From: Bordetella parapertussis
GTDB taxonomy: Bacteria; Pseudomonadota; Gammaproteobacteria; Burkholderiales; SG8-41
Direction of reading: 5' to 3'
NCBI GenBank assembly: GCA_945906815.1
Contig: CAMDRT010000013.1
Location: 1 to 64,000 of the forward strand
DNA length: 64,000 nucleotides
Position numbers and translations under genes: made by a program. Under the pieces are notes generated by a model, which saw only the letters and a list, made by a program, of their open reading frames with translations, had not been told where the DNA came from and did no database searches. Every line of letters starts with the position of its first letter. Within the stretch, counting starts at the first letter, position 1. Shown piece by piece: positions 1 to 64,000 of the stretch.

Positions 1-2534
1 AGGATCTGGCGCACCAGGTCGCGCCCGCGCACCCCCGCCTGTAGTATCTGCTGCAGGCTCTCGCGCGCGTGCGCTATATGGCCCGCGTCCTGCAGCGCCA
101 GTTCAGCGTTGCCCAGGATGAGCGCGATGATGTTGTTAAAGTCGTGCGCAATGCCCCCCGCCAGCGTGCCGATGGCCTGCATCTTCTGCGCTTCGCGCAG
201 TTGCGCTTCGAGCAAGGTGCGCGCTTCCTCGGCCTGCTTGCGCTCGCTGATGTCTTCGATGACGCGTATGTAATAGAGGGGAGCGCCGGCGGTGTCACGC
301 GCCAGCGATTCGGTGCGCCTCACCCATACCGCGGTGCCGTCCTGGCGCAGGTAACGCCTATCCTGCGTTAACTGCGCGAGGGCGCCGGACAGCAGCTGGA
401 CGCGCTGGGTGCTGCCCATGCCCAGGTCGTCGGGGTGGTTGAGCACCCCGGGTGACTGACCCAGGAGTTCCTCTCGCGCATAACCGGTGATATCGCAGTA
501 GCGCCGGTTCACTTCGAGGTGGCGGTCTTGCAGATCGAAATAGGCGAGGCCCACTGCGGCCTGCTCAAAGGTGGCGCGAAAGCGCACTTCGCTATCCCGC
601 AACGCGGCCTGCGCCTGCTTGCGCGCCGTAATATCCTGCACTATGACCGAGACGCCGATGATGTTCCCACTGCCGTCCGTGACGGGAGAATGACTGCTGA
701 AGACATCGATCACGCGGCCGTCCTTGCAGAGCAGATCGGACTCGCGCACAAACGACTCGCCGCGCAGCACAGCCTCGCTGTGCGCGGCGAAGTTGGGTCG
801 CCGGCTGGGTGGTGTGAACAGGGCGATCGGCTGGCCGACGGCTTCTACGGCGCTGTAGCCGAGCATTTTTTGCGCACCGGCGTTCCAGGTGAGGATGCTG
901 CCGTCGAGCGCGCGGCTGTAAATGGCGTCATTCGACCGCTCGATGATGTTCGCCAGCCGCACGCGCTCCGCCTCGGCCTGCTTGCGCGCGGTGATATCGA
1001 TCATGGTGCCGATCAGCCCCGCGACACTGCCGTCGGCGTGGGTGTAGGTGGCCTTGTAATAAACCATCTCGCACTGCCGCCCGTCTTGGGTGGTGATGGT
1101 GGATTCGTACTCCTGGGTGCCGGGACGAGCCCACAGCGCTTGATCCGTCGCCTGCATCCGCTCTGCCACTTCTGGGTGGTTGGGGTAGAGGTCATGCACG
1201 GTTTTACCGATGAACGTCTCTCTGGCTATGCCAAATAATTTTTCCCACGCGCGGTTGACACCGAGATAACGTCCCGCCGTGTCCTTGTAGAAAATCGGAT
1301 TGGGCAGCGCCTCGATCAACTCCTGCAGCAAGCGCTGCGCTGCGTATAGACCGGCCTCGCTACGGCGCAGATTTGCAGTGATGTCTGCAGCGAGCGCCGC
1401 GGCGCGCCTGCCGCTGCTGGCGAGCGAGCGTATCAGTCCGAACAGCAGCACGCTGATGAGACAGCCGAAGAACAACAGCCGCCACGACAGCCAGGGGTCC
1501 AACGCGGCAGAAAATTCCTGCCGGGCGCTGAAATATAAATCCCAACGGCGCCCGCCCACCTCCAGCGCCGCTATGCTGGTGAGGCCCACTTTGCCGTCGC
1601 GCGCAGCCAGCGGCGAGGCGGAACCGGATATCTTAAGCAGGCGCTCGCTGTCGAACATCAGACGGCCTGGCGCCTGCGCGTCGAGGGGTGCATCCGGAAA
1701 TCCGGCGTCATATATGCACAAATGGATCTGCTGCAGGAAAGGTTCTTTCAATACGCCACGCATCAGGTCGATCACGATAAATGACGCGCTGAGCATGCCG
1801 CTGAACGCGTCGCGACGCTGCGCCACAGTGGCGAGCGGCATGTTTTTGCGGTAGAGCGGCAGGCGCATCGCGAACCCCGGGTGCCGGCTCGGATCATGCG
1901 CCAGCGCGATGCTGCCGGAGGCGGTGATGCGGCCGCTATCCCGTGTGCGCGCCAGCGCTGCAAGGCGCACCGCGTCGCCGACCAGGTCCAGCCCGAGCGC
2001 CGCCTCGTTACCCGCCATCGGTTCGACATATTTCACGATCACATACTCCGGCCGCGCTCCGGACGGCTTCACCGCAAAATCCGGATACCCGCGCGGGTCT
2101 ACGCTGGTGTCGCTGCGCACGCGCGTGGCGAAAGTGTTTAATTGCGCGGCCGTGATGGGTTCACTGTAGTGCAGGACCTGAACGCCGGGGTAACGCTGGT
2201 TCAGCTCAAGGCTCGCTATAAAGTCATGGAATTGTTTCCTGTCGACGACTCCCGCTGCGACAAATAATCCGCGCACGCCTGTCAGGATGTCGGCATAGGC
2301 TTCGATGCGAGCCCCAATGGCATCACGCGCGTCAGCGACGGCGCGTTCAAATGTGAGCGTGGCCGCGCGCTGCGCCTGGTTTGCCGACCACACTGCGGCG
2401 GCAACGGACAGAACCAGGCCCAATGCGAGCACGGCATACGCGGTGGCTGCGTGGCTGAGGAATCCGGCCAGTTTTATCCGGGTGCCTGCACCGGGCAGCA
2501 CGCTACGCACGGCTGTGTTGAAGTCTAAGGGCAT
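1..2534 (-). CDS. CHASE/triple-PAS sensor histidine kinase, 3' end beyond window
   Basis: The reading frame is open from the ATG at 2534 to the window edge, giving about 844 residues with the C-terminus missing. An in-frame stop lies nine codons upstream, so this start is firm. A first membrane helix (about 31-50) and a second (about 345-368) bracket an extracytoplasmic CHASE-like sensor with the RGL and GYPDF stretches typical of that domain. Three PAS modules follow at about 396-515, 528-640 and 643-760. The phosphoacceptor box AGGIAHDFNN has His797, after which the catalytic ATPase domain, and possibly a receiver, should lie outside the window. The ligand is unknown. The H-box form (HDFNN) is that of PAS-rich hybrid kinases rather than EnvZ-type kinases. 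Confidence 0.85.
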   Translation of the reverse strand, partial: MPLDFNTAVRSVLPGAGTRIKLAGFLSHAATAYAVLALGLVLSVAAAVWSANQAQRAATLTFERAVADARDAIGARIEAYADILTGVRGLFVAAGVVDRKQFHDFIASLELNQRYPGVQVLHYSEPITAAQLNTFATRVRSDTSVDPRGYPDFAVKPSGARPEYVIVKYVEPMAGNEAALGLDLVGDAVRLAALARTRDSGRITASGSIALAHDPSRHPGFAMRLPLYRKNMPLATVAQRRDAFSGMLSASFIVIDLMRGVLKEPFLQQIHLCIYDAGFPDAPLDAQAPGRLMFDSERLLKISGSASPLAARDGKVGLTSIAALEVGGRRWDLYFSARQEFSAALDPWLSWRLLFFGCLISVLLFGLIRSLASSGRRAAALAADITANLRRSEAGLYAAQRLLQELIEALPNPIFYKDTAGRYLGVNRAWEKLFGIARETFIGKTVHDLYPNHPEVAERMQATDQALWARPGTQEYESTITTQDGRQCEMVYYKATYTHADGSVAGLIGTMIDITARKQAEAERVRLANIIERSNDAIYSRALDGSILTWNAGAQKMLGYSAVEAVGQPIALFTPPSRRPNFAAHSEAVLRGESFVRESDLLCKDGRVIDVFSSHSPVTDGSGNIIGVSVIVQDITARKQAQAALRDSEVRFRATFEQAAVGLAYFDLQDRHLEVNRRYCDITGYAREELLGQSPGVLNHPDDLGMGSTQRVQLLSGALAQLTQDRRYLRQDGTAVWVRRTESLARDTAGAPLYYIRVIEDISERKQAEEARTLLEAQLREAQKMQAIGTLAGGIAHDFNNIIALILGNAELALQDAGHIAHARESLQQILQAGVRGRDLVRQI

Positions 2535-2629
2535 GGCTGGCGCGAAAGAGTTTCGGCAAGCTTACACGATTGGAACTATTTTCCTGCCGCACGCAGGACG
2601 GAATACAGTAACTATATGTTATTAAACGA

Positions 2630-3553
2630 TTATTTAGAGTAACTCTCGACCCGCATCGGGGGATTGCCGATCTCGCCCAAGCGTCCGTCCTGCGCCATGA
2701 TTTCGAGAAAATTCTCGAGCGCGTGCCACGCCGGCGGCATGCCGAAATTGGCGCTGGTCTGGAATATCACCTCCATCACTTCGCGCGGGCTCGCGCCCTG
2801 GCGCATGGCGCCGCGCATATGGCCTTTTGCATTGGTCGCCTCGCCTACCGCCAGACAATCGCCGACCATGCACAGCAAGCGCGTCTTGTGATCCACTATG
2901 CCGCGCGTATACATATCGCCGTAGCAAAATTTCACCCACAGGCCCGCAAACTCGCTGTCCATGGTGTCTAGCCAGTCGAGGATATTGATGTGGTGATGCG
3001 GACGCATGGTCAGTCCCTGCCCCACCGCCAGCCAGCCGTGTTTGTCGATCAACGGCTGGGTGCGCGGATCAGCGAGATCATCCTTGTGCCATTGCTTTTG
3101 TTCTTCGGCGCGCTTGCGTTTGCTCGCGGTACCGTCCAGCGGCAACTGCGTTTTTTTAAGTGTGGGCAACAACCTGAGTTGTTTGGCGATTTTGTGTAGC
3201 GTATCTATCGCAGGATCCACCGTGACATGCCCGCCGTACACCTGGCACTGCAAAATAATTTCGGCGATTTCGCGCACATCCACTTTCGCAGCAATCGCGG
3301 CGCGCACGGTCTCCTCGAGGTGCTTCTGGCTTTTGGCCATGGTGTATTGGCCGATCAGCACCAGCAGCCGCGTGCGTGTATCCAGCGCGGGACGCTGCCC
3401 CAAGCCCTTGATCTGATAATCCAGCCACGCACGCGTGAAATGCTGGTCTATCGCATCGCGTTGCGCCAGACGCTTTGCAAAAGCCTTGCCTTGCAGTTTG
3501 ATGCCGGCGTTAAAGGCTGCAGCACCATACTTTGCGCGCAGTGTTTTGGACAT
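2630..3553 (-). CDS. double-domain carboxymuconolactone decarboxylase-like protein
   Basis: This 307-residue cytoplasmic protein has two related CMD-type helical repeats. The first includes DTRTRLLVLIGQYTMAKSQ (about 58-76), followed by REIAEIILQCQVYGG. The second has DHKTRLLCMVGDCLAVGEA, followed by REVMEVIFQTSANFG. The two halves are joined by a charged linker. Known family members include gamma-carboxymuconolactone decarboxylase and AhpD. The AhpD CxxC redox pair is absent, so peroxidase-partner activity is unlikely. The substrate cannot be told from sequence. It is the last gene of a minus-strand run, 51 nt after the Bug gene that ends at 3605, so aromatic or organic acid metabolism is a reasonable but unproven context. 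Confidence 0.75.
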   Translation of the reverse strand: MSKTLRAKYGAAAFNAGIKLQGKAFAKRLAQRDAIDQHFTRAWLDYQIKGLGQRPALDTRTRLLVLIGQYTMAKSQKHLEETVRAAIAAKVDVREIAEIILQCQVYGGHVTVDPAIDTLHKIAKQLRLLPTLKKTQLPLDGTASKRKRAEEQKQWHKDDLADPRTQPLIDKHGWLAVGQGLTMRPHHHINILDWLDTMDSEFAGLWVKFCYGDMYTRGIVDHKTRLLCMVGDCLAVGEATNAKGHMRGAMRQGASPREVMEVIFQTSANFGMPPAWHALENFLEIMAQDGRLGEIGNPPMRVESYSK

Positions 3554-3604
3554 AGAGGTACCCCGGAAACTCGCAGTGAATAAGGGAAATCTAACCCAGC
3601 ACGC

Positions 3605-4567
3605 TTAGTCTATCTTCAGCCCAATCGCGCGCACGATCTTGCCGTATTTGTCGATTTCGCTTTTGAGATACGCCGTCATCTGCTCGCCCGTTCTGCTTTG
3701 CGGCTCGACCCCGACTGCCATCAGGCGCTCGCGCACCTCCGGTTGATTGACCGCTTTGACCAGTTCGGCATCGAGGCGTGCAAGCGCCTCTTTGGGCGTC
3801 GCCGCCGGCGCCAGCACCGCGTTCCACAGCACATGCTCGTAGCCGGGCACGCCCGCTTCCACCATGGTCGGCAGATCCGCTGCAATCGCCGAGCGCTTGC
3901 CGGTGGTCACTGCCAGCGCCCTTACCCTGCCGCTGCGCACATGCGGCAGCGCCACTGGCATGCCTGCAAAATACGCGGACATTTGCCCGCTGATCACATC
4001 CACCGTGGCCTGACCGCCACCTTTGTAGGCCACGTGCGTCATCTCGGCGCCGGTCATGGCGCGAAACAGTTCGTAGGCGAAGTGATCGGAATTGCCTGCG
4101 CCCGAGGAGGCTACGTTCATCTCACGCGGCCGCGACTTGGCCAGCGCGATCAACGCCTTCACCGATTTCACCGGCAACGCCGGGTTGATGATCAGCAGAT
4201 GCGGGCCGGCCGCCGTCTGCCCCACCGCGGCGAAATCGCGCAACACGTGGTAGCTGAGTTTTGCATAGGCGCTGATCGCCACCGCAATGCCGGTGTTCGC
4301 GTAGAGCACGGTATAGCCGTCGGGCGCGGACTTTGCTACCACCTCGGCCGCGATGTTGGCGCCCGCACCGGGCCGATTCTCAAACACCACCGCCTGCCCC
4401 AAGCCTTCGCCGAGTTTTTGCGCGATGATGCGGCCCACTACATCGCTGGTACTGCCGGCGGGAAAACCGATGACCATGCGCACCGACTTGACGGGGTAGG
4501 CCTGGCTATACACCGCCAGCGGTAGGGCCAGGGCCACCACCCCCGCAGCCCTCGAAAAATACCTCAT
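3605..4567 (-). CDS. Bug/TctC-family periplasmic solute-binding protein
   Basis: This 320-residue exported protein begins with a signal peptide (hydrophobic core to about residue 20, then YSQAYPVKSVRMVIGF). The family hallmarks follow: PAGSTSDVVGRIIAQKL, a VVFENRPGAGANIAAE stretch, and the GVPGYE segment near the C-terminal lobe. Bug proteins bind carboxylates or other small acids for TctAB-type transporters, or act as extracytoplasmic sensors. Its ATG overlaps the stop of the upstream CoA-transferase gene by 4 nt (ATGA), which suggests translational coupling. The ligand may therefore be an acid that the CoA-transferase activates; that link is inference. Confidence 0.9.
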   Translation of the reverse strand: MRYFSRAAGVVALALPLAVYSQAYPVKSVRMVIGFPAGSTSDVVGRIIAQKLGEGLGQAVVFENRPGAGANIAAEVVAKSAPDGYTVLYANTGIAVAISAYAKLSYHVLRDFAAVGQTAAGPHLLIINPALPVKSVKALIALAKSRPREMNVASSGAGNSDHFAYELFRAMTGAEMTHVAYKGGGQATVDVISGQMSAYFAGMPVALPHVRSGRVRALAVTTGKRSAIAADLPTMVEAGVPGYEHVLWNAVLAPAATPKEALARLDAELVKAVNQPEVRERLMAVGVEPQSRTGEQMTAYLKSEIDKYGKIVRAIGLKID

Positions 4568-5958
4568 TCCATGTCGCGCACGTGGGCGCCGGCAACCAGT
4601 TCCATTTCGGTCATCGCGATAATCTCATCGGCGGTGAAGCCCGGCGCCACCGCATCGAGCACAAAGCGCTTGCCGTCCCAGCGCATCACCGCCAGGTCGG
4701 TTACCACATAACTCACGCAGCCCTGGCCGGTGAGCGGATAGGTGCATTGCTTGCGCAGCTTGGGACGGCCCTTGCTGTCGGCGTGCTCCATCACGATGAT
4801 GAGATCGCCTTTGCCCGACAACAAATCCATGGCGCCGCCGATGCCGCCGCGTTTGGCATCCGCAGTGCTCCAGTTGGCGACGCTGGCGCTTTGATCGACT
4901 TCATAGGCGCCGAGGATTACGGTGTCGATGTGTCCGCCACGTGCCATCTCGAACGAGGTGACGCTGTCAAAAAACGACGCGCCCGGCTGCAAGGCCACAA
5001 ACTGCCCGGCGGCATTGTAGACATCGGGGTCGATGTCCTTTTCTTCAGTCACCATCTCGCCATAGCCCAGCACGCCGTTTTCGGCGTGCAGAATCACATC
5101 GCGGCCTTTGAGATAGTTCGACACCATGGTCGGTATGCCCACGCCCAAATTGACGTAAGTGCCCTCGCGCACCAGCTTGGCGGCATTCTTGGCGATATGC
5201 TGACGCGTCACCGCAGGCTTGCCGTTGTACAAGCGCGGCTTGTCGGACGGCCGGCGCTCCGCACGGCGGTAGGCTTTTTCATTCATCTTCTCGCGCGTGA
5301 GTATCACGCGCGCGACAAAAATACCGGGCAGATCAATCAGCTCCGGTGCAATCCCGCCCGGCTCCACGATCTCATCCACCTCGACTATGGCGATGCGCGC
5401 CGCTTTGCCGAAGGCCGGGTTGAAGTTCTGACTGCCGCCGCGAAACTGCACATTGCCCAGACGATCCGCGCGATAGCCACGCAGCAGCGCGTAGTCGAGG
5501 TGTATCGCCGTTTCGAGCACATACTGCTTGCCGTCGAACTCACGCAGTTCGCGGCCCGCCACCAGATCCGTGCCCACGCTGGTGGGTGAATAAAACGCTG
5601 CGAGACCGGCGCCGCCCGCGCGGCAACGCTCGACCAGAATACCCTGCGGCACCAGTTCCACTTCCAGTTCACCCTTGTTGATCTGCTCCTCACTCGCGGT
5701 GGGTGTGCCGGGCCGCACCGAAAACGCCGCTATCAGTTTTTTCACCTGCTTGGCCTCAGCCAGAATCTGCCCGCGCTGCGCGCCGGGATCGCCCAGCGAG
5801 TTGCAAACCAGCGTCAGGTTTTGGGTGCCCTTGTCGCGCAGCGCCAGTATCAGGCTGGTGGCAAAACGATGCGCAACACCAAAACCGGCGATGGCCACGG
5901 TTGCGCCATCCTGAATATCCGCAAGCGCCTGTTCCGGCGAGCCAACGATCTTGTTCAT
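4564..5958 (-). CDS. family I CoA-transferase, fused alpha and beta subunits
   Basis: This 464-residue protein joins both halves of a 3-oxoacid/acetate-type CoA-transferase in one chain. Residues about 1-235 correspond to the alpha subunit (AGFGVAH near 24-30) and about 250-460 to the beta subunit. The latter carries LGVGIP and the ENGVLGYGE motif, in which Glu293 is the expected catalytic residue forming the glutamyl-CoA intermediate. The alpha glycine-rich loop reads GFGVAH rather than the usual GFGxxG. The reaction is transfer of CoA between a donor acyl-CoA and a free carboxylate; the substrate is not identifiable. It is coupled by a 4-nt overlap to the downstream Bug gene, pairing uptake with activation. 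Confidence 0.88.
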   Translation of the reverse strand: MNKIVGSPEQALADIQDGATVAIAGFGVAHRFATSLILALRDKGTQNLTLVCNSLGDPGAQRGQILAEAKQVKKLIAAFSVRPGTPTASEEQINKGELEVELVPQGILVERCRAGGAGLAAFYSPTSVGTDLVAGRELREFDGKQYVLETAIHLDYALLRGYRADRLGNVQFRGGSQNFNPAFGKAARIAIVEVDEIVEPGGIAPELIDLPGIFVARVILTREKMNEKAYRRAERRPSDKPRLYNGKPAVTRQHIAKNAAKLVREGTYVNLGVGIPTMVSNYLKGRDVILHAENGVLGYGEMVTEEKDIDPDVYNAAGQFVALQPGASFFDSVTSFEMARGGHIDTVILGAYEVDQSASVANWSTADAKRGGIGGAMDLLSGKGDLIIVMEHADSKGRPKLRKQCTYPLTGQGCVSYVVTDLAVMRWDGKRFVLDAVAPGFTADEIIAMTEMELVAGAHVRDME

Positions 5959-6094
5959 TTTGATTCTCTCGGTTGATGGGGGAATGATTTGTAGATCCTG
6001 CTGCGTCTGACCTTAGCAGTCTGGTTTTGCGGCGTCAACGGCAAGTCCATCACGCGCTGTATCCGTTGCTTATGCGCTACGCGCGACATCGCGC

Positions 6095-6817
6095 TCAGCC
6101 ATCCAATTCCGCATAATGCCGCATCAGATCATGGGTGTTGAACGGCAGCCGCGCCGGCGAGGCGAGGTAGCGGGCGATGCGCGGGCGCGCGGCAACTTGC
6201 TCATGCAAAGCAAACAGCCGCGGCAACTTGGCCTGCAGGCCCAGCAGCGCCTGCGGAAACGCATAGTGGAGCGACGCCATCACCTGAAACATCGACAGAT
6301 CGACATACGACAGCGATTTGCCCAGCATCCAGCGGCCGCCGCCGCGCGCCAGTACGGTCTCGAAATAATTGAGGAACTTGGTCAGCCGCTCGGCGCGAAA
6401 ATGCGCGGAGCGGCGTAGGGCTTCTGCTTGCTGGTCTTCGTAGTACAGGCTGTTCGCAATCGGATGATGCACGTCATGGGCTTCGCGCACGAAATCGGTG
6501 ATGGTCAGTTGCAGGCCATGCGCAAACCGTTGTTGCGCTTCGGCTTGCGGCACCAAACCCAGCCGCGGGCCGAGATAGTGCAACACGTTGGCGGTGTGCG
6601 ACACGATCAACTTGCCCGCTTTCAATAACGGCGGCGCGTAGGGCGGGCGTGTGTTCGAGGCCTCCTGCAACAGGCGTGCCACGGCGGGCCGTCCGCCGCC
6701 TTCGCTCTCCGGCAGACGCGCGACATCGACATAATCCGCCGCGCCCTCCTCGAGTGCCAGGCGCACGTATTCGCCGCGGCCTTGTATGTGCGGCCAGTAA
6801 TAGAGCTCGTATTTCAT
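6095..6817 (-). CDS. glutathione S-transferase family protein
   Basis: This 240-residue cytoplasmic protein has an N-terminal thioredoxin-like half starting KYELYYWPHIQGRGEYVRLA, which matches the sigma-type GST pattern with Tyr near residue 7 and the GRGE/xVRL stretch. The glutathione-contacting loop is PPYAPPLLKAGKLIVSHTAN. A helical C-terminal half (about 90-230) includes LSYVDLSMFQV, the N-capping motif of the GST core. GSTs conjugate glutathione to electrophiles or work as lyases and isomerases. It lies 21 nt downstream of a Bug gene on the same strand, so the two may be co-transcribed. The substrate is unknown. Confidence 0.85.
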   Translation of the reverse strand: MKYELYYWPHIQGRGEYVRLALEEGAADYVDVARLPESEGGGRPAVARLLQEASNTRPPYAPPLLKAGKLIVSHTANVLHYLGPRLGLVPQAEAQQRFAHGLQLTITDFVREAHDVHHPIANSLYYEDQQAEALRRSAHFRAERLTKFLNYFETVLARGGGRWMLGKSLSYVDLSMFQVMASLHYAFPQALLGLQAKLPRLFALHEQVAARPRIARYLASPARLPFNTHDLMRHYAELDG

Positions 6818-6837
6818 TTCCCCCTCCCCACTTATCC

Positions 6838-7839
6838 CTACTGCGGCGTGATATTCGCTGCTTTCACCACTTTCGCCCAGCGCGGAATTTCCTTGCTGAT
6901 GAATTGACTGAAGGTCTCGACGCTGCTCGCCACCACAAAGTAGCCCTGACCCGCCATGCGTTCCTTGACCTCCGCTGTGTTCAGGCCCGCCACCGCATCG
7001 GCATTCAGCTTGGCAATGATCTCGCGCGGCACCGCCGCCGGCGCGAACATGCCGAACCAGGTCGCCGCTTCATAGCCCGGCAGCCCCGACTCCGCTATGG
7101 TCGGCACTTCGGGCAAGGTGGACACGCGTTGTGCGCTGGTCACCGCCAGCACGCGCAGCCGCCCGCTTCGGGCCTGCGACAACGACACCGGAATATTCGA
7201 GAACATCAGCATCACCTGTCCGCCCATCACGTCGACTATGGCGGGGCCCTCGCCTTTGTAGGGCACCAGCATCATGTCGATCTTCGCCATGATCTTGAAT
7301 AGCTCGGCCGCCAGATGGATGGTGGCGCCATGCGCCGCGCCGAAGGTGAGTTGACCCGGCTTGGCTCGCGCTAGATTGATCAGGTCACCCGCGCTTTTCA
7401 CCGGCAACTGCGGATGTACCAGCAGCAGCATCGGCGACTTGGCAATCTCGGTAATACCGGTGAGATCGCGCGCGGTGTTGTAATTCACTTTGTAAATCGC
7501 CGGCACCACTGCGTGCGTGGTCTGCGAACCCACCAGCAGCGTGTAACCGTCGGGCGCTGCCTTCACCGCGACTTCGGTGCCGATAATGCCGCTGGCGCCG
7601 GAACGATTGTCGATAATGAACGATTGCCCGGTGCGCTCCGTGAGCCGCTGCGCAAGGATGCGTGCGGTGACATCGACACCGCCGCCGGGTGGAAACGGCA
7701 CCACCAGGCGCACCGCCTTAAGCGGATACTGCTGCGCCAGCGCCGGCAACGCGAGCACCACTGCGGCTAGCGCAAACCCTCGAAAACATTTCATAAGCAT
7801 TTGTTTTAACAACGTTTTTTTCACTCTTCGCACCTTCAT
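6838..7839 (-). CDS. Bug/TctC-family periplasmic solute-binding protein
   Basis: This protein has 333 residues. The N-terminus is basic (MKVRRVKK), then a hydrophobic stretch ends in ALPALA before QQYPLKAVRLVVPFPPGGG, a clear Sec signal peptide and first family block. DVTARILAQRLTERTGQ and FIIDNRSGASGIIGTE follow, and GLPGYE appears late in the chain. The start codon overlaps the stop of the preceding Bug gene by 4 nt (ATGA), which favours this start over the internal Met residues at 14 and 16. Expected role: capture of a small carboxylate in the periplasm. No TctA or TctB partner is present in the window, so transport depends on a distant or shared permease. Confidence 0.9.
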   Translation of the reverse strand: MKVRRVKKTLLKQMLMKCFRGFALAAVVLALPALAQQYPLKAVRLVVPFPPGGGVDVTARILAQRLTERTGQSFIIDNRSGASGIIGTEVAVKAAPDGYTLLVGSQTTHAVVPAIYKVNYNTARDLTGITEIAKSPMLLLVHPQLPVKSAGDLINLARAKPGQLTFGAAHGATIHLAAELFKIMAKIDMMLVPYKGEGPAIVDVMGGQVMLMFSNIPVSLSQARSGRLRVLAVTSAQRVSTLPEVPTIAESGLPGYEAATWFGMFAPAAVPREIIAKLNADAVAGLNTAEVKERMAGQGYFVVASSVETFSQFISKEIPRWAKVVKAANITPQ

Positions 7840-8846
7840 TCTCCCGTTATACCTGCGGCTTTGACTACCTTACCCCACTTCGCGATTTCACTTTGGAAAA
7901 ACCGCGCAAACGCTTCCGGTGTATTGCCCACCGCATCGGCGCCGGCATGCACCAGCACGTCTTTCAAACGCGGCGCGGACAAACTATCTTGCAGCGTGTT
8001 GTTCACCCGCATCACCAGTTCACGCGCGGCGGCACGCGGCAGGAACAGCCCATTCCAGCCGGTGGCATCGTAACCCGCAACGCCGCTTTCGGCGATGGTG
8101 GGTATGTGCGGGAAAATTGACGTGCGCACGGCAGCGGTCACGCCCAGCGCGCGCAAGCGCTGCGCTTTGATCATCGGCACCACCGCCGCGATCGGCGCAA
8201 AGGTCATCGACACGTGGCCGCCCATCACATCGGCCACTGCGGGTGCTGCGCCCTTGTACGGCACGTGCGTAATGCCCGCGTGCGACAGCATGTTGAACAT
8301 CACCAGCGCCAGATGATTGGAACTACCCACGCCCGCCGATCCTGAATTAAGCGCGCCGGGCGCCGCTTTCGCCAGCGCCAGCAATTCCCTGATCGAGCGC
8401 ACGGGCAGCGACGGATGCACCACCAGCAGGTTAGGCATGGTGACCAGCAGACTCACCGGCGTCAAATCGCGCACCGGATCGAACGGCAACTTCGGAAACA
8501 ACGCCGGGCTGCTGGAAAGCGCCGTGGTGCCGATCAACAACGTGTAGCCATCCGCTGCGGCGCGCACCACCGCCTCTACGCCGATGTTGCCGCTGGCGCC
8601 GGGACGGTTGGAGACGATCACCGGCTGCTTCCATTGCTCGCTCATCTGCTGCGCCAGCGCACGCGCCACCAGATCGACCGAACCGCCCGCAGTAAATGGC
8701 GCGATCAGGGTGACGCTTTTTTCGGGATAGTTTTGCGCGGCGGCGCTGGCGGCAAACCCTGCCAGCGCAATCGCCATTAATCCAAAGCCTGGCATTGCAT
8801 TTAGCGTAGATAACCAAGCCCTAGCGTGCGCTGTGCGCGCAATCAT
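7836..8846 (-). CDS. Bug/TctC-family periplasmic solute-binding protein
   Basis: The frame is open up to 8903, but its first codons run through an inverted repeat (8822-8877), so I prefer an internal ATG. The ATG at 8846 gives 336 residues with Arg/His in the signal n-region. The ATG at 8795 is an alternative that gives a shorter signal without positive charge. Neither has a clear Shine-Dalgarno. After the signal (GFAASAAAQ) come NYPEKSVTLIAPFTAGGS, VDLVARALAQQM and VIVSNRPGASGNIGVE, all typical of Bug proteins, and GVAGYD later. It lies between two other Bug genes in one minus-strand run, coupled by 4 nt to the downstream one. Confidence 0.85.
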   Translation of the reverse strand: MIARTAHARAWLSTLNAMPGFGLMAIALAGFAASAAAQNYPEKSVTLIAPFTAGGSVDLVARALAQQMSEQWKQPVIVSNRPGASGNIGVEAVVRAAADGYTLLIGTTALSSSPALFPKLPFDPVRDLTPVSLLVTMPNLLVVHPSLPVRSIRELLALAKAAPGALNSGSAGVGSSNHLALVMFNMLSHAGITHVPYKGAAPAVADVMGGHVSMTFAPIAAVVPMIKAQRLRALGVTAAVRTSIFPHIPTIAESGVAGYDATGWNGLFLPRAAARELVMRVNNTLQDSLSAPRLKDVLVHAGADAVGNTPEAFARFFQSEIAKWGKVVKAAGITGE

Positions 8847-8877
8847 TTTCAATGTTTCGTGCGCACAGCGCACGCTA
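8822..8877. repeat. perfect 17-bp inverted repeat, REP-like hairpin
   Basis: The arm at 8822-8838 (tagcgtgcgctgtgcgc) is the exact reverse complement of 8861-8877, with a 22-nt spacer. Each arm is itself nearly palindromic around GTGCGCnnTGCGCAC. It sits between two tandem Bug genes, just after the stop of one (8890) and before the likely start of the next. It could act as a processing or attenuation hairpin or be a dispersed REP-like element. I saw no second copy in the window. Confidence 0.75.
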
Positions 8878-8889
8878 CCTACTGCCCAC

Positions 8890-9891
8890 TTACTTCCCGC
8901 CACGTGTCACCAGTCCCAGTTCGCTCAGCATAGTCGTCAGCAATCCAAATTCGGCGTCGAGCCGCCGCCGCGTTTCCGCAGCGGCGCTAAACCCGTCCGC
9001 CCATCCATTGTCCGCAAGTTCCCGGCGCCATTCATCCGATTTGGCCATGCGCGCGAACGCCTGATCCCAGTACGCGATCTGCGCAGCCGTGAGTCCCCTG
9101 GGCGCGATGAAACCGCGCCACGCATAATACTCGGCATCGATGCCCTGCTCGTGCAAGGTCGGCACGTTTTCGAAACCACCGTCCTGCCGCTGCGCCGCGC
9201 TCACGCCCAGCGCGCGCGCCTTGCCCGCGCGCATGTGCTGCAACGCACCGCCCTGGGTGCCCACCCACACATCGACATGGCCGCCCAGCGCCGCGCTCAT
9301 ACCCGCGCCGCCGGAGGCGAAGATCACCGTTTTGAGCAACTTCGGATCGATGCCGGCGCTTTTGGCCAGCATGCCGATCACGATATGATTTTGATTGCCG
9401 GGCGCGGTGGCAAACCCAAAAGACAGCGACGCCGGATCTTTTTTCAAGCGCGCAACGACCTCTCGGCCCGACACCAGCGGCGACTCGGCGCGGGTCCACA
9501 GCGCGATGTATTCGCGCATCAGGATATTCAGCGGCGTCAGGTCGCGGTAACTCAGCTTGCTCACGCCGACGATTTCGTTGGTGAGCAGGCCGGTGCTCAG
9601 CGTACACAGGTAGTGCGCGTCTTTTTCGTGCTGTGCCAGATAGGTATAGGCGATGCTGCCACCGCCACCCGGCTTGTTGACTACGCTGATGCTCGACAGC
9701 CCCAGCAGGTTTTGCAACAGCCGCTGCGGCACGCGCGCAGCACGATCACCGGCGCCACCGGCGCCGGAATTCACAATGATCTCGAGGTGCTTCGATGGTT
9801 TCCAATCCTGCGCGGCGGCGGTCCATGCGAACGCCGCAAACACGCAAGGGCCTGCCCACGCCAGTAAACCCCTGCGCGCTGGACGAATCAT
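8890..9891 (-). CDS. Bug/TctC-family solute-binding protein, divergent
   Basis: The open frame extends to 10200, but that part is an out-of-frame shadow of the hydrolase gene. The true start is the ATG at 9891, which gives a 333-residue protein beginning MIRPARRGLLAWAGPC and a signal ending at TAAAQ. The first family block is degenerate (LEIIVNSGAGGAGDRAARV instead of a PFxPGG form), and VVNKPGGGGSIAYTYL is also atypical. A Bug-like fold is still clear from the layout and from the YAWRGFIAPRGL block. This subtype often binds ligands other than simple dicarboxylates, which is an inference. It starts 7 nt after the stop of the upstream hydrolase gene, so the two probably share a transcript. Confidence 0.82.
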   Translation of the reverse strand: MIRPARRGLLAWAGPCVFAAFAWTAAAQDWKPSKHLEIIVNSGAGGAGDRAARVPQRLLQNLLGLSSISVVNKPGGGGSIAYTYLAQHEKDAHYLCTLSTGLLTNEIVGVSKLSYRDLTPLNILMREYIALWTRAESPLVSGREVVARLKKDPASLSFGFATAPGNQNHIVIGMLAKSAGIDPKLLKTVIFASGGAGMSAALGGHVDVWVGTQGGALQHMRAGKARALGVSAAQRQDGGFENVPTLHEQGIDAEYYAWRGFIAPRGLTAAQIAYWDQAFARMAKSDEWRRELADNGWADGFSAAAETRRRLDAEFGLLTTMLSELGLVTRGGK

Positions 9892-9898
9892 GCTGCTG

Positions 9899-11575
9899 TT
9901 ACTTCGGCGGAATAATCGGCAGCAGCAGATAGCTCGGTTTGTCGCCACCGGAGTGAATGGTGCTGACGCCGCCCTGATTGTAGTCCGCGGGAAAATGCGT
10001 GAAATGCTGCGTGCCCACGCCGTCGGCCGGCGAAATATCCAGACGCAGCTTGTGCCCTTTTTTGAACACCATGCTGGTGGCGATGATCTCCACCTGACAT
10101 TCCACCGGCTCGCCGGGCGCGAGCGGCAAGCGCTCGTCGTGCGCATGATACGGACGGAACGGCAGCGATTTCGCCGCATCGAGTTTGCGATGCGAGGCAC
10201 GCAGCCAGCCTTTGGTCACGCACTGCAGCGGCTCACCCATCTGCCCCATCTCCATCACATCGTTGCCCGCTGCATCGATGTTGCGCAGGGTAGCGAAGAT
10301 GTCCATGTCTTCCCGGGTGCTCGACACCCACAGCTTGAGCACTATGGGGCCGGTAACTTCGGTGTCCTGCGTCAGCGGCGGTGTTTCGAACGACACGCCG
10401 CGCGGTATTTTGCCGGGACGCGAGGGCGCGGCTGCACCATAACTCGCGCGCGCCACCTGAGCCAACGGCTGCGTCACCAGTGCGCCTTCCACCGCTTGCG
10501 CATCCGCGCTAGGTTCGCGGTCTATGCGCAGATACATTTTCGTCCACTGCGTGCGCGGAATCGGCCAATCGTCCTCGTGCCGGAACGCTGAGCGTGCGGT
10601 GCCGCCGGTGCGGATTTCGAGTTTCACCGGTGGTTCGTCCATGAAGCCGGTATCGATGCCCTTCAGCCAATGATCCAGAAAGCGCAACTGGTCAATGCGC
10701 CCCTCTTCGGAATAAAACGCGTGAAAATGCGTGCCACTGTGGATACGCAATTTCTTGTGTGTGGATTTCGCGCACAGCCAGGCCTCGGTATTGCCGCGCA
10801 GGTGCATGCCAAAACCACTCCAGTTGCCCGCGCTCAGCATTGGCACTTCGATCTTGTCCCAGCGCGCACTGGCCATGCGCCAATACTCGGAATCGAGATC
10901 ATTCCTCATGATGTGCCACAACAGATTGTTGTCGAAGGCGTCGGGATTGTAGGTGCGCGGCTGATCGAGCAGATTCCATGCGGTATTGCGGTTGTGCCAA
11001 CTGGTGATAAAGCCAAAGGCAAAGATACCGCCGTGATACGCCTGATCACGATACTGATCGGCGCGCCCTTCCCACGGAATGATCGCCTTTAATGAAGGCG
11101 GTTGCAGGCCCGCGACTTTCCATTGAAACGCCGCCAGATACGAAATGCCGCAGGTACCCACGTTGCCGCTGCACCAGGGCTGCTGCGCTACCCACTCGAT
11201 GCAATCGTAGGCATCGAGCGACTCCTGGTACGAACTCGGCTCCGACTTACCCGGCGATTTGCCGCTGCCGCGCGTATCCACGCGCAGCATTGCATAGCCG
11301 CGCGGGCACCACCATAGCGGGTTAACCGTTTCCCAGTTCATATAGGGGTTGGGTTTTTCTTCGAGATCGGGCGGCGGCACCCACAGCTTGTCTTTCATAT
11401 ACGGGCCCAGGCTCATGATCACCGGAAATTTCTCGCTGCTGCGCGCGTCTTTGGCCTGCGGACGAAAAATATCCGCGCACACACGCGTGCCATCGCGCAG
11501 CGGTATCCACACGTCTTTCTCGACGATCATTTGGTAATCCTGAGGCTGCGACATCGTGCCTTGGGTGAGTGCCAT
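9899..11575 (-). CDS. CocE/NonD-family (S15) hydrolase
   Basis: This 558-residue protein has the alpha/beta-hydrolase core of X-Pro dipeptidyl peptidase/cocaine esterase enzymes. DVWIPLRDGTRVCADIFRP is the family start, VDTRGSGKSPG (99-109) precedes the active site, and GTCGISYLA places the nucleophile at Ser145. A His in the SGTHFHAF stretch (about 280) is the likely general base. The C-terminal third (about 320-558) is the jelly-roll domain, with KLWVSSTREDMDIFATL and HKLRLDISPADG. No signal peptide is seen. It probably hydrolyses an ester or amide in the cytosol, and the following Bug genes may supply the substrate. It is the first gene of the run and a FadL-type porin is divergently encoded upstream. 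Confidence 0.87.
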   Translation of the reverse strand: MALTQGTMSQPQDYQMIVEKDVWIPLRDGTRVCADIFRPQAKDARSSEKFPVIMSLGPYMKDKLWVPPPDLEEKPNPYMNWETVNPLWWCPRGYAMLRVDTRGSGKSPGKSEPSSYQESLDAYDCIEWVAQQPWCSGNVGTCGISYLAAFQWKVAGLQPPSLKAIIPWEGRADQYRDQAYHGGIFAFGFITSWHNRNTAWNLLDQPRTYNPDAFDNNLLWHIMRNDLDSEYWRMASARWDKIEVPMLSAGNWSGFGMHLRGNTEAWLCAKSTHKKLRIHSGTHFHAFYSEEGRIDQLRFLDHWLKGIDTGFMDEPPVKLEIRTGGTARSAFRHEDDWPIPRTQWTKMYLRIDREPSADAQAVEGALVTQPLAQVARASYGAAAPSRPGKIPRGVSFETPPLTQDTEVTGPIVLKLWVSSTREDMDIFATLRNIDAAGNDVMEMGQMGEPLQCVTKGWLRASHRKLDAAKSLPFRPYHAHDERLPLAPGEPVECQVEIIATSMVFKKGHKLRLDISPADGVGTQHFTHFPADYNQGGVSTIHSGGDKPSYLLLPIIPPK

Positions 11576-11739
11576 ATTTATTTTTCCTGGTTGTGATTCT
11601 AATCAACAGCAAGGGATGGCTGGCCAACGCCGGCAACAGGTGCGGCCGAATCGACAGGGTGGTTAATCAAAATTGCACTGCGCATTTTAATCCGTGCATT
11701 ACAATTGCATAATAATGATTTTTTAGGTAAGGAAATGCC

Positions 11740-12984
11740 GTGAAAAAAATTACAACGTTATTTCTGCTTGTGGCTGGATTTCCTGGCATTTTACAAGCAG
11801 CGGCTTTCCAGTTGCTAGAACAAAACGCCAGTGGCCTCGGCAACGCCTATGCAGGTCAAGCCGCCGCAGCAGAAAATGCCAGCACTATTTTCTATAACCC
11901 TGCAGCGCTGACGCTGTTGCCCGGCGCTCAAATCTCTGGTGCAGCAGTCGCTATAAGACCGTCGGTAAAGTTCAGCGACGCGGGTGGGTCGATTGCGCCC
12001 ACAGGCGCTGCGCTACCCGCGGGCGGTGGCAACGGAGGTGATGCGGGCGGCTGGAACTACGTACCCAACCTTTATTTTTCCAAACAACTCAGTCCAAACC
12101 TGTGGGCGGGTATCGGCCTGACAGTGCCCTATGGGCTAAAAACGCACTATGACAGCAATTTTATTGGGCGTTTCCAGGCACAAAAAACGGAAATCAAGAG
12201 TTATGATTTGAATCCCAGTATTGCCTATAAGCTCAGCGATGCCGTTTCCCTGGGGGGAGGCATCAGCTATCAGCATCTTGAATTGAAGCTCAACCGTTCC
12301 GCCTTCATTGGCACTGAGGCCGCTTCGACTGTCGCCATCAGCGATAGCAACTGGGGGTGGAACGCAGGGGCACTCCTCATTCCCTCACCCGGCACCCGGA
12401 TTGGATTGTCCTATCGTTCGAGCATGAGTCATCACTTGCGGGGCACCATACAATTGAACGGCGCGCCGGGTTTTCCGACGACGGGCACTGCGCAGGTACG
12501 CCTCCCTGCTACCAGTTCTATCGCACTCTCGCAACAACTGTCGAGCCGCTGGCAGATGCTGAGTGACTTCACTTACACCACCTGGAGTTCCATCCAGGAC
12601 ACTCAGCTCGTGCTCGCGTCGGGCATTGTCGCCGATACCTTTAGATTCCAGTTTCAAGACAGTTGGCGCGTCGGGGTCGGCGCAAACTACGCCTGGTCAC
12701 CCGATATGACTTTAAAACTCGGCATTGCTTACGAAAAATCGCCGGCACATGACAAGAACCGCATGGTTGAGTTGCCTGACAATAATCGGATTGCGATTGC
12801 TATCGGTGGCAAGATAGCCCTTTCAAAAAAAACGAGTGTTAGCATGGGCTATCAGCATCTGTTCGTCTCCCGTGGCAGCATTAACCAGCAGAATGGCGTA
12901 GGCGTACTGGCACAGGGTTCGGTCATCGGCACTTACCACAACAGCGGTGACATACTCGCCATCCAATACACCTACGCTTTCTGA
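11740..12984 (+). CDS. FadL/OmpP1-family outer-membrane porin
   Basis: A GTG start at 11740 follows an AGGTAAGGA ribosome-binding site (11725-11733). The 414-residue product has a signal peptide (MKKITTLFLLVAGFPGILQAA) and then AFQLLEQNASGLGNAYAG and the TIFYNPAAL segment with the NPA motif (53-55) that defines FadL. The remainder is alternating beta-strand sequence ending in the aromatic C-terminus YTYAF, typical of outer-membrane barrels. FadL proteins move long-chain fatty acids or aromatic hydrocarbons across the outer membrane by lateral opening. It is divergent from the CocE-like hydrolase gene. Base composition looks lower in GC than the flanking minus-strand genes. Confidence 0.92.
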   Translation: MKKITTLFLLVAGFPGILQAAAFQLLEQNASGLGNAYAGQAAAAENASTIFYNPAALTLLPGAQISGAAVAIRPSVKFSDAGGSIAPTGAALPAGGGNGGDAGGWNYVPNLYFSKQLSPNLWAGIGLTVPYGLKTHYDSNFIGRFQAQKTEIKSYDLNPSIAYKLSDAVSLGGGISYQHLELKLNRSAFIGTEAASTVAISDSNWGWNAGALLIPSPGTRIGLSYRSSMSHHLRGTIQLNGAPGFPTTGTAQVRLPATSSIALSQQLSSRWQMLSDFTYTTWSSIQDTQLVLASGIVADTFRFQFQDSWRVGVGANYAWSPDMTLKLGIAYEKSPAHDKNRMVELPDNNRIAIAIGGKIALSKKTSVSMGYQHLFVSRGSINQQNGVGVLAQGSVIGTYHNSGDILAIQYTYAF

Positions 12985-13045
12985 TGGTTTTGTCTGCTCG
13001 CCGTGGCTGCCCCAACGTCATAGCTAGTCTGGGACGCGAGGGCAG

Positions 13046-16000
13046 TTACATATGATCGAGCTGCTCCATGTCGCGCAACGCGCCACATTTCTCAAACAGC
13101 GCTCGCGCTTGCGCGATATGGCTAAGCCGTGCGCTGCTCATTGCTGGAAATATCTTACTTGTTTCGCGGTGAGCAATCGCCAGCGCAAACGACATGTCAA
13201 GCCGACGCGCCCAAACCAAGCTCTTGCCAAACATGCGCTGCGCTTCCCCATCGCGCCCTGCCGTGCGCGCATAGACCCCACGCCAGATGAAATACATGGG
13301 ACGCGCAGTGGGATACATTCTTGCAAAGCTACGGAACCTGGACAGTACGGAAAGCAACGTCAGTCGCTCTTTGCTGGACCCTTGGGTAAGGGGTTTTGCA
13401 AAAAGGCTGGTCAGTACTTCGCCCAACCCATGGTAACCCGCCAGTAGATAGTAGGAGACCGTCTCCGACTGATGCATCTGCGTAATCACGCGTTCAGCGG
13501 CCCGTCTGGACTGGCGCAAATCGCCTGCGCGCAGATAGGCCTGTGCCATAATGCCATAGGCAAGGATGGCATCGGCACGGGACAGTAAAGTAGACGGTTG
13601 GTCACTTTCGCTCAGCAATTCTTCAAGCAGCTGCGTGGCATTGGCGTCACCACCCAGCGATAACGACAACGCGACCTGGCCGGTCAGCCCCCACAATCTC
13701 ACTTGAAGGATGCCTCTGCGAGAGCCCAGCATATACAATTCCTCATAGCGCTTTCTGGCTTCCAGAAGCTGACCATGGCGATGAAGGTTGATCGCACTTA
13801 CGAATTTTGCCTCCTCTAAGCGCCTATGGTCTCCAATCGATTCTGCAAGTTCTACTGATTTCAGAAGGTAAGCATCTGCCTCCCTCCAATGTCCTGCACC
13901 CGCATGATAAAGCCCAATAATCTCGTGCGCATAAGCGAGCGAGGGAATATGCCCTACCTTTGCCCCAGTGCTCAGTGCCAGCTTTTCGTAGCGCGCTGAA
14001 AGCCAGTACGCCGGCACCAAAGCGGTGGTCAAAGTCACATTGGAATAACTGCGCACAAGCTCGGGCGATGGCCCAGCTGTCTCGGCGAGATTCAATCCTG
14101 CGACAGCCGCATTCATGGACTCTGCTTTAGCATTTTCAATGTAGTAAATTTGCGCAAGCCGCTCGTTACCCTGCGCCATTTCAAGAAGCAAATCACTTTG
14201 CGGGCCCGTCTCACCTACAAACCAGCGAGGCCATAATCGATGAGCGGCCTGAACCAGTGATTCTTTTAGCAAACTGATGACATGTTGCCAAGGCGCACCA
14301 GGCGGCGGTCGCCCCAGCAGCGTTAAGGCATCGTTGATATGCTCTCGACTTTCCCGTAGTCGACCCAGTGCATAGAAGGCGTGCCCCAGTTTTAGTAACC
14401 ACCTTGCTCTTCGGCTCGAGTCTACAAGTCCTGGACTGGTTTTATCGATGGCCAACGCTTGGTTAAAAAAAACAACGGCTTCTTCATTTGCAAAATTGGT
14501 AAGGGCACGTATGCCCGCTAGCTCCAGGTATTGTAATGACTTGGTATTAATTTCTGCCTTGATATAGTGGTGCGCCAGGATGGCGTATATTTGTCCAAGA
14601 TCGGCGGCATATACTCGCTCATGCCATTCCGCAATAACTTTGTGCCACTCCCGGCGCTGCGAGAAAAGCAAAAGATTATAAGAAACCTGTTGCGTAATAA
14701 TTTGCTTAAAAATATATTGATTATCCAACGCTGTTGTTTCATCCTTGGTGAGAGCAACCGCTGTCAACCCCCCCAAGTCTTCCACAACCTTTTGCGGGTT
14801 AGCCCCCTCCGGCTGGACGTCAAGCATTAACCGTTCAGGAAAAGTCCTCCCCACAACGCTGGCCACCTTTAATAAGTATTGTTGGTCCGGCGTCAGTCGG
14901 TCGATACGCTCGGCTACGACCCCCTCGGCTGTATCGGGTATTGAGATCGTGCTCAAGTCCAATCCGGACTTCAGACTACACTTCCTTTTCTCAATAATGA
15001 GATGCCCAGCATCACGCAAAGCGTAAGCGAGCTCTACAATAAAGAACGGATTCCCGCCTGCCTTCTCGACTATGAGATGTGCCACGGGTGCAGACAAGGT
15101 ATCGACATCCAGCCTGTCGCAGGCCAGGGAAATAGCCTCTTCCGGCGAAAAATGGGAGAGCGTAATTTTCTCTGCGTACGGCGTTTGCAATAGTTGCTGA
15201 TACTCATTGGGGACGGATCCAGCGAGGGGCCGCAAGACCAAGACCAGCAGCATCGACTTCATTTCGCGTGCAAAGAGCAGCGCAACTACCCACGATGCAG
15301 AATCCATCCAATGGGCATCCTCGATCGTCACCAGCAGAGGCTTGCTGCCCATGAAATGCTGCAGGATTCCGAGCAACAAGTCTTTCGTATTTTCGAAACG
15401 CAGGTCCCCAGTGATCTGCTTGGTTAGCTCACTTTCAGGCAGGTCGATCTGGATTAATGGGTTTAATAATGGCGCCAAGCGTAATAATTTCGGAACCGGC
15501 GCAAGCAGATCGAGAACGTGGTCACGCCGAGCCTGAGCGTCACTGATCTGGTCTAAGCCGAGGAGTGCGCTAAATACGCTCCGCCAGGCATGGTAGGGTG
15601 TCGCGGACTTGATTGAATCTGCAGCGCCTGCCAAAAAATGTAAACCGCCCGATTGCGCCTTAGTTTCAATTTCTTCCACCAGGCGGGACTTACCGATACC
15701 CGCTTCACCCTCAACCATTACCACAGCGCTGAAACGGGTGGCTCCAGCCGCTGGAGATGCCATCTTCGCAGACAGTTTGGCCAGTTCACTAGATCGCCCC
15801 ACTAGCGCATAAGCGGATTGCGCACGGCCTGCGCCATTGGAGTGTGGGTGTAGTGGCCTGAAGATCTGGACCTTCTGAGCTTTGCCCTTTATTGTGGCAG
15901 GCTCCAGTATCTCAAATGCGAATGCTGCCTTGGCTGCATCATGCGTAGGTGCATCGCAAAGTATCGAGTCTGGAGCAGCTTGCATCAGGCGTGCCGCAAG

Positions 16001-17128
16001 GTTTACGACATCCCCCATGATCGTGTATTCGCAACGCCGCGAACTACCCACCACACCACAATAAGCGCGTCCGGTGGTCACACCAATAGCAGTCTTCAGG
16101 CCCAGCTGCTTCAACGTTGCATGCAATTCCAACGCCGCTAGTAAACCGCGCTGGGGATCATCCTCATGGGCGAGTGGGGGCAGGCCCATGACACCAATCA
16201 AAGTGACCCCTTTATCGTCGACGCTTAGCTTATTAACGCTACCTTCAAATTGATAAAGCGTGGTCTGCAAGTTGTGCATGAGACGCTGGGCTTCTTCAAG
16301 AGAAGTTGCGTGCGTAACGCTTGGAAGATTGACAAACAACACAGTAACCCGTCTCAGCTCAGCTACCCAGCTGGTATCCCCTGCTCCAAGTCGCGCCTTT
16401 ACCGCCGCCGGGACATAGGGCAGTAATAATTGCGTTTCAGGCGTAGAAAGAGGCGGGAGAGATAACTCTTTGGCAGGCAGTTTGGACTGTAAATGCTTAA
16501 CCAGTACAGTGCCATCCTCAGTCGGACTGCCCTCACCGGCCTCATCTAATAGCGACATGGCTTCTCGTGATACCACCACATCACCGGGCATCGCGTGGTG
16601 ATCTGCGCGACCCACTTGTAAAAAGGGGGCTCCAGCAATCATGAGTTCCCAGCGGCCGTAGACGCCACCGACATGCATACAAATGGCTGGACCAGCCCCC
16701 AGTGCCACCTTAAGTTCTAATGGTGAACTTGCATTCCGAGAAAAATTACGTATGGCTGCCTGCATTTCAATTGCACACTGCGTAGCACGCCTCGTCACTA
16801 CCGCCAGGGGTTCATCGGCAGTGGCCGGCCACAGGGCCAGTATGGCATCGCCGGCAAACTTTACAATGTCTCCGCCATGATTAACGATCACCTCAGTCAG
16901 ACAACCGAAGTAATCGCTGATGACATTAGACAATTCCTCCATGCCGACCGCTCCCGTGGCTGCAAGTTTTTCACTCAGAGCGGTAAATCCGGAGATGTCA
17001 GCAAAAAGTACAACGGTGTCAAAGGTTTCCGTTATCTCTGTGACTATAAGTCCCGCACCACCCGCTATTCGTCTGATAACTAGCGCAGGCACATAGCTGG
17101 CAATGCTTTCAATTTGGCGCGCAGGCAT
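13046..17128 (-). CDS. soluble adenylyl cyclase-like protein: two cyclase domains, AAA-type ATPase, TPR-like tail
   Basis: This 1360-residue protein starts with class III cyclase domain C1 (about 35-215): FADISGFTALSEK gives metal Asp44, and GGDIVKFAGDAILALW gives Lys90 and metal Asp94. Arg174 in QVGRADHH lies where mammalian sAC has its bicarbonate-site Arg. C2 (about 260-420) has VTVLFVNLPS, Lys300, and CEYTIMGDVVNLAARLM with Asn and Arg of the transition-state pair, while the metal Asp is replaced. An AAA_16-type ATPase follows, with Walker A GEAGIGKS (474-481) and Walker B LLVTIEDAHW (Asp604). The rest is helical repeat, TPR-like. The order C1-C2-ATPase-repeats is that of ADCY10. It should make cAMP in the cytosol, perhaps under HCO3- or Ca2+ control. 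There is no LuxR-type HTH. GC looks lower than its neighbours. Confidence 0.88.
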   Translation of the reverse strand: MPARQIESIASYVPALVIRRIAGGAGLIVTEITETFDTVVLFADISGFTALSEKLAATGAVGMEELSNVISDYFGCLTEVIVNHGGDIVKFAGDAILALWPATADEPLAVVTRRATQCAIEMQAAIRNFSRNASSPLELKVALGAGPAICMHVGGVYGRWELMIAGAPFLQVGRADHHAMPGDVVVSREAMSLLDEAGEGSPTEDGTVLVKHLQSKLPAKELSLPPLSTPETQLLLPYVPAAVKARLGAGDTSWVAELRRVTVLFVNLPSVTHATSLEEAQRLMHNLQTTLYQFEGSVNKLSVDDKGVTLIGVMGLPPLAHEDDPQRGLLAALELHATLKQLGLKTAIGVTTGRAYCGVVGSSRRCEYTIMGDVVNLAARLMQAAPDSILCDAPTHDAAKAAFAFEILEPATIKGKAQKVQIFRPLHPHSNGAGRAQSAYALVGRSSELAKLSAKMASPAAGATRFSAVVMVEGEAGIGKSRLVEEIETKAQSGGLHFLAGAADSIKSATPYHAWRSVFSALLGLDQISDAQARRDHVLDLLAPVPKLLRLAPLLNPLIQIDLPESELTKQITGDLRFENTKDLLLGILQHFMGSKPLLVTIEDAHWMDSASWVVALLFAREMKSMLLVLVLRPLAGSVPNEYQQLLQTPYAEKITLSHFSPEEAISLACDRLDVDTLSAPVAHLIVEKAGGNPFFIVELAYALRDAGHLIIEKRKCSLKSGLDLSTISIPDTAEGVVAERIDRLTPDQQYLLKVASVVGRTFPERLMLDVQPEGANPQKVVEDLGGLTAVALTKDETTALDNQYIFKQIITQQVSYNLLLFSQRREWHKVIAEWHERVYAADLGQIYAILAHHYIKAEINTKSLQYLELAGIRALTNFANEEAVVFFNQALAIDKTSPGLVDSSRRARWLLKLGHAFYALGRLRESREHINDALTLLGRPPPGAPWQHVISLLKESLVQAAHRLWPRWFVGETGPQSDLLLEMAQGNERLAQIYYIENAKAESMNAAVAGLNLAETAGPSPELVRSYSNVTLTTALVPAYWLSARYEKLALSTGAKVGHIPSLAYAHEIIGLYHAGAGHWREADAYLLKSVELAESIGDHRRLEEAKFVSAINLHRHGQLLEARKRYEELYMLGSRRGILQVRLWGLTGQVALSLSLGGDANATQLLEELLSESDQPSTLLSRADAILAYGIMAQAYLRAGDLRQSRRAAERVITQMHQSETVSYYLLAGYHGLGEVLTSLFAKPLTQGSSKERLTLLSVLSRFRSFARMYPTARPMYFIWRGVYARTAGRDGEAQRMFGKSLVWARRLDMSFALAIAHRETSKIFPAMSSARLSHIAQARALFEKCGALRDMEQLDHM

Positions 17129-17621
17129 GTAGGAGTTTACCTATCAGATTGTGAACAAGGATGTGACTGACTTCTTTGATCCGTGCGGCTTTCGGTTGGA
17201 TAGCGCTGTGCGGTGGCTCCACCAGTTTAGACAGAAAAATCGCGCTTTATAAGTGGCGTCTGAGAACGTTACGAGCGGTGAATCGTAGGGCACCGCGAAA
17301 TACATGTTACGCCGCCTTTGCTGCAGGCGGTAGCAGGTGGACGTCACTGCGGTCCGGGGCTTTTCGCATGATCTTGATCTAACCCACTGATTCCAATTGC
17401 ATATTTAAAGTTTATACACGCAATGACAACAGCCCATCGATGTGGCTTCAGACCCGGTCGGTCGTGTATCCCGCGTGTCGTGCAATCACGCAGCAGGATC
17501 CCGTCCGTTAAGCTTCGCCGGGCCGAGCAACGTTTGCATGGCCGCAGCCCGTTGACTAGCGTGCGCCGAGCCGGTAAACCGTCACGAAGTATATTAAAAT
17601 GCTAGCGGAAGGCGCACTGCA
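17129..17621. other. gene-poor interval between cyclase and PAS gene
   Basis: I recognise no gene in these 493 bases. Short open frames on both strands give no family motif. The interval holds the promoters for the divergent cyclase and PAS/MBL genes. An AT-rich patch at about 17395-17425 is the likeliest promoter zone. The composition differs from the flanks, and a decayed mobile element is possible, but no terminal inverted repeat or transposase motif could be confirmed. Confidence 0.4.
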
Positions 17622-18089
17622 GTGGCCTCCTGCCCGGCGCGTCGCTCTCTCGCTGCTGGTGCACCAGCTGTTGAGAGAAAACGTTGTGGAGTAATCGCCA
17701 TTTCCATCCAAAAATCCATTGAACTGATCCTCGCGCGGCAGTTAGCGAGTAGCCTTGCCATGCCGGTAGGCATTGTGGATGCAGCGGGTACGCTGGTTTA
17801 CTACAACGAAAATGCTGAGGTAATTCTGAATCAGCGGTTCGATGAAGCCGGCGATATGAAGGCGAGCGAGTGGACTAACCTCTTCAAGGTTGAGGATCTC
17901 GAGCGCAAGCCAATTCCCGTGGATGCATGGCCGCTGGTGATCGCCTATAAGGAGCAGCGTGCCGTGTCTGAAGTGGTGTGGCTGCGTTGCCGCGATGACG
18001 CTTGGCACAAGTTGTCGTTTACCGCCTTCCCGTTGATTGGCCAGCATGGGCGGTTTGAGGGTGCCATCACTATATTTTGGGAAGTGTAA
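17622..18089 (+). CDS. single PAS-domain protein
   Basis: The frame from a GTG at 17622 gives 155 residues. The first ~25 residues (Arg/Ala-rich) do not look like protein, and the conserved part begins at about SIQKSIELILARQLASSL, so the real start is uncertain and may use a non-standard codon near 17700. The rest is one PAS module: MPVGIVDAAGTLVYYNENAEVIL, then a helical linker and FEGAITIFWEV as the last strand. There is no output domain, so it presumably signals by binding a partner. Its stop (18087-18089) is one base before the ATG of the MBL hydrolase, so the two are co-transcribed and probably work together. Confidence 0.75.
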   Translation: MASCPARRSLAAGAPAVERKRCGVIAISIQKSIELILARQLASSLAMPVGIVDAAGTLVYYNENAEVILNQRFDEAGDMKASEWTNLFKVEDLERKPIPVDAWPLVIAYKEQRAVSEVVWLRCRDDAWHKLSFTAFPLIGQHGRFEGAITIFWEV

Positions 18090-18090
18090 T

Positions 18091-18933
18091 ATGCGCGTCA
18101 CGCTGCGCGGGACGCGAGGCTCAATCGCCACACCGGGCCCGGATACGGTGCGCTATGGCGGCAATACAGCGTGTGTGGATATATTGGGGGATGCTGGCAC
18201 TGTGCTGGTGCTCGATGCGGGCACTGGCATACGCCAGCTTAATGCGGCCTTGCCGAGGCATCTTAAGCGCATAGATATATTGCTGACGCACCTGCATATG
18301 GACCATATTCAGGGCCTGGGATTTTTCGCGCCACTGCATAACCCGGAGGCCGAGGTGCATATCTGGGGACCGGCAAGCACGATGCAGAATTTGCAGGCAC
18401 GCTTAAAGCGCTATCTGTCGCCGCCGTTGTTTCCAGTGCGGCTTAGCGATCTTGCCTGCAAGCTTACGTTTCATGAAGTGCCGTGCGCAGATGTGGATAT
18501 CGGCGAATTTCAAGTCAGCGCCGCTCTGGTGTGTCACCCGGGACCCACGGTGGGCTATCGCATCACCTGTCCCCAAGGCGGCGTGCTCACCTACTTGCCG
18601 GATCACGAACCTGCGTTGGGCGCACTGCGATTTCCCACGCTGCCGCGGCAATGGACATCCGGTGCTGCGCTGGCGGAAAACGCCAGCCTCTTGATTCACG
18701 ACAGTCAGTACACCGGCGCTGAATACGCAAAACGCCAGGGATGGGGCCATAGCGCGTTTGAACAAACCCTGGCATTCGCCACGCTGACCGAGGTTCGCCG
18801 ATTGGTGCCGTTTCATCACGACCCTGAGCATAGCGACGCGCAACTGGATCAAATTCTGGCGGAGGAAGTGCAAAAGGCCAATCCGCCCTATCAGGTCAGC
18901 GCCGGACTCGAGGGAGCGACCTTCGAGGTGTGA
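18091..18933 (+). CDS. metallo-beta-lactamase-fold hydrolase, PhnP/cyclic phosphodiesterase-like
   Basis: The 280-residue product starts MRVTLRGTRGSIATPG at 18091. The frame is open back to 18037, but that overlaps the PAS gene and adds no family sequence. The metal motif THLHMDH (His67, His69, Asp71, His72) is followed by VCHPGPTVGYRI, LPDHEP and FHHDPEHSD, which supply the remaining ligands. The RGTRGSIATPG start is typical of the COG1235-type MBL group, whose characterised members include cyclic phosphodiesterases such as PhnP. It follows a PAS gene and is divergent from a class III cyclase. A role in degrading a cyclic nucleotide is an attractive inference but unproven. Confidence 0.85.
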   Translation: MRVTLRGTRGSIATPGPDTVRYGGNTACVDILGDAGTVLVLDAGTGIRQLNAALPRHLKRIDILLTHLHMDHIQGLGFFAPLHNPEAEVHIWGPASTMQNLQARLKRYLSPPLFPVRLSDLACKLTFHEVPCADVDIGEFQVSAALVCHPGPTVGYRITCPQGGVLTYLPDHEPALGALRFPTLPRQWTSGAALAENASLLIHDSQYTGAEYAKRQGWGHSAFEQTLAFATLTEVRRLVPFHHDPEHSDAQLDQILAEEVQKANPPYQVSAGLEGATFEV

Positions 18934-19119
18934 GCAGGGTCGCGCCACTAGAGGGGGTTAGGGGATGAGATGCCGCGATTTAAATGTCCTATTATGACGA
19001 ACGATTGAGCGCGGGTTGTGGGTGCAACCTGCGGCATTGGGACTGAACCATTACCCTACGTGAAGCTAGCAGCGGCAACGCTCGTACAGCCGGTATGACC
19101 ACCCCTGCACGTTGAGAAC

Positions 19120-20172
19120 ATGCACATGCAATCGCTAACACATCTCGCTCTGGGCTGGGTAGAGCGGGGCCGGGTGCCCGACGCGCTGATCCGCGCCGGC
19201 ATTCGCCGTCTGCTCAAACAACGTTTGGCGGAAATTCAGGCGGGTGATTGCGCTGCGGCAGCAGAACTCAGCGACGTTTTCCTCTCCGCGTTGCAAAGGG
19301 CAGCTGTAGCACTGGTGCCTGAAAAGGCCAATGCGCAGCATTACGATGTGCCCGCAGCGTTTTTTGGCCAGGTGTTGGGTCAGCACCGCAAATACAGTTC
19401 GTGCTGGTGGCCTGAGGGTGTCAGCACGCTGGACGCTGCCGAAGCCGTTGCGCTGGAAGCCACCTGCGCGCGCGCCGGCTTGGTCGATGGGCAGGAAATC
19501 CTGGAACTCGGCTGTGGCTGGGGTTCATTGACACTCTGGATGGCTGCGCACTATCCCGCCAGCCGCATTACGGCGGTTTCCAATTCACACCACCAGCGCG
19601 CCTATATCGAGGCCGAGGCGGCGCGCCGCAATCTGGGCAACGTGCGCATTATCACCACGGACATGAATTCGTTCGAGGCACCCGGACGCTATGAGCGCAT
19701 TGTCTCGGTGGAAATGTTTGAGCATATGCGCAACTGGCCGGTGCTGTTTAAACGGGTCAGCGGCTGGCTCAAGGATGAAGGCCGCTTTTTCATGCATGTG
19801 TTTGTCCATCGCCTGACCCCCTACGCTTTCGTCGAGCGCGGCGATGATGACTGGATGAGCCGTTTTTTCTTCTCGGGCGGCATGATGCCGAGCGACGATT
19901 TGGCGCTGCGCTGTCAGAACGACCTGCGTGTCACGCGTGTATGGCGCTGGGACGGCACCCACTACCAGCGCACCGCGAACGCCTGGCTTGCCAACATGGA
20001 TGCCCGCCGCGCCGCTGTGCAGCCCGTGCTGGAGCAGACCTACGGACGTGAACAATTCACCCTCTGGTGGATGCGCTGGCGCATTTTTTTCATGTCCTGT
20101 GCTGAATTGTTCGGTTACGACAACGGCCAGCAATGGTGGGTGACGCATTATCTGTTTGAGCGCCGTGCATGA
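19120..20172 (+). CDS. cyclopropane-fatty-acyl-phospholipid synthase-like methyltransferase (first copy)
   Basis: This is a 350-residue SAM-dependent methyltransferase. The substrate-side motif is QHYDVPAAFF (73-82), then KYSSCWW. The SAM loop is ILELGCGWGSLTLW (127-140), followed by VSVEMFEHMRNW and a C-terminus with WWVTHYLFERR. The N-terminus is shorter than in true CFA synthases, and the HYDVP/KYSSCWW form resembles the plant coclaurine N-methyltransferase-like branch. It may therefore methylate a fatty-acyl double bond without ring closure, or another substrate. A second Met lies at residue 3. It opens a run of eight overlapping or closely spaced genes, with its stop overlapping the next start by 4 nt. 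Confidence 0.85.
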   Translation: MHMQSLTHLALGWVERGRVPDALIRAGIRRLLKQRLAEIQAGDCAAAAELSDVFLSALQRAAVALVPEKANAQHYDVPAAFFGQVLGQHRKYSSCWWPEGVSTLDAAEAVALEATCARAGLVDGQEILELGCGWGSLTLWMAAHYPASRITAVSNSHHQRAYIEAEAARRNLGNVRIITTDMNSFEAPGRYERIVSVEMFEHMRNWPVLFKRVSGWLKDEGRFFMHVFVHRLTPYAFVERGDDDWMSRFFFSGGMMPSDDLALRCQNDLRVTRVWRWDGTHYQRTANAWLANMDARRAAVQPVLEQTYGREQFTLWWMRWRIFFMSCAELFGYDNGQQWWVTHYLFERRA

Positions 20173-20693
20173 TCGCGAATATCGTCCTGTTCCAGGTGGG
20201 GTGGTTAGCCTGCGTACTGGGCGCGGCACAAGGGCTGCCGTGGCTCGGCACCGGCGTAGCCGTGGCCGTCGTTGCATGGCACGCCTTGCACGCGGTGCGG
20301 CCTGCCGCGGAACTCAAGCTCATCGCCATCGTGCTGCTGATTGGCGCTGTTTGGGATAGCCTGCTGGTCTGCCTCGGATGGATCGCCTATGCCGAAGGCA
20401 CGTTTATGGCCGGTGTAGCGCCGCACTGGATATGGGCGCTGTGGGCGTTGTTCGCCACCACCCTGAATGTTTCGCTGCGCTGGCTCAAGCAGCGTCCCCT
20501 GCTTGCCTTGTTACTGGGCGCTGTGTGCGGTCCGTTATCCTACTGGGGCGCAGTGCGTTTGGGTGCGGCCACTTTTACCCAGCCCACAGCAGCGCTCATC
20601 GCGCTGGCCGTGGGCTGGGCGCTAATCATGCCCGCACTGATGATGCTGGCGCAGCGTTTTGATCGCATCACCCCGCAGGAGGTCAAAGCATGA
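20169..20693 (+). CDS. DUF2878 integral membrane protein
   Basis: The product has 174 residues with about five hydrophobic helices (near 3-22, 25-45, 50-75, 82-105 and 110-165). The layout and the GAVWDSLLVCLGWIAYAEG and PLSYWGAVRLGA stretches match the DUF2878 family. The biochemical role is not known. The family is recurrently found beside CFA-like methyltransferases and DUF1295 proteins, which suggests a job in membrane lipid remodelling. Both ends overlap neighbours by 4 nt (ATGA), so expression is translationally coupled to the methyltransferase upstream and DUF1295 downstream. Confidence 0.82.
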   Translation: MIANIVLFQVGWLACVLGAAQGLPWLGTGVAVAVVAWHALHAVRPAAELKLIAIVLLIGAVWDSLLVCLGWIAYAEGTFMAGVAPHWIWALWALFATTLNVSLRWLKQRPLLALLLGAVCGPLSYWGAVRLGAATFTQPTAALIALAVGWALIMPALMMLAQRFDRITPQEVKA

Positions 20694-21484
20694 GTGGATT
20701 AACCACAAGCTATCCTGTGCTCTTGGCTGCATTTTTGGGCTTAGGCGCAATGCTGTTATTGGCGGTCGGCACGTGGCTGATCAGTCTCGCCAAGCGTGAT
20801 GTCAGCATCGTCGACAGCGTGTGGTCGGCACTGATCTTTCTGGGTGCGGCGGTCTACGCCTGTGCCTTGCCACAGCCGGGCCCGCGCACAACGCTGGTGC
20901 TGGTGCTCGCGGCGTTGTGGGCCATACGGCTCGCCGGCTATATCGCCTGGCGCAACTGGGGCGAGCCCGAAGACCGGCGCTACGTCGAAATTCGTGCGCG
21001 CAATCAGCCGCACTTCGCGTGCAAGAGTTTGTATCTGGTGTTTATCCTGCAAGCAGTGCTGGCATGGATAGTTTCGGCGGCGCCGATGGGCGCGTTGATC
21101 GGCTTGAGCGCCTTGGATTGGCTGGATGGCTTGGGTGCCGCCGTGGTGATATTCGGCATCGCGTTTGAAGCGGTGGGCGATGGGCAACTGGCCGCCTTTA
21201 AAGCCCATCCGCAAAACCGTGGAAAAGTCATGGACCAGGGGCTGTGGCATTACACGCGCCATCCGAACTATTTCGGCGAGTTTTGCGTGTGGTGGGGTTT
21301 TTACCTGATCGCGCTGTCGGCCGGCGGCTGGTGGGCCATGGTGTCGCCGCTGTTGATGTCGCTACTGCTGCTGAAAGTCTCCGGCGTCACCCTGCTGGAA
21401 AAAGACCTCACCGAACGCCGCCCACAGTATCGCGATTACATCGCACACACCAATGCGTTTTTCCCGGGCATCCCTAAAAAATAA
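20690..21484 (+). CDS. DUF1295 membrane protein, steroid 5-alpha-reductase/ICMT-like
   Basis: The product has 264 residues and about six membrane helices. The C-terminal motif DQGLWHYTRHPNYFGE and the following WGFYLIAL are the conserved core of DUF1295. It resembles the cofactor-binding end of steroid 5-alpha-reductases and isoprenylcysteine methyltransferases. A reductase or methyltransferase acting on a membrane lipid is therefore plausible, with NADPH or SAM as cofactor, but neither is shown. The gene overlaps DUF2878 upstream by 4 nt and the next gene by one base (TAATG). Confidence 0.87.
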   Translation: MSGLTTSYPVLLAAFLGLGAMLLLAVGTWLISLAKRDVSIVDSVWSALIFLGAAVYACALPQPGPRTTLVLVLAALWAIRLAGYIAWRNWGEPEDRRYVEIRARNQPHFACKSLYLVFILQAVLAWIVSAAPMGALIGLSALDWLDGLGAAVVIFGIAFEAVGDGQLAAFKAHPQNRGKVMDQGLWHYTRHPNYFGEFCVWWGFYLIALSAGGWWAMVSPLLMSLLLLKVSGVTLLEKDLTERRPQYRDYIAHTNAFFPGIPKK

Positions 21485-22122
21485 TGCTCCCACCCATGCG
21501 AAAACTTTTACTGTGCATGGCGCTATCGGCAGGCACCGCAGCGCACGCGCAACAATGGCATTTTCAGGTGTTTCTCGATGACAAACCCATCGGGCATCAT
21601 CATTACACCCTGCGTCATAGTAGCGAGCATGCCGCGGAGCGCGAGTTGAAAAGCGAAGCGCGTTTCGATGTGAAGCTGCTGTTCATCAACGCCTACCGCT
21701 ATGGGCATGACGCGAGCGAACGCTGGCGCGGCAATTGCATCGCACGTCTCCATGCGCGCACCGACGACAACGGCGAACCCAGCGCAGTTGACGCCGAGCA
21801 GCAAGGCGACAAAGTGACGATTACCACGCTGCGCGGGCGCGATTCCGCGGACGGCTGCCTGATGACTTATGCATACTGGAACATCGATATCCTGAAGCAA
21901 AAAAAGCTGCTGAATACGCAAACCGGCACGGTGGAGTCCGTGACGATCGCCGCGCTCGGCGACGACACCATCACCGTGCGCGGCGCGCCGGTGGTGGCGC
22001 AGCGCTATCGCGTCTCAGGCGGCAAAAACAGCATCGAACTTTGGTACGGCGCAGACCAGGGGTGGCTCGCGTTGCAATCCACACTCAATAGCGGACGCAA
22101 ACTGCGCTACCAGCTGAAATGA
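21484..22122 (+). CDS. exported DUF6134-like protein
   Basis: The product has 212 residues. The start at 21484 overlaps the previous stop (TAATG), and Met5 (21496) is an alternative that gives a cleaner signal peptide, MRKLLLCMALSAGTAAHAQ. The mature part is beta-rich: WHFQVFLDDKPIGHHHYTL, then a KSEARFDVKLLFINAYRY strand, and a closing YGADQGWLALQSTLNSGRKLRYQLK. This fits DUF6134-type periplasmic proteins of unknown function that accompany lipid-modification genes. A lipid-binding or lipid-shuttling role in the periplasm is inference. Confidence 0.7.
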   Translation: MLPPMRKLLLCMALSAGTAAHAQQWHFQVFLDDKPIGHHHYTLRHSSEHAAERELKSEARFDVKLLFINAYRYGHDASERWRGNCIARLHARTDDNGEPSAVDAEQQGDKVTITTLRGRDSADGCLMTYAYWNIDILKQKKLLNTQTGTVESVTIAALGDDTITVRGAPVVAQRYRVSGGKNSIELWYGADQGWLALQSTLNSGRKLRYQLK

Positions 22123-22147
22123 AAAATTATTTTATAAAACAAATTCT

Positions 22148-23101
22148 ATGGAAAACATAAACGCTGGGGCGAGCCGTTGGCACAGCCTCTGGACCTGGTT
22201 CGACAACGAAGCGGCGGTAGTGCACAGGGATGGCGTGCCCGCGCGCGGCATCGATTGGCCCCGCATGCTGCCCTTCGTCGCACTACATCTGGGGTGTTTC
22301 GCCGCCATCTGGGTGGGCATCAGCACCACTGCCGTCATCGCGGCAGTCTGCCTCTACGCACTGCGCATGTTCGCGATTACCGGGTTTTACCATCGCTATT
22401 TTTCGCACAACGCGTTTCGTACTTCGCGCGCCATGCAGTTCCTCTTCGCGCTGATCGGTGCGACGGGCGTACAACGCGGCGCGTTATGGTGGGCCTCACA
22501 GCACCGGCACCATCACGCGCATTCCGATCAGCCGGAGGATGTGCATTCGGCGCAACAGCACGGCTTTTTCTGGAGTCATATGGGTTGGTTTATGGCGCAC
22601 CAGAACTTTGCCACCCGCCGCGAGCGCATCACCCATTTACTGCGTTACCCGGAACTGCGCTTTCTGGATCGCTACGATGCGCTGGTGCCGCTGTTGTTTG
22701 CGCTGATGCTCTACGCTACCGGAGAAGCACTCGCGCACTGTGCACCCGCGCTGCAGGTCAATGGCTGGCAAATGGTGGTATGGTGCTTTTGCATTTCCAC
22801 GGTGGCGCTGTACCACGCGACCTTCACCATTAATTCGCTGACCCATCGCTACGGCCGCCGCCGCTACGCCACGCGCGACGACTCACGTAATAATGTGTGG
22901 CTGGCGCTGCTGACATTCGGCGAAGGCTGGCACAACAATCACCACCATTTCCCCGGCGCTGTACGGCAGGGATTTTTCTGGTGGGAAATAGACCTTACCT
23001 ACTACGGCCTGCGCGTGCTGGCAGCTCTGGGCATCATCTGGGACTTAAAGGAAGTGCCCGCGACGATGCTGCACGCGCGGCAACACACGCCGGAAAAATG
23101 A
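22148..23101 (+). CDS. membrane fatty-acid desaturase (delta-9 acyl-lipid/acyl-CoA type)
   Basis: This 317-residue membrane di-iron enzyme has all three histidine boxes: HRYFSH (82-87), HRHHH (119-123) and HNNHH (262-266). Hydrophobic segments lie at about 41-78 and 178-222. The spacing is that of stearoyl-CoA/DesC desaturases, which use O2 and electrons from a reductase to place a cis double bond. Its product could be the substrate for the methyltransferases at either end of the locus. The leader has ATAAAACAAAT (22134-22144) instead of a Shine-Dalgarno. The 3' end overlaps the flavoprotein gene by 4 nt. Confidence 0.92.
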   Translation: MENINAGASRWHSLWTWFDNEAAVVHRDGVPARGIDWPRMLPFVALHLGCFAAIWVGISTTAVIAAVCLYALRMFAITGFYHRYFSHNAFRTSRAMQFLFALIGATGVQRGALWWASQHRHHHAHSDQPEDVHSAQQHGFFWSHMGWFMAHQNFATRRERITHLLRYPELRFLDRYDALVPLLFALMLYATGEALAHCAPALQVNGWQMVVWCFCISTVALYHATFTINSLTHRYGRRRYATRDDSRNNVWLALLTFGEGWHNNHHHFPGAVRQGFFWWEIDLTYYGLRVLAALGIIWDLKEVPATMLHARQHTPEK

Positions 23102-24372
23102 AAATTGCCATTATTGGCAGCGGCATTGCCGGCAATGTGGTGGCACATCATTTGCATCGCACACACGACATTGCCGTGTTTGAGGCCGCCAGTCACATTG
23201 GCGGCCACACGCATACCCACACCGTTGCGCTGGATGGCGAACGCCATCACATCGACACCGGCTTTATCGTTTTCAACGACTGGACCTACCCCAACTTTAT
23301 GGCGCTGTTGCATGAGCTGGAGGTCGAATCGCAGCCGTCGGCCATGAGTTTCAGTGTGCGCAATGAGGCTAGCGGGCTGGAATACAACGGCACCACGCTC
23401 AACACCCTGTTTGCGCAAAGACGCAATCTGCTGCGGCCGTCATTTCATCGCATGCTGCGCGACATCCTACGGTTTAACCGTGAAGCGCCCGCGCTGCTGA
23501 ACAGCGTGCAGGAAACCAATCTCGGCCGCTATCTGGCCGAGGGCCAATATTCGCAGCAGTTTATAAACGATTACCTGATACCGATGGGCGCGGCCATCTG
23601 GTCTACTGATCCACAGCGCATGCTGTCATTTCCAGCGCGCTACTTTGTGCAGTTTTTTCATAACCACGGCATGCTGTCGGTGGATAAGCGTCCGCAATGG
23701 CGCGCGATTCGTGGCGGCTCAGCACGCTATGTCGAAAAGCTGGTAGCGCCCTTTAAGCAGCGCATACGCTTGAATACGCCCGTGCAAAGCGTGCGGCGGC
23801 TACCCGACGGCGTGATGATCAAGACGCCTAACGCGGAGGCAGAACGCTTCGACCAGGTGTTTTTGGCCTGCCACTCAGATCAGGCGCTGGGCCTGCTGGC
23901 AGACGCCTCGCCGCTCGAAAAATCGGTGCTTGGCGCTATCCCGTATCAGGAAAACGAAGCCGTGCTGCACACCGACACCGCACTGCTGCCGCGCAATCGC
24001 CGCGCCTGGGCGGCATGGAACTATCATGTGATGGGCCATCCAGCGTCGTCGCGCGCCACGCTCACCTACAACATGAATACGCTGCAAAGTCTGCAATCGC
24101 GCCACACTTTCTGTGTGACGCTAAACCGCAGCGCGCACATTGCGCCTGCCAAAGTCATCCAGCGTCTGCTGTACCACCATCCGCTGTACACCCCGGCAGG
24201 CGTGGCGGCGCAGCAGCGGCAGCACGAAGTCAATGGCGTCAATCGCACCTACTTCTGTGGCGCCTACTGGCGTTTCGGGTTTCATGAAGACGGTGTCGTC
24301 AGCGGGCTGAACGCGCTGAAGCACTTTGAGCAAGCCACCCATGCACAGCGCGATTTATCACGGGTGGCTTAG
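23098..24372 (+). CDS. FAD-dependent amine-oxidase-like flavoprotein
   Basis: The true start is the ATG at 23098, overlapping the desaturase stop (ATGA). The frame is open to 22897 but only as a shadow of the desaturase. The 424-residue product begins MKIAIIGSGIAGNVVAHHL, a Rossmann GxGxxG (7-12), with the acidic ribose contact in VFEAASHIGGHTHTH. Later FAD contacts include NRTYFCGAYWRFGFHEDGVVSG near the end. This COG2907-type oxidoreductase occurs with DUF1365 and CFA-like genes in many proteobacteria. A relative takes part in unusual fatty-acid synthesis in Rhodobacter sphaeroides, according to my recollection of furan fatty-acid work. It probably oxidises a methylated acyl chain. Confidence 0.88.
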   Translation: MKIAIIGSGIAGNVVAHHLHRTHDIAVFEAASHIGGHTHTHTVALDGERHHIDTGFIVFNDWTYPNFMALLHELEVESQPSAMSFSVRNEASGLEYNGTTLNTLFAQRRNLLRPSFHRMLRDILRFNREAPALLNSVQETNLGRYLAEGQYSQQFINDYLIPMGAAIWSTDPQRMLSFPARYFVQFFHNHGMLSVDKRPQWRAIRGGSARYVEKLVAPFKQRIRLNTPVQSVRRLPDGVMIKTPNAEAERFDQVFLACHSDQALGLLADASPLEKSVLGAIPYQENEAVLHTDTALLPRNRRAWAAWNYHVMGHPASSRATLTYNMNTLQSLQSRHTFCVTLNRSAHIAPAKVIQRLLYHHPLYTPAGVAAQQRQHEVNGVNRTYFCGAYWRFGFHEDGVVSGLNALKHFEQATHAQRDLSRVA

Positions 24373-25132
24373 GCACCGGCGCTTTGCGCCGCGCTGGCAT
24401 GCGTTTCGTTACCCGCTGTTTTTGATGTACCTCGATCTGGCCGAGCTGGATGAGGTATTTCGTGGACGCTGGTTCTGGTCAACCCGCCGCCACGCGCTGG
24501 CGCGATTTGACCGCGCCGATCATCTGGGCGACCCCGCGGTGCCGCTGCATCAGGCGGTGCGCGATCTGGTGCAAAGTGAGACGGGCGTGCGTCCGCGCGG
24601 CGCGATTCGTCTACTCACCCATCTGCGTTACTTCGGGCACTGCTTCAATCCAGTGAGTTTTTACTATTGCTTTGATGCCGCAGGCGCCCACGTGGATTGC
24701 ATCGTGGCTGAAGTCAATAACACGCCTTGGGGTGAACGCCACTGTTATGTCTTGAGCCAACCGCTGCAGGCAGTTCCGGGCAAGCATCAGCGCTACCACA
24801 GCGAAAAATTACTCCACGTGTCGCCGTTCATGCCCATGCACCTGGATTATGAGTGGGGCTTTTCCAGTCCCGGGGCAAAGCTGAACGTGCATATGGCGTT
24901 GCGCGATCACGTTGCGGTACGCAACGAGGCCTCGCACAAGGTTTTTGATGCCACCCTGCAACTGCACCACGCACCCGTTACCGGCGCACGGCTGGCGCGA
25001 CTGTTGCTGCGTTTTCCGTTAATGACCTTGCAAGTCATCGCGGCCATCCACTGGCAGGCCCTCAGGTTGTGGATCAAGGGCGTGCCCGTGCACACTCATC
25101 CGCAAAACCTGAAACCGCCCGCCACACTCTAG
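24341..25132 (+). CDS. DUF1365 protein
   Basis: The family start MHSAIYHGWLRHRRFAP is at 24341. A Met five codons earlier (24326) is possible but lies further inside the preceding gene. Either way the gene overlaps the flavoprotein gene by 32-47 nt. The product has 263 residues with LRYFGHCFNPVSFYYCFD, AEVNNTPWGERHCYVL and FMPMHLDYEWGFSSPG, all signature blocks of DUF1365. Function is unknown. The family is nearly always beside this flavoprotein and a CFA synthase, so it is a likely partner protein in acyl-chain modification. Confidence 0.9.
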   Translation: MHSAIYHGWLRHRRFAPRWHAFRYPLFLMYLDLAELDEVFRGRWFWSTRRHALARFDRADHLGDPAVPLHQAVRDLVQSETGVRPRGAIRLLTHLRYFGHCFNPVSFYYCFDAAGAHVDCIVAEVNNTPWGERHCYVLSQPLQAVPGKHQRYHSEKLLHVSPFMPMHLDYEWGFSSPGAKLNVHMALRDHVAVRNEASHKVFDATLQLHHAPVTGARLARLLLRFPLMTLQVIAAIHWQALRLWIKGVPVHTHPQNLKPPATL

Positions 25133-25166
25133 CCCTCATGAAAAGTGCAATAAAACAAATACTTAT

Positions 25167-26465
25167 ATGAGAACCGTCACTACACTCAGCACCCCAGCCG
25201 CACCCAAGCCGCACTTTCTCGATGGCAGGGCGGCGCAGGCCGTGCGAGGCCGTCTCGCCGGCCTTGCGCACGGCATCATTACGCTGGTTGATGGCGGGCA
25301 CAGCACACACTACGGCAGGCTGACAGATCGCTGTCCGCTCAGCGCGACACTGCATATACAGGATCCACGCTTCTACAGCGAGATCGCGTTTGGCGGCAGC
25401 GTCGGCGCGGGCGAGGCCTTTATGCAGGACTACTGGCGCGTGGACAACCTGACGAGGCTGATGCGCATCCTGCTCCAAAACCGCGCTGTGCTGGACGGCA
25501 TGGAAACCGGTCTCGCGCGACTCGCTGCACCCCTGCAAAAATTCTTGCACTGGATGTCACGCAATACCCGCAGCGGCAGCAGCCGCAACATTCAGGCGCA
25601 TTACGATCTGGGGAACGACTTGTTTGAACTGTTCCTCGACCCCACCCTGATGTATTCGAGCGCGATTTTTGAGCGTCCTGACATGACGCTTGAGCAGGGT
25701 TCGATTGCCAAGCTGGATCGCATTTGCCGCAAGCTCGCTCTGCAGCCCGGCGAGCGCGTGATCGAGATCGGTAGCGGCTGGGGTGGCTTTGCCCTACACG
25801 CCGCGCGACACTACGGCTGCCACGTCACCACCACCACTATTTCCCCCGCCCAGCATGCGCTGGCAGGAGAGCGCATAGCCGCCGCCGGGCTGTCCGGGCA
25901 AATCGAATTACTGCTGACAGACTATCGCGACCTGGGCCACGAGGGGGGCCAATATGACAAGCTGGTGTCCATCGAGATGATCGAAGCCGTGGGCTACCAA
26001 TACTACGACGCCTATTTTCGCAAATGCAGCGAGCTGCTCAAGCCTGAAGGTGCCATGCTTTTGCAAGCCATCACCATTGCCGACCAGCGCTATGAAGCCG
26101 CCAAAAACGCCGTGGATTTTATCCAGCGCTACATTTTTCCAGGCAGTTGCATACCCTCCGTTACTGCCATCAGCGATGCGGTATCGCGCGTCACCGACAT
26201 GCGCGTGTTTCATCTGGAAGATATCGGCCCCCACTACGCAACCACACTGGGCATGTGGCACGACAACTTTAATGCGCAACTGGAACAAGTCAGGAAGCTG
26301 GGTTACCCCGAAACGTTCATCCGCATGTGGCAGTTCTATTTGTGTTACTGCGAGGCGGGCTTTAGGGAGCGCGTGATAGGCGACGTGCAGATGTTGCTGA
26401 TCAAGCCACGCTGCCGCTTGCCGGCACTCACCCCATCACTCCACGGCACGCCGCACGTGCGGTGA
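25167..26465 (+). CDS. cfa: cyclopropane-fatty-acyl-phospholipid synthase (second copy)
   Basis: The product has 432 residues, the length of a classical CFA synthase with its extra N-terminal domain (about 1-125). AHYDLGNDLFELFLDPTLMY (144-163), the SAM loop RVIEIGSGWGGFAL (197-210), VSIEMIEAVGYQYYDAYF and IFPGSCIPS match the enzyme core, including the Glu and Tyr positions used for bicarbonate-assisted ring closure. It transfers a methylene from SAM to a cis double bond of a membrane phospholipid. It closes the lipid locus, 34 nt after DUF1365. It has ATAAAACAAAT (25150-25160) just before the start and no obvious Shine-Dalgarno. Confidence 0.9.
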   Translation: MRTVTTLSTPAAPKPHFLDGRAAQAVRGRLAGLAHGIITLVDGGHSTHYGRLTDRCPLSATLHIQDPRFYSEIAFGGSVGAGEAFMQDYWRVDNLTRLMRILLQNRAVLDGMETGLARLAAPLQKFLHWMSRNTRSGSSRNIQAHYDLGNDLFELFLDPTLMYSSAIFERPDMTLEQGSIAKLDRICRKLALQPGERVIEIGSGWGGFALHAARHYGCHVTTTTISPAQHALAGERIAAAGLSGQIELLLTDYRDLGHEGGQYDKLVSIEMIEAVGYQYYDAYFRKCSELLKPEGAMLLQAITIADQRYEAAKNAVDFIQRYIFPGSCIPSVTAISDAVSRVTDMRVFHLEDIGPHYATTLGMWHDNFNAQLEQVRKLGYPETFIRMWQFYLCYCEAGFRERVIGDVQMLLIKPRCRLPALTPSLHGTPHVR

Positions 26466-26506
26466 ACCGTAGCGTACTACTCAGGGGCATCTGTAGTTGA
26501 GAGCGA

Positions 26507-26938
26507 CTACGCCAGCACTTGCGACATCTGCTCCTGACGCAGGATTTCGAAGACGAACGATTCCAGCTCGGGCCCCATCGCATCGCGCACGGAAATCATG
26601 CCGATGGGGCGGCCGTCTTCCACCACCGGCACGTGGCGAAAGCGTCCCTGGTGCATCATCTCCAGGGCCGCGTTGAACGAAGCATTGGGACCGACAGTGC
26701 GCGGATTGCTGGTCATCACTTCTGCCAGCGTGGTGATGCTCGCATCGTGGCCCTCGGCCACCACGCGATTCAACGCATCGCGTTCGGTGAAGATGCCAAC
26801 GAGCGCGTCATCCTCGACCACCATAATCGCACCGATGCGCCGCGCCTTCATCACCTGCGCGGCTTGCTGCACAAACATGCCTGCTGGCGCTGTGACCGGC
26901 TGCTGATTTTTTATGACATCGCGTAGCGTGCGTTCCAT
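26507..26938 (-). CDS. CBS-domain pair protein
   Basis: The start is the ATG at 26938 because a strong GGAGGTG site precedes it; the open frame runs on to 26974 without support. The 143-residue product is two CBS motifs in tandem: about 5-65 (VTAPAGMFVQQAAQVMKARRIGAIMVV, GIFTERDALNRVV) and about 75-130 (SNPRTVGPNASFNAALEMM, GMISVRDAM). CBS pairs bind adenine nucleotides and report energy or redox state. With no attached enzyme domain, it must act on a partner. Nothing next to it identifies that partner. Confidence 0.9.
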   Translation of the reverse strand: MERTLRDVIKNQQPVTAPAGMFVQQAAQVMKARRIGAIMVVEDDALVGIFTERDALNRVVAEGHDASITTLAEVMTSNPRTVGPNASFNAALEMMHQGRFRHVPVVEDGRPIGMISVRDAMGPELESFVFEILRQEQMSQVLA

Positions 26939-26946
26939 GGTGATGC

Positions 26947-26953
26947 ACCTCCG
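26947..26953 (-). promoter_or_regulatory. strong ribosome-binding site that fixes the CBS gene start
   Basis: Read on the minus strand this is GGAGGTG, eight bases before the ATG at 26938. No comparable site precedes the longer alternative start at 26974. Confidence 0.75.
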
Positions 26954-27258
26954 TTTTAAATAATGATTTTGCACTACGACTTCATGCTACGCCCGCACCC
27001 CATGCGGGTCAAACAAAAGGTTTTATCCTAAACCCGGCTGCTCAGCCACAGAGGGCACCGAGGAACACAGCGCAAACCAGTGCTTGCAATCGCTCGTCAC
27101 ACGCACCTGTTTGGTGACAGGACCTATCGCTCCAACTGGTTGATTTACCTCTGTAAACTCTGTGTCTGTGGCCAAACCAGGCGCCGCACAGGTCACGCAC
27201 CAGAAGCAGACGTTCGTAGCGCCATATAGAAGACACCGCAATGTTGCGCATATTTTTG
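26954..27258. other. intergenic stretch with degenerate CTCTGTG-type repeats
   Basis: There is no gene here. On the minus strand 27030-27075 reads like the element at 52284-52320 (GCGCTGTGT...CCTCTGTGGC), and 27143-27175 carries a plus-strand version (CTCTGTGTCTGTGGCC). The remainder shows nothing I can name apart from the likely upstream region of the CBS gene. Confidence 0.45.
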
Positions 27259-28617
27259 TCACCCAGTCGGTGCTGGCGGCAGGCGCACCAGCGCGTCCAG
27301 CCCACCACGGTGATTCAGCGCCAGCGTCAGCGTACCGCCTTCGGCCTGCAGCAAGCGCTGCACGATGGCCAGTCCCAAACCGCTGCCTGGGCCTTTGGCG
27401 CGCCCGGCGTCAGTGCGCACGAAGGGCTGACCCAGGCGCTGCAACTCGTCGGCTGATACACCGGGTCCGGCGTCGCTCACGCGCAGGCAGACGAGGCCGC
27501 CTGCTAAGCGTGTGCTGACCGCCAGTCCCACGCCAGCGTAGCGCACGGCATTGCCCATCAGATTAGCCAGCACGCGTTGTATCGAGACCGGCCGCACGCA
27601 CACCGGCGGCAGCGCCTGCAAGTCGAGCTCGAACGGATGGGCGTCGAGTTCCAGCGTAGCTGCGCTTTCGCGGACGATGTCGTTCAGGTCGAGCCGCACC
27701 ACCGCGTCGGTGTTGTCAGTGTTACTACCGGCGCGCGCGAATTCGACAAACTGGTCAATGATCGCGTCGATCTCGTTGATCGCGCGCACCAGATGCTCGT
27801 CCCCGGGCACGTTGTCGCGCAGCGCCAGCCCGATCCGCAGCTTGGTCAGCGGCGTGCGCAGGTCGTGCGAGATGCCAGCCAGCAGCAGCGCACGCTCGTG
27901 GTGTGCCTCGTCCAAGCTCTGGGCCATGCGGTTGAAACGGCCAGACAGCACGGCCAGCTCGGTCGTCCCCGCGGGCCTCAGTTCGACCCGGCGCTCGCCA
28001 CGGGCCAAGCGCCCAACGGCTTCGCCCAAGGCTTGTATCGGTGGCTGCAGGCGCGCCTGCAGCAAGGCTGCGGCGCCGATGGCCAGCACGAACAACGCGC
28101 CGAAGATAGCGGCCACCGCGTACGGCGAGATCGGGCTCGCCTGCGCCGGGTAGCTTAGCCACAGCGGCGCGGCGTCGGGCAGAGGCACCTCGAACCAGAG
28201 CGTCTGGTCCTGGTCGCCGCCATCGTGCCAGGCCACTTGTCCGCCCGGTGTCGCGGCCTGCACCCTGGCCAGGAATTCGGGCAACAGCGGGCCGCGCGGC
28301 GACTGGAATTTGGCCGCGGCACGATCGACCACGCGCACGCCCGAACTGTCCCAAGAGACCAAGGTCCCGAGGAAAGCCGCACGCTGCTCCGGGGTGGCGC
28401 TGTGGGCGAACTGCCGCACAGCCTGGATGTAGGCAGCGATGCTAGTCGCCACGCGTTCGATGCGGGGCCGCTGCACCTGATTCAGGAAGATATGGTAGGT
28501 CAATGCCATACCGGCGTAGATCGTCACGGTGAAGACCAGCGCGCTGGTGACGATGATGGAGCGTGGCGTGTGCAGCCAGCGTTGCAGGCGCTCGCGCAGG
28601 GGTAGCGCGTGGCTCAC
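27259..28617 (-). CDS. EnvZ-like sensor histidine kinase
   Basis: The GTG at 28617 overlaps the stop of the response regulator by 4 nt (GTGA), and this 452-residue form is preferred over an upstream ATG at 28656. Membrane helices at about 20-44 and 165-187 bracket a periplasmic sensor. A HAMP domain follows, then the dimerisation box AGISHDLRTPLTKLR with phosphoacceptor His251, the N box NLMGNAVRYA (Asn356), and the glycine boxes DAGPGV and GPGSGLGLAI. The SHDLRTPLTKLR form is that of the EnvZ/RstB group. The signal is unknown. The partner is the adjacent OmpR-like regulator. Confidence 0.92.
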   Translation of the reverse strand: MSHALPLRERLQRWLHTPRSIIVTSALVFTVTIYAGMALTYHIFLNQVQRPRIERVATSIAAYIQAVRQFAHSATPEQRAAFLGTLVSWDSSGVRVVDRAAAKFQSPRGPLLPEFLARVQAATPGGQVAWHDGGDQDQTLWFEVPLPDAAPLWLSYPAQASPISPYAVAAIFGALFVLAIGAAALLQARLQPPIQALGEAVGRLARGERRVELRPAGTTELAVLSGRFNRMAQSLDEAHHERALLLAGISHDLRTPLTKLRIGLALRDNVPGDEHLVRAINEIDAIIDQFVEFARAGSNTDNTDAVVRLDLNDIVRESAATLELDAHPFELDLQALPPVCVRPVSIQRVLANLMGNAVRYAGVGLAVSTRLAGGLVCLRVSDAGPGVSADELQRLGQPFVRTDAGRAKGPGSGLGLAIVQRLLQAEGGTLTLALNHRGGLDALVRLPPAPTG

Positions 28618-29345
28618 CGCTGCGGCGCAGGGACGAACATGTAGCCCACGCCCCACACCGTCTGGATCAATCGCGGACGGGTGGGGTCAAGTTCGATCAT
28701 ACGGCGCAGCCGCAGGATCTGGACATCGATGGTGCGTTCGCTGAGTTCGACGTTGCGCCCGCGAGCGATCTCGATCAGGCGCTCGCGGCTCAGCGGGCAG
28801 TGTGGCTGAGACAGCAGCGCGCGCAGCAGCGCTGCCTCCGAGGGCTTGAGCTCCAACGTCTCCTCGCCGCGCGTGAGCTGGCCGTTGGCGGTATCGAACA
28901 CCCAGGTGCCTACCGCTTGCTGCTGCTCGGCAGACTCGCGCTGTCCCTCGACGCGGCGCCGGCGCAGTTGCGCATTAAGCCGCGCCAGCAGCTCGCGCGG
29001 CTCAAAGGGCTTGGCCATGTAGTCATCCGCACCGATCTCGAGCCCGACCACGCGGTTCACCAAATCAGCACGTGCCGTCAGCATCACGATCGGCAACCAC
29101 TCGCCCTGCGCGCGCAGGCGCGCGCACACGGCCAGACCGTCCTCGCCAGGCATCGATACGTCAAGCACCAGCGCGTCGTAGCGCTCGCGGCCGAGTAGCC
29201 GGTAGAGCTGCTCGGCATCGGGCAGCACGCGCACCCTGAAGCCTTGCGCGCTCAGGTAGCGCTCGAGCAATCCCCGCAACTCGGGGTCGTCGTCCAGGAC
29301 AAGAATGCGTTCCCGCGGCGCGGGGCTTTGGGGACTTTCCACCAT
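28614..29345 (-). CDS. ompR: OmpR-family response regulator
   Basis: The product has 243 residues. The receiver has the acidic pocket DDD (18-20), phosphorylated Asp62, Thr90 and Lys112. The winged-helix output domain follows, with SRERLIEIARGRNVELSERT and QTVWGVGYMFVP, the latter almost the same as the end of E. coli OmpR. It should bind DNA as a dimer and control envelope genes; the target set is unknown. The kinase gene overlaps its 3' end by 4 nt. A lipoprotein hydrolase gene lies 27 nt upstream on the same strand, so all three may share a transcript. The symbol is by resemblance only. Confidence 0.9.
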   Translation of the reverse strand: MVESPQSPAPRERILVLDDDPELRGLLERYLSAQGFRVRVLPDAEQLYRLLGRERYDALVLDVSMPGEDGLAVCARLRAQGEWLPIVMLTARADLVNRVVGLEIGADDYMAKPFEPRELLARLNAQLRRRRVEGQRESAEQQQAVGTWVFDTANGQLTRGEETLELKPSEAALLRALLSQPHCPLSRERLIEIARGRNVELSERTIDVQILRLRRMIELDPTRPRLIQTVWGVGYMFVPAPQR

Positions 29346-29372
29346 GGCATTATCCTAGCAACGGCAGGCAAG

Positions 29373-30410
29373 CTACTGGTTGCGCGCAATCCAGCCCAGC
29401 AGCCAATCCGCAATCTGGTGGCTGTGCAAATCCTGCATCAGCATATGCGATGCGCCAGGCATGCCCACGTCGTTGAGGACCACGTTCTGCACTTTGCCGC
29501 CGGCCTTTTTGAGCGCCACTTCAAAAGCGCGGCAGCTTTTCAGACGGGGTGCCCAGCGTGGCGATTGATCCACATAATCGCCCCACAGCACGAGAATCGG
29601 CATGTTCAGGTACGGCTTCAAATCCGCGGTAGGTGACGGACACGTCCCCGGCTCTATCGACACAATCGCCGCAATGCCCTGCGTATTCAACGCTGCTACC
29701 TGAAACGGATATATGCCCGATTGCGAATGGCTCATCAGCACCGTACCCTTGAGCCTGATTGCCAGCTCGCTCAGCGCGGGCACAGAAGGATTGATGGCGG
29801 GCGGAAACGTCTGCGCCCAATCAGGCACCATCTGTTTCCAGAATTCCGGCAGCGCATCCAGCGGGAAACGCATGCCGGGAAACAACTGCGGATACGCGGG
29901 GCCAAAACGGAAAATGGCCCATGCGGATTCCTGGCTCGCTGAGAACACCGGCGGCAATTGTGCCGCAGGCGCCGTGCCCAGGCGCGTGCTGTTGATCACC
30001 GACACGTTGCCGGCTGAACGCCCGCGCCACGCCTGATCAACCACATACACCGGGTGTCCCGCGCGCAAAAAATATTCGTCCCAACCGATGCGCCCATCGG
30101 GCGTGGTCTCCCAGGTCTTGCCGGTAAGGCAACAGCCGTGGATCAACGTGATCGGCAGCTTGGCTGGATTCAGCGGAATCTGGAAACGCACATACATTTG
30201 ATCCACGGCTATGGTTCCTGACTGCGCATACTGCGGCAACACCGATAGCGAGTCCGACTGCACGTTGCGTCCGCCGACAAAAAAGCTGCCTTGCCTCTCA
30301 AGGCTCAGCGGACCGCTGATGGATACGGATTGCGCCTGATGCGCGCAGCCTTGCGCGCCGAGCAGTAAAACCACACTGGCGAGCGCCGAAATAAAACGCA
30401 AATAAAACAT
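29373..30410 (-). CDS. alpha/beta-hydrolase lipoprotein, esterase-like
   Basis: The 345-residue product has a lipoprotein signal with lipobox GAQGC (Cys22), so it is tethered to the envelope. The hydrolase core is recognisable: PITLIHGCCLTGKTW forms the oxyanion region, VYVVDQAWRGRSAG is the strand and turn after it, and MSHSQSG carries Ser229 as the probable nucleophile in a GxSxG-like elbow with Ser in place of the first Gly. A late GASHMLMQDLHSHQIADWL gives the likely catalytic His (about 325). It resembles fungal and bacterial secreted esterases of broad specificity. The substrate is unknown. It sits between a TauD-like gene and the OmpR-like gene. Confidence 0.8.
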   Translation of the reverse strand: MFYLRFISALASVVLLLGAQGCAHQAQSVSISGPLSLERQGSFFVGGRNVQSDSLSVLPQYAQSGTIAVDQMYVRFQIPLNPAKLPITLIHGCCLTGKTWETTPDGRIGWDEYFLRAGHPVYVVDQAWRGRSAGNVSVINSTRLGTAPAAQLPPVFSASQESAWAIFRFGPAYPQLFPGMRFPLDALPEFWKQMVPDWAQTFPPAINPSVPALSELAIRLKGTVLMSHSQSGIYPFQVAALNTQGIAAIVSIEPGTCPSPTADLKPYLNMPILVLWGDYVDQSPRWAPRLKSCRAFEVALKKAGGKVQNVVLNDVGMPGASHMLMQDLHSHQIADWLLGWIARNQ

Positions 30411-30442
30411 CGTGTTGCCCCTTGGTTATCCCTAACAATGGA

Positions 30443-31522
30443 TCACGCTTTTGCAGCATGGATCCCGCTTCTGTTCTGGCGAAACTGCGTCACATCGCGC
30501 CACCAGCCTTCGCGGCACAGCACGCCACCGCGCACCAGACCGCGCTCAATATTGCCAAACACTACTTCATAGCCGTGCGGCAGCGGGCGCGCGCCGGGCA
30601 CCGACAGCCACAGCCGCAGCAGCAAACGCTTTCTGTCTGCTTCGGGATAATCGATGAAGCTGGTGCGGCCGTGATAGATCACGTGGTTGTTGAGTAGCTG
30701 TATGTCGCCGGGCTCGAAGTGCATGTCCAGCGCGAGTTCGTCCGCCAGTTGGCTGTAGAGTTCCAGCGCTTCCAGTTGCTGTGGCGTATGGCGAGGCACT
30801 TCGGGGAAATCCTGCGCAAACTGGGTATAGGCCGGCGAAAACATGCCGGTGAAATACCCGTCGCGAAAGCCAAATACCGGCCGCAGATACGTGCGCCCGC
30901 TGCCCGGGGGCTCCTCACCCTGCCAGCTATGCACCCAGTTCTCGTAATAGGTCTCCATCAGGCCGGGACGGCGACGCAGAATTTCGTTGTGGATGGCGAC
31001 AGCACTCACGATACGGCTGGCGCCGCCTGCCTTGGCCTTGCGCACGCATAGCAGTCCCACCACGTCGCAACGGTCGCTGTGAAATTGCAGCCCCGCCGCA
31101 GTCTTCGAACCGCGGCGCGTGGTGTTGACGTAGCTCTCCTGGAAATCTTTCACAATGCCAAACAACTCACCGCTTTTGTTTTGCGACACCGCCGTGCCCA
31201 GGTGCGTGCCGATGCCCCAATAGACGATTTGCAAATCGTCTGGTGTATACGTCAGCGGCAAGCCGCGCAACAGGATCATGCCGCTGCCGCTTTCGAGCTG
31301 CTGCGAGATTTGCGCCAGACCCTGCGCGAAGCCGGGCAGCGGGAAATCTGCTTTTTCAATGTCAAAGAGATCCATCCGTCGCTGCTTCACTGCCTGTAAA
31401 GCCGCGTCGATCTCCCTCAGTTCAGTGGCGCTAAATGGCCGCAACCAATGCCGGTTGTTTTGCATATCCGCGCCCTGCCAGGCGCACGGCGCGTCGATCA
31501 ACGTATGTTTTTGTGCTTGCAT
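30443..31522 (-). CDS. TauD/TfdA-family Fe(II)/2-oxoglutarate dioxygenase
   Basis: Starting at the ATG at 31522 (another is at 31534) the product has 359 residues. The iron facial triad is visible as FHSDRCD (His148, Asp150) and NNHVIYHGR (His284). RKRLLLRLWLS carries the Arg that binds 2-oxoglutarate. The enzyme should oxidise a small organic substrate with O2 and 2-oxoglutarate, releasing succinate and CO2. The group with this N-terminal arrangement also resembles clavaminate-synthase-like proteins. The substrate is unknown. No sulfonate or phenoxyacetate genes lie next to it, so taurine use is not implied. Confidence 0.87.
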   Translation of the reverse strand: MQAQKHTLIDAPCAWQGADMQNNRHWLRPFSATELREIDAALQAVKQRRMDLFDIEKADFPLPGFAQGLAQISQQLESGSGMILLRGLPLTYTPDDLQIVYWGIGTHLGTAVSQNKSGELFGIVKDFQESYVNTTRRGSKTAAGLQFHSDRCDVVGLLCVRKAKAGGASRIVSAVAIHNEILRRRPGLMETYYENWVHSWQGEEPPGSGRTYLRPVFGFRDGYFTGMFSPAYTQFAQDFPEVPRHTPQQLEALELYSQLADELALDMHFEPGDIQLLNNHVIYHGRTSFIDYPEADRKRLLLRLWLSVPGARPLPHGYEVVFGNIERGLVRGGVLCREGWWRDVTQFRQNRSGIHAAKA

Positions 31523-31694
31523 GGTGTGCCCCACTCAAGAATGTCTGCACTGTTGCGGCGCGTATGCACCACGGCGCTGCAGACGGTTTGCTTATCATAT
31601 AAGCGCTCATGCACACCGTCTACCAAACGTCACAGCATGTGGAAACTTGCAATCCGCTTGACACGGTTAACGCAGCGGGAGAAGGTGTGCGCCA

Positions 31695-31728
31695 CCCTGT
31701 GTGCCCTGTGTGCCCTGTGTGCCCTGTG
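31695..31728 (+). repeat. tandem repeat of 9-bp unit ccctgtgtg, 3.8 copies
   Basis: The unit repeats at 31695, 31704, 31713 and 31722, the last one partial, just upstream of the CMD-family gene at 31778. The word CTGTGTG is related to the dispersed CTCTGTG elements elsewhere in the window. Nearby is a second simple stretch with repeated attaccccc. Confidence 0.8.
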
Positions 31729-31777
31729 CCGCGTTTTCCCCCAAACCGCCATTACCCCCATTACCCCCGGAGACTCT

Positions 31778-32335
31778 ATGGCTCGCATCCCGTTTGTCAC
31801 CCCGCATGCTGTTCCCGCCAACGAACGGCCGGCCTTCGAGCGCTTCGTGCAGAGCCGGGCGGGTGTTCCCGTCGCCGGCCCTTATGCACTGCTGCTGCAC
31901 CTGCCCGAAGTGGCGCAACGGGTGGAAGCGCTGCGCCTGTGCCTGCGCGATGAGGCAACGCTGCCGCAAAAGCTGCAGGAACTGATCATGATCACGGTGG
32001 CGCGCGAGATGGACTGCGCCTTCATCTGGCACGCCCATGCCGCGGCTGCGCGCGCCATCGGCGTGCGTGGTGAGGTTATCGACAACCTGCGCGAGCGCCG
32101 CGCGCTCACCGACCTTGAGCCCGATCAACAAGCGGCAGTGGATTACACCTGCGAATTGCTGCGCCAGCGCAAGGTCAGCAAACCCACCTTCGATCGCGCC
32201 AGCGCGGCATTCGGCCAGCGCGGAACTCTGGCGTTAACCAATCTGATCGCCTGCTACGCGCTGCTCGCCTACAACATGAACGCCTACGAACTGGCGGCGC
32301 CGGCACATGCCAGTGAGCCTGCGCTGCCGGTGTAA
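31778..32335 (+). CDS. carboxymuconolactone decarboxylase-family protein
   Basis: The start is the ATG at 31778 because CCGGAG lies just before it; the frame is open back to 31448 without support. The 185-residue product is a single helical CMD domain: KLQELIMITVAREMDCAFIWHAHAAAARAIG, with Glu, Cys and two His residues around the usual active-site helix but no CxxC pair. FGQRGTLALTNLIACYALLAYNMNAY closes the domain. It resembles the stand-alone 4-carboxymuconolactone decarboxylase-like enzymes often found beside Bug genes. Its reaction is unknown. Confidence 0.8.
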   Translation: MARIPFVTPHAVPANERPAFERFVQSRAGVPVAGPYALLLHLPEVAQRVEALRLCLRDEATLPQKLQELIMITVAREMDCAFIWHAHAAAARAIGVRGEVIDNLRERRALTDLEPDQQAAVDYTCELLRQRKVSKPTFDRASAAFGQRGTLALTNLIACYALLAYNMNAYELAAPAHASEPALPV

Positions 32336-32337
32336 TC

Positions 32338-32422
32338 CTAGCCTCGACGTTGATATCGACGATGGCGACCCTGGCACCTTTTTTCACAAATTGAAGGGCA
32401 CTTTTCCCTTGAGTCGAGGCAT
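32338..32422 (-). pseudogene. relic of a short-chain dehydrogenase/reductase gene
   Basis: On the minus strand an ATG at 32422 begins MPRLKGKVP, the usual opening of SDR proteins, then stops. In the adjacent frame the sequence continues as ALQFVKKGARVAIVDINVEA, the second beta-strand and NAD-specifying Asp of the same fold. The TGxxxGIG cofactor loop between the two is missing and everything downstream is gone. It is best read as a frameshifted, internally deleted remnant of fewer than 90 bases between the CMD gene and a Bug gene. Confidence 0.6.
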
Positions 32423-32427
32423 GCGGG

Positions 32428-33414
32428 TCACTTGATTTTGATCCCGGCAACCGCCACCACCTTCGCCCATTTTTGCAAGTCATTGGCCATCGCCGCAGCG
32501 AATTCCTCCGGCGTTCCCGTGCGCGGATCAGCACCTTCCTGGGAAAGCTGTTTGCGTGTGGCGGGCGCCTGCAGGATGGCGTTGATCTCCTGGTTGAGTC
32601 GTGCCACCACCGTTTGCGGCAACCCAGCGGGACCGATAACGCCATACCAGCCGCTCACCTCATATCCGGCCACGCCGGCTTCGTTGATCGTCGGTACATC
32701 CGGCAACGCAGCCGCGCGCTGCAAGGTGGTAACGCCCAGTGCGGCCAGTTTGCCTGAGCGTATATGCGCGACCGCTGACGGTATCGAAGGAAACAAAAAC
32801 TGGATGTGGCCGCCCATCAGATCCACCAGCGCCAGCGACTGGCCTTTGTACGGCACATGCACGTAATCCACTTTGGCCAGCACTTTAAAAAGCTCGCCCG
32901 ACATGTGACTGGGCGAGCCCACGCTGGACGAGCCGTAACTCAGTTGCCCCGGCCGCGCGCGGGCGAACGCCGCAAACTGCTGGACCGTGCGCGCCGGCAG
33001 AGACGGGTGCACCACCAGCACATTCGGCACCAGCGCGACCAGTGCAATGGGCGAAAAATCACGCAGCGGATCGAACGGCAGTTTGGCGTACACCGAGGCA
33101 TTGATGACAAAGCCTTCGGGAATCATCTGCAGGGTGTAGCCGTCGCGCGGCGCCTTCGCCGTCAGCTCACCGCCGATGATGTGGTTGGCGCCGGGCCGGT
33201 TTTCGACGATTACTTGCTGCCGAAAAGTCTCGGCCAGCCGCGTACCGATGGCACGAGCGAGTATGTCCGTGGCACCGCCAGGGGCCACGCCGACGATCAT
33301 GCGTATGGGTTTGGACGGATAGTCCTGCTGCGCTAACGCTGGGCTTACAGTGACGGCCAGACAAAATGTTGCGATCACCAACGGCGGCAGCCGATACGCG
33401 ATTTTTATGGCCAT
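32428..33414 (-). CDS. Bug/TctC-family periplasmic solute-binding protein
   Basis: The start is the ATG at 33414 (328 residues); the open frame continues to 33693, overlapping the upstream CMD gene without meaning. The signal peptide runs to SPALAQ, followed by QDYPSKPIRMIVGVAPGGAT, DILARAIGTRLAETFRQ and VIVENRPGANHIIGGE, and later GVAGYEVSGWYGV. All are standard Bug blocks. It lies 29 nt after the double-domain CMD gene on the same strand, so the pair is probably co-expressed. The ligand is unknown. Confidence 0.9.
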   Translation of the reverse strand: MAIKIAYRLPPLVIATFCLAVTVSPALAQQDYPSKPIRMIVGVAPGGATDILARAIGTRLAETFRQQVIVENRPGANHIIGGELTAKAPRDGYTLQMIPEGFVINASVYAKLPFDPLRDFSPIALVALVPNVLVVHPSLPARTVQQFAAFARARPGQLSYGSSSVGSPSHMSGELFKVLAKVDYVHVPYKGQSLALVDLMGGHIQFLFPSIPSAVAHIRSGKLAALGVTTLQRAAALPDVPTINEAGVAGYEVSGWYGVIGPAGLPQTVVARLNQEINAILQAPATRKQLSQEGADPRTGTPEEFAAAMANDLQKWAKVVAVAGIKIK

Positions 33415-33443
33415 GCATGCTCCTGATCCGCGCACAACAGGCA

Positions 33444-34223
33444 TCAGACGAACGTGCCCGCCTCGACCTCTTCGTGGATTGCGCCGAGAAAAGGCAGCGC
33501 GTAGTGAAGCACCGGAAATCCGCCCGGTAACGCCGCCGTTTCCATCGCCTCGACGGCCTCGCGCACACTCGCCCCTACACGCACCGCGCGGCGCAAATGC
33601 CCATCCAGGGTGGGGAAGGCGCGATAGGCCAGCACCGCGCAAGCCACCAGTTCGCGTATCTTCAGCGGCAACGCCGGTGCGGCCGGCGTCCACACCAGGG
33701 CCGTGAGCTCCTGATGCGCGCGCTCATAGGCAGGGTCTACCGCATCCAGCCAAGCCCATTCGCGCATACCACGCGACACCGCGCCGGTGGCCGGACCACG
33801 TACGGCATTCGCGGATTGCTGGGTGGCGGCAATCGGCGCAGCTGCCACAGCGCCCAGAATTTTATCGCCCATCTCTTCATGCAACGCCATCATGAACGGC
33901 AACGCGTAATGCAGGGCCGGGAATCCACCGAGTATCGCTGCGGTCTGAAAACCCTCCACCACTTCGCGCAAAGTCGCACCTTCCGCCACTGCCCGGCGTA
34001 GATGCACATCGATGCTGGGATACGCACGGCAACCGAGAATAACCGCTGCAATAATTTCGCGGTACTTCACGGCCAGCGCCGGCGCCGCGGGTGCCCACAC
34101 CAGCCGCGCCAGATGGCGGCGCGCGTCCTCGTATGCGGGGTCTATACGCGCCAGCCACTCGAATTGCTGGAACGCGTGTGCTGCTGGCTGAGCGGCCGTC
34201 GGCTGCGCAGGCGCATCCGTCAC
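33444..34223 (-). CDS. tandem-duplicated CMD-like protein
   Basis: The 259-residue product consists of two near-repeats of about 110 residues. In the first, FEWLARIDPAYEDARRHLARLVW leads to KYREIIAAVILGCRAYPSID and GGFPALHYALPFMMALHEE. In the second, WAWLDAVDPAYERAHQELTALVW leads to KIRELVACAVLAYRAFPTLD and GGFPVLHYALPFLGAIHEE. The helical pattern and the RELV/HLRRAVxxGAxxREVVE blocks are those of the carboxymuconolactone decarboxylase fold. The repeat is recent enough to align by eye, which points to intragenic duplication. Function is unknown. A Bug gene follows by 29 nt. Confidence 0.78.
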   Translation of the reverse strand: MTDAPAQPTAAQPAAHAFQQFEWLARIDPAYEDARRHLARLVWAPAAPALAVKYREIIAAVILGCRAYPSIDVHLRRAVAEGATLREVVEGFQTAAILGGFPALHYALPFMMALHEEMGDKILGAVAAAPIAATQQSANAVRGPATGAVSRGMREWAWLDAVDPAYERAHQELTALVWTPAAPALPLKIRELVACAVLAYRAFPTLDGHLRRAVRVGASVREAVEAMETAALPGGFPVLHYALPFLGAIHEEVEAGTFV

Positions 34224-34263
34224 CGTGCCTCTCCTGGTTCACAGGGCAGGCGTGCGGCGGCCC

Positions 34264-35661
34264 TCACTCTATCGCCTTCACCATACCCTCCACCACCTTC
34301 TTGGCATCTCCAAACACCATCATGGTTTTATCCCTATAAAACAAATCATTATCGAGGCCCGCATAACCTGCCGCCATCGAACGCTTGACCACCATGACCG
34401 TGCGCGCCTTGTCCACTTCCAGTATCGGCATGCCAAAGATCGCACTGCCGGGTGTTTTCGCTGCCGGATTCACTACGTCATTGGCGCCAAGCACCAGTAC
34501 CACGTCGGTGGTGGGAAAGTCGCTGTTGATCTCGTCCATCTCGAGCACCTGCTCGTAGGGAATTTCTGCTTCCGCCAGCAGCACGTTCATATGGCCGGGC
34601 ATGCGACCCGCCACCGGATGAATCGCAAAGCGTACGGTAACGCCTTTGTCACGTAATTTTTGCGCCAGCTCTTTAACGGCGTGCTGCGCGCGTGCCACCG
34701 CGAGGCCGTAACCAGGGACAATAATGACCGAGTCCGCATTGCCCAGCAGGAACGCTGCGTCTTCGGCACTGCCGCTGCGATGCGTTTTCTGTGCGCCGCT
34801 TTCCGCGGCTGCCGCGCCCGTATCGGTGCCAAAGCCGCCAAGAATCACCGACAGAAACGGGCGGTTCATCGCCTTGCACATGATGTACGACAAAATCGCG
34901 CCCGAGCTGCCTACCAGCGAACCGGCGATAATCAGCATCGGATTATTGAGCGAAAAACCGATGCCTGCCGCCGCCCACCCCGAATAAGAATTGAGCATCG
35001 AGATCACCACCGGCATATCGGCGCCGCCGATGGGCAGGATGATGAGAAAGCCCAGCACGAAAGCCATCGCGGCTAACGCCATGAACGCGGTCCAGTTGGT
35101 GCCGCCGGAGGCGCAGAACCACAGTCCGCTACCCAACATGCCGATGCCGAGCAGCAGGTTGAGCAGGTGCTGGCCGCTGAACACCAGGGGTGCGCCGCTC
35201 ACACGCCCGGAGAGTTTCAGAAACGCAATCACCGATCCCGAAAAAGTCATCGCACCGACGAACGTGCCGACAAAAAGCTCCAGCTTGTAGCCCATCGAAA
35301 TCGGCTCGCCTGCCGCCTTGACGATACCGAACGCGAACGGATTGTTGACCGCGGCAATCGCGATTAGCACTGCCGCCAAACCTACCAGCGAATGCATGAA
35401 TGCGACCAGTTCCGGCATCGCCGTCATCGGCACTTTGCGCGCCACCACCGCGCCGATGGCACCGCCGAGTGCAATGCAAGCGGCGATCACCATCCAGTTG
35501 CGGGTGAGTGTCAGCGTCACCACGACCGCCATCGCCATGCCGATGATGCCGAACAGATTGCCGCGCCGCGACGTCAAGGGCGAAGAAAGCCCCTTCAGCG
35601 CCAGGATAAAAAAGACCGACGCGACCAGATAGGCCAGCGCAACCTGATTAGCGGAGAGCAT
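34264..35661 (-). CDS. pntB: NAD(P) transhydrogenase subunit beta
   Basis: The 465-residue product has about nine membrane helices over residues 1-270 (domain II) and a soluble NADP(H) domain III from about 285. The latter has IIVPGYGLAVARAQHAV, the NADP-binding loop, FAIHPVAGRMPGHMNVLLAEA, VLVLGANDVVNPAA and KRSMAAGYAGLDNDLFY near the end. With PntA it couples hydride transfer between NADH and NADP+ to proton flow across the inner membrane, supplying NADPH. It follows pntAB directly, with no spacer. Confidence 0.97.
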   Translation of the reverse strand: MLSANQVALAYLVASVFFILALKGLSSPLTSRRGNLFGIIGMAMAVVVTLTLTRNWMVIAACIALGGAIGAVVARKVPMTAMPELVAFMHSLVGLAAVLIAIAAVNNPFAFGIVKAAGEPISMGYKLELFVGTFVGAMTFSGSVIAFLKLSGRVSGAPLVFSGQHLLNLLLGIGMLGSGLWFCASGGTNWTAFMALAAMAFVLGFLIILPIGGADMPVVISMLNSYSGWAAAGIGFSLNNPMLIIAGSLVGSSGAILSYIMCKAMNRPFLSVILGGFGTDTGAAAAESGAQKTHRSGSAEDAAFLLGNADSVIIVPGYGLAVARAQHAVKELAQKLRDKGVTVRFAIHPVAGRMPGHMNVLLAEAEIPYEQVLEMDEINSDFPTTDVVLVLGANDVVNPAAKTPGSAIFGMPILEVDKARTVMVVKRSMAAGYAGLDNDLFYRDKTMMVFGDAKKVVEGMVKAIE

Positions 35662-35970
35662 TTACCTGCCCTCCAATTTCTTGGGATCTTTGCGCTTGAA
35701 CATTTCCAGCATGCGCTGTGTCACCAGAAACCCGCCGAACACGTTGATCGCCGCCAGCACCACCGCCACCGCGCCGAGCCACACGCCCCAGTCAGCGTCG
35801 GCTGGACCGGCAGCCAGCATGGCGCCCACCAGAATAATGCTCGATATCGCATTGGTCACCGACATCAGCGGTGTATGCAGCGCAGGTGTCACGTTCCATA
35901 CCACGTGGTAGCCGACGAAAATCGCCAGCACGAATACCATCAGGTTTGTAATTAAGGGGTCTACGGTCAT
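35662..35970 (-). CDS. pntAB: NAD(P) transhydrogenase alpha subunit, membrane part
   Basis: The 102-residue product has three hydrophobic helices ([32 protein letters not shown] and [21 protein letters not shown]) and ends [12 protein letters not shown]. This is the membrane portion that in E. coli is fused to the C-terminus of PntA and in many other bacteria is a separate polypeptide. It lies between pntAA and pntB, with the heptad-repeat hairpin separating it from pntAA. Confidence 0.93.
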
Positions 35971-35987
35971 TTCTTAGGTCCTTAAAT

Positions 35988-36076
35988 GCGTGAACGAGTG
36001 AACGGGTGAACAGGCAAAACCTACCCCAGCGGTACCGGGGTTGCTCGTTCACGCGTTCACTCGCTCACCCGTTCAC
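35988..36076. repeat. heptad-repeat hairpin element (copy A)
   Basis: Units of GTGAACG-type heptads (35988-36010) face a run of CGTTCAC-type heptads (36046-36076), with GGTACC at 36031-36036 in the centre. The element fills the pntAA-pntAB gap, and its outer heptad supplies the TGA stop of pntAA. A second member lies at 42172-42268. It probably forms a long hairpin in RNA. Confidence 0.8.
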
Positions 36077-37197
36077 TTTCTTAGCAATTCTCCACCCGCA
36101 CACACCAGCGTGCCGGCAATGATTTCGTCTTCGCGGTTGATTTTGAATGCACCGCTGTTGGCGTCGAGCATCAGCCCCAGGAAGTTCAGCAAGTTGCGCG
36201 CATACAAGGCGCTGGCATCTGCTGCCACCAGCGCCGGAATATTCGCCACGCCGATCAAATGCACGCCATGTTTCACCACGGTATTGTCGAGTTCCGACAA
36301 CGGGCAGTTGCCGCCTTGCTCGACCGCCATATCGACGATCACCGACCCCGGCTTCATAGACTGCACCATGGCTTCTGTCACCAGCACCGGCGCCGGACGG
36401 CCCGGTATCAGCGCGGTGGTAATCACAATGTCGGCCTGTTTGATGCGCTCAGCGACCAGCAGCGCCTGACGCTGGCGGTAATCATCGCCCATGTCGCGCG
36501 CGTAACCGCCCTGCCCGTGGGCGAGTACTTTTTCCGCGTCAGTCAGCGGCACGTCGATAAATTTCGCGCCCAGCGATTCGACTTGCTCCTTAGTATCCGG
36601 GCGCACATCGGTCGCTTCCACCACCGCACCCAGACGCTTGGCCGTGGCTATCGCCTGCAAGCCCGCCACACCGACACCCATGATCACCACCCGCGCCGCT
36701 TTGACCGTACCCGCCGCCGTCATCATCATCGGCATCATTTTGCCGTAAGTGTTGGCAGCCATCAGCACCGCTTTGTAGCCACCGATGTTGGCTTGCGAGG
36801 ACAGCACGTCCATCGATTGCGCGCGCGAGATGCGCGGCAACGCCTCCATTGCAAATGCGGTCACGCCAGATCGCGCCAGCGCGGCCAGGCCTTCCTTATG
36901 CTGCGGATTGAGCAGGCCGATCAGGGTGTGGCCGCTATTCAGGTGTGCCAGTTCGCCGGCATCCGGGCTACGCACTTTGAGCAGGATTTCGCAACGCGCA
37001 TAGACCTCGGCCGCGGTTGCGGCCAGCGTCGCGCCCGCCGCCATGTAGTGCGCATCGGGTATGCTGGCAGAGAGGCCCGCGCCGGCCTGCAGGCATACCG
37101 AGTGGTGTCCACCTGCAGTGAGTTTTCTTACGGTTTCAGGTGTAGCCGCTACGCGCATCTCGTACGGCCGCGTCTCCGTGGGTATGCCGAACTTCAT
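36073..37197 (-). CDS. pntAA: NAD(P) transhydrogenase alpha subunit, soluble NAD-binding part
   Basis: The 374-residue product corresponds to domain I. It begins MKFGIPTETRPYEMRVAATPE, as in alanine dehydrogenase/PntA N-terminal domains. The NAD site is VVIMGVGVAGLQAIATAKRLG with Asp at the end of the next strand (EATDVR). RQALLVAERIKQADIVITTALIPGRPAP contains the mobile-loop Gln region. It binds NAD(H) and works with PntAB and PntB at the inner membrane. It is the first gene of the operon. The terminal stop codon lies inside a heptad-repeat hairpin. Confidence 0.95.
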   Translation of the reverse strand: MKFGIPTETRPYEMRVAATPETVRKLTAGGHHSVCLQAGAGLSASIPDAHYMAAGATLAATAAEVYARCEILLKVRSPDAGELAHLNSGHTLIGLLNPQHKEGLAALARSGVTAFAMEALPRISRAQSMDVLSSQANIGGYKAVLMAANTYGKMMPMMMTAAGTVKAARVVIMGVGVAGLQAIATAKRLGAVVEATDVRPDTKEQVESLGAKFIDVPLTDAEKVLAHGQGGYARDMGDDYRQRQALLVAERIKQADIVITTALIPGRPAPVLVTEAMVQSMKPGSVIVDMAVEQGGNCPLSELDNTVVKHGVHLIGVANIPALVAADASALYARNLLNFLGLMLDANSGAFKINREDEIIAGTLVCAGGELLRK

Positions 37198-37376
37198 GGC
37201 CTAGTCTCTCGATGTTGCATAGCGGCAATTATAAGCGATGCCACGGCATGGCGTGCAGTCATTCCATTTAACTATTTGTTTCAGTTGATATTTCTAATTT
37301 ATGAAAAAGTGTATCGCGCGGTGGATGGAGTGCACAGCGATGCGTTACTATCACTTATAGTAACCATGATTGTTCC

Positions 37377-39191
37377 ATGTACAAAATTCGCGTTCTGCCC
37401 GATCTCCTGATCAACCAGATCGCCGCCGGCGAAGTGGTTGAGCGGCCGGCGTCGGCACTCAAAGAGTTGCTTGAAAACGGTCTTGACGCGGGCGCCGCCA
37501 GCGTCACGGTACAACTCGCCGGCGGCGGCACAAAATTGCTTAAAGTCAGCGACGATGGCGCCGGTATCGCACGCGACGAACTCGCCCTCGCGCTGGCGCG
37601 CCATGCCACCAGCAAAATTACCTCGCTCGACGAGCTTGAGTGCGTGGCCAGCCTGGGGTTTCGGGGTGAGGCGCTGGCGAGCATCGCTGCCGTATCGCGG
37701 CTCACGCTGTCGAGCCGCCGCAACGGCGAAAAGCACGCCTGGTCGATTAGCGCCGAGGGTCCGCATTTATCCACCCCGGAACCCGCGGCCTTGGCTGCAC
37801 TGACCTCGGGCACCACGGTTGAAGTGCGCGACTTGTATTTCAACACGCCCGCGCGACGCAAGTTTTTAAAGACTGAAGCCACCGAATATGCGCATTGCGA
37901 GGAGGCCTTTCGCCGTGTCGCGTTATCGTGCCATAACGCGGGATTCTCACTGCAACACAACGGTCGCGTGCAATGGCACTTGAAGCGGCAAAGCCTTGAT
38001 CAGCGCATCATTGCGCTGCAAGGCGATGATTTCGCGCAAGCGTCGATCAGCGTGCATGAAGACAGCGCGGGCCTCAAATTGCTCGGACGTATAGGTGCCC
38101 CCACGTTTGCCCGCGCCAGCCGCGATGCGCAATATTTTTACGTCAACCGGCGCTTTGTGCGCGACAAGTTGCTCGCCCATGCGGTGCGTCAGGCGTATCA
38201 GGACGTGCTGCATCACGAGCGCCATCCCGCTTTTGTGCTGTTTCTGGAACTGGATCCGGCGCTGGTAGATGTCAACGTGCATCCGGCCAAGACCGAAGTG
38301 CGGTTTCGTGACGCCCGCGGTGTGCATCAATATGTGTTTCATGCGTTATCCAAGGCCTTGGCGGGCGGCGCGGGTAGCGCGGCAACGGCAGAGGTACCCG
38401 CGTCGATGTTTGCGGTTGGCGGCACCGCCAGCTCTGCAGCGCCTACTGCCTTTAGTGCCAGCGCGCCGTTCTACCGTACACAAAGCGCGATGCCATTGCC
38501 CGCGCGCGAGTCCGGCGCGTTTTACCCAACCCTATTCGGCGCGCGCAACGACTCAGCGGGCACACCCAGCGCACCTGCCGAACCCTACACGCCCACCGAC
38601 AGCGTCGCCCCGCCGCTCGGTTTCGCGCTCGCGCAACTCGCGGGCATCTACATTTTGGCGGAAAACCAGCACGGTCTGGTGGTGGTAGACATGCACGCCG
38701 CGCACGAGCGCATCATGTATGAAAAACTCAAAACCGCGCTCGACCATGCGGCCATTCCGATGCAACCGCTGCTGGTGCCAGTGACTATGAACGCGACAGC
38801 ACTGGATGTCGCCGCCGCCGAAGAAAACCACGATATGCTGCAGCAAATCGGCTTCGCTATCAGTCCGGCCTCGCCCACCGCGCTTACGATACGCGCAGTA
38901 CCAGCCATGCTCGCCGATGCCGACGCACGCAATCTGGCGATGGACGTACTGCGGGAAGTGCGCGAAACGGGCGCCAGCCACGTGCTCACCGAACGCCGCA
39001 ACGCCTTACTCGGTACCATGGCGTGTCACGCGGCGGTGCGCGCCCAGCGCAAACTGACCGTTATGGAAATGAACGGCTTATTACGCGATATGGAGACCAC
39101 CGAACGTTCAGGCCAGTGCAATCACGGCCGGCCCACCTGGCATCAACTGTCCGTTGCGGAACTCGACAAACTATTCAGGCGCGGGCGCTGA
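37377..39191 (+). CDS. mutL: DNA mismatch repair protein MutL
   Basis: The 604-residue product has the GHKL ATPase domain: ELLENGLDAGA (Glu33, Asn34), VSDDGAGI, RHATSKI and LGFRGEAL, then the transducer domain with NRRFVRDK and VDVNVHPAKTEVRF. A low-complexity Ala/Pro/Thr linker (about 340-410) leads to the dimerisation domain. There VDMHAAHERIMYE (from Asp438) matches the DQHAxxExxxxE endonuclease motif with Met for Gln, and a CHAAVRAQRK block follows. It connects MutS recognition to strand incision. The motif suggests a MutH-independent nicking MutL. miaA follows after 2 nt. Confidence 0.97.
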   Translation: MYKIRVLPDLLINQIAAGEVVERPASALKELLENGLDAGAASVTVQLAGGGTKLLKVSDDGAGIARDELALALARHATSKITSLDELECVASLGFRGEALASIAAVSRLTLSSRRNGEKHAWSISAEGPHLSTPEPAALAALTSGTTVEVRDLYFNTPARRKFLKTEATEYAHCEEAFRRVALSCHNAGFSLQHNGRVQWHLKRQSLDQRIIALQGDDFAQASISVHEDSAGLKLLGRIGAPTFARASRDAQYFYVNRRFVRDKLLAHAVRQAYQDVLHHERHPAFVLFLELDPALVDVNVHPAKTEVRFRDARGVHQYVFHALSKALAGGAGSAATAEVPASMFAVGGTASSAAPTAFSASAPFYRTQSAMPLPARESGAFYPTLFGARNDSAGTPSAPAEPYTPTDSVAPPLGFALAQLAGIYILAENQHGLVVVDMHAAHERIMYEKLKTALDHAAIPMQPLLVPVTMNATALDVAAAEENHDMLQQIGFAISPASPTALTIRAVPAMLADADARNLAMDVLREVRETGASHVLTERRNALLGTMACHAAVRAQRKLTVMEMNGLLRDMETTERSGQCNHGRPTWHQLSVAELDKLFRRGR

Positions 39192-39193
39192 AC

Positions 39194-40180
39194 ATGCAGA
39201 ACACTCCCACGCGCAACCATCCGCCGGCGCTGATTCTGATGGGGCCTACCGCCAGCGGCAAAACCGCGATTTCCGCCAAACTTGCGCAAACGCTGGCGTG
39301 CGAAATCATCAGCGTCGATTCCGCGCAGATTTACAAGGAAATGGACATCGGCACCGCCAAACCCGATGCCGAATTTCTGCGCAAAACCGTCCACCACGGC
39401 ATCGACATTATCGAGCCACATGAGTCGTATTCCGCCTGGCGATTCCGTGACGATGCGCTCACCCACATGCGTGAAATCACCGATCGCGGCAACCTGCCGC
39501 TGCTGGTCGGCGGCACCATGCTGTACTTCAAGGCACTGATCGAAGGCATGAATGATCTGCCCGCAGCCGATCCGATGACGCGCCTAATGATCGATACCCT
39601 GGCCGCGGAGAAAGGCTGGCCCGGCGTGCATGCCAATCTGATGCGCGTGGACCCGCAAACCGCGGCGCGTATTGATCCGAACGATTCACAACGCATACAA
39701 CGCGCGCTGGAGATTTACCATCTCACCGGCAAGCCGATGTCGGCGTGGCTGAGCAAACCCAAATACGTTTATTTTCCGTACACCCCGATCACCATTGTGA
39801 TTACACCCAGCGACCGCGGCGCGCTGCACGAACGCATTGCCACGCGGTTTAACGGCATGCTCGACGCCGGCCTGCTGCAAGAAGTGGCGCGCCTGCGCGA
39901 GGAATACGTGCTCGAATCCACCATGCCGTCGATGCGCTGTGTCGGTTACCGTCAGGCGTGGCAACATCTGAACGGCGCGTTTGGCCGCGATGAATTGATC
40001 GATCAAGGCGTTGCCGCCACCCGCCAGCTCGCCAAACGGCAGCTCACCTGGCTGCGTGCGATGGAAAATGACAGTATCGCGCAATTCGATTGTCTGGCGC
40101 CGGATGCGGATGCACGCATCCTCGACTACATCCGGCAGCAACTGGAAGCGCACTACCTAGCGCTTGAGACGGGGGAGTAG
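39194..40180 (+). CDS. miaA: tRNA dimethylallyltransferase MiaA
   Basis: The start is the ATG at 39194, just after the mutL stop; a longer frame reaching into mutL is a shadow. The 328-residue product has the P-loop GPTASGKT (17-24), the catalytic region SVDSAQIYKEMDIGTAKP, PLLVGGTMLYFKAL and the RxxxxRALEIYHLTGKP segment. It ends with the tRNA-binding SMRCVGYRQAW and ATRQLAKRQLTWLR blocks. It adds a dimethylallyl group to A37 of tRNAs reading UNN codons. The mutL-miaA order is common in proteobacteria. No hfq follows here. Confidence 0.97.
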   Translation: MQNTPTRNHPPALILMGPTASGKTAISAKLAQTLACEIISVDSAQIYKEMDIGTAKPDAEFLRKTVHHGIDIIEPHESYSAWRFRDDALTHMREITDRGNLPLLVGGTMLYFKALIEGMNDLPAADPMTRLMIDTLAAEKGWPGVHANLMRVDPQTAARIDPNDSQRIQRALEIYHLTGKPMSAWLSKPKYVYFPYTPITIVITPSDRGALHERIATRFNGMLDAGLLQEVARLREEYVLESTMPSMRCVGYRQAWQHLNGAFGRDELIDQGVAATRQLAKRQLTWLRAMENDSIAQFDCLAPDADARILDYIRQQLEAHYLALETGE

Positions 40181-40182
40181 CT

Positions 40183-41103
40183 CTATTTTCCTGGCGCGTG
40201 CAACGCCAGCACATCCCACACCGCACGGTTGCAGGGCGTCGGCACACCGGTCTTCGCGCCGAGTTGCACTATGCCGCCGGCCAGCCACTCGACTTCGAGC
40301 GGATTGCCGTGTTTAAGATCGTGATGCAGCGACGAATCCATGGTGCCGGGCACGCTGTCGGCGAATTTCAGCCGCTCGTCGGCGTAGTTCTCAGGCAACG
40401 CCACGCCCAGTGCGCGGCCGACGGCGACGGCTTCTTTCATCAGATCATGCAAAAATGCACGTGTCCGCGGATACTCGCGCACCGGGCCTATAGTGCTGCG
40501 CATGCACGCGGTGGCGCCCGAAAGACCGACCAGAAAAGTGTATTTCTCCCATAACGTGCGGCGGATGTCGCTCGACAACTCGGCTTGTATGCCTGCCTTG
40601 AGCGCCACGGCAAGCAGCGCTTGCGCACGCGCGGATGGTGTGCCGTCATATTCGCCGAACACCAGGCGTTGCAGCGTGCCCACTTGATGGATCACGCCGG
40701 GCCGGGCAATATGCGTGCCCACATAGGCAACCCCGCCCAGCAGCGCCTTAGCGCCAAACACCGCACCGAGCATGTCGTCTTTCACCACGCCATTTTGCAA
40801 CGACAGCACGGCGGTTTGCGGCCCGACGATGGGTTTTAATGCGCGCGCCACGGCTTCGGTATCCCGCAGCTTGACCGCGAACAGGATGAGATCGGGTGTG
40901 CCCGCCGATGCCGCATCGGCCGTGACTTTGACGGGCTGGATAAGAATATTGCCTTGCGCCTCGTTTTCAATCAGCAGCCCGTGCTCGCGCATCGCGGCAA
41001 GGTGCGCGCCGCGCGCGACAAAGGTCACATCGCAGCCCGCATGCGCAAGACGGCCGCCGAAAAAACCACCCACACCACCGGAACCCATGACCAGTATTTT
41101 CAA
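40183..41103 (-). CDS. panE: 2-dehydropantoate 2-reductase (ketopantoate reductase) family
   Basis: The 306-residue product begins MKILVMGSGGVGGFFGGRLA (GxGxxG at 7-12, NADPH site), then VTFVARGAHLAAMREHGL, typical of ApbA/PanE. The second domain has LWEKYTFLVGLSGATACMR with the expected catalytic Lys, and a closing HHDLKHGNPLEVEWLAGGIVQLGAKTGVPTP that is diagnostic of the family. It reduces ketopantoate to pantoate in CoA synthesis, although paralogs with other 2-oxoacid substrates are common. It is convergent with miaA, with only 2 nt between the stops. Confidence 0.92.
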   Translation of the reverse strand: MKILVMGSGGVGGFFGGRLAHAGCDVTFVARGAHLAAMREHGLLIENEAQGNILIQPVKVTADAASAGTPDLILFAVKLRDTEAVARALKPIVGPQTAVLSLQNGVVKDDMLGAVFGAKALLGGVAYVGTHIARPGVIHQVGTLQRLVFGEYDGTPSARAQALLAVALKAGIQAELSSDIRRTLWEKYTFLVGLSGATACMRSTIGPVREYPRTRAFLHDLMKEAVAVGRALGVALPENYADERLKFADSVPGTMDSSLHHDLKHGNPLEVEWLAGGIVQLGAKTGVPTPCNRAVWDVLALHAPGK

Positions 41104-41268
41104 TTTATTTTTTAAAGCAATTCGTTAAGGGAAGATTGCCATAGCCACAGCCCCAAGCTCAGCTCAACGCTGCACATTGGGCCCTGGTACTGGCGCGAGC
41201 ATAAACGTTTTTATACGCTTGCACGCCCCTCCTGTAAAATTCGTTTATTCAACGACCCGTGAGTGTTT

Positions 41269-42144
41269 ATGACAGACTCTTTGCAACATCTGCGGCAGTG
41301 GGTAGGCCGCAAAGAAGCGCATCGTGACCTCGCCACGGCGTGGCCGCTGGCCGCGCTCAGCGCCACCCTCGACCGTGACGATCCGCCGCTGTGCGAAGGA
41401 GATGCCATTCCTGAGGGCTGGCATTGGTCGTATTTTTTGGAGACCGCGCTGGCGCGTGAGTTGGCGCACGATGGCCATCCAAAACGCGGCGGATTTTTGC
41501 CGCCAGTGACTTTACCGCGCCGCATGTGGGCGGGCGGGCGGCTCGATTTCCGGCGACCGATCAAAGTGGGCGAGCGCATGAGCCGCGAATCGGAAATTCT
41601 TGCGGTCGAGTCCAAATCCGGTAACAGCGGCAATCTGGTATTTGTCACGGTACGGCACACCGTGAGCGTGGCCGCTGAAATCGCGGTGGTCGAGGAGCAT
41701 GACATTGTGTATCGCGACGCTGCAATACCCGCAGCGCCAAAAACGCCGGGAGCGCCCGCGGGCGCACCCGCACCGGGCAAGCCCGCACCCGCCAATGCGT
41801 TATGGCGGCACGCAGTAATGCCCGACGAAGCGATGCTGTTTCGCTACTCAGCGCTGATCTTTAACGCCCACCGCATCCATTACGACATCGATTACTGCCG
41901 CAAACAGGAAGGCTACCCCGGTCTGATTGTGCACGGGCCGCTGCAAACCATCCTGCTGCTGGATTTGAGCCGGCGCAACGCCGGGCGACCGCTACGCAAG
42001 CTCGACTACCGCGCGCTCAGCCCGGCATTTCACAATGAGCCACTCACGGTAGGCGGCATTCTCGCGGCCGACGGCGCATCAGCGCAACTGTGGACAGCCG
42101 GGCCATCGGGCAACATTGCAATGACAGGCACGGCGCACTATTAA
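41269..42144 (+). CDS. FAS1-like/MaoC-type hot-dog dehydratase (HTD2-like)
   Basis: From the ATG at 41269 (a GTG six bases earlier is possible) the product has 291 residues with two hot-dog folds. The first half carries GGFLPPVTLPRRMWAGGRLDFRRP, the FAS1-like dehydratase signature. After a Pro/Ala linker (about 155-175) the second half has FNAHRIHYDIDY, the hydratase-type His motif, and VHGPLQTILLLDL. Related enzymes hydrate or dehydrate beta-hydroxyacyl thioesters, such as mesaconyl- or itaconyl-CoA hydratases. The exact substrate is open. Confidence 0.85.
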   Translation: MTDSLQHLRQWVGRKEAHRDLATAWPLAALSATLDRDDPPLCEGDAIPEGWHWSYFLETALARELAHDGHPKRGGFLPPVTLPRRMWAGGRLDFRRPIKVGERMSRESEILAVESKSGNSGNLVFVTVRHTVSVAAEIAVVEEHDIVYRDAAIPAAPKTPGAPAGAPAPGKPAPANALWRHAVMPDEAMLFRYSALIFNAHRIHYDIDYCRKQEGYPGLIVHGPLQTILLLDLSRRNAGRPLRKLDYRALSPAFHNEPLTVGGILAADGASAQLWTAGPSGNIAMTGTAHY

Positions 42145-42171
42145 CGACACGCGCGCAGAGCGAATTGGGTT

Positions 42172-42268
42172 TTCACCCGTTCACCCGGTAAAGGAGTGAA
42201 GGCGTGAATGGGGTACCCCCTTCACCCCTTCACCCTTTCACGGGTTCACTCGTTCACTCGTTCACTCA
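42172..42268. repeat. heptad-repeat hairpin element (copy B)
   Basis: A long imperfect palindrome (about 42184-42246) is centred on GGTACC (42212-42217), with GTGAAGG-type and CTTCACC-type heptads as arms. Further CGTTCACT heptads run to 42268. It lies between the convergent dehydratase and ammonium transporter genes, where it could end transcription from both sides. It shares its design with copy A at 35988-36076. Confidence 0.8.
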
Positions 42269-42272
42269 AAAA

Positions 42273-43472
42273 CTACCAGCCGCCGCGCTCCGGCGTGGCA
42301 TTGATCTTGTGGATGCTCAAGTCTGATCCGTCGAACTCCTGTTCTTCGGTCAGGCGCAGGCCTACCACAACTTTGAGTATGCCGTAGAGTATTACCGCGC
42401 CTATCACCGCCACTGCGATGCCGATGCCAGTGCCGATCAATTGCGCGCTGAAACTCACGCCGCCCATGCCGCCCATGCTTTTCACGCCGAAGATACCGCA
42501 GGCAATACCGCCCCACGCGCCACACAAACCGTGCAGCGGCCACACGCCAAGCACGTCGTCGATCTTCAGGCGGTTTTGCGTCAAGGTGAACATAAACACG
42601 AACAAACCGCCTGCCACCGCGCCTGTAGCCAGCGCGCCTAACGGATGCATCACGTCCGACCCTGCGCATATGGCCACCAGCCCGGCCAGCGGACCGTTAT
42701 GCACAAAACCCGGATCATTGCGTCCCGCGATCAGCGCGGCGATGGTTCCGCCGGCCATCGCCATCAACGAATTCACCGCTACCAGTCCCGAAAGCTTGTC
42801 GATGGTCTGCGCCGACATCACGTTAAAACCGAACCAGCCCACCGCCAGTATCCACGCACCCAAGGCCAGAAACGGAATGCTGGACGGCGGCTGCGCGGTG
42901 ACGCCGCCGCCTTTCGGATAACGCCCGGTGCGCGCACCCAGCAATATCACCGCCACCAGCGCCATCCAGCCACCGACCGCGTGCACCACCACCGAGCCGG
43001 CAAAGTCATGAAATTTTTCACCGGTGGCAGCCTTGATCCAGTCCTGCACACCGTATTTATCGTTCCATGCGATACCCTCGAAAAACGGGTAGATCAGCGC
43101 CACGATCACTACCGTGGCAATCAGTTGCATGTTGAACTTCGAGCGCTCGGCGATACCGCCTGAAATGATCGCCGGCACTGCCGCGGCAAACGTCAGCAAA
43201 AAGAAAAACTTGGTGATTTCAAAACCACTTTTCGCCGCCAGCTGTTCCGCGCCGACAAAAAAATCCACGCCGTAGGCCACGCTGTAGCCGACCAGAAAAT
43301 ACGCCACTGTAGACACTGAAAAATCGCACATGATTTTCACCAGCGCGTTTACCTGACTCTTACGCCGCACCGTGCCGAGCTCCAAAAATGCAAAGCCCGA
43401 ATGCATGGCCAGCACCATGATCGCCCCCAGCAGGATGAACAGTGTGTCCGTGCCTATTTTTATCGCTTCCAT
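42273..43472 (-). CDS. amt: ammonium transporter
   Basis: The 399-residue inner-membrane protein has about eleven helices. It starts near GTDTLFILLGAIMVLAMHSGFAFLELGTVR, and HDFAGSVVVHAVGG contains the conserved Asp and first pore His. GWFGFNVMSA and the HPLGALATGAVAGG region are also typical of Amt/MEP/Rh proteins. The C-terminal tail (GLRLTEEQEFDGSDLSIHKINATPERGGW) is the regulatory segment that PII proteins contact. No glnK lies beside it. The upstream 313 bases are AT-rich and probably carry nitrogen-control sites. Confidence 0.95.
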   Translation of the reverse strand: MEAIKIGTDTLFILLGAIMVLAMHSGFAFLELGTVRRKSQVNALVKIMCDFSVSTVAYFLVGYSVAYGVDFFVGAEQLAAKSGFEITKFFFLLTFAAAVPAIISGGIAERSKFNMQLIATVVIVALIYPFFEGIAWNDKYGVQDWIKAATGEKFHDFAGSVVVHAVGGWMALVAVILLGARTGRYPKGGGVTAQPPSSIPFLALGAWILAVGWFGFNVMSAQTIDKLSGLVAVNSLMAMAGGTIAALIAGRNDPGFVHNGPLAGLVAICAGSDVMHPLGALATGAVAGGLFVFMFTLTQNRLKIDDVLGVWPLHGLCGAWGGIACGIFGVKSMGGMGGVSFSAQLIGTGIGIAVAVIGAVILYGILKVVVGLRLTEEQEFDGSDLSIHKINATPERGGW

Positions 43473-43785
43473 CAGTGCGCCCCCTTTTGTTAATTTACTG
43501 CACCAAATAAGTAACCCAGAATCGTTACTTAAGGTTTTGTTTTTAAAAACTATTTAACTCAAATCACCCTACGGCACCAAAATTCAGCTGCAGGTCCATG
43601 AATAAAGCACTATTTTAGCTCAAAAAAATGGCTTCCTGCCCCCGCCCATTCCGGTAAATGCAAGCGCAGAGAAATCCATCGCAAAGGGCCTAGCCATCGC
43701 ACGCATTGCGCTGTCGCGCATGCCTTGTCCAATGCAGGCCATTGCGCGTATAGTCGCCGCAACTTAACCCATCCAAGCTGTCACT
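43473..43785. promoter_or_regulatory. divergent promoter region between amt and the GspE-like gene
   Basis: There is no gene here. It is an AT-rich zone, especially 43490-43630. On the minus strand TGGTGCA (43499-43505) and TGGTGCC (43573-43579) resemble NtrC half-sites, which would suit an ammonium transporter. I could not find a sigma-54 GG-N10-GC element at good spacing, so this is weak. Confidence 0.35.
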
Positions 43786-45615
43786 GTGGCCCTATCGACT
43801 CAGCCTGCGCAGCAGCCTCACGCGACCGCGAGCGACCGTCCGCTCACGCTGCCCCAGGTGATTGCCGACCTCATCGCCGACCAGCTGATCGCCAAGGAAA
43901 CCGGCGAACAGTTGCTGATCAACCGCCGCTCGTTTCAATCGAGCCAGCATCCGCTGATATTGATCGCGAATCAAAAGTGGAAGGACCTGCGCGACCCGCG
44001 CAAGACCTTGCATCTGGAACATCTCACGCAGTGGCTGGCGCAGAAGTGCCGCCTCGACTACTTCCACATTGATCCGTTCAAGGTGGATTTCGCTGCGGTC
44101 ACCAAGGTCATGTCCAATGCCTACGCCGAACGTTTCAAGATATTGCCGGTTGCGGTAAATAGCAGCGAAGTCACTATCGCCACCGCCGAACCCCACGTAC
44201 GCGAGTGGGAGCAGCAGCTGCGGCAGGTGCTGCGGCTCGAGATCAAGCGCGTCATCGCCAACCCGGCCGAGATTCAGTCGTATATCGTCGAGTTCTACAA
44301 TCTGGCGCGTTCGGTAAAAACCGCCAACGCGCAAGACAAAGGCAGTTTCAGCGACGTTACCAATTTTGAGCAGTTGATGCAGTTGGGGCGCGCCGGCAAG
44401 CTCGACGCCAATGACCAGCACATCGTCCACATTTGCGACTGGCTGTTTACCTATGCCTTCGAGCAACGCGCCAGCGACATCCACATAGAACCGCGGCGCG
44501 ATAGCGGCAACGTACGTTTTCGCATCGACGGCGCGCTGCATCAGGTCTACCAGATACCCACACCGGTGATGGCGGCGATGACCTCGCGCATCAAGATCAT
44601 GGGACGCATGGACGTGGTGGAAAAACGGCGGCCGCAGGATGGGCGCTTGAAGACCGTCTCGCCCGACGGCAATGAAGTCGAGTTGCGTTTGTCGACCATG
44701 CCTACTGCATTCGGCGAGAAACTGGTGATGCGTATCTTTGATCCAGATACCCTGATCAAGGACTACAGGGAACTCGGTTTCGGCGACGAAGACGAACGCA
44801 AATGGAAGCAGATGGTCAGCCAGCCGCACGGCATCGTGCTGGTGACCGGGCCTACTGGCTCCGGTAAAACCACCACCCTGTATTCCACGCTTAAAAATCT
44901 GGCGCTACCGACGCTCAACGTGTGCTCAGTGGAAGACCCGATCGAGATGGTAGAGCCGGCGTTTAACCAGATGCAGGTGCAAACCGCGATCGGCGTCAGT
45001 TTCGCCAGCGGCATACGCACACTGATGCGGCAGGATCCGGACATCATCATGGTGGGCGAGATTCGCGATACTGAAACCGCGGAGATGGCCGTTCAGGCCG
45101 CGCTGACCGGCCATTTGGTGTTGTCCACGCTGCACACCAACGATGCACCATCCGCGATCAGCCGCTTGATCGATCTGGGCGTGCCGGCCTATCTGCTGCA
45201 ATCGACGCTGCTGGGGGTGATGGCGCAGCGCCTGATCCGCACCATCTGTCCACACTGCAAAGAGCAGGTCGATCTGGATGATGCGACTTGGGAAAGCCTG
45301 GTGGCGCCGTGGAAAGCAGCCAATCCCAAGGGCACGACCAGTATCGGCAAAGGCTGCCTGGAATGCCGGATGACCGGTTACATGGGCCGTATCGGCATCT
45401 ATGAAACGATGGTGCTGACACCTGAACTCAAGCGCCACATCACGGACACCACCGACCTCGAAACCTTGCGCGACGCCGCCTACAAAGACGGCATGAAACC
45501 GCTGCGCATCAACGGTGCCATGAAGGTCGCCGCCGGACGGACCACGGTCGAAGAAATTCTGAAAGTAGCGCCACCGCCCGCAGATGACCGGCGCGACATG
45601 GCACGTAGCACGTAG
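43786..45615 (+). CDS. GspE/PulE-type secretion or pilus ATPase
   Basis: A GTG start at 43786 gives 609 residues. The N-terminal GspE_N-like domain (about 60-165) is followed by RASDIHIEPRRD, Walker A GPTGSGKT (355-362), the Asp box and Walker B region LMRQDPDIIMVGEIRD, the His box GHLVLSTLHTND, and the two-CxxC zinc motif (CPHC and CLEC). These hexameric ATPases power type II secretion or type IV pilus extension at the inner membrane. None of the other gsp/pil genes are nearby, so its machine is encoded elsewhere. Confidence 0.93.
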   Translation: MALSTQPAQQPHATASDRPLTLPQVIADLIADQLIAKETGEQLLINRRSFQSSQHPLILIANQKWKDLRDPRKTLHLEHLTQWLAQKCRLDYFHIDPFKVDFAAVTKVMSNAYAERFKILPVAVNSSEVTIATAEPHVREWEQQLRQVLRLEIKRVIANPAEIQSYIVEFYNLARSVKTANAQDKGSFSDVTNFEQLMQLGRAGKLDANDQHIVHICDWLFTYAFEQRASDIHIEPRRDSGNVRFRIDGALHQVYQIPTPVMAAMTSRIKIMGRMDVVEKRRPQDGRLKTVSPDGNEVELRLSTMPTAFGEKLVMRIFDPDTLIKDYRELGFGDEDERKWKQMVSQPHGIVLVTGPTGSGKTTTLYSTLKNLALPTLNVCSVEDPIEMVEPAFNQMQVQTAIGVSFASGIRTLMRQDPDIIMVGEIRDTETAEMAVQAALTGHLVLSTLHTNDAPSAISRLIDLGVPAYLLQSTLLGVMAQRLIRTICPHCKEQVDLDDATWESLVAPWKAANPKGTTSIGKGCLECRMTGYMGRIGIYETMVLTPELKRHITDTTDLETLRDAAYKDGMKPLRINGAMKVAAGRTTVEEILKVAPPPADDRRDMARST

Positions 45616-45618
45616 CCC

Positions 45619-46800
45619 CTAAAGCTTCCGCGTCAACATCCGCATACCGCGATCCAGCCCATCGATGGTCAGTGGGAACATGCGATGCGACATGATCTCG
45701 CGCGTGATGCGTATCGATTCGTGGTAATCCCACAATGATTCGTTCTGCGGATTGATCCAGATCGTATTGGGATAAACATCCAGCACGCGCTGCATCCAGG
45801 TCGCACCCGGTTCTTCGTTGGTGTGCTCAACGCTGCCGCCGGGGAACGTAATTTCATACGGGCTCATGGTCGCATCACCCACGAAAATAACTTTATATTC
45901 ATGGTCATAGGTACGCAGCACGTCGTGCGTGTAGACGCGCTCGGTATGCCGCCGGCGGTTGTCCTTCCATACCCGTTCATACAAAAAATTGTGGAAGTAA
46001 AAATACTCTAGATGCTTGAATTCCGTGCGCGTCGCCGAAAAAAGCTGCTCGCACACCCGGATGTGATCGTCCATCGAGCCGCCGATATCGAAAAATAGCA
46101 GCACCTTCACGGCATTGTGGCGCTCCGGCACCATTTTCAAATCCAGCCAGCCGGCGTTGCGCGCGGTAGAACGTATGGTGTCATCGAGATCCAACTCATC
46201 GGGCGCGCCGGTGCGCGCGAATTTTCGCAACTTCCTGAGCGCCACCTTGAGATTGCGCGTGCCCAACTCCACGCTGTCATCCAGATTTTTGTATTCGCGC
46301 TGATCCCATACTTTGACCGCGCGGCGATGACGTGACTCCTGCTGGCCGATACGCACACCCTCGGGGTTGTAGCCATAGGCACCGAACGGGCTGGTACCCG
46401 CCGTGCCTATCCATTTGTTGCCGCCCTGATGGCGGCCTTTTTGTTCTTCAAGGCGCTTTTTCAGCGTCTCCATCAGTTTTTCCCAACCGCCGAGCGACTC
46501 GATCAACTGTTTTTCTTCTTCGGTCAGGTGCCGTTCGGCCAGTTTGCGCAGCCACTCTTCGGGAATTTTCGCCTCGATGCCGTCGACATCGATGATGCCT
46601 TTAAAATACGCTGAGAACACGCGGTCAAAGCGGTCGAAGTACTTCTCGTCCTTGACCAGACAGGTGCGAGAAAGATAGTAAAAATCTTCGACGCTACCGT
46701 AAATGACTTGCTTTTCAAAGGCCTGCAGCAACACCAGGAACTCCTTGATGGAGACCGGCACGCCGCCTTCTTTCAGTTTCAAAAAGAATTCTATAAGCAT
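45619..46800 (-). CDS. CoxE-like VWA-domain protein
   Basis: The 393-residue cytoplasmic protein has a C-terminal von Willebrand A fold whose metal site reads LLFFDIGGSMDDH, a DxGxS variant common in the CoxE group. It ends with GVxxEHTNEEPG-type and WINPQNESLWDYHESI stretches. The N-terminal half (MLIEFFLKLKEGGVPVSIKEFLVLLQAFEKQV) is the typical helical VWA-CoxE start. Such proteins pair with MoxR ATPases to mature or insert cofactors in target enzymes. The partner moxR gene is two genes upstream in the same run. The target is not in the window. Confidence 0.88.
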   Translation of the reverse strand: MLIEFFLKLKEGGVPVSIKEFLVLLQAFEKQVIYGSVEDFYYLSRTCLVKDEKYFDRFDRVFSAYFKGIIDVDGIEAKIPEEWLRKLAERHLTEEEKQLIESLGGWEKLMETLKKRLEEQKGRHQGGNKWIGTAGTSPFGAYGYNPEGVRIGQQESRHRRAVKVWDQREYKNLDDSVELGTRNLKVALRKLRKFARTGAPDELDLDDTIRSTARNAGWLDLKMVPERHNAVKVLLFFDIGGSMDDHIRVCEQLFSATRTEFKHLEYFYFHNFLYERVWKDNRRRHTERVYTHDVLRTYDHEYKVIFVGDATMSPYEITFPGGSVEHTNEEPGATWMQRVLDVYPNTIWINPQNESLWDYHESIRITREIMSHRMFPLTIDGLDRGMRMLTRKL

Positions 46801-46811
46801 TTGTTTTTACG

Positions 46812-47318
46812 CTACTTTTTCAGTAATACCCATTTTTTGGTAAGCGCTGTCACACCCCGCCACAGCTTCAGTTTTTGTTCAAACATCAGCGTATACGCCG
46901 GGCTCGACGATGGCAGCACCAGCGTTTCGTAACCCTCTGCGGCAAACACCGGCTCGAATCGCCCCGCCATCTTGCCGTTAAAACACACGCGTTTCAATCC
47001 ACGCGCCAGGCGCGTCACCTGCTGAAAATCATTGTTCACGGCGTTGCGTATGTTGCTGTCGAGTGCGCCAGCGCGTTCGCACTGGTGCAGCACATCCCAT
47101 AAGCCGATGCGGCGCTTTAGCAAAATCGGCAAACGTTGCAGATATTCCATTTCATGCAGCGGCTCACCCAATAACGCGCCCATCAGCTTCCAGAAATGAT
47201 TTTGCGGATGACCGTAATACTGTTGTTTCGCCAGCGACACCGGGCTGGGAAAACTGCCCAGAATCAACACCTGCACCTTGGCGTCGATGAGCGGCGGGAA
47301 ACCCCGATGCCGCAGCAT
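46812..47318 (-). CDS. DNA-deoxyinosine glycosylase, UDG superfamily family 6
   Basis: The 168-residue product has LILGSFPSPVSLAKQQYYGHPQNHFWKLMG (about 19-48), the diagnostic motif of hypoxanthine-DNA glycosylases with the catalytic Asn in the HPQN step. RIGLWDVLHQCERAGALDSNI and VLPSSSPAYTLMF form the second DNA-contact motif. It should remove hypoxanthine produced by adenine deamination, starting base excision repair. It lies 10 nt after moxR and 11 nt before the VWA gene, so it is translated from the middle of that operon. Confidence 0.88.
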   Translation of the reverse strand: MLRHRGFPPLIDAKVQVLILGSFPSPVSLAKQQYYGHPQNHFWKLMGALLGEPLHEMEYLQRLPILLKRRIGLWDVLHQCERAGALDSNIRNAVNNDFQQVTRLARGLKRVCFNGKMAGRFEPVFAAEGYETLVLPSSSPAYTLMFEQKLKLWRGVTALTKKWVLLKK

Positions 47319-47328
47319 GCGCGCAGCG

Positions 47329-48168
47329 CTATTTCTTGCGTGTCATGAACACCAGCCGTTCGAATAAATGCACGTCCTGTTCGTTTTTGAGCAGCGCGCC
47401 ATGCAGCGGCGGGATGATTTTGTGCTGATCCTGACTGTGCAGCGCTTCCGGTGAAATGTCTTCCGCCACCAGCAATTTCAGCCAGTCGAGCAATTCCGAG
47501 GTAGAAGGCTTCTTCTTCAGGCCTGGCACGTCGCGAATTTCAAAAAACGCATTCAACGCCTGACTCAACAGTATTTTCTTAATCCCCGGAAAATGCACGT
47601 CGACGATTTGCGTCATGGTGTCACGGTCGGGAAAGCGGATGTAGTGGAAAAAACAGCGCCGCAAAAACGCATCGGGCAATTCTTTTTCGTTGTTGCTGGT
47701 AATAATCACCAGCGGCCGCGTCTTGGCTTTGACCAGTTGCTGCGTTTCATAGACGTAAAATTCCATGCGGTCGAGCTCGCGCAGCAAGTCATTGGGAAAC
47801 TCAATGTCCGCTTTGTCTACTTCGTCAATCAGCAGCACCGCAGGATCCGGCGATTCGAACGCTTTCCACAGCATGCCTTGCACGATGTAGTTGGAAATAT
47901 CATTAACCCGCGCGTCGCCCAACTGCGAATCGCGCAAGCGCGACACCGCGTCGTACTCATACAACCCGTGCTGCGCCTTCATGGTGGATTTGATGTGCCA
48001 CTCAAACAACGGGCGTTTCAGCGCCTTGGCCACTTCCAGCGCCAGCATGGTTTTGCCGGTGCCCGGCTCACCCTTGATCAGCAACGGGCGCTCCAGCGCA
48101 ATTGCGGCATTCACCGCCAACATCAGATCATTGGTTGCAACGTAATTTTCCGTGCCTTCAAAACGCAT
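47329..48168 (-). CDS. MoxR-family AAA+ ATPase
   Basis: The 279-residue protein begins MRFEGTENYVATNDLMLAVNAAIALERPLLIKGEPGTGKT, with Walker A at 33-40. Walker B is VLLIDEVDKADIEFPNDLLRELD, sensor 1 is PLVIITSNNEKELPDAFLRRCFFHYIRFP. These are MoxR-type signatures. It works as a hexameric chaperone with a VWA protein. The CoxE-like VWA gene comes two genes later in the same run, with a DNA glycosylase gene between. Confidence 0.93.
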   Translation of the reverse strand: MRFEGTENYVATNDLMLAVNAAIALERPLLIKGEPGTGKTMLALEVAKALKRPLFEWHIKSTMKAQHGLYEYDAVSRLRDSQLGDARVNDISNYIVQGMLWKAFESPDPAVLLIDEVDKADIEFPNDLLRELDRMEFYVYETQQLVKAKTRPLVIITSNNEKELPDAFLRRCFFHYIRFPDRDTMTQIVDVHFPGIKKILLSQALNAFFEIRDVPGLKKKPSTSELLDWLKLLVAEDISPEALHSQDQHKIIPPLHGALLKNEQDVHLFERLVFMTRKK

Positions 48169-48239
48169 TTTTTGTTCTCGCGGGAGTGTGAATAGGGTTA
48201 ATCAGCCACTGTGCGAATTATAGCTTCTGCCGCACACAT

Positions 48240-50276
48240 CTACTGATTTCGTTGCGCAAGGCGCCGTTCCACTTGCAACAGTTTTTCCCGCATGGCCGCG
48301 CCCACGAAAATCTGCGGCGCCGAGGGTTCATGGCCCAGCGCCTGCTCGCGTTGTCGAATCGACTGGCGGGCCTGCTCGAACGCGGTCTCGAAAGAATAGG
48401 TTTTTCGCAACGCTTCATCGAACAGCGCCTGCGCCAGGTAGGTCGCGCTGGAATCGCTGCCGCAGCCAAACGAGGTTCTGGTGGCGCTCGATGCGGTGAT
48501 GATCAGCGTGTAGTCGTCCTTGAGCGGCTCGATGAAACCGCCGGAATAGCACGCCGAAACCACCACGATTTTCCACTGGATTTTGGATTCATCCAGCGCT
48601 TTTTTCAATGCCGGCGGATCAATGGGCTGCAATTGCAGCGGCCAGAAATCAACCGCCAATTGATGCTTGTCCGAGCCGTGTGACGACAGATAGAGCAGCA
48701 GCACGTCTTCATCAGGATTCATCAGGCCGCCGATGTGCCGCAATGCGGCGGACAGATGGGTCGCGCTTGCGAGCGGAACCTCGTGTACCGTCTGCGGATT
48801 ATTGATCAGCATCAACGCACGGCCATCGGCATCGAAGCGCTGTCGCAACAGCCTGTCGATCATCCTGACCTCTTTCATGAACACATCTTCGCGCGCGTAG
48901 AGGCCCGCGCTGAGCACATAGAGGTCGGCGATGCCAGGGCGTTGCGGCAACAACGCCGACAATGTCCGCGGCAGCATGTCCTGCTGCGCGTGGTAACCCT
49001 TTTCGTCCGCCAGTGCAAAAACCTTGTTCTGAACGCCACTGTGCCGCTCAGGCTCGTCGACCGCAATCCACAAGTGATGCGCCGGATACCAGACAGACGG
49101 CACCACGAGCAGCGCCATGCCCAGTAGCGCAAGGCTCGCACTGCGCTGCATTCGCGGCGGCGCGAAACGCCACAACACCCAACAAATGATCGCCGACCAC
49201 CACCCGAGTTGCGCATAAAACAGCCATATCCAATGCTGTACTGCAAGCACGCTCGCTTGATGCTGCAGCAGCATACCCAGAATCCCGCTCACCGACGAAA
49301 CCACCAGCCCAGCCGCGACCAGCGCTACCGGCAACGCCAGCAACAGCGAACGATCCCCTGTCCTGCGCGCGGCCGCCACGCCCAACAACAAAGTCAGCGG
49401 CACGAACAACAAGGCGTGCGGCAGCGCTTCACGATCGATTTGTCCGCTGACGCCAACGCCGACACCGGCAATGTCGAATGCCAGCATCACCACCAGCTCC
49501 ATTGCCGCCAGCGCGACAAAGGCTTCTGCCGTGGCGACAAAATCCCTGGCTCCAACACGCCGAAAAAAAGCCAGCCGCGTGCCGGCACGCAGGTTTTCTC
49601 GTAGCCCCAGCGCCAGCGCAGGTACGGCAGACACCGGCTGCATGTCGATGGCAGGCGCGTTGGGTACGCGTGTGCGTGCTGGCGCTGGCGCTGGCGCTTC
49701 AACCCAGGCCGCCCCTGACGCATGTGTGCGCAACGCGGCGATCCATGCGCCGCGCTGCTGCTCGCTCGCAAACGCGCGCTGCGGAATCAGCATAAAGGTG
49801 TAATTTTTCAATACGATCAAAACCGTATTCTGGCTTTGTGTAATGTGCTTGAGCGCTGTCCACGCCACCTGCGTAACCCTGCCGCGCCCCTCTTGGTGCA
49901 AGGCATGAGCGGTTATTTCCAGGACTTGCGAACCCAGCACCATGCTGTCGTCTTCGGCGCAAGTCGCATAGATGCGCGCTTCGCGCAGCCGTTGCTGCCA
50001 CATCGCGAGCAGGCAAGCGCCAAAAAACGCCACCACCACCAACCACTGCAAGTGCCCATATCTGCCAATGTAGCCGTTGATGAGTTCTATGTAAGCCATG
50101 CCGATGGTGATGCCACACACCACCAACACCACCGCGAGAAGATACATCGCGTTACCCCACCGCACACAGCGCAGCAGGAGATGCAGGGTGTCGCGCAGGC
50201 CGGCAATGTATTCCTCGCGCGAGACTGAAAACGCTATGCGTAAATCCGCGGGTAACGCGGTTTGCGGTTCTTGCAT
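48240..50276 (-). CDS. membrane protein joining a YcxB-like domain to a C13 (legumain/caspase-like) peptidase
   Basis: The 678-residue product has two N-terminal helices (about 43-62 and 78-94). A YcxB-like domain follows (about 100-187), with VAWTALKHITQSQNTVLIVL and NYTFMLIPQRAF. Then comes a block of about six helices (250-420) and a C-terminal cysteine peptidase. VLLLYLSSHGSDKHQ gives His533 and KIVVVSACYSGGF gives Cys576, the dyad of clan CD enzymes. Legumain-like C13 proteins cleave after Asn or Asp, but specificity is untested. Its last base overlaps the preceding stop (TGATG), coupling it to the MobA-like gene. Combining YcxB and C13 in one chain is unusual. Confidence 0.82.
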   Translation of the reverse strand: MQEPQTALPADLRIAFSVSREEYIAGLRDTLHLLLRCVRWGNAMYLLAVVLVVCGITIGMAYIELINGYIGRYGHLQWLVVVAFFGACLLAMWQQRLREARIYATCAEDDSMVLGSQVLEITAHALHQEGRGRVTQVAWTALKHITQSQNTVLIVLKNYTFMLIPQRAFASEQQRGAWIAALRTHASGAAWVEAPAPAPARTRVPNAPAIDMQPVSAVPALALGLRENLRAGTRLAFFRRVGARDFVATAEAFVALAAMELVVMLAFDIAGVGVGVSGQIDREALPHALLFVPLTLLLGVAAARRTGDRSLLLALPVALVAAGLVVSSVSGILGMLLQHQASVLAVQHWIWLFYAQLGWWSAIICWVLWRFAPPRMQRSASLALLGMALLVVPSVWYPAHHLWIAVDEPERHSGVQNKVFALADEKGYHAQQDMLPRTLSALLPQRPGIADLYVLSAGLYAREDVFMKEVRMIDRLLRQRFDADGRALMLINNPQTVHEVPLASATHLSAALRHIGGLMNPDEDVLLLYLSSHGSDKHQLAVDFWPLQLQPIDPPALKKALDESKIQWKIVVVSACYSGGFIEPLKDDYTLIITASSATRTSFGCGSDSSATYLAQALFDEALRKTYSFETAFEQARQSIRQREQALGHEPSAPQIFVGAAMREKLLQVERRLAQRNQ

Positions 50277-50881
50277 CAGGGCCCCGCCGCCCAGCGCTGC
50301 AGATCCGCGGGGCTGTCGATGTCGTACACAATACCGGGGTCGTCGCAGGTCAGCAGTTGCAGTTGTGCATGGTGTTTGCGGATCAGGTCGCGCGCGCCTT
50401 GATCACCGCCCAGCACCAGTAACTCGTTCAATAGCTGCGCGCCGAATGCGACCGGATGCCCGCGCTCGCCGCGATACGCTGGCGCGGCCAGCAACGCGCC
50501 CTGTTTCACGGCTAGTGCAATGTGCAGTATCGTTTGCGGTTGAATGTGCGGCATGTCGGCGAGCGCAACCACCCAGCCTGCCGCCGCGCGAGCCTGTGCA
50601 ACCGCATGCGCAAGACTCACGCCCATGCCTTCAGCCGCGCCGCCGCACACCGCTACCGTCACCCCCTCGCTTTGCAGCAATCGCACCAGTTCATCACTGT
50701 CCGGGCGCACCACTGCGGTTACCGGCAAACCCGCCGCCAGCATATTGCGCGCCGCACGCACGGCGATAGGCACGCCCTCCAGCACATGCAGCAGCTTGCC
50801 GCCGCCAAAGCGACTCCCCGCGCCAGCGGCGAGCAGGATTCCAGCCATTCCAGCACGAGACGTCTGAGATAGATCATTCAT
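50276..50881 (-). CDS. MobA-like NTP transferase (MocA family)
   Basis: The 201-residue product has the nucleotidyltransferase loop GILLAAGAGSRFGGGKLL (about 14-31), the metal-binding VVALADMPHIQPQT and the GHPVAFG block. It most resembles MocA/MobA-like molybdenum cofactor cytidylyl- or guanylyltransferases, which load CTP or GTP onto molybdopterin for oxidases such as CO dehydrogenase or xanthine dehydrogenase. That context would also suit the MoxR/CoxE pair nearby, which serves the maturation of such enzymes in other bacteria. It overlaps the C13 peptidase gene by one base. Confidence 0.85.
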   Translation of the reverse strand: MNDLSQTSRAGMAGILLAAGAGSRFGGGKLLHVLEGVPIAVRAARNMLAAGLPVTAVVRPDSDELVRLLQSEGVTVAVCGGAAEGMGVSLAHAVAQARAAAGWVVALADMPHIQPQTILHIALAVKQGALLAAPAYRGERGHPVAFGAQLLNELLVLGGDQGARDLIRKHHAQLQLLTCDDPGIVYDIDSPADLQRWAAGP

Positions 50882-50917
50882 GGTGCCCCGATTATACGCA
50901 GCGCATGGGTTAAACTA

Positions 50918-51460
50918 ATGCCACTATCGGTAGCTCGCCTCCAGCCACCCCGCCCCATGGTGCAAAAACTGTTTGCAGCCCCGTTCAAAATCACACCGGA
51001 ATTAGCGATGCCATGGATTCATGATGTGTCCACCGCCGCGGATGATCCGCCGCCATTCATCGCGCTGCGCGAAGTACGGCTGGCGTGCACGAATGGGGTG
51101 GCATACAGCGGCCCGCAGGGGGAGGAACAGCGGCTGACGTATCCGGATCTGCTGCCGTTGCTGTTAACGCAATCACTGCCGGTGATTTTTCACGCTGCGC
51201 TCGCCGTCTGCACAGCGCTGCGATGGGTCATCGCGGCAGCCGAGGTGAACCCAGCGCAAGGCCGCATCGAAGCCACCGCCATCACACGCTGGATGCGCTT
51301 CAAGGACGACGTGGTGATCCGCATGCGCCTGCACCCCGGCGGGTCGCATCTGGACATGCGCTCCGCCTCGCGTGTCGGCAGCAGCGATTTCGGCGCTAAC
51401 GCCAAACGCATCCGCATGTTTTTACATGAACTCAACATCCAGTTAAAGATCTCCGCTTAA
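50918..51460 (+). CDS. DUF1499 protein
   Basis: The 180-residue product lacks a clear signal peptide, though a helix at about 78-98 may be buried or membrane-associated. The end HLDMRSASRVGSSDFGANAKRIRMFL is the diagnostic DUF1499 block. The middle (ARGRIEATAITRWMRFKDDVVIRM) fits the same family. Function is unknown. Met14 is a possible later start. It is 11 nt before the hydroxypyruvate isomerase gene and may be co-transcribed with it, but no functional link is evident. Confidence 0.8.
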   Translation: MPLSVARLQPPRPMVQKLFAAPFKITPELAMPWIHDVSTAADDPPPFIALREVRLACTNGVAYSGPQGEEQRLTYPDLLPLLLTQSLPVIFHAALAVCTALRWVIAAAEVNPAQGRIEATAITRWMRFKDDVVIRMRLHPGGSHLDMRSASRVGSSDFGANAKRIRMFLHELNIQLKISA

Positions 51461-51471
51461 TTTCATTTCCC

Positions 51472-52266
51472 ATGCCAAAATTCTGCGCCAATATCACACT
51501 GCTGTACACTGAACATACGTTTCTCGAACGCTTTGGTGCCGCCGCGCGCGCCGGCTTCAAAGGCGTTGAGTACCTGTTTCCCTACGACTACGACAAGCAT
51601 CAACTGGCCGAGCTTTTACATCGCCATCAGCTCGAGCAGGTGCTGCATAACCTGCCTGCAGGCGACTGGACCAACGGTGAACGCGGCATCGCGTGTCACC
51701 CCAACCGGGTAAACGAATTTCAGGCCGGCGTCGAAACAGCCATCGACTACGCCTCAGCCCTGGGCTGCACACAAGTCAACTGCCTCGCCGGACTAGCACC
51801 CGCGAACGTCGCGCCGCAAAGGCTACGCGATACCTTCATAGCCAATCTCAAATTTGCTGCACCCCTGTTCGGGCGCGCCGGTATCAAACTGCTGATCGAG
51901 CCGATCAACAGCCGCCACGACATGCCGGGCTTTTATCTCAATCACACCCAGCAGGCGCTCGACATCATCGCCGACACCGGCTCCGACAATCTGTTTGTGC
52001 AATACGACATCTACCACATGCAAATCATGGAAGGTGATCTCGCGCGCACCATCGAGAAGCATCTGGCACTGATTCCGCACATGCAACTGGCGGATAACCC
52101 TGGCCGCCACGAGCCGGGCAGCGGCGAGATCCATTATCCGTTCCTCTTCGATTTCATCGACAGCATTGGCTACCGCGGCTGGATCGGCTGTGAATACAAG
52201 CCACTGACAACGACCGACGCGGGACTGTCGTGGATCAGAAAATACCTCGAACCGAAGCGCCAGTAG
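51472..52266 (+). CDS. hyi: hydroxypyruvate isomerase
   Basis: The 264-residue TIM-barrel protein starts PKFCANITLLYTEHTFLERFGAAARAGFKGVEYLFPYDY. The active-site acids lie in KLLIEPINSRHDMPGFYL and YRGWIGCEYKP, with a metal-binding layout typical of the Hyi/2-oxo-tetronate isomerase group. It interconverts hydroxypyruvate and tartronate semialdehyde. The next genes are a tartronate semialdehyde reductase and a glycolate-oxidase-like protein, so a glyoxylate/glycolate role is well supported by context. Confidence 0.92.
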   Translation: MPKFCANITLLYTEHTFLERFGAAARAGFKGVEYLFPYDYDKHQLAELLHRHQLEQVLHNLPAGDWTNGERGIACHPNRVNEFQAGVETAIDYASALGCTQVNCLAGLAPANVAPQRLRDTFIANLKFAAPLFGRAGIKLLIEPINSRHDMPGFYLNHTQQALDIIADTGSDNLFVQYDIYHMQIMEGDLARTIEKHLALIPHMQLADNPGRHEPGSGEIHYPFLFDFIDSIGYRGWIGCEYKPLTTTDAGLSWIRKYLEPKRQ

Positions 52267-52346
52267 CCAGCGGGAACCCCGTTGCTGCGCTGTGTCTTTG
52301 TGCCCCTCTGTGGCAAAATCGCTGTTGAACCTTACTGGAGATCATT

Positions 52347-53231
52347 ATGAGCAATATCGGATTCATCGGCCTTGGCATCATGGGCAAACCCATGGCAGCG
52401 AACCTCATCAAAGGCGGTCACACACTGTTTCTGACTTCACGCAGCGGCGTGGCGGCAGAACTCACCAACGCCGGCGGCAAGGCCTGTGCCAGCGCCAAAG
52501 AGGTCGCGCAGAAAGCCGACATCATCATCATCATGGTCCCCGACACGCCGGATGTGGACAAGGTGCTGTTTGGCGCCGACGGCGTCGCTGCGGGTTTAAG
52601 CCAAGGCAAAATCGTCATCGACATGAGCTCGATATCGCCGATAGAAACCAAAGTCTACGCCCGGAAAATCAATGATCTCGGCTGCGAGTACGTCGATGCG
52701 CCGGTGTCCGGGGGCGAGGTCGGCGCCAAAGCCGCATCGCTTACCATCATGATCGGTGCCAACCCTGCGACCTTCGAGCTAGTGAAACCGGTGTTTGAGC
52801 TGATGGGCAAAAACATCACGCTGGTCGGCGGCAACGGCGATGGTCAAACCTGTAAAGTGTGCAACCAGATCATCGTCGCGCTCAACATCGAAGCGGTGAG
52901 CGAAGCGCTGGTGTTTGCATCCAAAGCGGGCGCTGATCCGGCAAAAGTGCGACAGGCGCTGATGGGCGGATTTGCCGCCTCGCGCATACTTGAAGTGCAT
53001 GGCGAACGCATGATCAAGCGCACCTTCGATCCCGGCTTTCGCATCGAGCTGCACCAGAAGGATTTGTCACTCGCGCTCGCCGGTGCGCGCGCCATGGGGA
53101 TGTCGCTGCCGAATACCGCGACCGCACAGGAAATGTTCAATGCGTGCGTCGCACAGGGCGGTGCCCAGTGGGATCACTCCGGCATGGTGAAAGCACTGGA
53201 GACTTTGGCCCATCATGCGGTGGCAAAGTAG
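52347..53231 (+). CDS. glxR: tartronate semialdehyde reductase (2-hydroxy-3-oxopropionate reductase)
   Basis: The 294-residue product has NIGFIGLGIMGKPMAANLIKGG (Rossmann GxGxxG), the substrate-side DAPVSGGEVGAKAASLTIMIG, and the catalytic Lys in GDGQTCKVCNQIIVALNIEA. This pattern defines the beta-hydroxyacid dehydrogenase GarR/GlxR group. It reduces tartronate semialdehyde to glycerate with NAD(P)H. GGAG precedes the ATG. The intergenic stretch before it carries a CTCTGTG-type element (52284-52320). Confidence 0.92.
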   Translation: MSNIGFIGLGIMGKPMAANLIKGGHTLFLTSRSGVAAELTNAGGKACASAKEVAQKADIIIIMVPDTPDVDKVLFGADGVAAGLSQGKIVIDMSSISPIETKVYARKINDLGCEYVDAPVSGGEVGAKAASLTIMIGANPATFELVKPVFELMGKNITLVGGNGDGQTCKVCNQIIVALNIEAVSEALVFASKAGADPAKVRQALMGGFAASRILEVHGERMIKRTFDPGFRIELHQKDLSLALAGARAMGMSLPNTATAQEMFNACVAQGGAQWDHSGMVKALETLAHHAVAK

Positions 53232-53270
53232 TTGGGTGAAACTCAGAACCTGGTAGGCAGGTCATCCACC

Positions 53271-54668
53271 ATGAACACACCCCAACCGCTGCGCACTCCC
53301 TGCCCGCCCGCACTCATCTCGGCTCTGCGCGATGCCTTCGGTGATCGCGTCACCACCTCGCAGGCCATCCGCGAGCACCACGGCAAAGACGAATCGGCAT
53401 TCCCCATCGCCGCACCCGATGCGGTAGTGTTTCCGCAAACCACAGAGGAAGCCGTAGCCCTGGTCACGCTCTGCGCCGCGCACCATAGCAACATCATTCC
53501 CTACGGCGTAGGCACTTCGCTCGAAGGCCATGTGCTGGCCATACACGGTGGCGTGTGCGTGGACATGAGCCGCATGAACAACATCCTTGCGGTGAATGTC
53601 GACGATCTCGACTGCACGGTGCAGGCCGGTGTCACGCGCAAACAACTCAACCAGCATCTGCAGCACACAGGCTTGTTTTTCCCCATCGATCCGGGCGCCG
53701 ATGCCACGCTCGCCGGCATGGCGGCAACACGCGCCTCAGGCACCAATGCCGTGCGCTACGGCACCATGCGCGAGAACGTGCTCGGCCTGAGCGTCGTGCT
53801 GGCCGATGGGCGTCTCATCAAAACCGGTGGACGCTCGCGCAAATCCGCTGCCGGCTACGATCTCACGCGCTTGTTCGTCGGCTCCGAAGGCACGTTGGGG
53901 TTGATCACCGAAGTGACGCTGCGGCTCTACCCGCAACCCGAAGCCGCCTCAGCCGCGACCTGCACCTTCCCCACCATAGACGCCGCGGTGCGCACCGTCA
54001 TCCAGACCATACAACTCGGCGTGCCGATCGCGCGCTGCGAACTGCTGGACGCGCTCACCATCGAGGCCGTCAACCGCTACAGCAAACTGGGCCTGAGAGT
54101 AGCCCCCATGCTGTTCTGCGAATTTCACGGCACAGCATCATCCGTCGCCGAACAAGCGCAAACCGTGCAGGACATCGCGCGCGAACAAGGCGGCATGGAT
54201 TTCGAATGGGCTACTCGGCAGGAAGACCGCACGCGCCTGTGGCAGGCACGCCACGATGCCTACCCCGCGTGCCTACGACTGAAACCCGGCGGCCGTGCCA
54301 TGGCCACCGACGTGTGCGTGCCGATTTCGCGGCTCGCCGAGTGCATCGCCGAAACAGCCGCGGACGTAGCGCAGTCACCGCTGCCCATCGCGCTCTTCGG
54401 CCACGTCGGCGACGGCAATTTTCATCTTGCCATCATGGTCGATCCCGGCAACCCGCGCGACCTCGCGGAAGCCGAACGCATCAACCACCGCGTGGTGTCA
54501 CGCGCGCTCGCCATGAACGGCACCTGCACCGGCGAACATGGCATCGGTTTCGGCAAGCTGGATTTTCTAGATGCCGAGCATGGCGATGCGGTGGCGGTAA
54601 TGCAGGCGATCAAACAGGCGCTGGATCCGCGAAATTTGTTTAATCGGGGAAAAATTATCCGCGCTTAA
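53271..54668 (+). CDS. GlcD/D-lactate-dehydrogenase-like FAD oxidoreductase
   Basis: The start is the ATG at 53271 (465 residues), 39 nt past the glxR stop; the open frame reaches 53232. The FAD_binding_4 domain has IPYGVGTSLEGHVLAIHGGV, PIDPGADATLAGMAATRASGTNAV and SAAGYDLTRLFVGSEGTLGLITEVTL. The C-terminal domain has FGHVGDGNFH and GEHGIGFGKLDFLD. It oxidises glycolate or a 2-hydroxy acid such as D-lactate, passing electrons to the respiratory chain. Position after hyi and glxR favours glycolate. No glcE or glcF gene follows, so a stand-alone form like D-LDH is possible. Confidence 0.9.
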   Translation: MNTPQPLRTPCPPALISALRDAFGDRVTTSQAIREHHGKDESAFPIAAPDAVVFPQTTEEAVALVTLCAAHHSNIIPYGVGTSLEGHVLAIHGGVCVDMSRMNNILAVNVDDLDCTVQAGVTRKQLNQHLQHTGLFFPIDPGADATLAGMAATRASGTNAVRYGTMRENVLGLSVVLADGRLIKTGGRSRKSAAGYDLTRLFVGSEGTLGLITEVTLRLYPQPEAASAATCTFPTIDAAVRTVIQTIQLGVPIARCELLDALTIEAVNRYSKLGLRVAPMLFCEFHGTASSVAEQAQTVQDIAREQGGMDFEWATRQEDRTRLWQARHDAYPACLRLKPGGRAMATDVCVPISRLAECIAETAADVAQSPLPIALFGHVGDGNFHLAIMVDPGNPRDLAEAERINHRVVSRALAMNGTCTGEHGIGFGKLDFLDAEHGDAVAVMQAIKQALDPRNLFNRGKIIRA

Positions 54669-54758
54669 CTTCAGCGCACGCCACGCCGTCATCGCTCTAG
54701 TGCAGGGCCGGCGTAATCGCTGCAGAAGATTGCGCTTCGATAAACGCGCAGCGCTAAC

Positions 54759-55439
54759 TCAAACAGAACGAAACCGCGAATCCGCCGGCAGTAGCGTGCG
54801 ATAACGCCGAAAATCGCACGGCTGCCCGATCAGCATGCCGGCCATGTCCTCAAACAGTTTTTCCGTGCAATCGTCGGCTGGGATCGAGAACTCGTCATTA
54901 CCCCAGCGCAACAGGTTTTTAGCCAACACCACCAGCCGCCGTTCGCTGTAATCCGCGCGCAAGGTGAGCGACATTCTGACGGATTTGGAGATGATAAAGC
55001 GTGTCAACGCCACTATCCCCCGCGGATTTTTTACCTCTTGCTCCGTGAACTTGAGGCCCGTGCGCCACAGTAAATGACGCACCTGTTCCGCAGCCGGTGG
55101 CAGATCACGCTCGACGAGCAAATCCGACTTTGATGCCCACATAATATACAAATCAATGCGCTCCAAATGCGCCTTGGCCATCTCACGTTTATCGCGTGTA
55201 TCGGCGAATGCATCGATAAACACTAGATCGCACATCTCGCCAATGCCGGGCATCCGGTAAACAACCGGATTGACGGGTTTGATCACCTTGATCTGCTCCA
55301 GCACATCATAAAAATAGCGAAATGCGTGCCGCATGGCCTCTTCCACCGCCTGCACGTTTTCAAGACGGAGAGAGCGCTGCACATGCTCGTGTGTGCGCAC
55401 CATGTCCGCCTGCTTTTTCAGATCATCGAGTAGTCCCAC
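54759..55439 (-). CDS. conserved-looking protein of unknown function
   Basis: I do not recognise this 226-residue protein. It is cytoplasmic, with no signal or membrane helix, and mixes helices and strands. It starts MGLLDDLKKQADMVRTHEHVQ, a helical stretch of a kind often seen in scaffold proteins. Later it has FRYFYDVLEQIKVIKPVNP, ERIDLYIMWASKSDLLVERD, and a C-terminal LLRWGNDEFSIPADDCTEKLFEDMAGMLIG. Codon use fits a real gene, and no longer alternative frame competes. It is preceded by a 200-base gap and is not clearly in an operon. Confidence 0.75.
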   Translation of the reverse strand: MGLLDDLKKQADMVRTHEHVQRSLRLENVQAVEEAMRHAFRYFYDVLEQIKVIKPVNPVVYRMPGIGEMCDLVFIDAFADTRDKREMAKAHLERIDLYIMWASKSDLLVERDLPPAAEQVRHLLWRTGLKFTEQEVKNPRGIVALTRFIISKSVRMSLTLRADYSERRLVVLAKNLLRWGNDEFSIPADDCTEKLFEDMAGMLIGQPCDFRRYRTLLPADSRFRSV

Positions 55440-55637
55440 GCTTTGCCTCTCACGGGATCATGCATCGAGCACACCAGTTACACGCAAGCCGAATTCTACC
55501 GCTCGGCACGCAATCAGGCGACAGCGCGCCCTCCACCGCCGCTCCATGCGTATGCATTTACCGTAAACCCCGGCGAAACTAGAGTTTCTCTGCGGCAATG
55601 CTCTGCGTCTTTGCGCCACCGCGGTTGCGGTGGATGG

Positions 55638-56774
55638 TTATTCCTTGCCCAAATACCGCTTGCTGATATAGCCGCCAGCCATCAAAAAACCGGCGTTGGT
55701 CAGAAATACCGCGGCGTATCCCGCAGCGGAACCTACGGCGCCGAAGAACAGCGGAATCACAAAGTGCGCTACCTGATTGACGGTAATGCGCATGCCGGCG
55801 GCCTCGCCTTCGCGCCCCTTGGGTGAGGCGTTGAACACCAACGTCATCGACAGCGGCTGGCCCACGCCAGCGCCCACACCCAATAAAAACGACACCGCCG
55901 CCAGCGCCCACGCATTGCTGAACAGGGGAAACAAACAGAAGGCTGCACAAGCCACGAACATGGCGTAGGTCAGCGTCTGCGTCTCGCCCAAACGCCGCAC
56001 GAAAAACGGCAGCACCGCACGCACCAGAATAATCGCGATGGCAAACGCGCTCAGCACCAAACCGATAGCCGTGGCCGACATGCCCAGCGAGCGCCCGTAA
56101 ATCGGCATGAAAAACTGATACACATCCCACGCCGACGACACGATGCCGCTGGCGATCAGCGTGTTGCGCAGGCCTTTGATACGCAGCAACTCGAACATGC
56201 CGCCCCTCACCGCTGCTGCTTGGGCATGCACGATCGGCATCCAGCGCGCGCTCGTCGCCGCCAGCACAATGGCGGGAATCAACGGCACGGCCAGTAGGGC
56301 AAAGGTACGCGCGTAACCCACCGTGTCGATCAACACACCGCCAACCAGCGGACCGGCGAAATTCGCCGACGCGTACCCCAAGCTCAGCAGGCTGAAATTA
56401 CGCGCGCGCAGTTGCGGCCCCGCGATAGCGCCAACCAGTGTTTGTATCGACAACTGAAAGGTCATGAACGACACGCCGATCAGCGACGCCACCACATACA
56501 GCGTTGACATCGACGGCCACAGCCATGGCAACAGCAGCGAGACAAATATGCCACTGGCGCCGAACAGCAACGGCAGCCGGTAACCGATACGGTCCGCCAT
56601 GCGGCCCATCGGCAGCGCCAGCACCGCGGGCAACGCCGCATACAGTGCAACTATGGTGCCCACCACAAACGGCCCCGCACCCTGATCGACTGCATACAAC
56701 GGCACCGCCAGGCGACTGCCGGCGAAGCCCAGGTGCGTGAAAACTGCCATTGCGATAAGCAGGTAAAGCGGCAC
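55638..56774 (-). CDS. MFS transporter
   Basis: From a GTG at 56774 the product has 378 residues with about eleven or twelve helices. The frame is open further, to 56957, but the extra residues are poor and overlap the ThDP-enzyme gene. FVVGTIVALYAALPAVLALPMGRMADRIGYRLPLLFG has the GxxxDRxG-type loop of major facilitator proteins, and the C-terminal half has FAIAIILVRAVLPFFVRRLGETQTL. It is a proton-coupled transporter or exporter; no substrate can be inferred from sequence. It follows the ThDP-enzyme gene on the same strand by 134 nt. Confidence 0.87.
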   Translation of the reverse strand: MPLYLLIAMAVFTHLGFAGSRLAVPLYAVDQGAGPFVVGTIVALYAALPAVLALPMGRMADRIGYRLPLLFGASGIFVSLLLPWLWPSMSTLYVVASLIGVSFMTFQLSIQTLVGAIAGPQLRARNFSLLSLGYASANFAGPLVGGVLIDTVGYARTFALLAVPLIPAIVLAATSARWMPIVHAQAAAVRGGMFELLRIKGLRNTLIASGIVSSAWDVYQFFMPIYGRSLGMSATAIGLVLSAFAIAIILVRAVLPFFVRRLGETQTLTYAMFVACAAFCLFPLFSNAWALAAVSFLLGVGAGVGQPLSMTLVFNASPKGREGEAAGMRITVNQVAHFVIPLFFGAVGSAAGYAAVFLTNAGFLMAGGYISKRYLGKE

Positions 56775-56908
56775 GAGCAGGCGGCACTCCGTTGATTTCG
56801 CTGCAGGCCAGCGCCTAAAACAGTTAAGCGCGCCTGCAGCCGTGGTGCAGCTAATGTGCCCTAGTGCGGCTGAATTGACATTGACCGTGGTCGCCCATCT
56901 GCTGGTTA

Positions 56909-58681
56909 CTACGCCCGCGTATCGTACCCCGGCAGCACCCGCATATCGATCACGCACACTTCGCCCGCGCGCGCAGCGGCAATACCTTGTTGTAGCGCCG
57001 GCAGCACGTCTTCGGGTTTTTCAACCGGCCCGATACCCCGCGCGCCTTGTGAGCGTGCCATCGCCGCGATGTCCACCGCGGGATCATCAATACGCTGACC
57101 GATCCAGCGATTCTCTTCGGGACGGCCGCGTTTCACCGCCATTTGGCCTTGATGGCGCTCGTCGTTGAAGAACGAACGGTTGTTACACACGATCAACAGA
57201 CACGGAATCTGGTAGTGCGCCGCCGTCCACACCGCGGTGTTACCCATCAGAAAATCGCCGTCACCGACTAGGCCTACTGCGATACGCCCGCTGCCTTTCA
57301 AGGCGAGACCCGCGCCGACGGTCATGCCTGGCCCTGAGCCAACGCCGGCGCCGCCATCATGGCCGATGTAATCCAACGGATGGCGAAAATGCGTGTACGC
57401 GCCGTTCCAGCCCAGCGGGAAACGGGTGTAGCACACATCAACACCTTGAGTCGCCTGCTCCAGCGCTATGCCGACGCCACGCAGCGACACGGCATCATCG
57501 GGCGCTACAGGCAACGCGGGAGCGGCAGGCACCTGGGCGGCTATCGTGCGTGCGCTCACAGCATCGCGCAGCAAGGGCACGGCCACATCGCTTTCGCACA
57601 GCAGATAAACATCCATCGGCGGCAAACCAAAATGATCCGCGCCGCCTCCACGGTGATTGTGCTGGTCGCACGACACCTGAATGATTTTCGCGCTCACCGG
57701 CTGGTCACCAAACGCCTGCTTCAGCGTGCCTGCGAGATCGAGATAATCCAGTGACAGCACCACGTCGGCGTCACGCACCAACGCACGGGCTTCATCGGTG
57801 AGATACGCGCCCGGAGGGGCGGCATGCAGCCGGTGATCAGTGGGGAACGCTGCCGCCAGCTTGAAATTAGTGCACACCGGCGCGTTCAATTTTTCGGCCA
57901 GCGCAATGCGCGCCTGCCAGCCAGCCTCGCTACGCGAGCAGCGGCCCATCAGTATCACCGGATTTTTTGCATGCGACAGCAACTTCGCCGCGGCGGCCAC
58001 TAATTCTGCGGCAGGCTGCGGTGCCTGCGGCGGCGCATGTCGCGCGGGATCAGGCAAATCCGGCAGCGGACCCAGTTTGCCCTCCTGCATCGCGACTTCG
58101 AGATTGATGTACACCGGCCCCTTGGGCGCAGTCTGCGCGATTTGTGCTGCGCGCAACAGGGCTTCGTTCGCGGCCCCCGCAGAACCCGGCTGATTGTCCC
58201 ACTTGGTGAAGTTGCGGATAAGCCCGCCCTGATCGGAGGAGGTATGTATCCAGTCTATCCACGGGCGGCGCTGCGTCGCATCCCACGGCCCGGTCGCGCC
58301 CAATATCAGGATCGGCACACGGTCGCACCAAGCGTTGTAAATCGACATGGTGGCACGCATCAGGCCGATGTTGGCGTGCAGGCCGCTGGCCATCATTTTG
58401 TCGGTAACTTTGGCGTAGCCATGCGCTATCGCCACCGCCGTTTCTTCATGCACGCACAACACCATTTGCGGCGCGCGATTGCCCAGCAGATTGACTATGC
58501 TGTCATGCAAGCCACGATAACTTGCACCGGGCACCAGCGCGATATAGGGTACGGCGAGTTCGCGCAGCATCAGGGCGACGGCGTCACTGCCCCAGTACGA
58601 TTCGCCAGGACGACTGGCGACTGGTTTGTCATGCACGATCAGGTTCGGTGCAGCGAGAGTTGTAGGGTCTGCGGAATTCAT
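56909..58681 (-). CDS. ThDP-dependent decarboxylase or synthase (acetolactate synthase-like)
   Basis: The 590-residue product has the three ThDP-enzyme domains. The N-terminal Pyr domain carries LCVHEETAVAIAHGYAK, with the essential Glu near 80. The middle domain (about 205-340) looks degenerate. The C-terminal PP domain has VGLVGDGDFLMGNTAVW and PCLLIVCNNRSFFNDE (GDG to NN spacing of the cofactor motif). Related enzymes include benzoylformate decarboxylase and oxalyl-CoA decarboxylase. The active-site context does not identify a substrate. A transporter gene follows, which may handle substrate or product. Confidence 0.88.
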   Translation of the reverse strand: MNSADPTTLAAPNLIVHDKPVASRPGESYWGSDAVALMLRELAVPYIALVPGASYRGLHDSIVNLLGNRAPQMVLCVHEETAVAIAHGYAKVTDKMMASGLHANIGLMRATMSIYNAWCDRVPILILGATGPWDATQRRPWIDWIHTSSDQGGLIRNFTKWDNQPGSAGAANEALLRAAQIAQTAPKGPVYINLEVAMQEGKLGPLPDLPDPARHAPPQAPQPAAELVAAAAKLLSHAKNPVILMGRCSRSEAGWQARIALAEKLNAPVCTNFKLAAAFPTDHRLHAAPPGAYLTDEARALVRDADVVLSLDYLDLAGTLKQAFGDQPVSAKIIQVSCDQHNHRGGGADHFGLPPMDVYLLCESDVAVPLLRDAVSARTIAAQVPAAPALPVAPDDAVSLRGVGIALEQATQGVDVCYTRFPLGWNGAYTHFRHPLDYIGHDGGAGVGSGPGMTVGAGLALKGSGRIAVGLVGDGDFLMGNTAVWTAAHYQIPCLLIVCNNRSFFNDERHQGQMAVKRGRPEENRWIGQRIDDPAVDIAAMARSQGARGIGPVEKPEDVLPALQQGIAAARAGEVCVIDMRVLPGYDTRA

Positions 58682-58921
58682 GGGGTCTCCAAAGTTTCGG
58701 GTTGAACTGTGTCACGCAAGTGCCATCCAATCAAGCGTGTGTACCGTTTCGGTCCTGTGTTCGTGTAAGCACGCCAAATTGAGGTTAAAGTCTCAAGCGA
58801 TTTTTTCATTAAACTCGTTTAAAAACAAATAGTTACATTTTGTAACAAAATCGCTACGACAGATTTTATCGACACGCTTATGATTGGGCGTCATTTGGAG
58901 TAGCGGTAACTGGAGGACAAA
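58682..58921. promoter_or_regulatory. divergent promoter region with palindromic operator-like site
   Basis: There is no gene. Around 58822-58850 AAAAACAAATAGTTAC runs into the palindrome GTTACATTTTGTAAC (58832-58846), one base from the known RstA box TACATNTNGTTACA when read TACATTTTGTAACA. A TATGAT (58879-58884) could be a -10 box. The site would suit an OmpR-type regulator; one such regulator is encoded at 28614-29345, but no link is shown. Confidence 0.5.
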
Positions 58922-59371
58922 ATGAAAAAATTTGCATTAACCACGTTGATCGCTTTGGTCGGTGCGGTCGGTCCGGTCGCTCTGGTGGCTATGGGATCGC
59001 TGGCGCTGGCGTCTGCTGCGGCAGATGCGCGTCCGTACCATCGTAGCGGCGCGCGCGTTGGGATTTATGTCGGCACCGGTATCCTTGCTGCGCCCTGGGT
59101 CTATGGCCGACCCTACTACTACGGACCTTATGCTTACCCCTACTACCCTTACCCGTATCCCACTGACTATCCGCGGGTGGTGGTGCAAGAGCAACCCATG
59201 GTCTATGTAGAGAGCCAAGCGCCGGTGGCCGTCGCGCCAACAGGACCACAGCAGGCACCACAAGCGCAGCAACCATACTGGTACTTTTGCCAGAGCAGCC
59301 AGACCTATTATCCGCACGTGCAGAGCTGCGCAACGCCGTGGCAGCGTGTGATACCGCACGCGCCCCAGTAG
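58922..59371 (+). CDS. exported Tyr/Pro-rich envelope protein
   Basis: A GGAGG site (58912-58916) precedes the ATG. The 149-residue product has a signal peptide (to about ALASAAADA). A PYYYGPYAYPYYPYPYP stretch follows (about 63-85), then a Gln/Ala/Pro spacer and a C-terminal YWYFCQSSQTYYPHVQSC block, a recurrent motif in proteobacterial envelope proteins of unknown function; its two Cys may form a disulphide. It is probably periplasmic or cell-surface. A second small envelope gene follows by 19 nt. Confidence 0.82.
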   Translation: MKKFALTTLIALVGAVGPVALVAMGSLALASAAADARPYHRSGARVGIYVGTGILAAPWVYGRPYYYGPYAYPYYPYPYPTDYPRVVVQEQPMVYVESQAPVAVAPTGPQQAPQAQQPYWYFCQSSQTYYPHVQSCATPWQRVIPHAPQ

Positions 59372-59390
59372 GGGAGCTAGGAACTTACTC

Positions 59391-60017
59391 ATGAAACGTA
59401 AAGTGATTTCCCGATGGGTTGGCATGTCTGCTTTGGCGTTAGGGCTGGCGGGTTGCACCACTCTACCCACTGGACCCAGCCACATGGCGCTCCCCGGAAC
59501 GGGCAAGAATTTTGATCAGTTTCGCATGGATGACGGCGAATGCCGGCAACATGCGCAGCAAGCTTCCGGCGCAACACCCGCCGCAGTACAGGAAAACGCC
59601 GCTGTTAAAAGCGCGGTCGTCGGCACCGTGATCGGCGCCGCAGCCGGAGCGGCGATCGGCGGCTCCTCGCACAGCGCAGGGGCAGGCGCCGGCATGGGCT
59701 TGCTGATCGGCGCGCTGACAGGCGCGGCGGCCGGAGACCAATCCGTTAATGCAGTGCAGCGCCGTTACGACAACGGCTATGCGCAGTGCATGTACGCCAA
59801 AGGTCACCGTGTAGCCGTGTCTGGCCGCATGGAGACACGTCCGGCGTTACAGGCGCAACCCGCACCGCAACCGTATTACACGCCACCACCACCCGGGTCG
59901 CCTACACCACCGCAGCAACCGCAGGCCCAGCAATCCCCTTCGCCGCAAGCGCCCTACTACGGCGCGCCACCGCCTCCAGGCTCCGCACCGCCACCGCCAT
60001 CGGCTATAGTGCGCTGA
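59391..60017 (+). CDS. glycine-zipper lipoprotein
   Basis: The 208-residue product has a lipoprotein signal ending LAGC (Cys23). VVGTVIGAAAGAAIGGSSH and GAGMGLLIGALTGAAAGDQS form a glycine zipper able to insert or oligomerise in membrane. VQRRYDNGYAQCMYAKGHRV follows, a block common in YMGG/glycine-zipper outer-membrane lipoproteins. The Pro/Gln-rich tail (about 150-208) is low complexity. Function is unknown. It is 19 nt downstream of the Tyr-rich protein gene, so both probably use the promoter at 58822-58900. Confidence 0.82.
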   Translation: MKRKVISRWVGMSALALGLAGCTTLPTGPSHMALPGTGKNFDQFRMDDGECRQHAQQASGATPAAVQENAAVKSAVVGTVIGAAAGAAIGGSSHSAGAGAGMGLLIGALTGAAAGDQSVNAVQRRYDNGYAQCMYAKGHRVAVSGRMETRPALQAQPAPQPYYTPPPPGSPTPPQQPQAQQSPSPQAPYYGAPPPPGSAPPPPSAIVR

Positions 60018-60083
60018 CCTTTACACAACAAAAATCGGCCTCTTGCAAAAGCCGGTTGCACGCTGCGCCTACCGTAGTGGATT

Positions 60084-61133
60084 TCAGTCCGCCTTGATTC
60101 CAGCCTGCTTAATCACCTTCGCCCATTGCGCGATTTCTTCGGTGATCACTTGCTTGAATTGCTCCGGCGTGCTGGCCACCACTTGCGCGCCGTCCCTGGC
60201 GAAGCGCTCGACAATATCCGGCGCGCGCGCGGCGCGCACCATGTGTTCGTTGAGTATCCTGATAATCGGGGCGGGTGTCGACACCGGCGCCACCACACCC
60301 ACCCAACTGTCGAATTGGTACTGCGGCACACCGGATTCGGCTACCGTAGGCAGGTTGGGCAATACCGCGAGGCGCTGCGCGCTGGTCACCGCCAGCACGC
60401 GCATGCGGCTTGAGTTGACGTAACCCATGGCCGCCACCACCGACAGTGCGCTCAAATCCACTTCGCCGGACATCAATGCAATCAGCGCCGGACCGCCGCC
60501 CTTGTAGGGCACCTGCGCCATTTTGATCGCGGTCTGGAATGCCAGCAATTCGACTGCAAGATGGGTGATCCCGCCGGCGCCCGCGGTTCCAAATTTTAGG
60601 GTGCCTGGATTCTTTTTTGCCAGCGCAATCAGTTCCCCGATGTTTTTTACCGGCACCGATGGATGTACCGCAATCAAACTCGGCGCAGCGGCCACCAGAC
60701 ACACCGCTGCGAAATCGCGTTCGGGGTCGTAGCCCAGTTTGGAAAAAAGCGAGATGTTCGCCACCAATCCCACCGTATTGGCAAGCAGGGTATAACCATC
60801 ACCCGGTGCACGCGCGACCATTTCCATACCAAGATTGGTCGACGCGCCGGGGCGAGTCTCCAGTATCACGCTCTGCCCGATACTTTCGCTCATGCGCGGC
60901 GCAATCACGCGCATCACGGTGTCTATGCTGCCGCCGGGCGGTACCGGAATCACCATGCGGATGGGTTTGTTGGGCCAGGGTTGCGCTGTGGCGCCGCTGA
61001 CACACAGCAACGAGCTTGCCGCCAATAACGCGATGCGGTGCAGGCGCAAAGACGCGAACGCAGCGCCTTTGCGATAGCAGTGGTGCAAAAGCAAGCTATG
61101 CCGAGTGCGGCGTAGCCCAATGTCCCGCGTCAT
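60084..61133 (-). CDS. Bug/TctC-family periplasmic solute-binding protein
   Basis: From 61133 the product has 349 residues and overlaps the VOC gene by 38 nt. The first ~30 residues are long and basic, so a later start near residue 28-30 is possible, although no Met is there. The signal ends ATAQPWPNKP. The blocks IRMVIPVPPGGS, DTVMRVIAPRMSE, ILETRPGASTNLGME and GVPQYQFDSWVGV are Bug-type. It probably binds an organic acid. It is the last gene of a run with the VOC protein and two more Bug proteins. Confidence 0.85.
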   Translation of the reverse strand: MTRDIGLRRTRHSLLLHHCYRKGAAFASLRLHRIALLAASSLLCVSGATAQPWPNKPIRMVIPVPPGGSIDTVMRVIAPRMSESIGQSVILETRPGASTNLGMEMVARAPGDGYTLLANTVGLVANISLFSKLGYDPERDFAAVCLVAAAPSLIAVHPSVPVKNIGELIALAKKNPGTLKFGTAGAGGITHLAVELLAFQTAIKMAQVPYKGGGPALIALMSGEVDLSALSVVAAMGYVNSSRMRVLAVTSAQRLAVLPNLPTVAESGVPQYQFDSWVGVVAPVSTPAPIIRILNEHMVRAARAPDIVERFARDGAQVVASTPEQFKQVITEEIAQWAKVIKQAGIKAD

Positions 61134-61989
61134 AGCCCGGACGATAATTGCGGTTGGTCTGCACTGGATTGCGGTTTACCAGCGGGCGCGCGTACAGCGG
61201 ATGCGTCACACTGCGCACTTCATGCTCGATGGTGTACAGAAACTTGCCACTGTCGGGATCGACAATATCCTTGAAACGATACTGATACTGATCGCTCTCC
61301 TCGCAGATCAGCCCTTTGGCCTTGAGCCAGCGATGCGGCCCGGAAAAATCAGTAATGTAAATTTGCAGATGATGGCCGTCGTATTCGGGAATCGGCTTGT
61401 CGGTCTCGCGGAAAATCAGATGCTGTCCCTGCCCCACCAGCACGCGCGCAACGCGGCCCGAGGTCTCGTCTGCTGCCGTAGCGGGCGCCTTGATCACCTG
61501 ACTATAGAAACGCGCAATGCCATCGGCCGTGCCCGTAGGCACATCGAATTCAACATACGGCATACCCAGCGCAATGCCGCCAAAGCGCGCAGGATCGGGC
61601 TCATACACGCGAATCTTATTGCCCCACGGACTGATGGCTTCGACGTAATCCTCGCGTTCACAGAATGCAAATTGCGTGCCGGCGAGACGGTCTTTCACGC
61701 CCGACAAGCGCTTCAATAAAGCCGCCCGGTCCTGCTGCACAATGCCGGTGTGTCCGCGCAACACCTGCGGCGCCTTAGCCGGCAAATGAAACTGGCTGCG
61801 GCCGATGTTAATCCACATGTTTTCCAGACCGGTCATGATGTACGGATCACGCGTAAAACCCATCCCGCTCAGGTAAAACAGGGTGGCGTTAATTTGATCC
61901 GGCACCGTGGTGTTGACATGCTCAAGCCCGACGGAATTGCCGAGGTCTTCGGCGGCGCGATTGAATACCGGTTGTGTATTGTTGTCCAT
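61096..61989 (-). CDS. VOC-superfamily (glyoxalase/dioxygenase-like) protein
   Basis: The start is the ATG at 61989 because GGAGG (61995-61999) precedes it; an upstream ATG at 62010 has no such site. The 297-residue product has two beta-alpha-beta-beta-beta modules: GLEHVNTTVPDQINATLFYL, then MPYVEFDVPTGTADGIARFY. Metal-binding His/Glu can be read in the first module (His near 24) and in SQFHLP, but no clear full triad is seen. VOC enzymes include glyoxalases and extradiol dioxygenases. Position with three Bug genes suggests a catabolic enzyme. Confidence 0.8.
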   Translation of the reverse strand: MDNNTQPVFNRAAEDLGNSVGLEHVNTTVPDQINATLFYLSGMGFTRDPYIMTGLENMWINIGRSQFHLPAKAPQVLRGHTGIVQQDRAALLKRLSGVKDRLAGTQFAFCEREDYVEAISPWGNKIRVYEPDPARFGGIALGMPYVEFDVPTGTADGIARFYSQVIKAPATAADETSGRVARVLVGQGQHLIFRETDKPIPEYDGHHLQIYITDFSGPHRWLKAKGLICEESDQYQYRFKDIVDPDSGKFLYTIEHEVRSVTHPLYARPLVNRNPVQTNRNYRPGYDAGHWATPHSA

Positions 61990-62183
61990 GCAAGCCTCCA
62001 GTGAAATCAATGAACGTTTTGCGGATGATCCCGAATTCTAACGCGAAGTGGTGCGCCGTAGAACACAACGTGCGCCAGAGACCTCGGACACGGCCTTTCG
62101 TAACTATTTGTTTTTATTATAGCAATTTATCGGCGATCACTACATTCATGCGGCATCACGCTGCTGCCACTGCCGGCGCAACG

Positions 62184-63143
62184 CTACTCCGGCTGTATCC
62201 CAGCTTCGCGCATAGCCGCACCCCATATGTGGTACTGATCCTTCACCCACGCATCCAGCGCTGCGGGCGTCGAACTTTCGCCGGCAAACGCCTGCTGATC
62301 AAGCAGACTGCGGATATCGGAACGTTTCAACGCCGCATTAAATTCGCGGCTGAGCCTGTCCACCACTGCCGCCGGTGTGCGCGCGGGCGCGAACATGCCT
62401 GCCCACGGTGTAATTGAGAATTTCGGCATGCCGGCTTCCGCTATGGTCGGCAAATGGGGCAGCAGCGGACTACGCTGGGCGAGTGCCAGAGCCAGCGCAC
62501 GCAAGCGACCCTCGCGCAGGTGCGCCGCCACCGTGGCATAGGAGGTCATCATCACCTGTACCTGTCCCGAAATCAGGTCCACCACCGCCGGCGGTTCGCT
62601 CTTGTACGGCACATGCAGCATCTTCACGCCCGCGAGCGAACTCATCATCGCCATCATCACAATGCTGCTGGTGTTGCCGCTGGCATAGTTGAGTTTGCCG
62701 GGATGCGCGCGCGCGTGGTCAAACAGTTCGCGCAACGATTTGGCAGGCAGCGTGGGATTCACCGCCAGCAGAAACGTGTAACGCCCGATCATGGAGATCG
62801 GCGCAAAATCCTTGAGCGCGTCGTACGGCGGTTTTTTGCGCAAATGCGGGATCGCGGAAAGCGGACTGTTGGTCGCCATCAGCAGGGTGTAGCCATCGGC
62901 CGGCGCCTTGGCTGCCAGTTCCCCCGCCAGCGCACCGTCAGCACCGGGCCGGTTGTCGACGACAAACGTTTGCCCCAGTGACTGCTGTAACGGTTGCGCG
63001 AGTATGCGCGTGATGACATCGGTACTGGAACCCGCAGCAAAGGGCACGATGATGCGCACCGGTTTGGTGGGATATTGCGCGTTGGCAGTGATCGCGCACA
63101 TACCGAATAGGGTAGCCGCCATGGCTAAAAAACAGTGCTTCAT
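62184..63143 (-). CDS. Bug/TctC-family periplasmic solute-binding protein
   Basis: The 319-residue product begins MKHCFLAMAATLFGMCAITANAQYPTKPVRIIVPF, with a signal to about Ala22. AAGSSTDVITRILAQPLQQ and FVVDNRPGADGALAGE match the first and second family blocks, and KFSITPWAGMFAPARTP the late block. It lies 24 nt downstream of another Bug gene and 194 nt upstream of the VOC gene start, all on the minus strand. Its ligand is unknown. Confidence 0.9.
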   Translation of the reverse strand: MKHCFLAMAATLFGMCAITANAQYPTKPVRIIVPFAAGSSTDVITRILAQPLQQSLGQTFVVDNRPGADGALAGELAAKAPADGYTLLMATNSPLSAIPHLRKKPPYDALKDFAPISMIGRYTFLLAVNPTLPAKSLRELFDHARAHPGKLNYASGNTSSIVMMAMMSSLAGVKMLHVPYKSEPPAVVDLISGQVQVMMTSYATVAAHLREGRLRALALALAQRSPLLPHLPTIAEAGMPKFSITPWAGMFAPARTPAAVVDRLSREFNAALKRSDIRSLLDQQAFAGESSTPAALDAWVKDQYHIWGAAMREAGIQPE

Positions 63144-63167
63144 TCGAGCAACCCCTTAAATGCGTAG

Positions 63168-64000
63168 TTAATTGGACGTCACACCTGTCAGTTTCACCAG
63201 TTTCTCGTACTTGTCGTAATCCGCTTTGAGGCGCACGGCGAATTGCTCCGGCGTCATAACCATCGGGTCGAGCGTCTGGCCACTCATGATTTTTACTACC
63301 TCGGGAAGTTCGAGCACTTTCTTCATTTCTGCATTCAAGCGATCGACGATGGCTCGTGGCGTCCCTGCGGCGACGAACGCACCTATCCAAGCCACGAATT
63401 CATAGCCGGGCACGCCCTCGGCGATAGTCGGGACATCTGCAAACTGCTTCACGCGCGTGGTCGAGGTGACGCCCAGTGCGCGCAAGCGGCCACTCGGCAA
63501 ATGCGGAATCACCGAGCCGATGGTGGCCACCATCGCCTGTACTTCGCCCGAGGCGAGCGCAACCACGGCGGGCCCGCCACCCTTGAACGGTACGTGTACC
63601 ATCTGCGTGTGGCTCATAGCATTGATCAGCGCCATGCCCAGATGCACGAAGCTGCCGCTGCCCGACGAACCGTAGATCAACTGGCCCGGCCGCGCACGTC
63701 CCAGCGCGACGAAATCCTTGACGTTTTTCACCGGCAGCGACGGATGCACCACCAGCATGCCGACCTGCACCGCGAGCGTCGTAACGCCGATGAAATCTTT
63801 CAGCGTGTCGTACGGTAGTTTTTTGTAAAGATGCGGATTGGTCACATGCGTGGCGGAATGCACCATCAGGGTGTGACCATCGGCCGGCGCTTTTGCCACC
63901 ATATCCGCGCCGATGGTGCCCGCCGCACCACCGCGATTATCGATAATGAATTGCTGACCCAACTGCTCGCCCAATTTTTGCGCCACGACACGCCCCACGA
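63168..64000 (-). CDS. Bug/TctC-family solute-binding protein, 5' end beyond window
   Basis: The frame is open to the right edge, so the N-terminus with its signal peptide is missing. The visible part begins GRVVAQKLGEQLGQQFIIDNRG, then GAAGTIGADMVAKAPADGHTL, YGSSGSGSFVHLGMALINAM, and EGVPGYEFVAWIGAFVAAGTP. These are clear Bug blocks. About 277 residues are present of an expected 320-330. It is the first visible gene of a three-Bug minus-strand run. Confidence 0.9.
   Translation of the reverse strand, partial: VGRVVAQKLGEQLGQQFIIDNRGGAAGTIGADMVAKAPADGHTLMVHSATHVTNPHLYKKLPYDTLKDFIGVTTLAVQVGMLVVHPSLPVKNVKDFVALGRARPGQLIYGSSGSGSFVHLGMALINAMSHTQMVHVPFKGGGPAVVALASGEVQAMVATIGSVIPHLPSGRLRALGVTSTTRVKQFADVPTIAEGVPGYEFVAWIGAFVAAGTPRAIVDRLNAEMKKVLELPEVVKIMSGQTLDPMVMTPEQFAVRLKADYDKYEKLVKLTGVTSN

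Follow-up and report, generated by a model that had tools for sequence, protein, structure and literature searches.

Eight genes running in the same direction in a contig assigned to Bordetella parapertussis (GCA_945906815.1, contig CAMDRT010000013.1, positions 19120–26465, plus strand) probably constitute a single-operon cassette for the synthesis of furan fatty acids on phospholipid chains. All four furan-enzyme types (UfaM, UfaD, UfaO and FufM), whose chemistry was demonstrated with genes from Rhodobacter sphaeroides and Rhodopseudomonas palustris (Lemke et al., 2020, PMC7380195), are predicted to have relatives here, encoded together with an SCD-type desaturase in a single operon. According to the same source, these fatty acids appear to help protect cells from membrane-damaging agents. 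The four relatives, accompanied by a constant group of unstudied partners, provide a ready list of candidates and a compact set for the study of the pathway. We computed homology, clade membership, active-site signature and gene order, from which we infer every reaction, the chain used as substrate, the initial step and the functions of the accessory proteins; the window is the whole stretch of 64,000 nt analysed.

In the proposed pathway, the desaturase (gene 5) would introduce a cis double bond into a saturated chain and the UfaM-type enzyme (gene 8) would methylate it using SAM, with migration of the double bond; the UfaD-type flavoprotein (gene 6) would then generate a methyl-branched conjugated diene, and the UfaO-type DUF1365 protein (gene 7) would insert an O2-derived oxygen and close the ring, leading to a monomethyl furan. 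Finally, the FufM-type enzyme (gene 1) would add the second methyl to give a dimethyl-furan phospholipid chain, whereas the DUF2878, DUF1295 and DUF6134 proteins would be accessory.

Organization of the locus

The features of the locus are as follows:

19120..20172, +, gene 1, FufM-type short methyltransferase (350 aa; CMAS in Pfam)
20169..20693, +, gene 2, DUF2878 small protein, probably membrane (174 aa; PF11086, 1.4e-44)
20690..21484, +, gene 3, DUF1295 protein (264 aa; PF06966, 1.7e-70)
21484..22122, +, gene 4, DUF6134 protein, probably exported (212 aa; PF19630, 4.5e-47)
22123..22147, +, A/T-rich gap of 25 nt, where relatives carry a lipocalin gene
22148..23101, +, gene 5, SCD/DesC-type membrane fatty acid desaturase (317 aa; PF00487, 3.6e-22)
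23098..24372, +, gene 6, UfaD-type FAD protein (424 aa; PF01593, Amino_oxidase)
24326..25132, +, gene 7, UfaO-type DUF1365 protein (268 aa; PF07103, 2.3e-84)
25167..26465, +, gene 8, UfaM-type full-length methyltransferase (432 aa; CMAS in Pfam)

From the ORF coordinates and the bases at the junctions, successive genes overlap by 4, 4, 1, 4 and 47 nt, while 25 and 34 nt separate them at the other two junctions, in agreement with the single direction and the short overlaps at most junctions described in a previous sequence-only reading. Gene 7 starts with a TTG at 24326, and the last overlap would shrink to 32 nt with the alternative ATG at 24341; the ORF of gene 6 extends upstream to a GTG at 22897, but translation likely begins at the ATG at 23098. 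The family names given in that reading are those from Pfam (CMAS, DUF2878, DUF1295, DUF6134, FA_desaturase, Amino_oxidase, DUF1365 and CMAS), the methyltransferase motifs it listed (HYDVP/KYSSCWW versus HYDLG/MYSSAIF) are present, and the membrane-lipid character it attributed to the locus is supported by the gene families, the comparison with R. palustris genes and the tree.

Methyltransferases and predicted furan-pathway enzymes

Gene 1 and gene 8 belong to different clades in the tree and probably catalyse different steps, as had been proposed from their motifs and lengths. The product of gene 1 matches the short methyltransferase from R. palustris XCP with 48.8% identity along 342 aa (315 bits), and its identity to seven UfaM, CFA and other full-length enzymes is 25–28%; the FufM-like clade containing gene 1 and the short XCP gene has a support of 100/100. 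The XCP gene was taken as FufM (RPA0924) by elimination, being the only short CMAS gene above 100 bits in this strain, which is not CGA009, and with this equivalence gene 1 is an ortholog of R. palustris FufM. Published identities to UfaM are 38% for RPA3082 and 26% for FufM (Lemke et al., 2020, PMC7380195), and the XCP counterparts of these two proteins are, respectively, 37% and 26% identical to a Gln-type enzyme from a phototroph (G172_Q). Gene 1 is thus predicted to add the second methyl to the furan ring, the likely product being a dimethyl-furan chain. In a survey of 25 phototroph genomes drawn from a phylum sample, methyltransferase matches were obtained in 24, with scores not exceeding 129 bits; these scores, together with the signature residues of the matches inspected, place them in the CFA/UfaM type or as unrelated, and they were rejected as FufM.

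Gene 8 had been labelled a full-length CFA synthase, but its clade and active-site signature indicate instead that it is of the UfaM type: it groups with R. palustris UfaM in a clade of 24 rows with support 100/98 and, at the positions equivalent to 139, 239, 266, 268 and 317 of E. coli Cfa (C, E, H, I and Y), both gene 8 and the XCP UfaM have S, E, Q, I and Y. The bicarbonate ligands of canonical CFA synthases are described as Glu239, His266 and Tyr317, in E. coli numbering (PMC11387697); gene 8 retains the Glu and the Tyr, but has a Gln at 266 as well as a Ser at 139. Among 69 full-length enzymes, this Gln occurs in all 42 (window included) whose fetched stretch contains DUF1365, and in a further 10 from short stretches where DUF1365 is absent, whereas the 17 enzymes with His all come from stretches lacking DUF1365. 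Conversely, gene 8 is 36.8% identical (264 bits) to the XCP UfaM, 36.7% (202 bits) to E. coli Cfa and 39.7%, over a shorter stretch (204 bits), to the other full-length R. palustris enzyme; plain identity does not single out UfaM, and the assignment therefore rests on clade, signature and neighbours. Gene 8 is thus predicted to be a UfaM-type enzyme in which canonical cyclopropane synthase activity is not expected. From this clade and signature, among the methyl-branched, cyclopropane or furan chains contemplated in the sequence-only reading, the furan is favoured and the cyclopropane disfavoured. In the plasmid records examined, UfaM-type enzymes and true cyclopropane synthases share a single product name; should experiments confirm it, the Gln-for-His signature could allow annotators to tell them apart.

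The neighbours of gene 8 complete the set. In the FAD-DUF1365-CMAS locus of R. palustris XCP (L249), the FAD protein shares 44% identity with gene 6 (421 aa, 344 bits) and the DUF1365 protein shares 35% with gene 7 (251 aa, 129 bits). Homologs of UfaD, UfaO and UfaM are therefore all present and adjacent, with genes 6, 7 and 8 in the same order as in R. palustris (44, 35 and 37% identity, respectively). A DUF1365 profile gave no credible match in PDB, and single-sequence models of the DUF1365 and DUF6134 proteins were discarded (mean pLDDT of 36.1 each); according to PMC7380195, the reductant of UfaO is not known.

These data also bear on two other interpretations. In the first, which is very unlikely, gene 8 would encode an ordinary cyclopropane synthase, cyclopropane chains would be the product of the locus, and the functions of the flavoprotein and the DUF1365 protein would be unrelated to furans. 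The identity of gene 8 to E. coli Cfa is certainly no lower than to R. palustris UfaM, NCBIfam CFA models match it with scores below their cut-offs, and in a Halomonas study cyclic chains were seen alike in a cfa strain and a ufaM strain (PMC12089945). Nevertheless, the clade of gene 8, the His266-to-Gln and Cys139-to-Ser changes that it has in common with XCP UfaM, and neighbours whose types are furan-pathway enzymes elsewhere (PMC7380195) all argue against it. In favour of the furan cassette, expression in E. coli of the Halomonas ufaM, which adjoins ufaD and ufaO, is reported to yield a peak assigned to 11-methyloctadec-12-enoate (PMC12089945). It is also unlikely, to a lesser extent, that gene 1 encodes an N-methyltransferase whose substrate is an amine or the head group of a lipid, with no relation to furans, and with the other genes producing a monomethyl furan. 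The ten best matches of gene 1 among solved structures are all N-methyltransferases, a plant coclaurine N-methyltransferase coming first, and its nearest structures are plant enzymes (6gkv, 236 bits, versus 91 bits for E. coli Cfa, 6bqc). However, FufM itself reportedly shares 37.9% identity with LIME1 from Arabidopsis (Omata et al., 2024, PMC10940516), making this plant resemblance compatible with FufM, and gene 1 is 49% identical, over nearly its full length, to the XCP methyltransferase taken as FufM. Furthermore, DUF1365 is in the same stretch for 19 of 22 FufM-type rows, the remaining three being from Rhodopseudomonas.

The comparison with the furan pathway of R. sphaeroides made in the sequence-only reading is apt, given the homology and the grouping with furan enzymes. 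As in the window, ufaD and ufaO are in one operon in this species (RSP1091-1087), whereas ufaM (RSP2144) is elsewhere in the genome (PMC7380195); RSP1087-1089 are described there as deletable without effect on the fatty acid profile, and FufM as found in R. palustris, with R. sphaeroides as the expression host. R. palustris contains the four enzyme families and the D-O-M order, with ufaD-ufaO-ufaM being RPA2571-2570-2569 and fufM RPA0924 (PMC7380195), but in two separate loci instead of one, indicating that co-location of fufM with the other genes is not required. Unlike the window, the Rhodopseudomonas stretches (approximately 11–14 kb each) have no match to the desaturase, DUF2878, DUF6134 or lipocalin.

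Desaturase, accessory proteins and control

Gene 5 has the three His boxes previously noticed (HRYFSH, HRHHH and HNNHHH), and its family profile matches acyl-CoA desaturase structures (4ymk, 3.3e-39; 4zyo, 3e-35), including stearoyl-CoA desaturase, as corresponds to the SCD/DesC type. The desaturase is missing from the D-O-M stretch of R. palustris XCP, from five of six annotated plasmid loci and from 11 of 33 same-family stretches, indicating that the core pathway does not require a desaturase in the cluster. It is conceivable, albeit somewhat improbable, that this enzyme acts late, introducing a further double bond into the furan chain, or producing a polyunsaturated one, instead of providing the starting double bond: the core pathway runs elsewhere without it, and a second desaturase in the genome (contig C21) could supply the starting chains. 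However, the closest solved relatives of gene 5, which act on saturated chains, are acyl-CoA desaturases, and its nearest plasmid relatives are annotated as such, so that we prefer the early role.

A role of the cluster desaturase as a replacement for FabA was rejected, since FabA/FabZ counts do not separate genomes with and without it. In a search of 20 genomes, including one whose locus was unmapped (G025), 19 had exactly one FabA/FabZ-family match above 100 bits and only G051 had two; thus, six of the seven genomes with a mapped desaturase-free locus (G002, G010, G012, G014, G018, G020 and G051) had a single match. That of the source genome is flanked by genes that by eye resemble lpxD and lpxA, and was taken as FabZ.

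With respect to the accessory genes, the DUF1295 family profile matches ICMT (4a2n, 9.3e-5) and a 5-alpha-reductase (7c83, 6.6e-4), suggesting a distant resemblance to steroid reductases and ICMT; this gene adjoins FufM-type genes in other bacteria, and in R. palustris XCP it is directly upstream of the short methyltransferase. Profile searches of PDB retrieved nothing up to E 10 for DUF2878 and no credible match for DUF6134, whose family was aligned in 17 rows; the N-terminal signal of gene 4 was judged by eye. Of the 22 same-family stretches with desaturase, 19 contain a lipocalin gene (PF08212), which is absent from the window and L066, and cut off in L064; its association in relatives with the DUF2878, DUF1295 and DUF6134 genes suggests handling or export of the lipid.

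A search of the window by tblastn with one ECF and two anti-sigma queries gave no match, and control by ChrR/sigma-E at the locus was discarded; the best Cupin_7 protein of the genome (contig C10, 179 aa) is a cupin that by eye is unlike ChrR. Control may be exerted from elsewhere in the genome. A regular-expression scan for ECF-like promoters upstream of FufM-type genes, in which several rows were upstream of other CMAS genes from loci having no FufM-type gene, found only scattered matches.

Conservation and genomic context

The search for the eight-gene order in other genomes, suggested in the sequence-only reading, retrieved it, over the extent that each stretch covers, in 21 other desaturase-containing stretches from the same family, with homologs 40–86% identical, indicating that the arrangement is more than chance. 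Including the window, there are 22 such stretches; in five of them the contig terminates before gene 1 is reached, and two lack this gene; a nine-gene order including the lipocalin is kept among same-family relatives. The copy in the window does not occupy the site where congeners have theirs; in the source genome that site is empty. A count of three cluster copies in this genome (contigs C13, C82 and C72) was not relied on: C72 matches a contig from another genome (G069) with 100.0% identity along 7765 nt, suggesting mixed bins, and it is uncertain to which genome C82, of 7.4 kb, belongs.

A broader and rather doubtful interpretation is that the locus makes an undescribed furan lipid. The position of the double bond made by its own desaturase would fix the place of the furan, the reductase-like DUF1295 protein and DUF2878 would carry out a further FufM-coupled modification, and DUF6134 and the lipocalin would move the lipid to the outer envelope; the set would have moved between sites and, with related sets on plasmids, would be a portable unit for membrane protection.

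Loci from Shinella (L044), Mesorhizobium (L047) and Caballeronia (L045) plasmids also contain DUF1295 adjoining a FufM-type gene, together with UfaD, UfaO and UfaM types, but differ from the window in having no desaturase match and in the adjoining genes, which encode an ECF sigma factor and an anti-sigma factor of the ChrR or another type. The Acinetobacter plasmid pYH12138-1 (L043) contains all six of the desaturase, UfaD, UfaO, UfaM, DUF1295 and FufM types; unlike in the window, the DUF1295 and FufM genes come after, not before, photolyase and two-component genes adjoin, and there are no DUF2878, DUF6134 or lipocalin matches. Desaturase and FufM-type matches are approximately 5.1 kb apart on seven Acinetobacter plasmids.

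Methyltransferases of two types and a putative furan pathway

The eight genes of the cluster run in one direction with the overlaps claimed by the sequence-only reading, as borne out by ORF coordinates and junction bases, and Pfam agreed with the family name given to each of them:

19120-26465, + strand: whole cluster; in order, putative FufM-type short methyltransferase, DUF2878, DUF1295, DUF6134, desaturase, UfaD-type FAD protein, UfaO-type DUF1365 and UfaM-type full-length methyltransferase (genes 1 to 8)
19120-20172, + strand: gene 1
25167-26465, + strand: gene 8

The name CFA synthase for gene 8 stood at the level of the CMAS family, to which both methyltransferases belong, but the gene does not reach the cut-off of any NCBIfam CFA model that it matched (281 bits with the best one, cut-off 400); gene 1, with 143 bits, is much more distant from these models than gene 8.

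According to passages of Lemke et al. (2020; PMC7380195), UfaM methylates cis-vaccenate and UfaD (RSP1091) makes phospholipid chains with a methyl-branched conjugated diene; UfaO (RSP1090, DUF1365), whose reductant is stated there as not known, is required for the furan, the oxygen of which derives from O2. In R. palustris, ufaD-ufaO-ufaM correspond to RPA2571-2570-2569, and FufM (RPA0924) adds a second methyl (same passages). We searched five named Rhodopseudomonas genomes for CMAS genes, and strain XCP contained two full-length genes and a short one above 100 bits; the full-length enzyme of its FAD-DUF1365-CMAS locus was taken as UfaM from this setting. Genes 6, 7 and 8 are 44, 35, and 37% identical, respectively, to the proteins of this locus.

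In sequence, gene 1 resembles FufM, with 48.8% identity over 342 aa to the short XCP methyltransferase against 25–28% to seven full-length enzymes (E. coli Cfa, R. palustris UfaM and third enzyme, two Gln-type phototroph enzymes, an Acinetobacter enzyme and gene 8), and the short methyltransferases formed a single clade (support 100/100) in a tree of 50 sequences. The closest solved structures to gene 1 are plant coclaurine-type N-methyltransferases, and Arabidopsis LIME1 is itself presumably coclaurine-methyltransferase-like. This likeness fits the 37.9% identity of FufM to LIME1 given in a section of Omata et al. (2024; PMC10940516). RPA3082 and RPA0924 are reported as 38 and 26% identical to UfaM (PMC7380195, in part), and their XCP counterparts were 37 and 26% identical to the Gln-type phototroph enzyme G172_Q. 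Directly upstream of the short XCP gene there is a DUF1295 gene, probably the counterpart of RPA0923, whose deletion strain appears in the strain table of PMC7380195, as far as excerpted. FufM-type genes have a DUF1295 neighbour in all three Rhodopseudomonas stretches and all five annotated plasmid loci that contain this type; in the window, DUF2878 separates the two.

Plain identity fails to tell UfaM from Cfa for gene 8 (36.8%, 264 bits, to XCP UfaM vs. 36.7%, 202 bits, to E. coli Cfa). We compared individual residues at positions 139/239/266/268/317, where E. coli Cfa has C, E, H, I, and Y and gene 8 aligns with S, E, Q, I, and Y. Bicarbonate is bound by Glu239, His266, and Tyr317 in E. coli Cfa numbering (PMC11387697, in part). 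In the tree, the 24 enzymes with Gln266, among them gene 8 and XCP UfaM, formed one group (support 100/98), outside of which were E. coli Cfa, the other full-length R. palustris enzyme and the remaining sequences with His. Among 91 collected CMAS ORFs no shorter than 340 aa, 22 are of FufM type (Phe at position 268); the others, all full-length, have Gln in 52 cases and His in 17. A DUF1365 match was found in the fetched stretch for 42 of the 52 Gln sequences vs. none of the 17 with His, in a sample whose members share kinship and with stretches of ca. 1.5 kb on either side of the match for 14 of the His sequences and most of the 10 Gln sequences lacking DUF1365. Gln266, on which no paper appeared among those listed in literature searches, is a candidate signature of UfaM-type enzymes as read from the alignment. 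Gene 8 is UfaM-like by clade, signature and neighbours.

Desaturase and accessory genes

Gene 5 is a desaturase of the SCD/DesC type by profile match to solved structures, and is ca. 50% identical to desaturases from Acinetobacter and two cyanobacterial plasmids. It most likely supplies the starting double bond, with a role late in the pathway as a less likely alternative. The argument for gene 5 as a replacement of FabA failed in genome comparison. Outside the clusters, the window genome has one further desaturase gene (387 aa; contig C21, L263 1477-2640), the C-terminal part of which also matches the transposase family DDE_Tnp_ISL3 (34.6 bits, cut-off 23).

By family profile, DUF1295 distantly resembles isoprenylcysteine methyltransferases and steroid 5-alpha-reductases. 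Deletion of the V. cholerae DUF2878 gene VC1123 altered porin expression and colonization, and the term "fatty acid" is absent from the text of that paper (PMC12971978). A PDB profile search found no solved relative of DUF6134; this protein, together with a lipocalin encoded in related clusters, may point to lipid handling outside the cytoplasm.

Conservation of the gene set and regulation

The mapping covered 39 stretches. Besides the window and two further contigs of the same genome, these were six plasmid loci and another 30 stretches of the same taxonomic family, the last drawn from 74 draft genomes of which 39 had DUF1365. The desaturase is present in 22 of the 33 same-family stretches, with the order FufM type, DUF2878, DUF1295, DUF6134, lipocalin, desaturase, UfaD, UfaO, UfaM. 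Of these 22, 15 have the FufM-type gene, five lose it to a contig end (L010, L056, L059, L064, L067) and two lack it (L065, L066). The lipocalin occurs in 19; it is cut off in L064, and L066 and the window lack it. The other 11 (L068–L078) contain UfaD-UfaO-UfaM without the remaining set, with an SDR-like match nearby in all and a photolyase match in six. The enzymes of the cluster are of already known kinds; no locus with all four furan enzymes and a desaturase is described in the open-access papers listed, as far as titles, abstract openings and selected passages go.

Same-family stretches are not all independent because some are near-identical across genomes (L010/L060, 100.0%; L053/L055, 98.4%). 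The cluster contigs L010 (C72) and L060 (genome G069) are identical over 7765 nt, pointing to mixed bins for one of the two genomes; for the cluster regions L053 (G004) and L055 (G072), from genomes of different genera, the 98.4% identity extends over 10.3 kb, and either mixed bins or a recent transfer would explain it. L066 (G067), a congener stretch of 45.6% G+C with DUF2878, DUF1295, desaturase, UfaD, UfaO and UfaM and without FufM, DUF6134 or lipocalin, is perhaps an older form of the gene set. Several partial cluster matches in genome G063 (contigs C169, C228, C47, C316, C38) suggest that the cluster is present there in multiple copies, which may also hold for the window genome.

As regards regulation, ufaM is induced by light in Pseudomonas mendocina and is under LitR control in P. 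putida (PMC9758184, in part), and in Aeromonas salmonicida a predicted operon that includes cfa, FAD, DUF1365 and DUF2878 genes is down with riboflavin (PMC10012899, in part). ECF and anti-sigma genes adjoin three of the six plasmid loci; ECF and anti-sigma queries gave no match within the window. By eye, L057, L061, and L063 have a common GGTAAAAYATCACACT...GTACACAAT stretch upstream of the FufM-type gene that may serve as promoter or operator and is absent upstream of window gene 1.

Genomic position and plasmid homologs

In three congeners (L057, L063, L065) the cluster sits between two flanks that, on contig C3 of the window genome, are 42–90 nt apart without a cluster (C3:181572 to 181615 when aligned with L063); a fourth, L061, gave a one-sided match only. 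The window copy is located away from this site. Of 13 congeners searched, 4 have a match to the flank upstream of this copy and 11 to the CBS-gene flank downstream of it, always on a contig other than that with the cluster of the genome concerned.

The desaturase and FufM-type matches are ca. 5.1 kb apart on seven Acinetobacter plasmids, and one of them, pYH12138-1, carries desaturase, UfaD, UfaO, UfaM, DUF1295 and FufM types together, as in the window. On plasmids of the A. baumannii group (H90–H94), the desaturase query aligns in two pieces over 78% of its length, and these copies look broken; unbroken relatives occur on other Acinetobacter plasmids. Downstream of the CBS-domain gene, at ca. 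27019-27176 in the window, there is a repeat of ca. 150 nt with ca. 18 other matches in the same genome (80–91% identity, many partial), likely a dispersed intergenic element.
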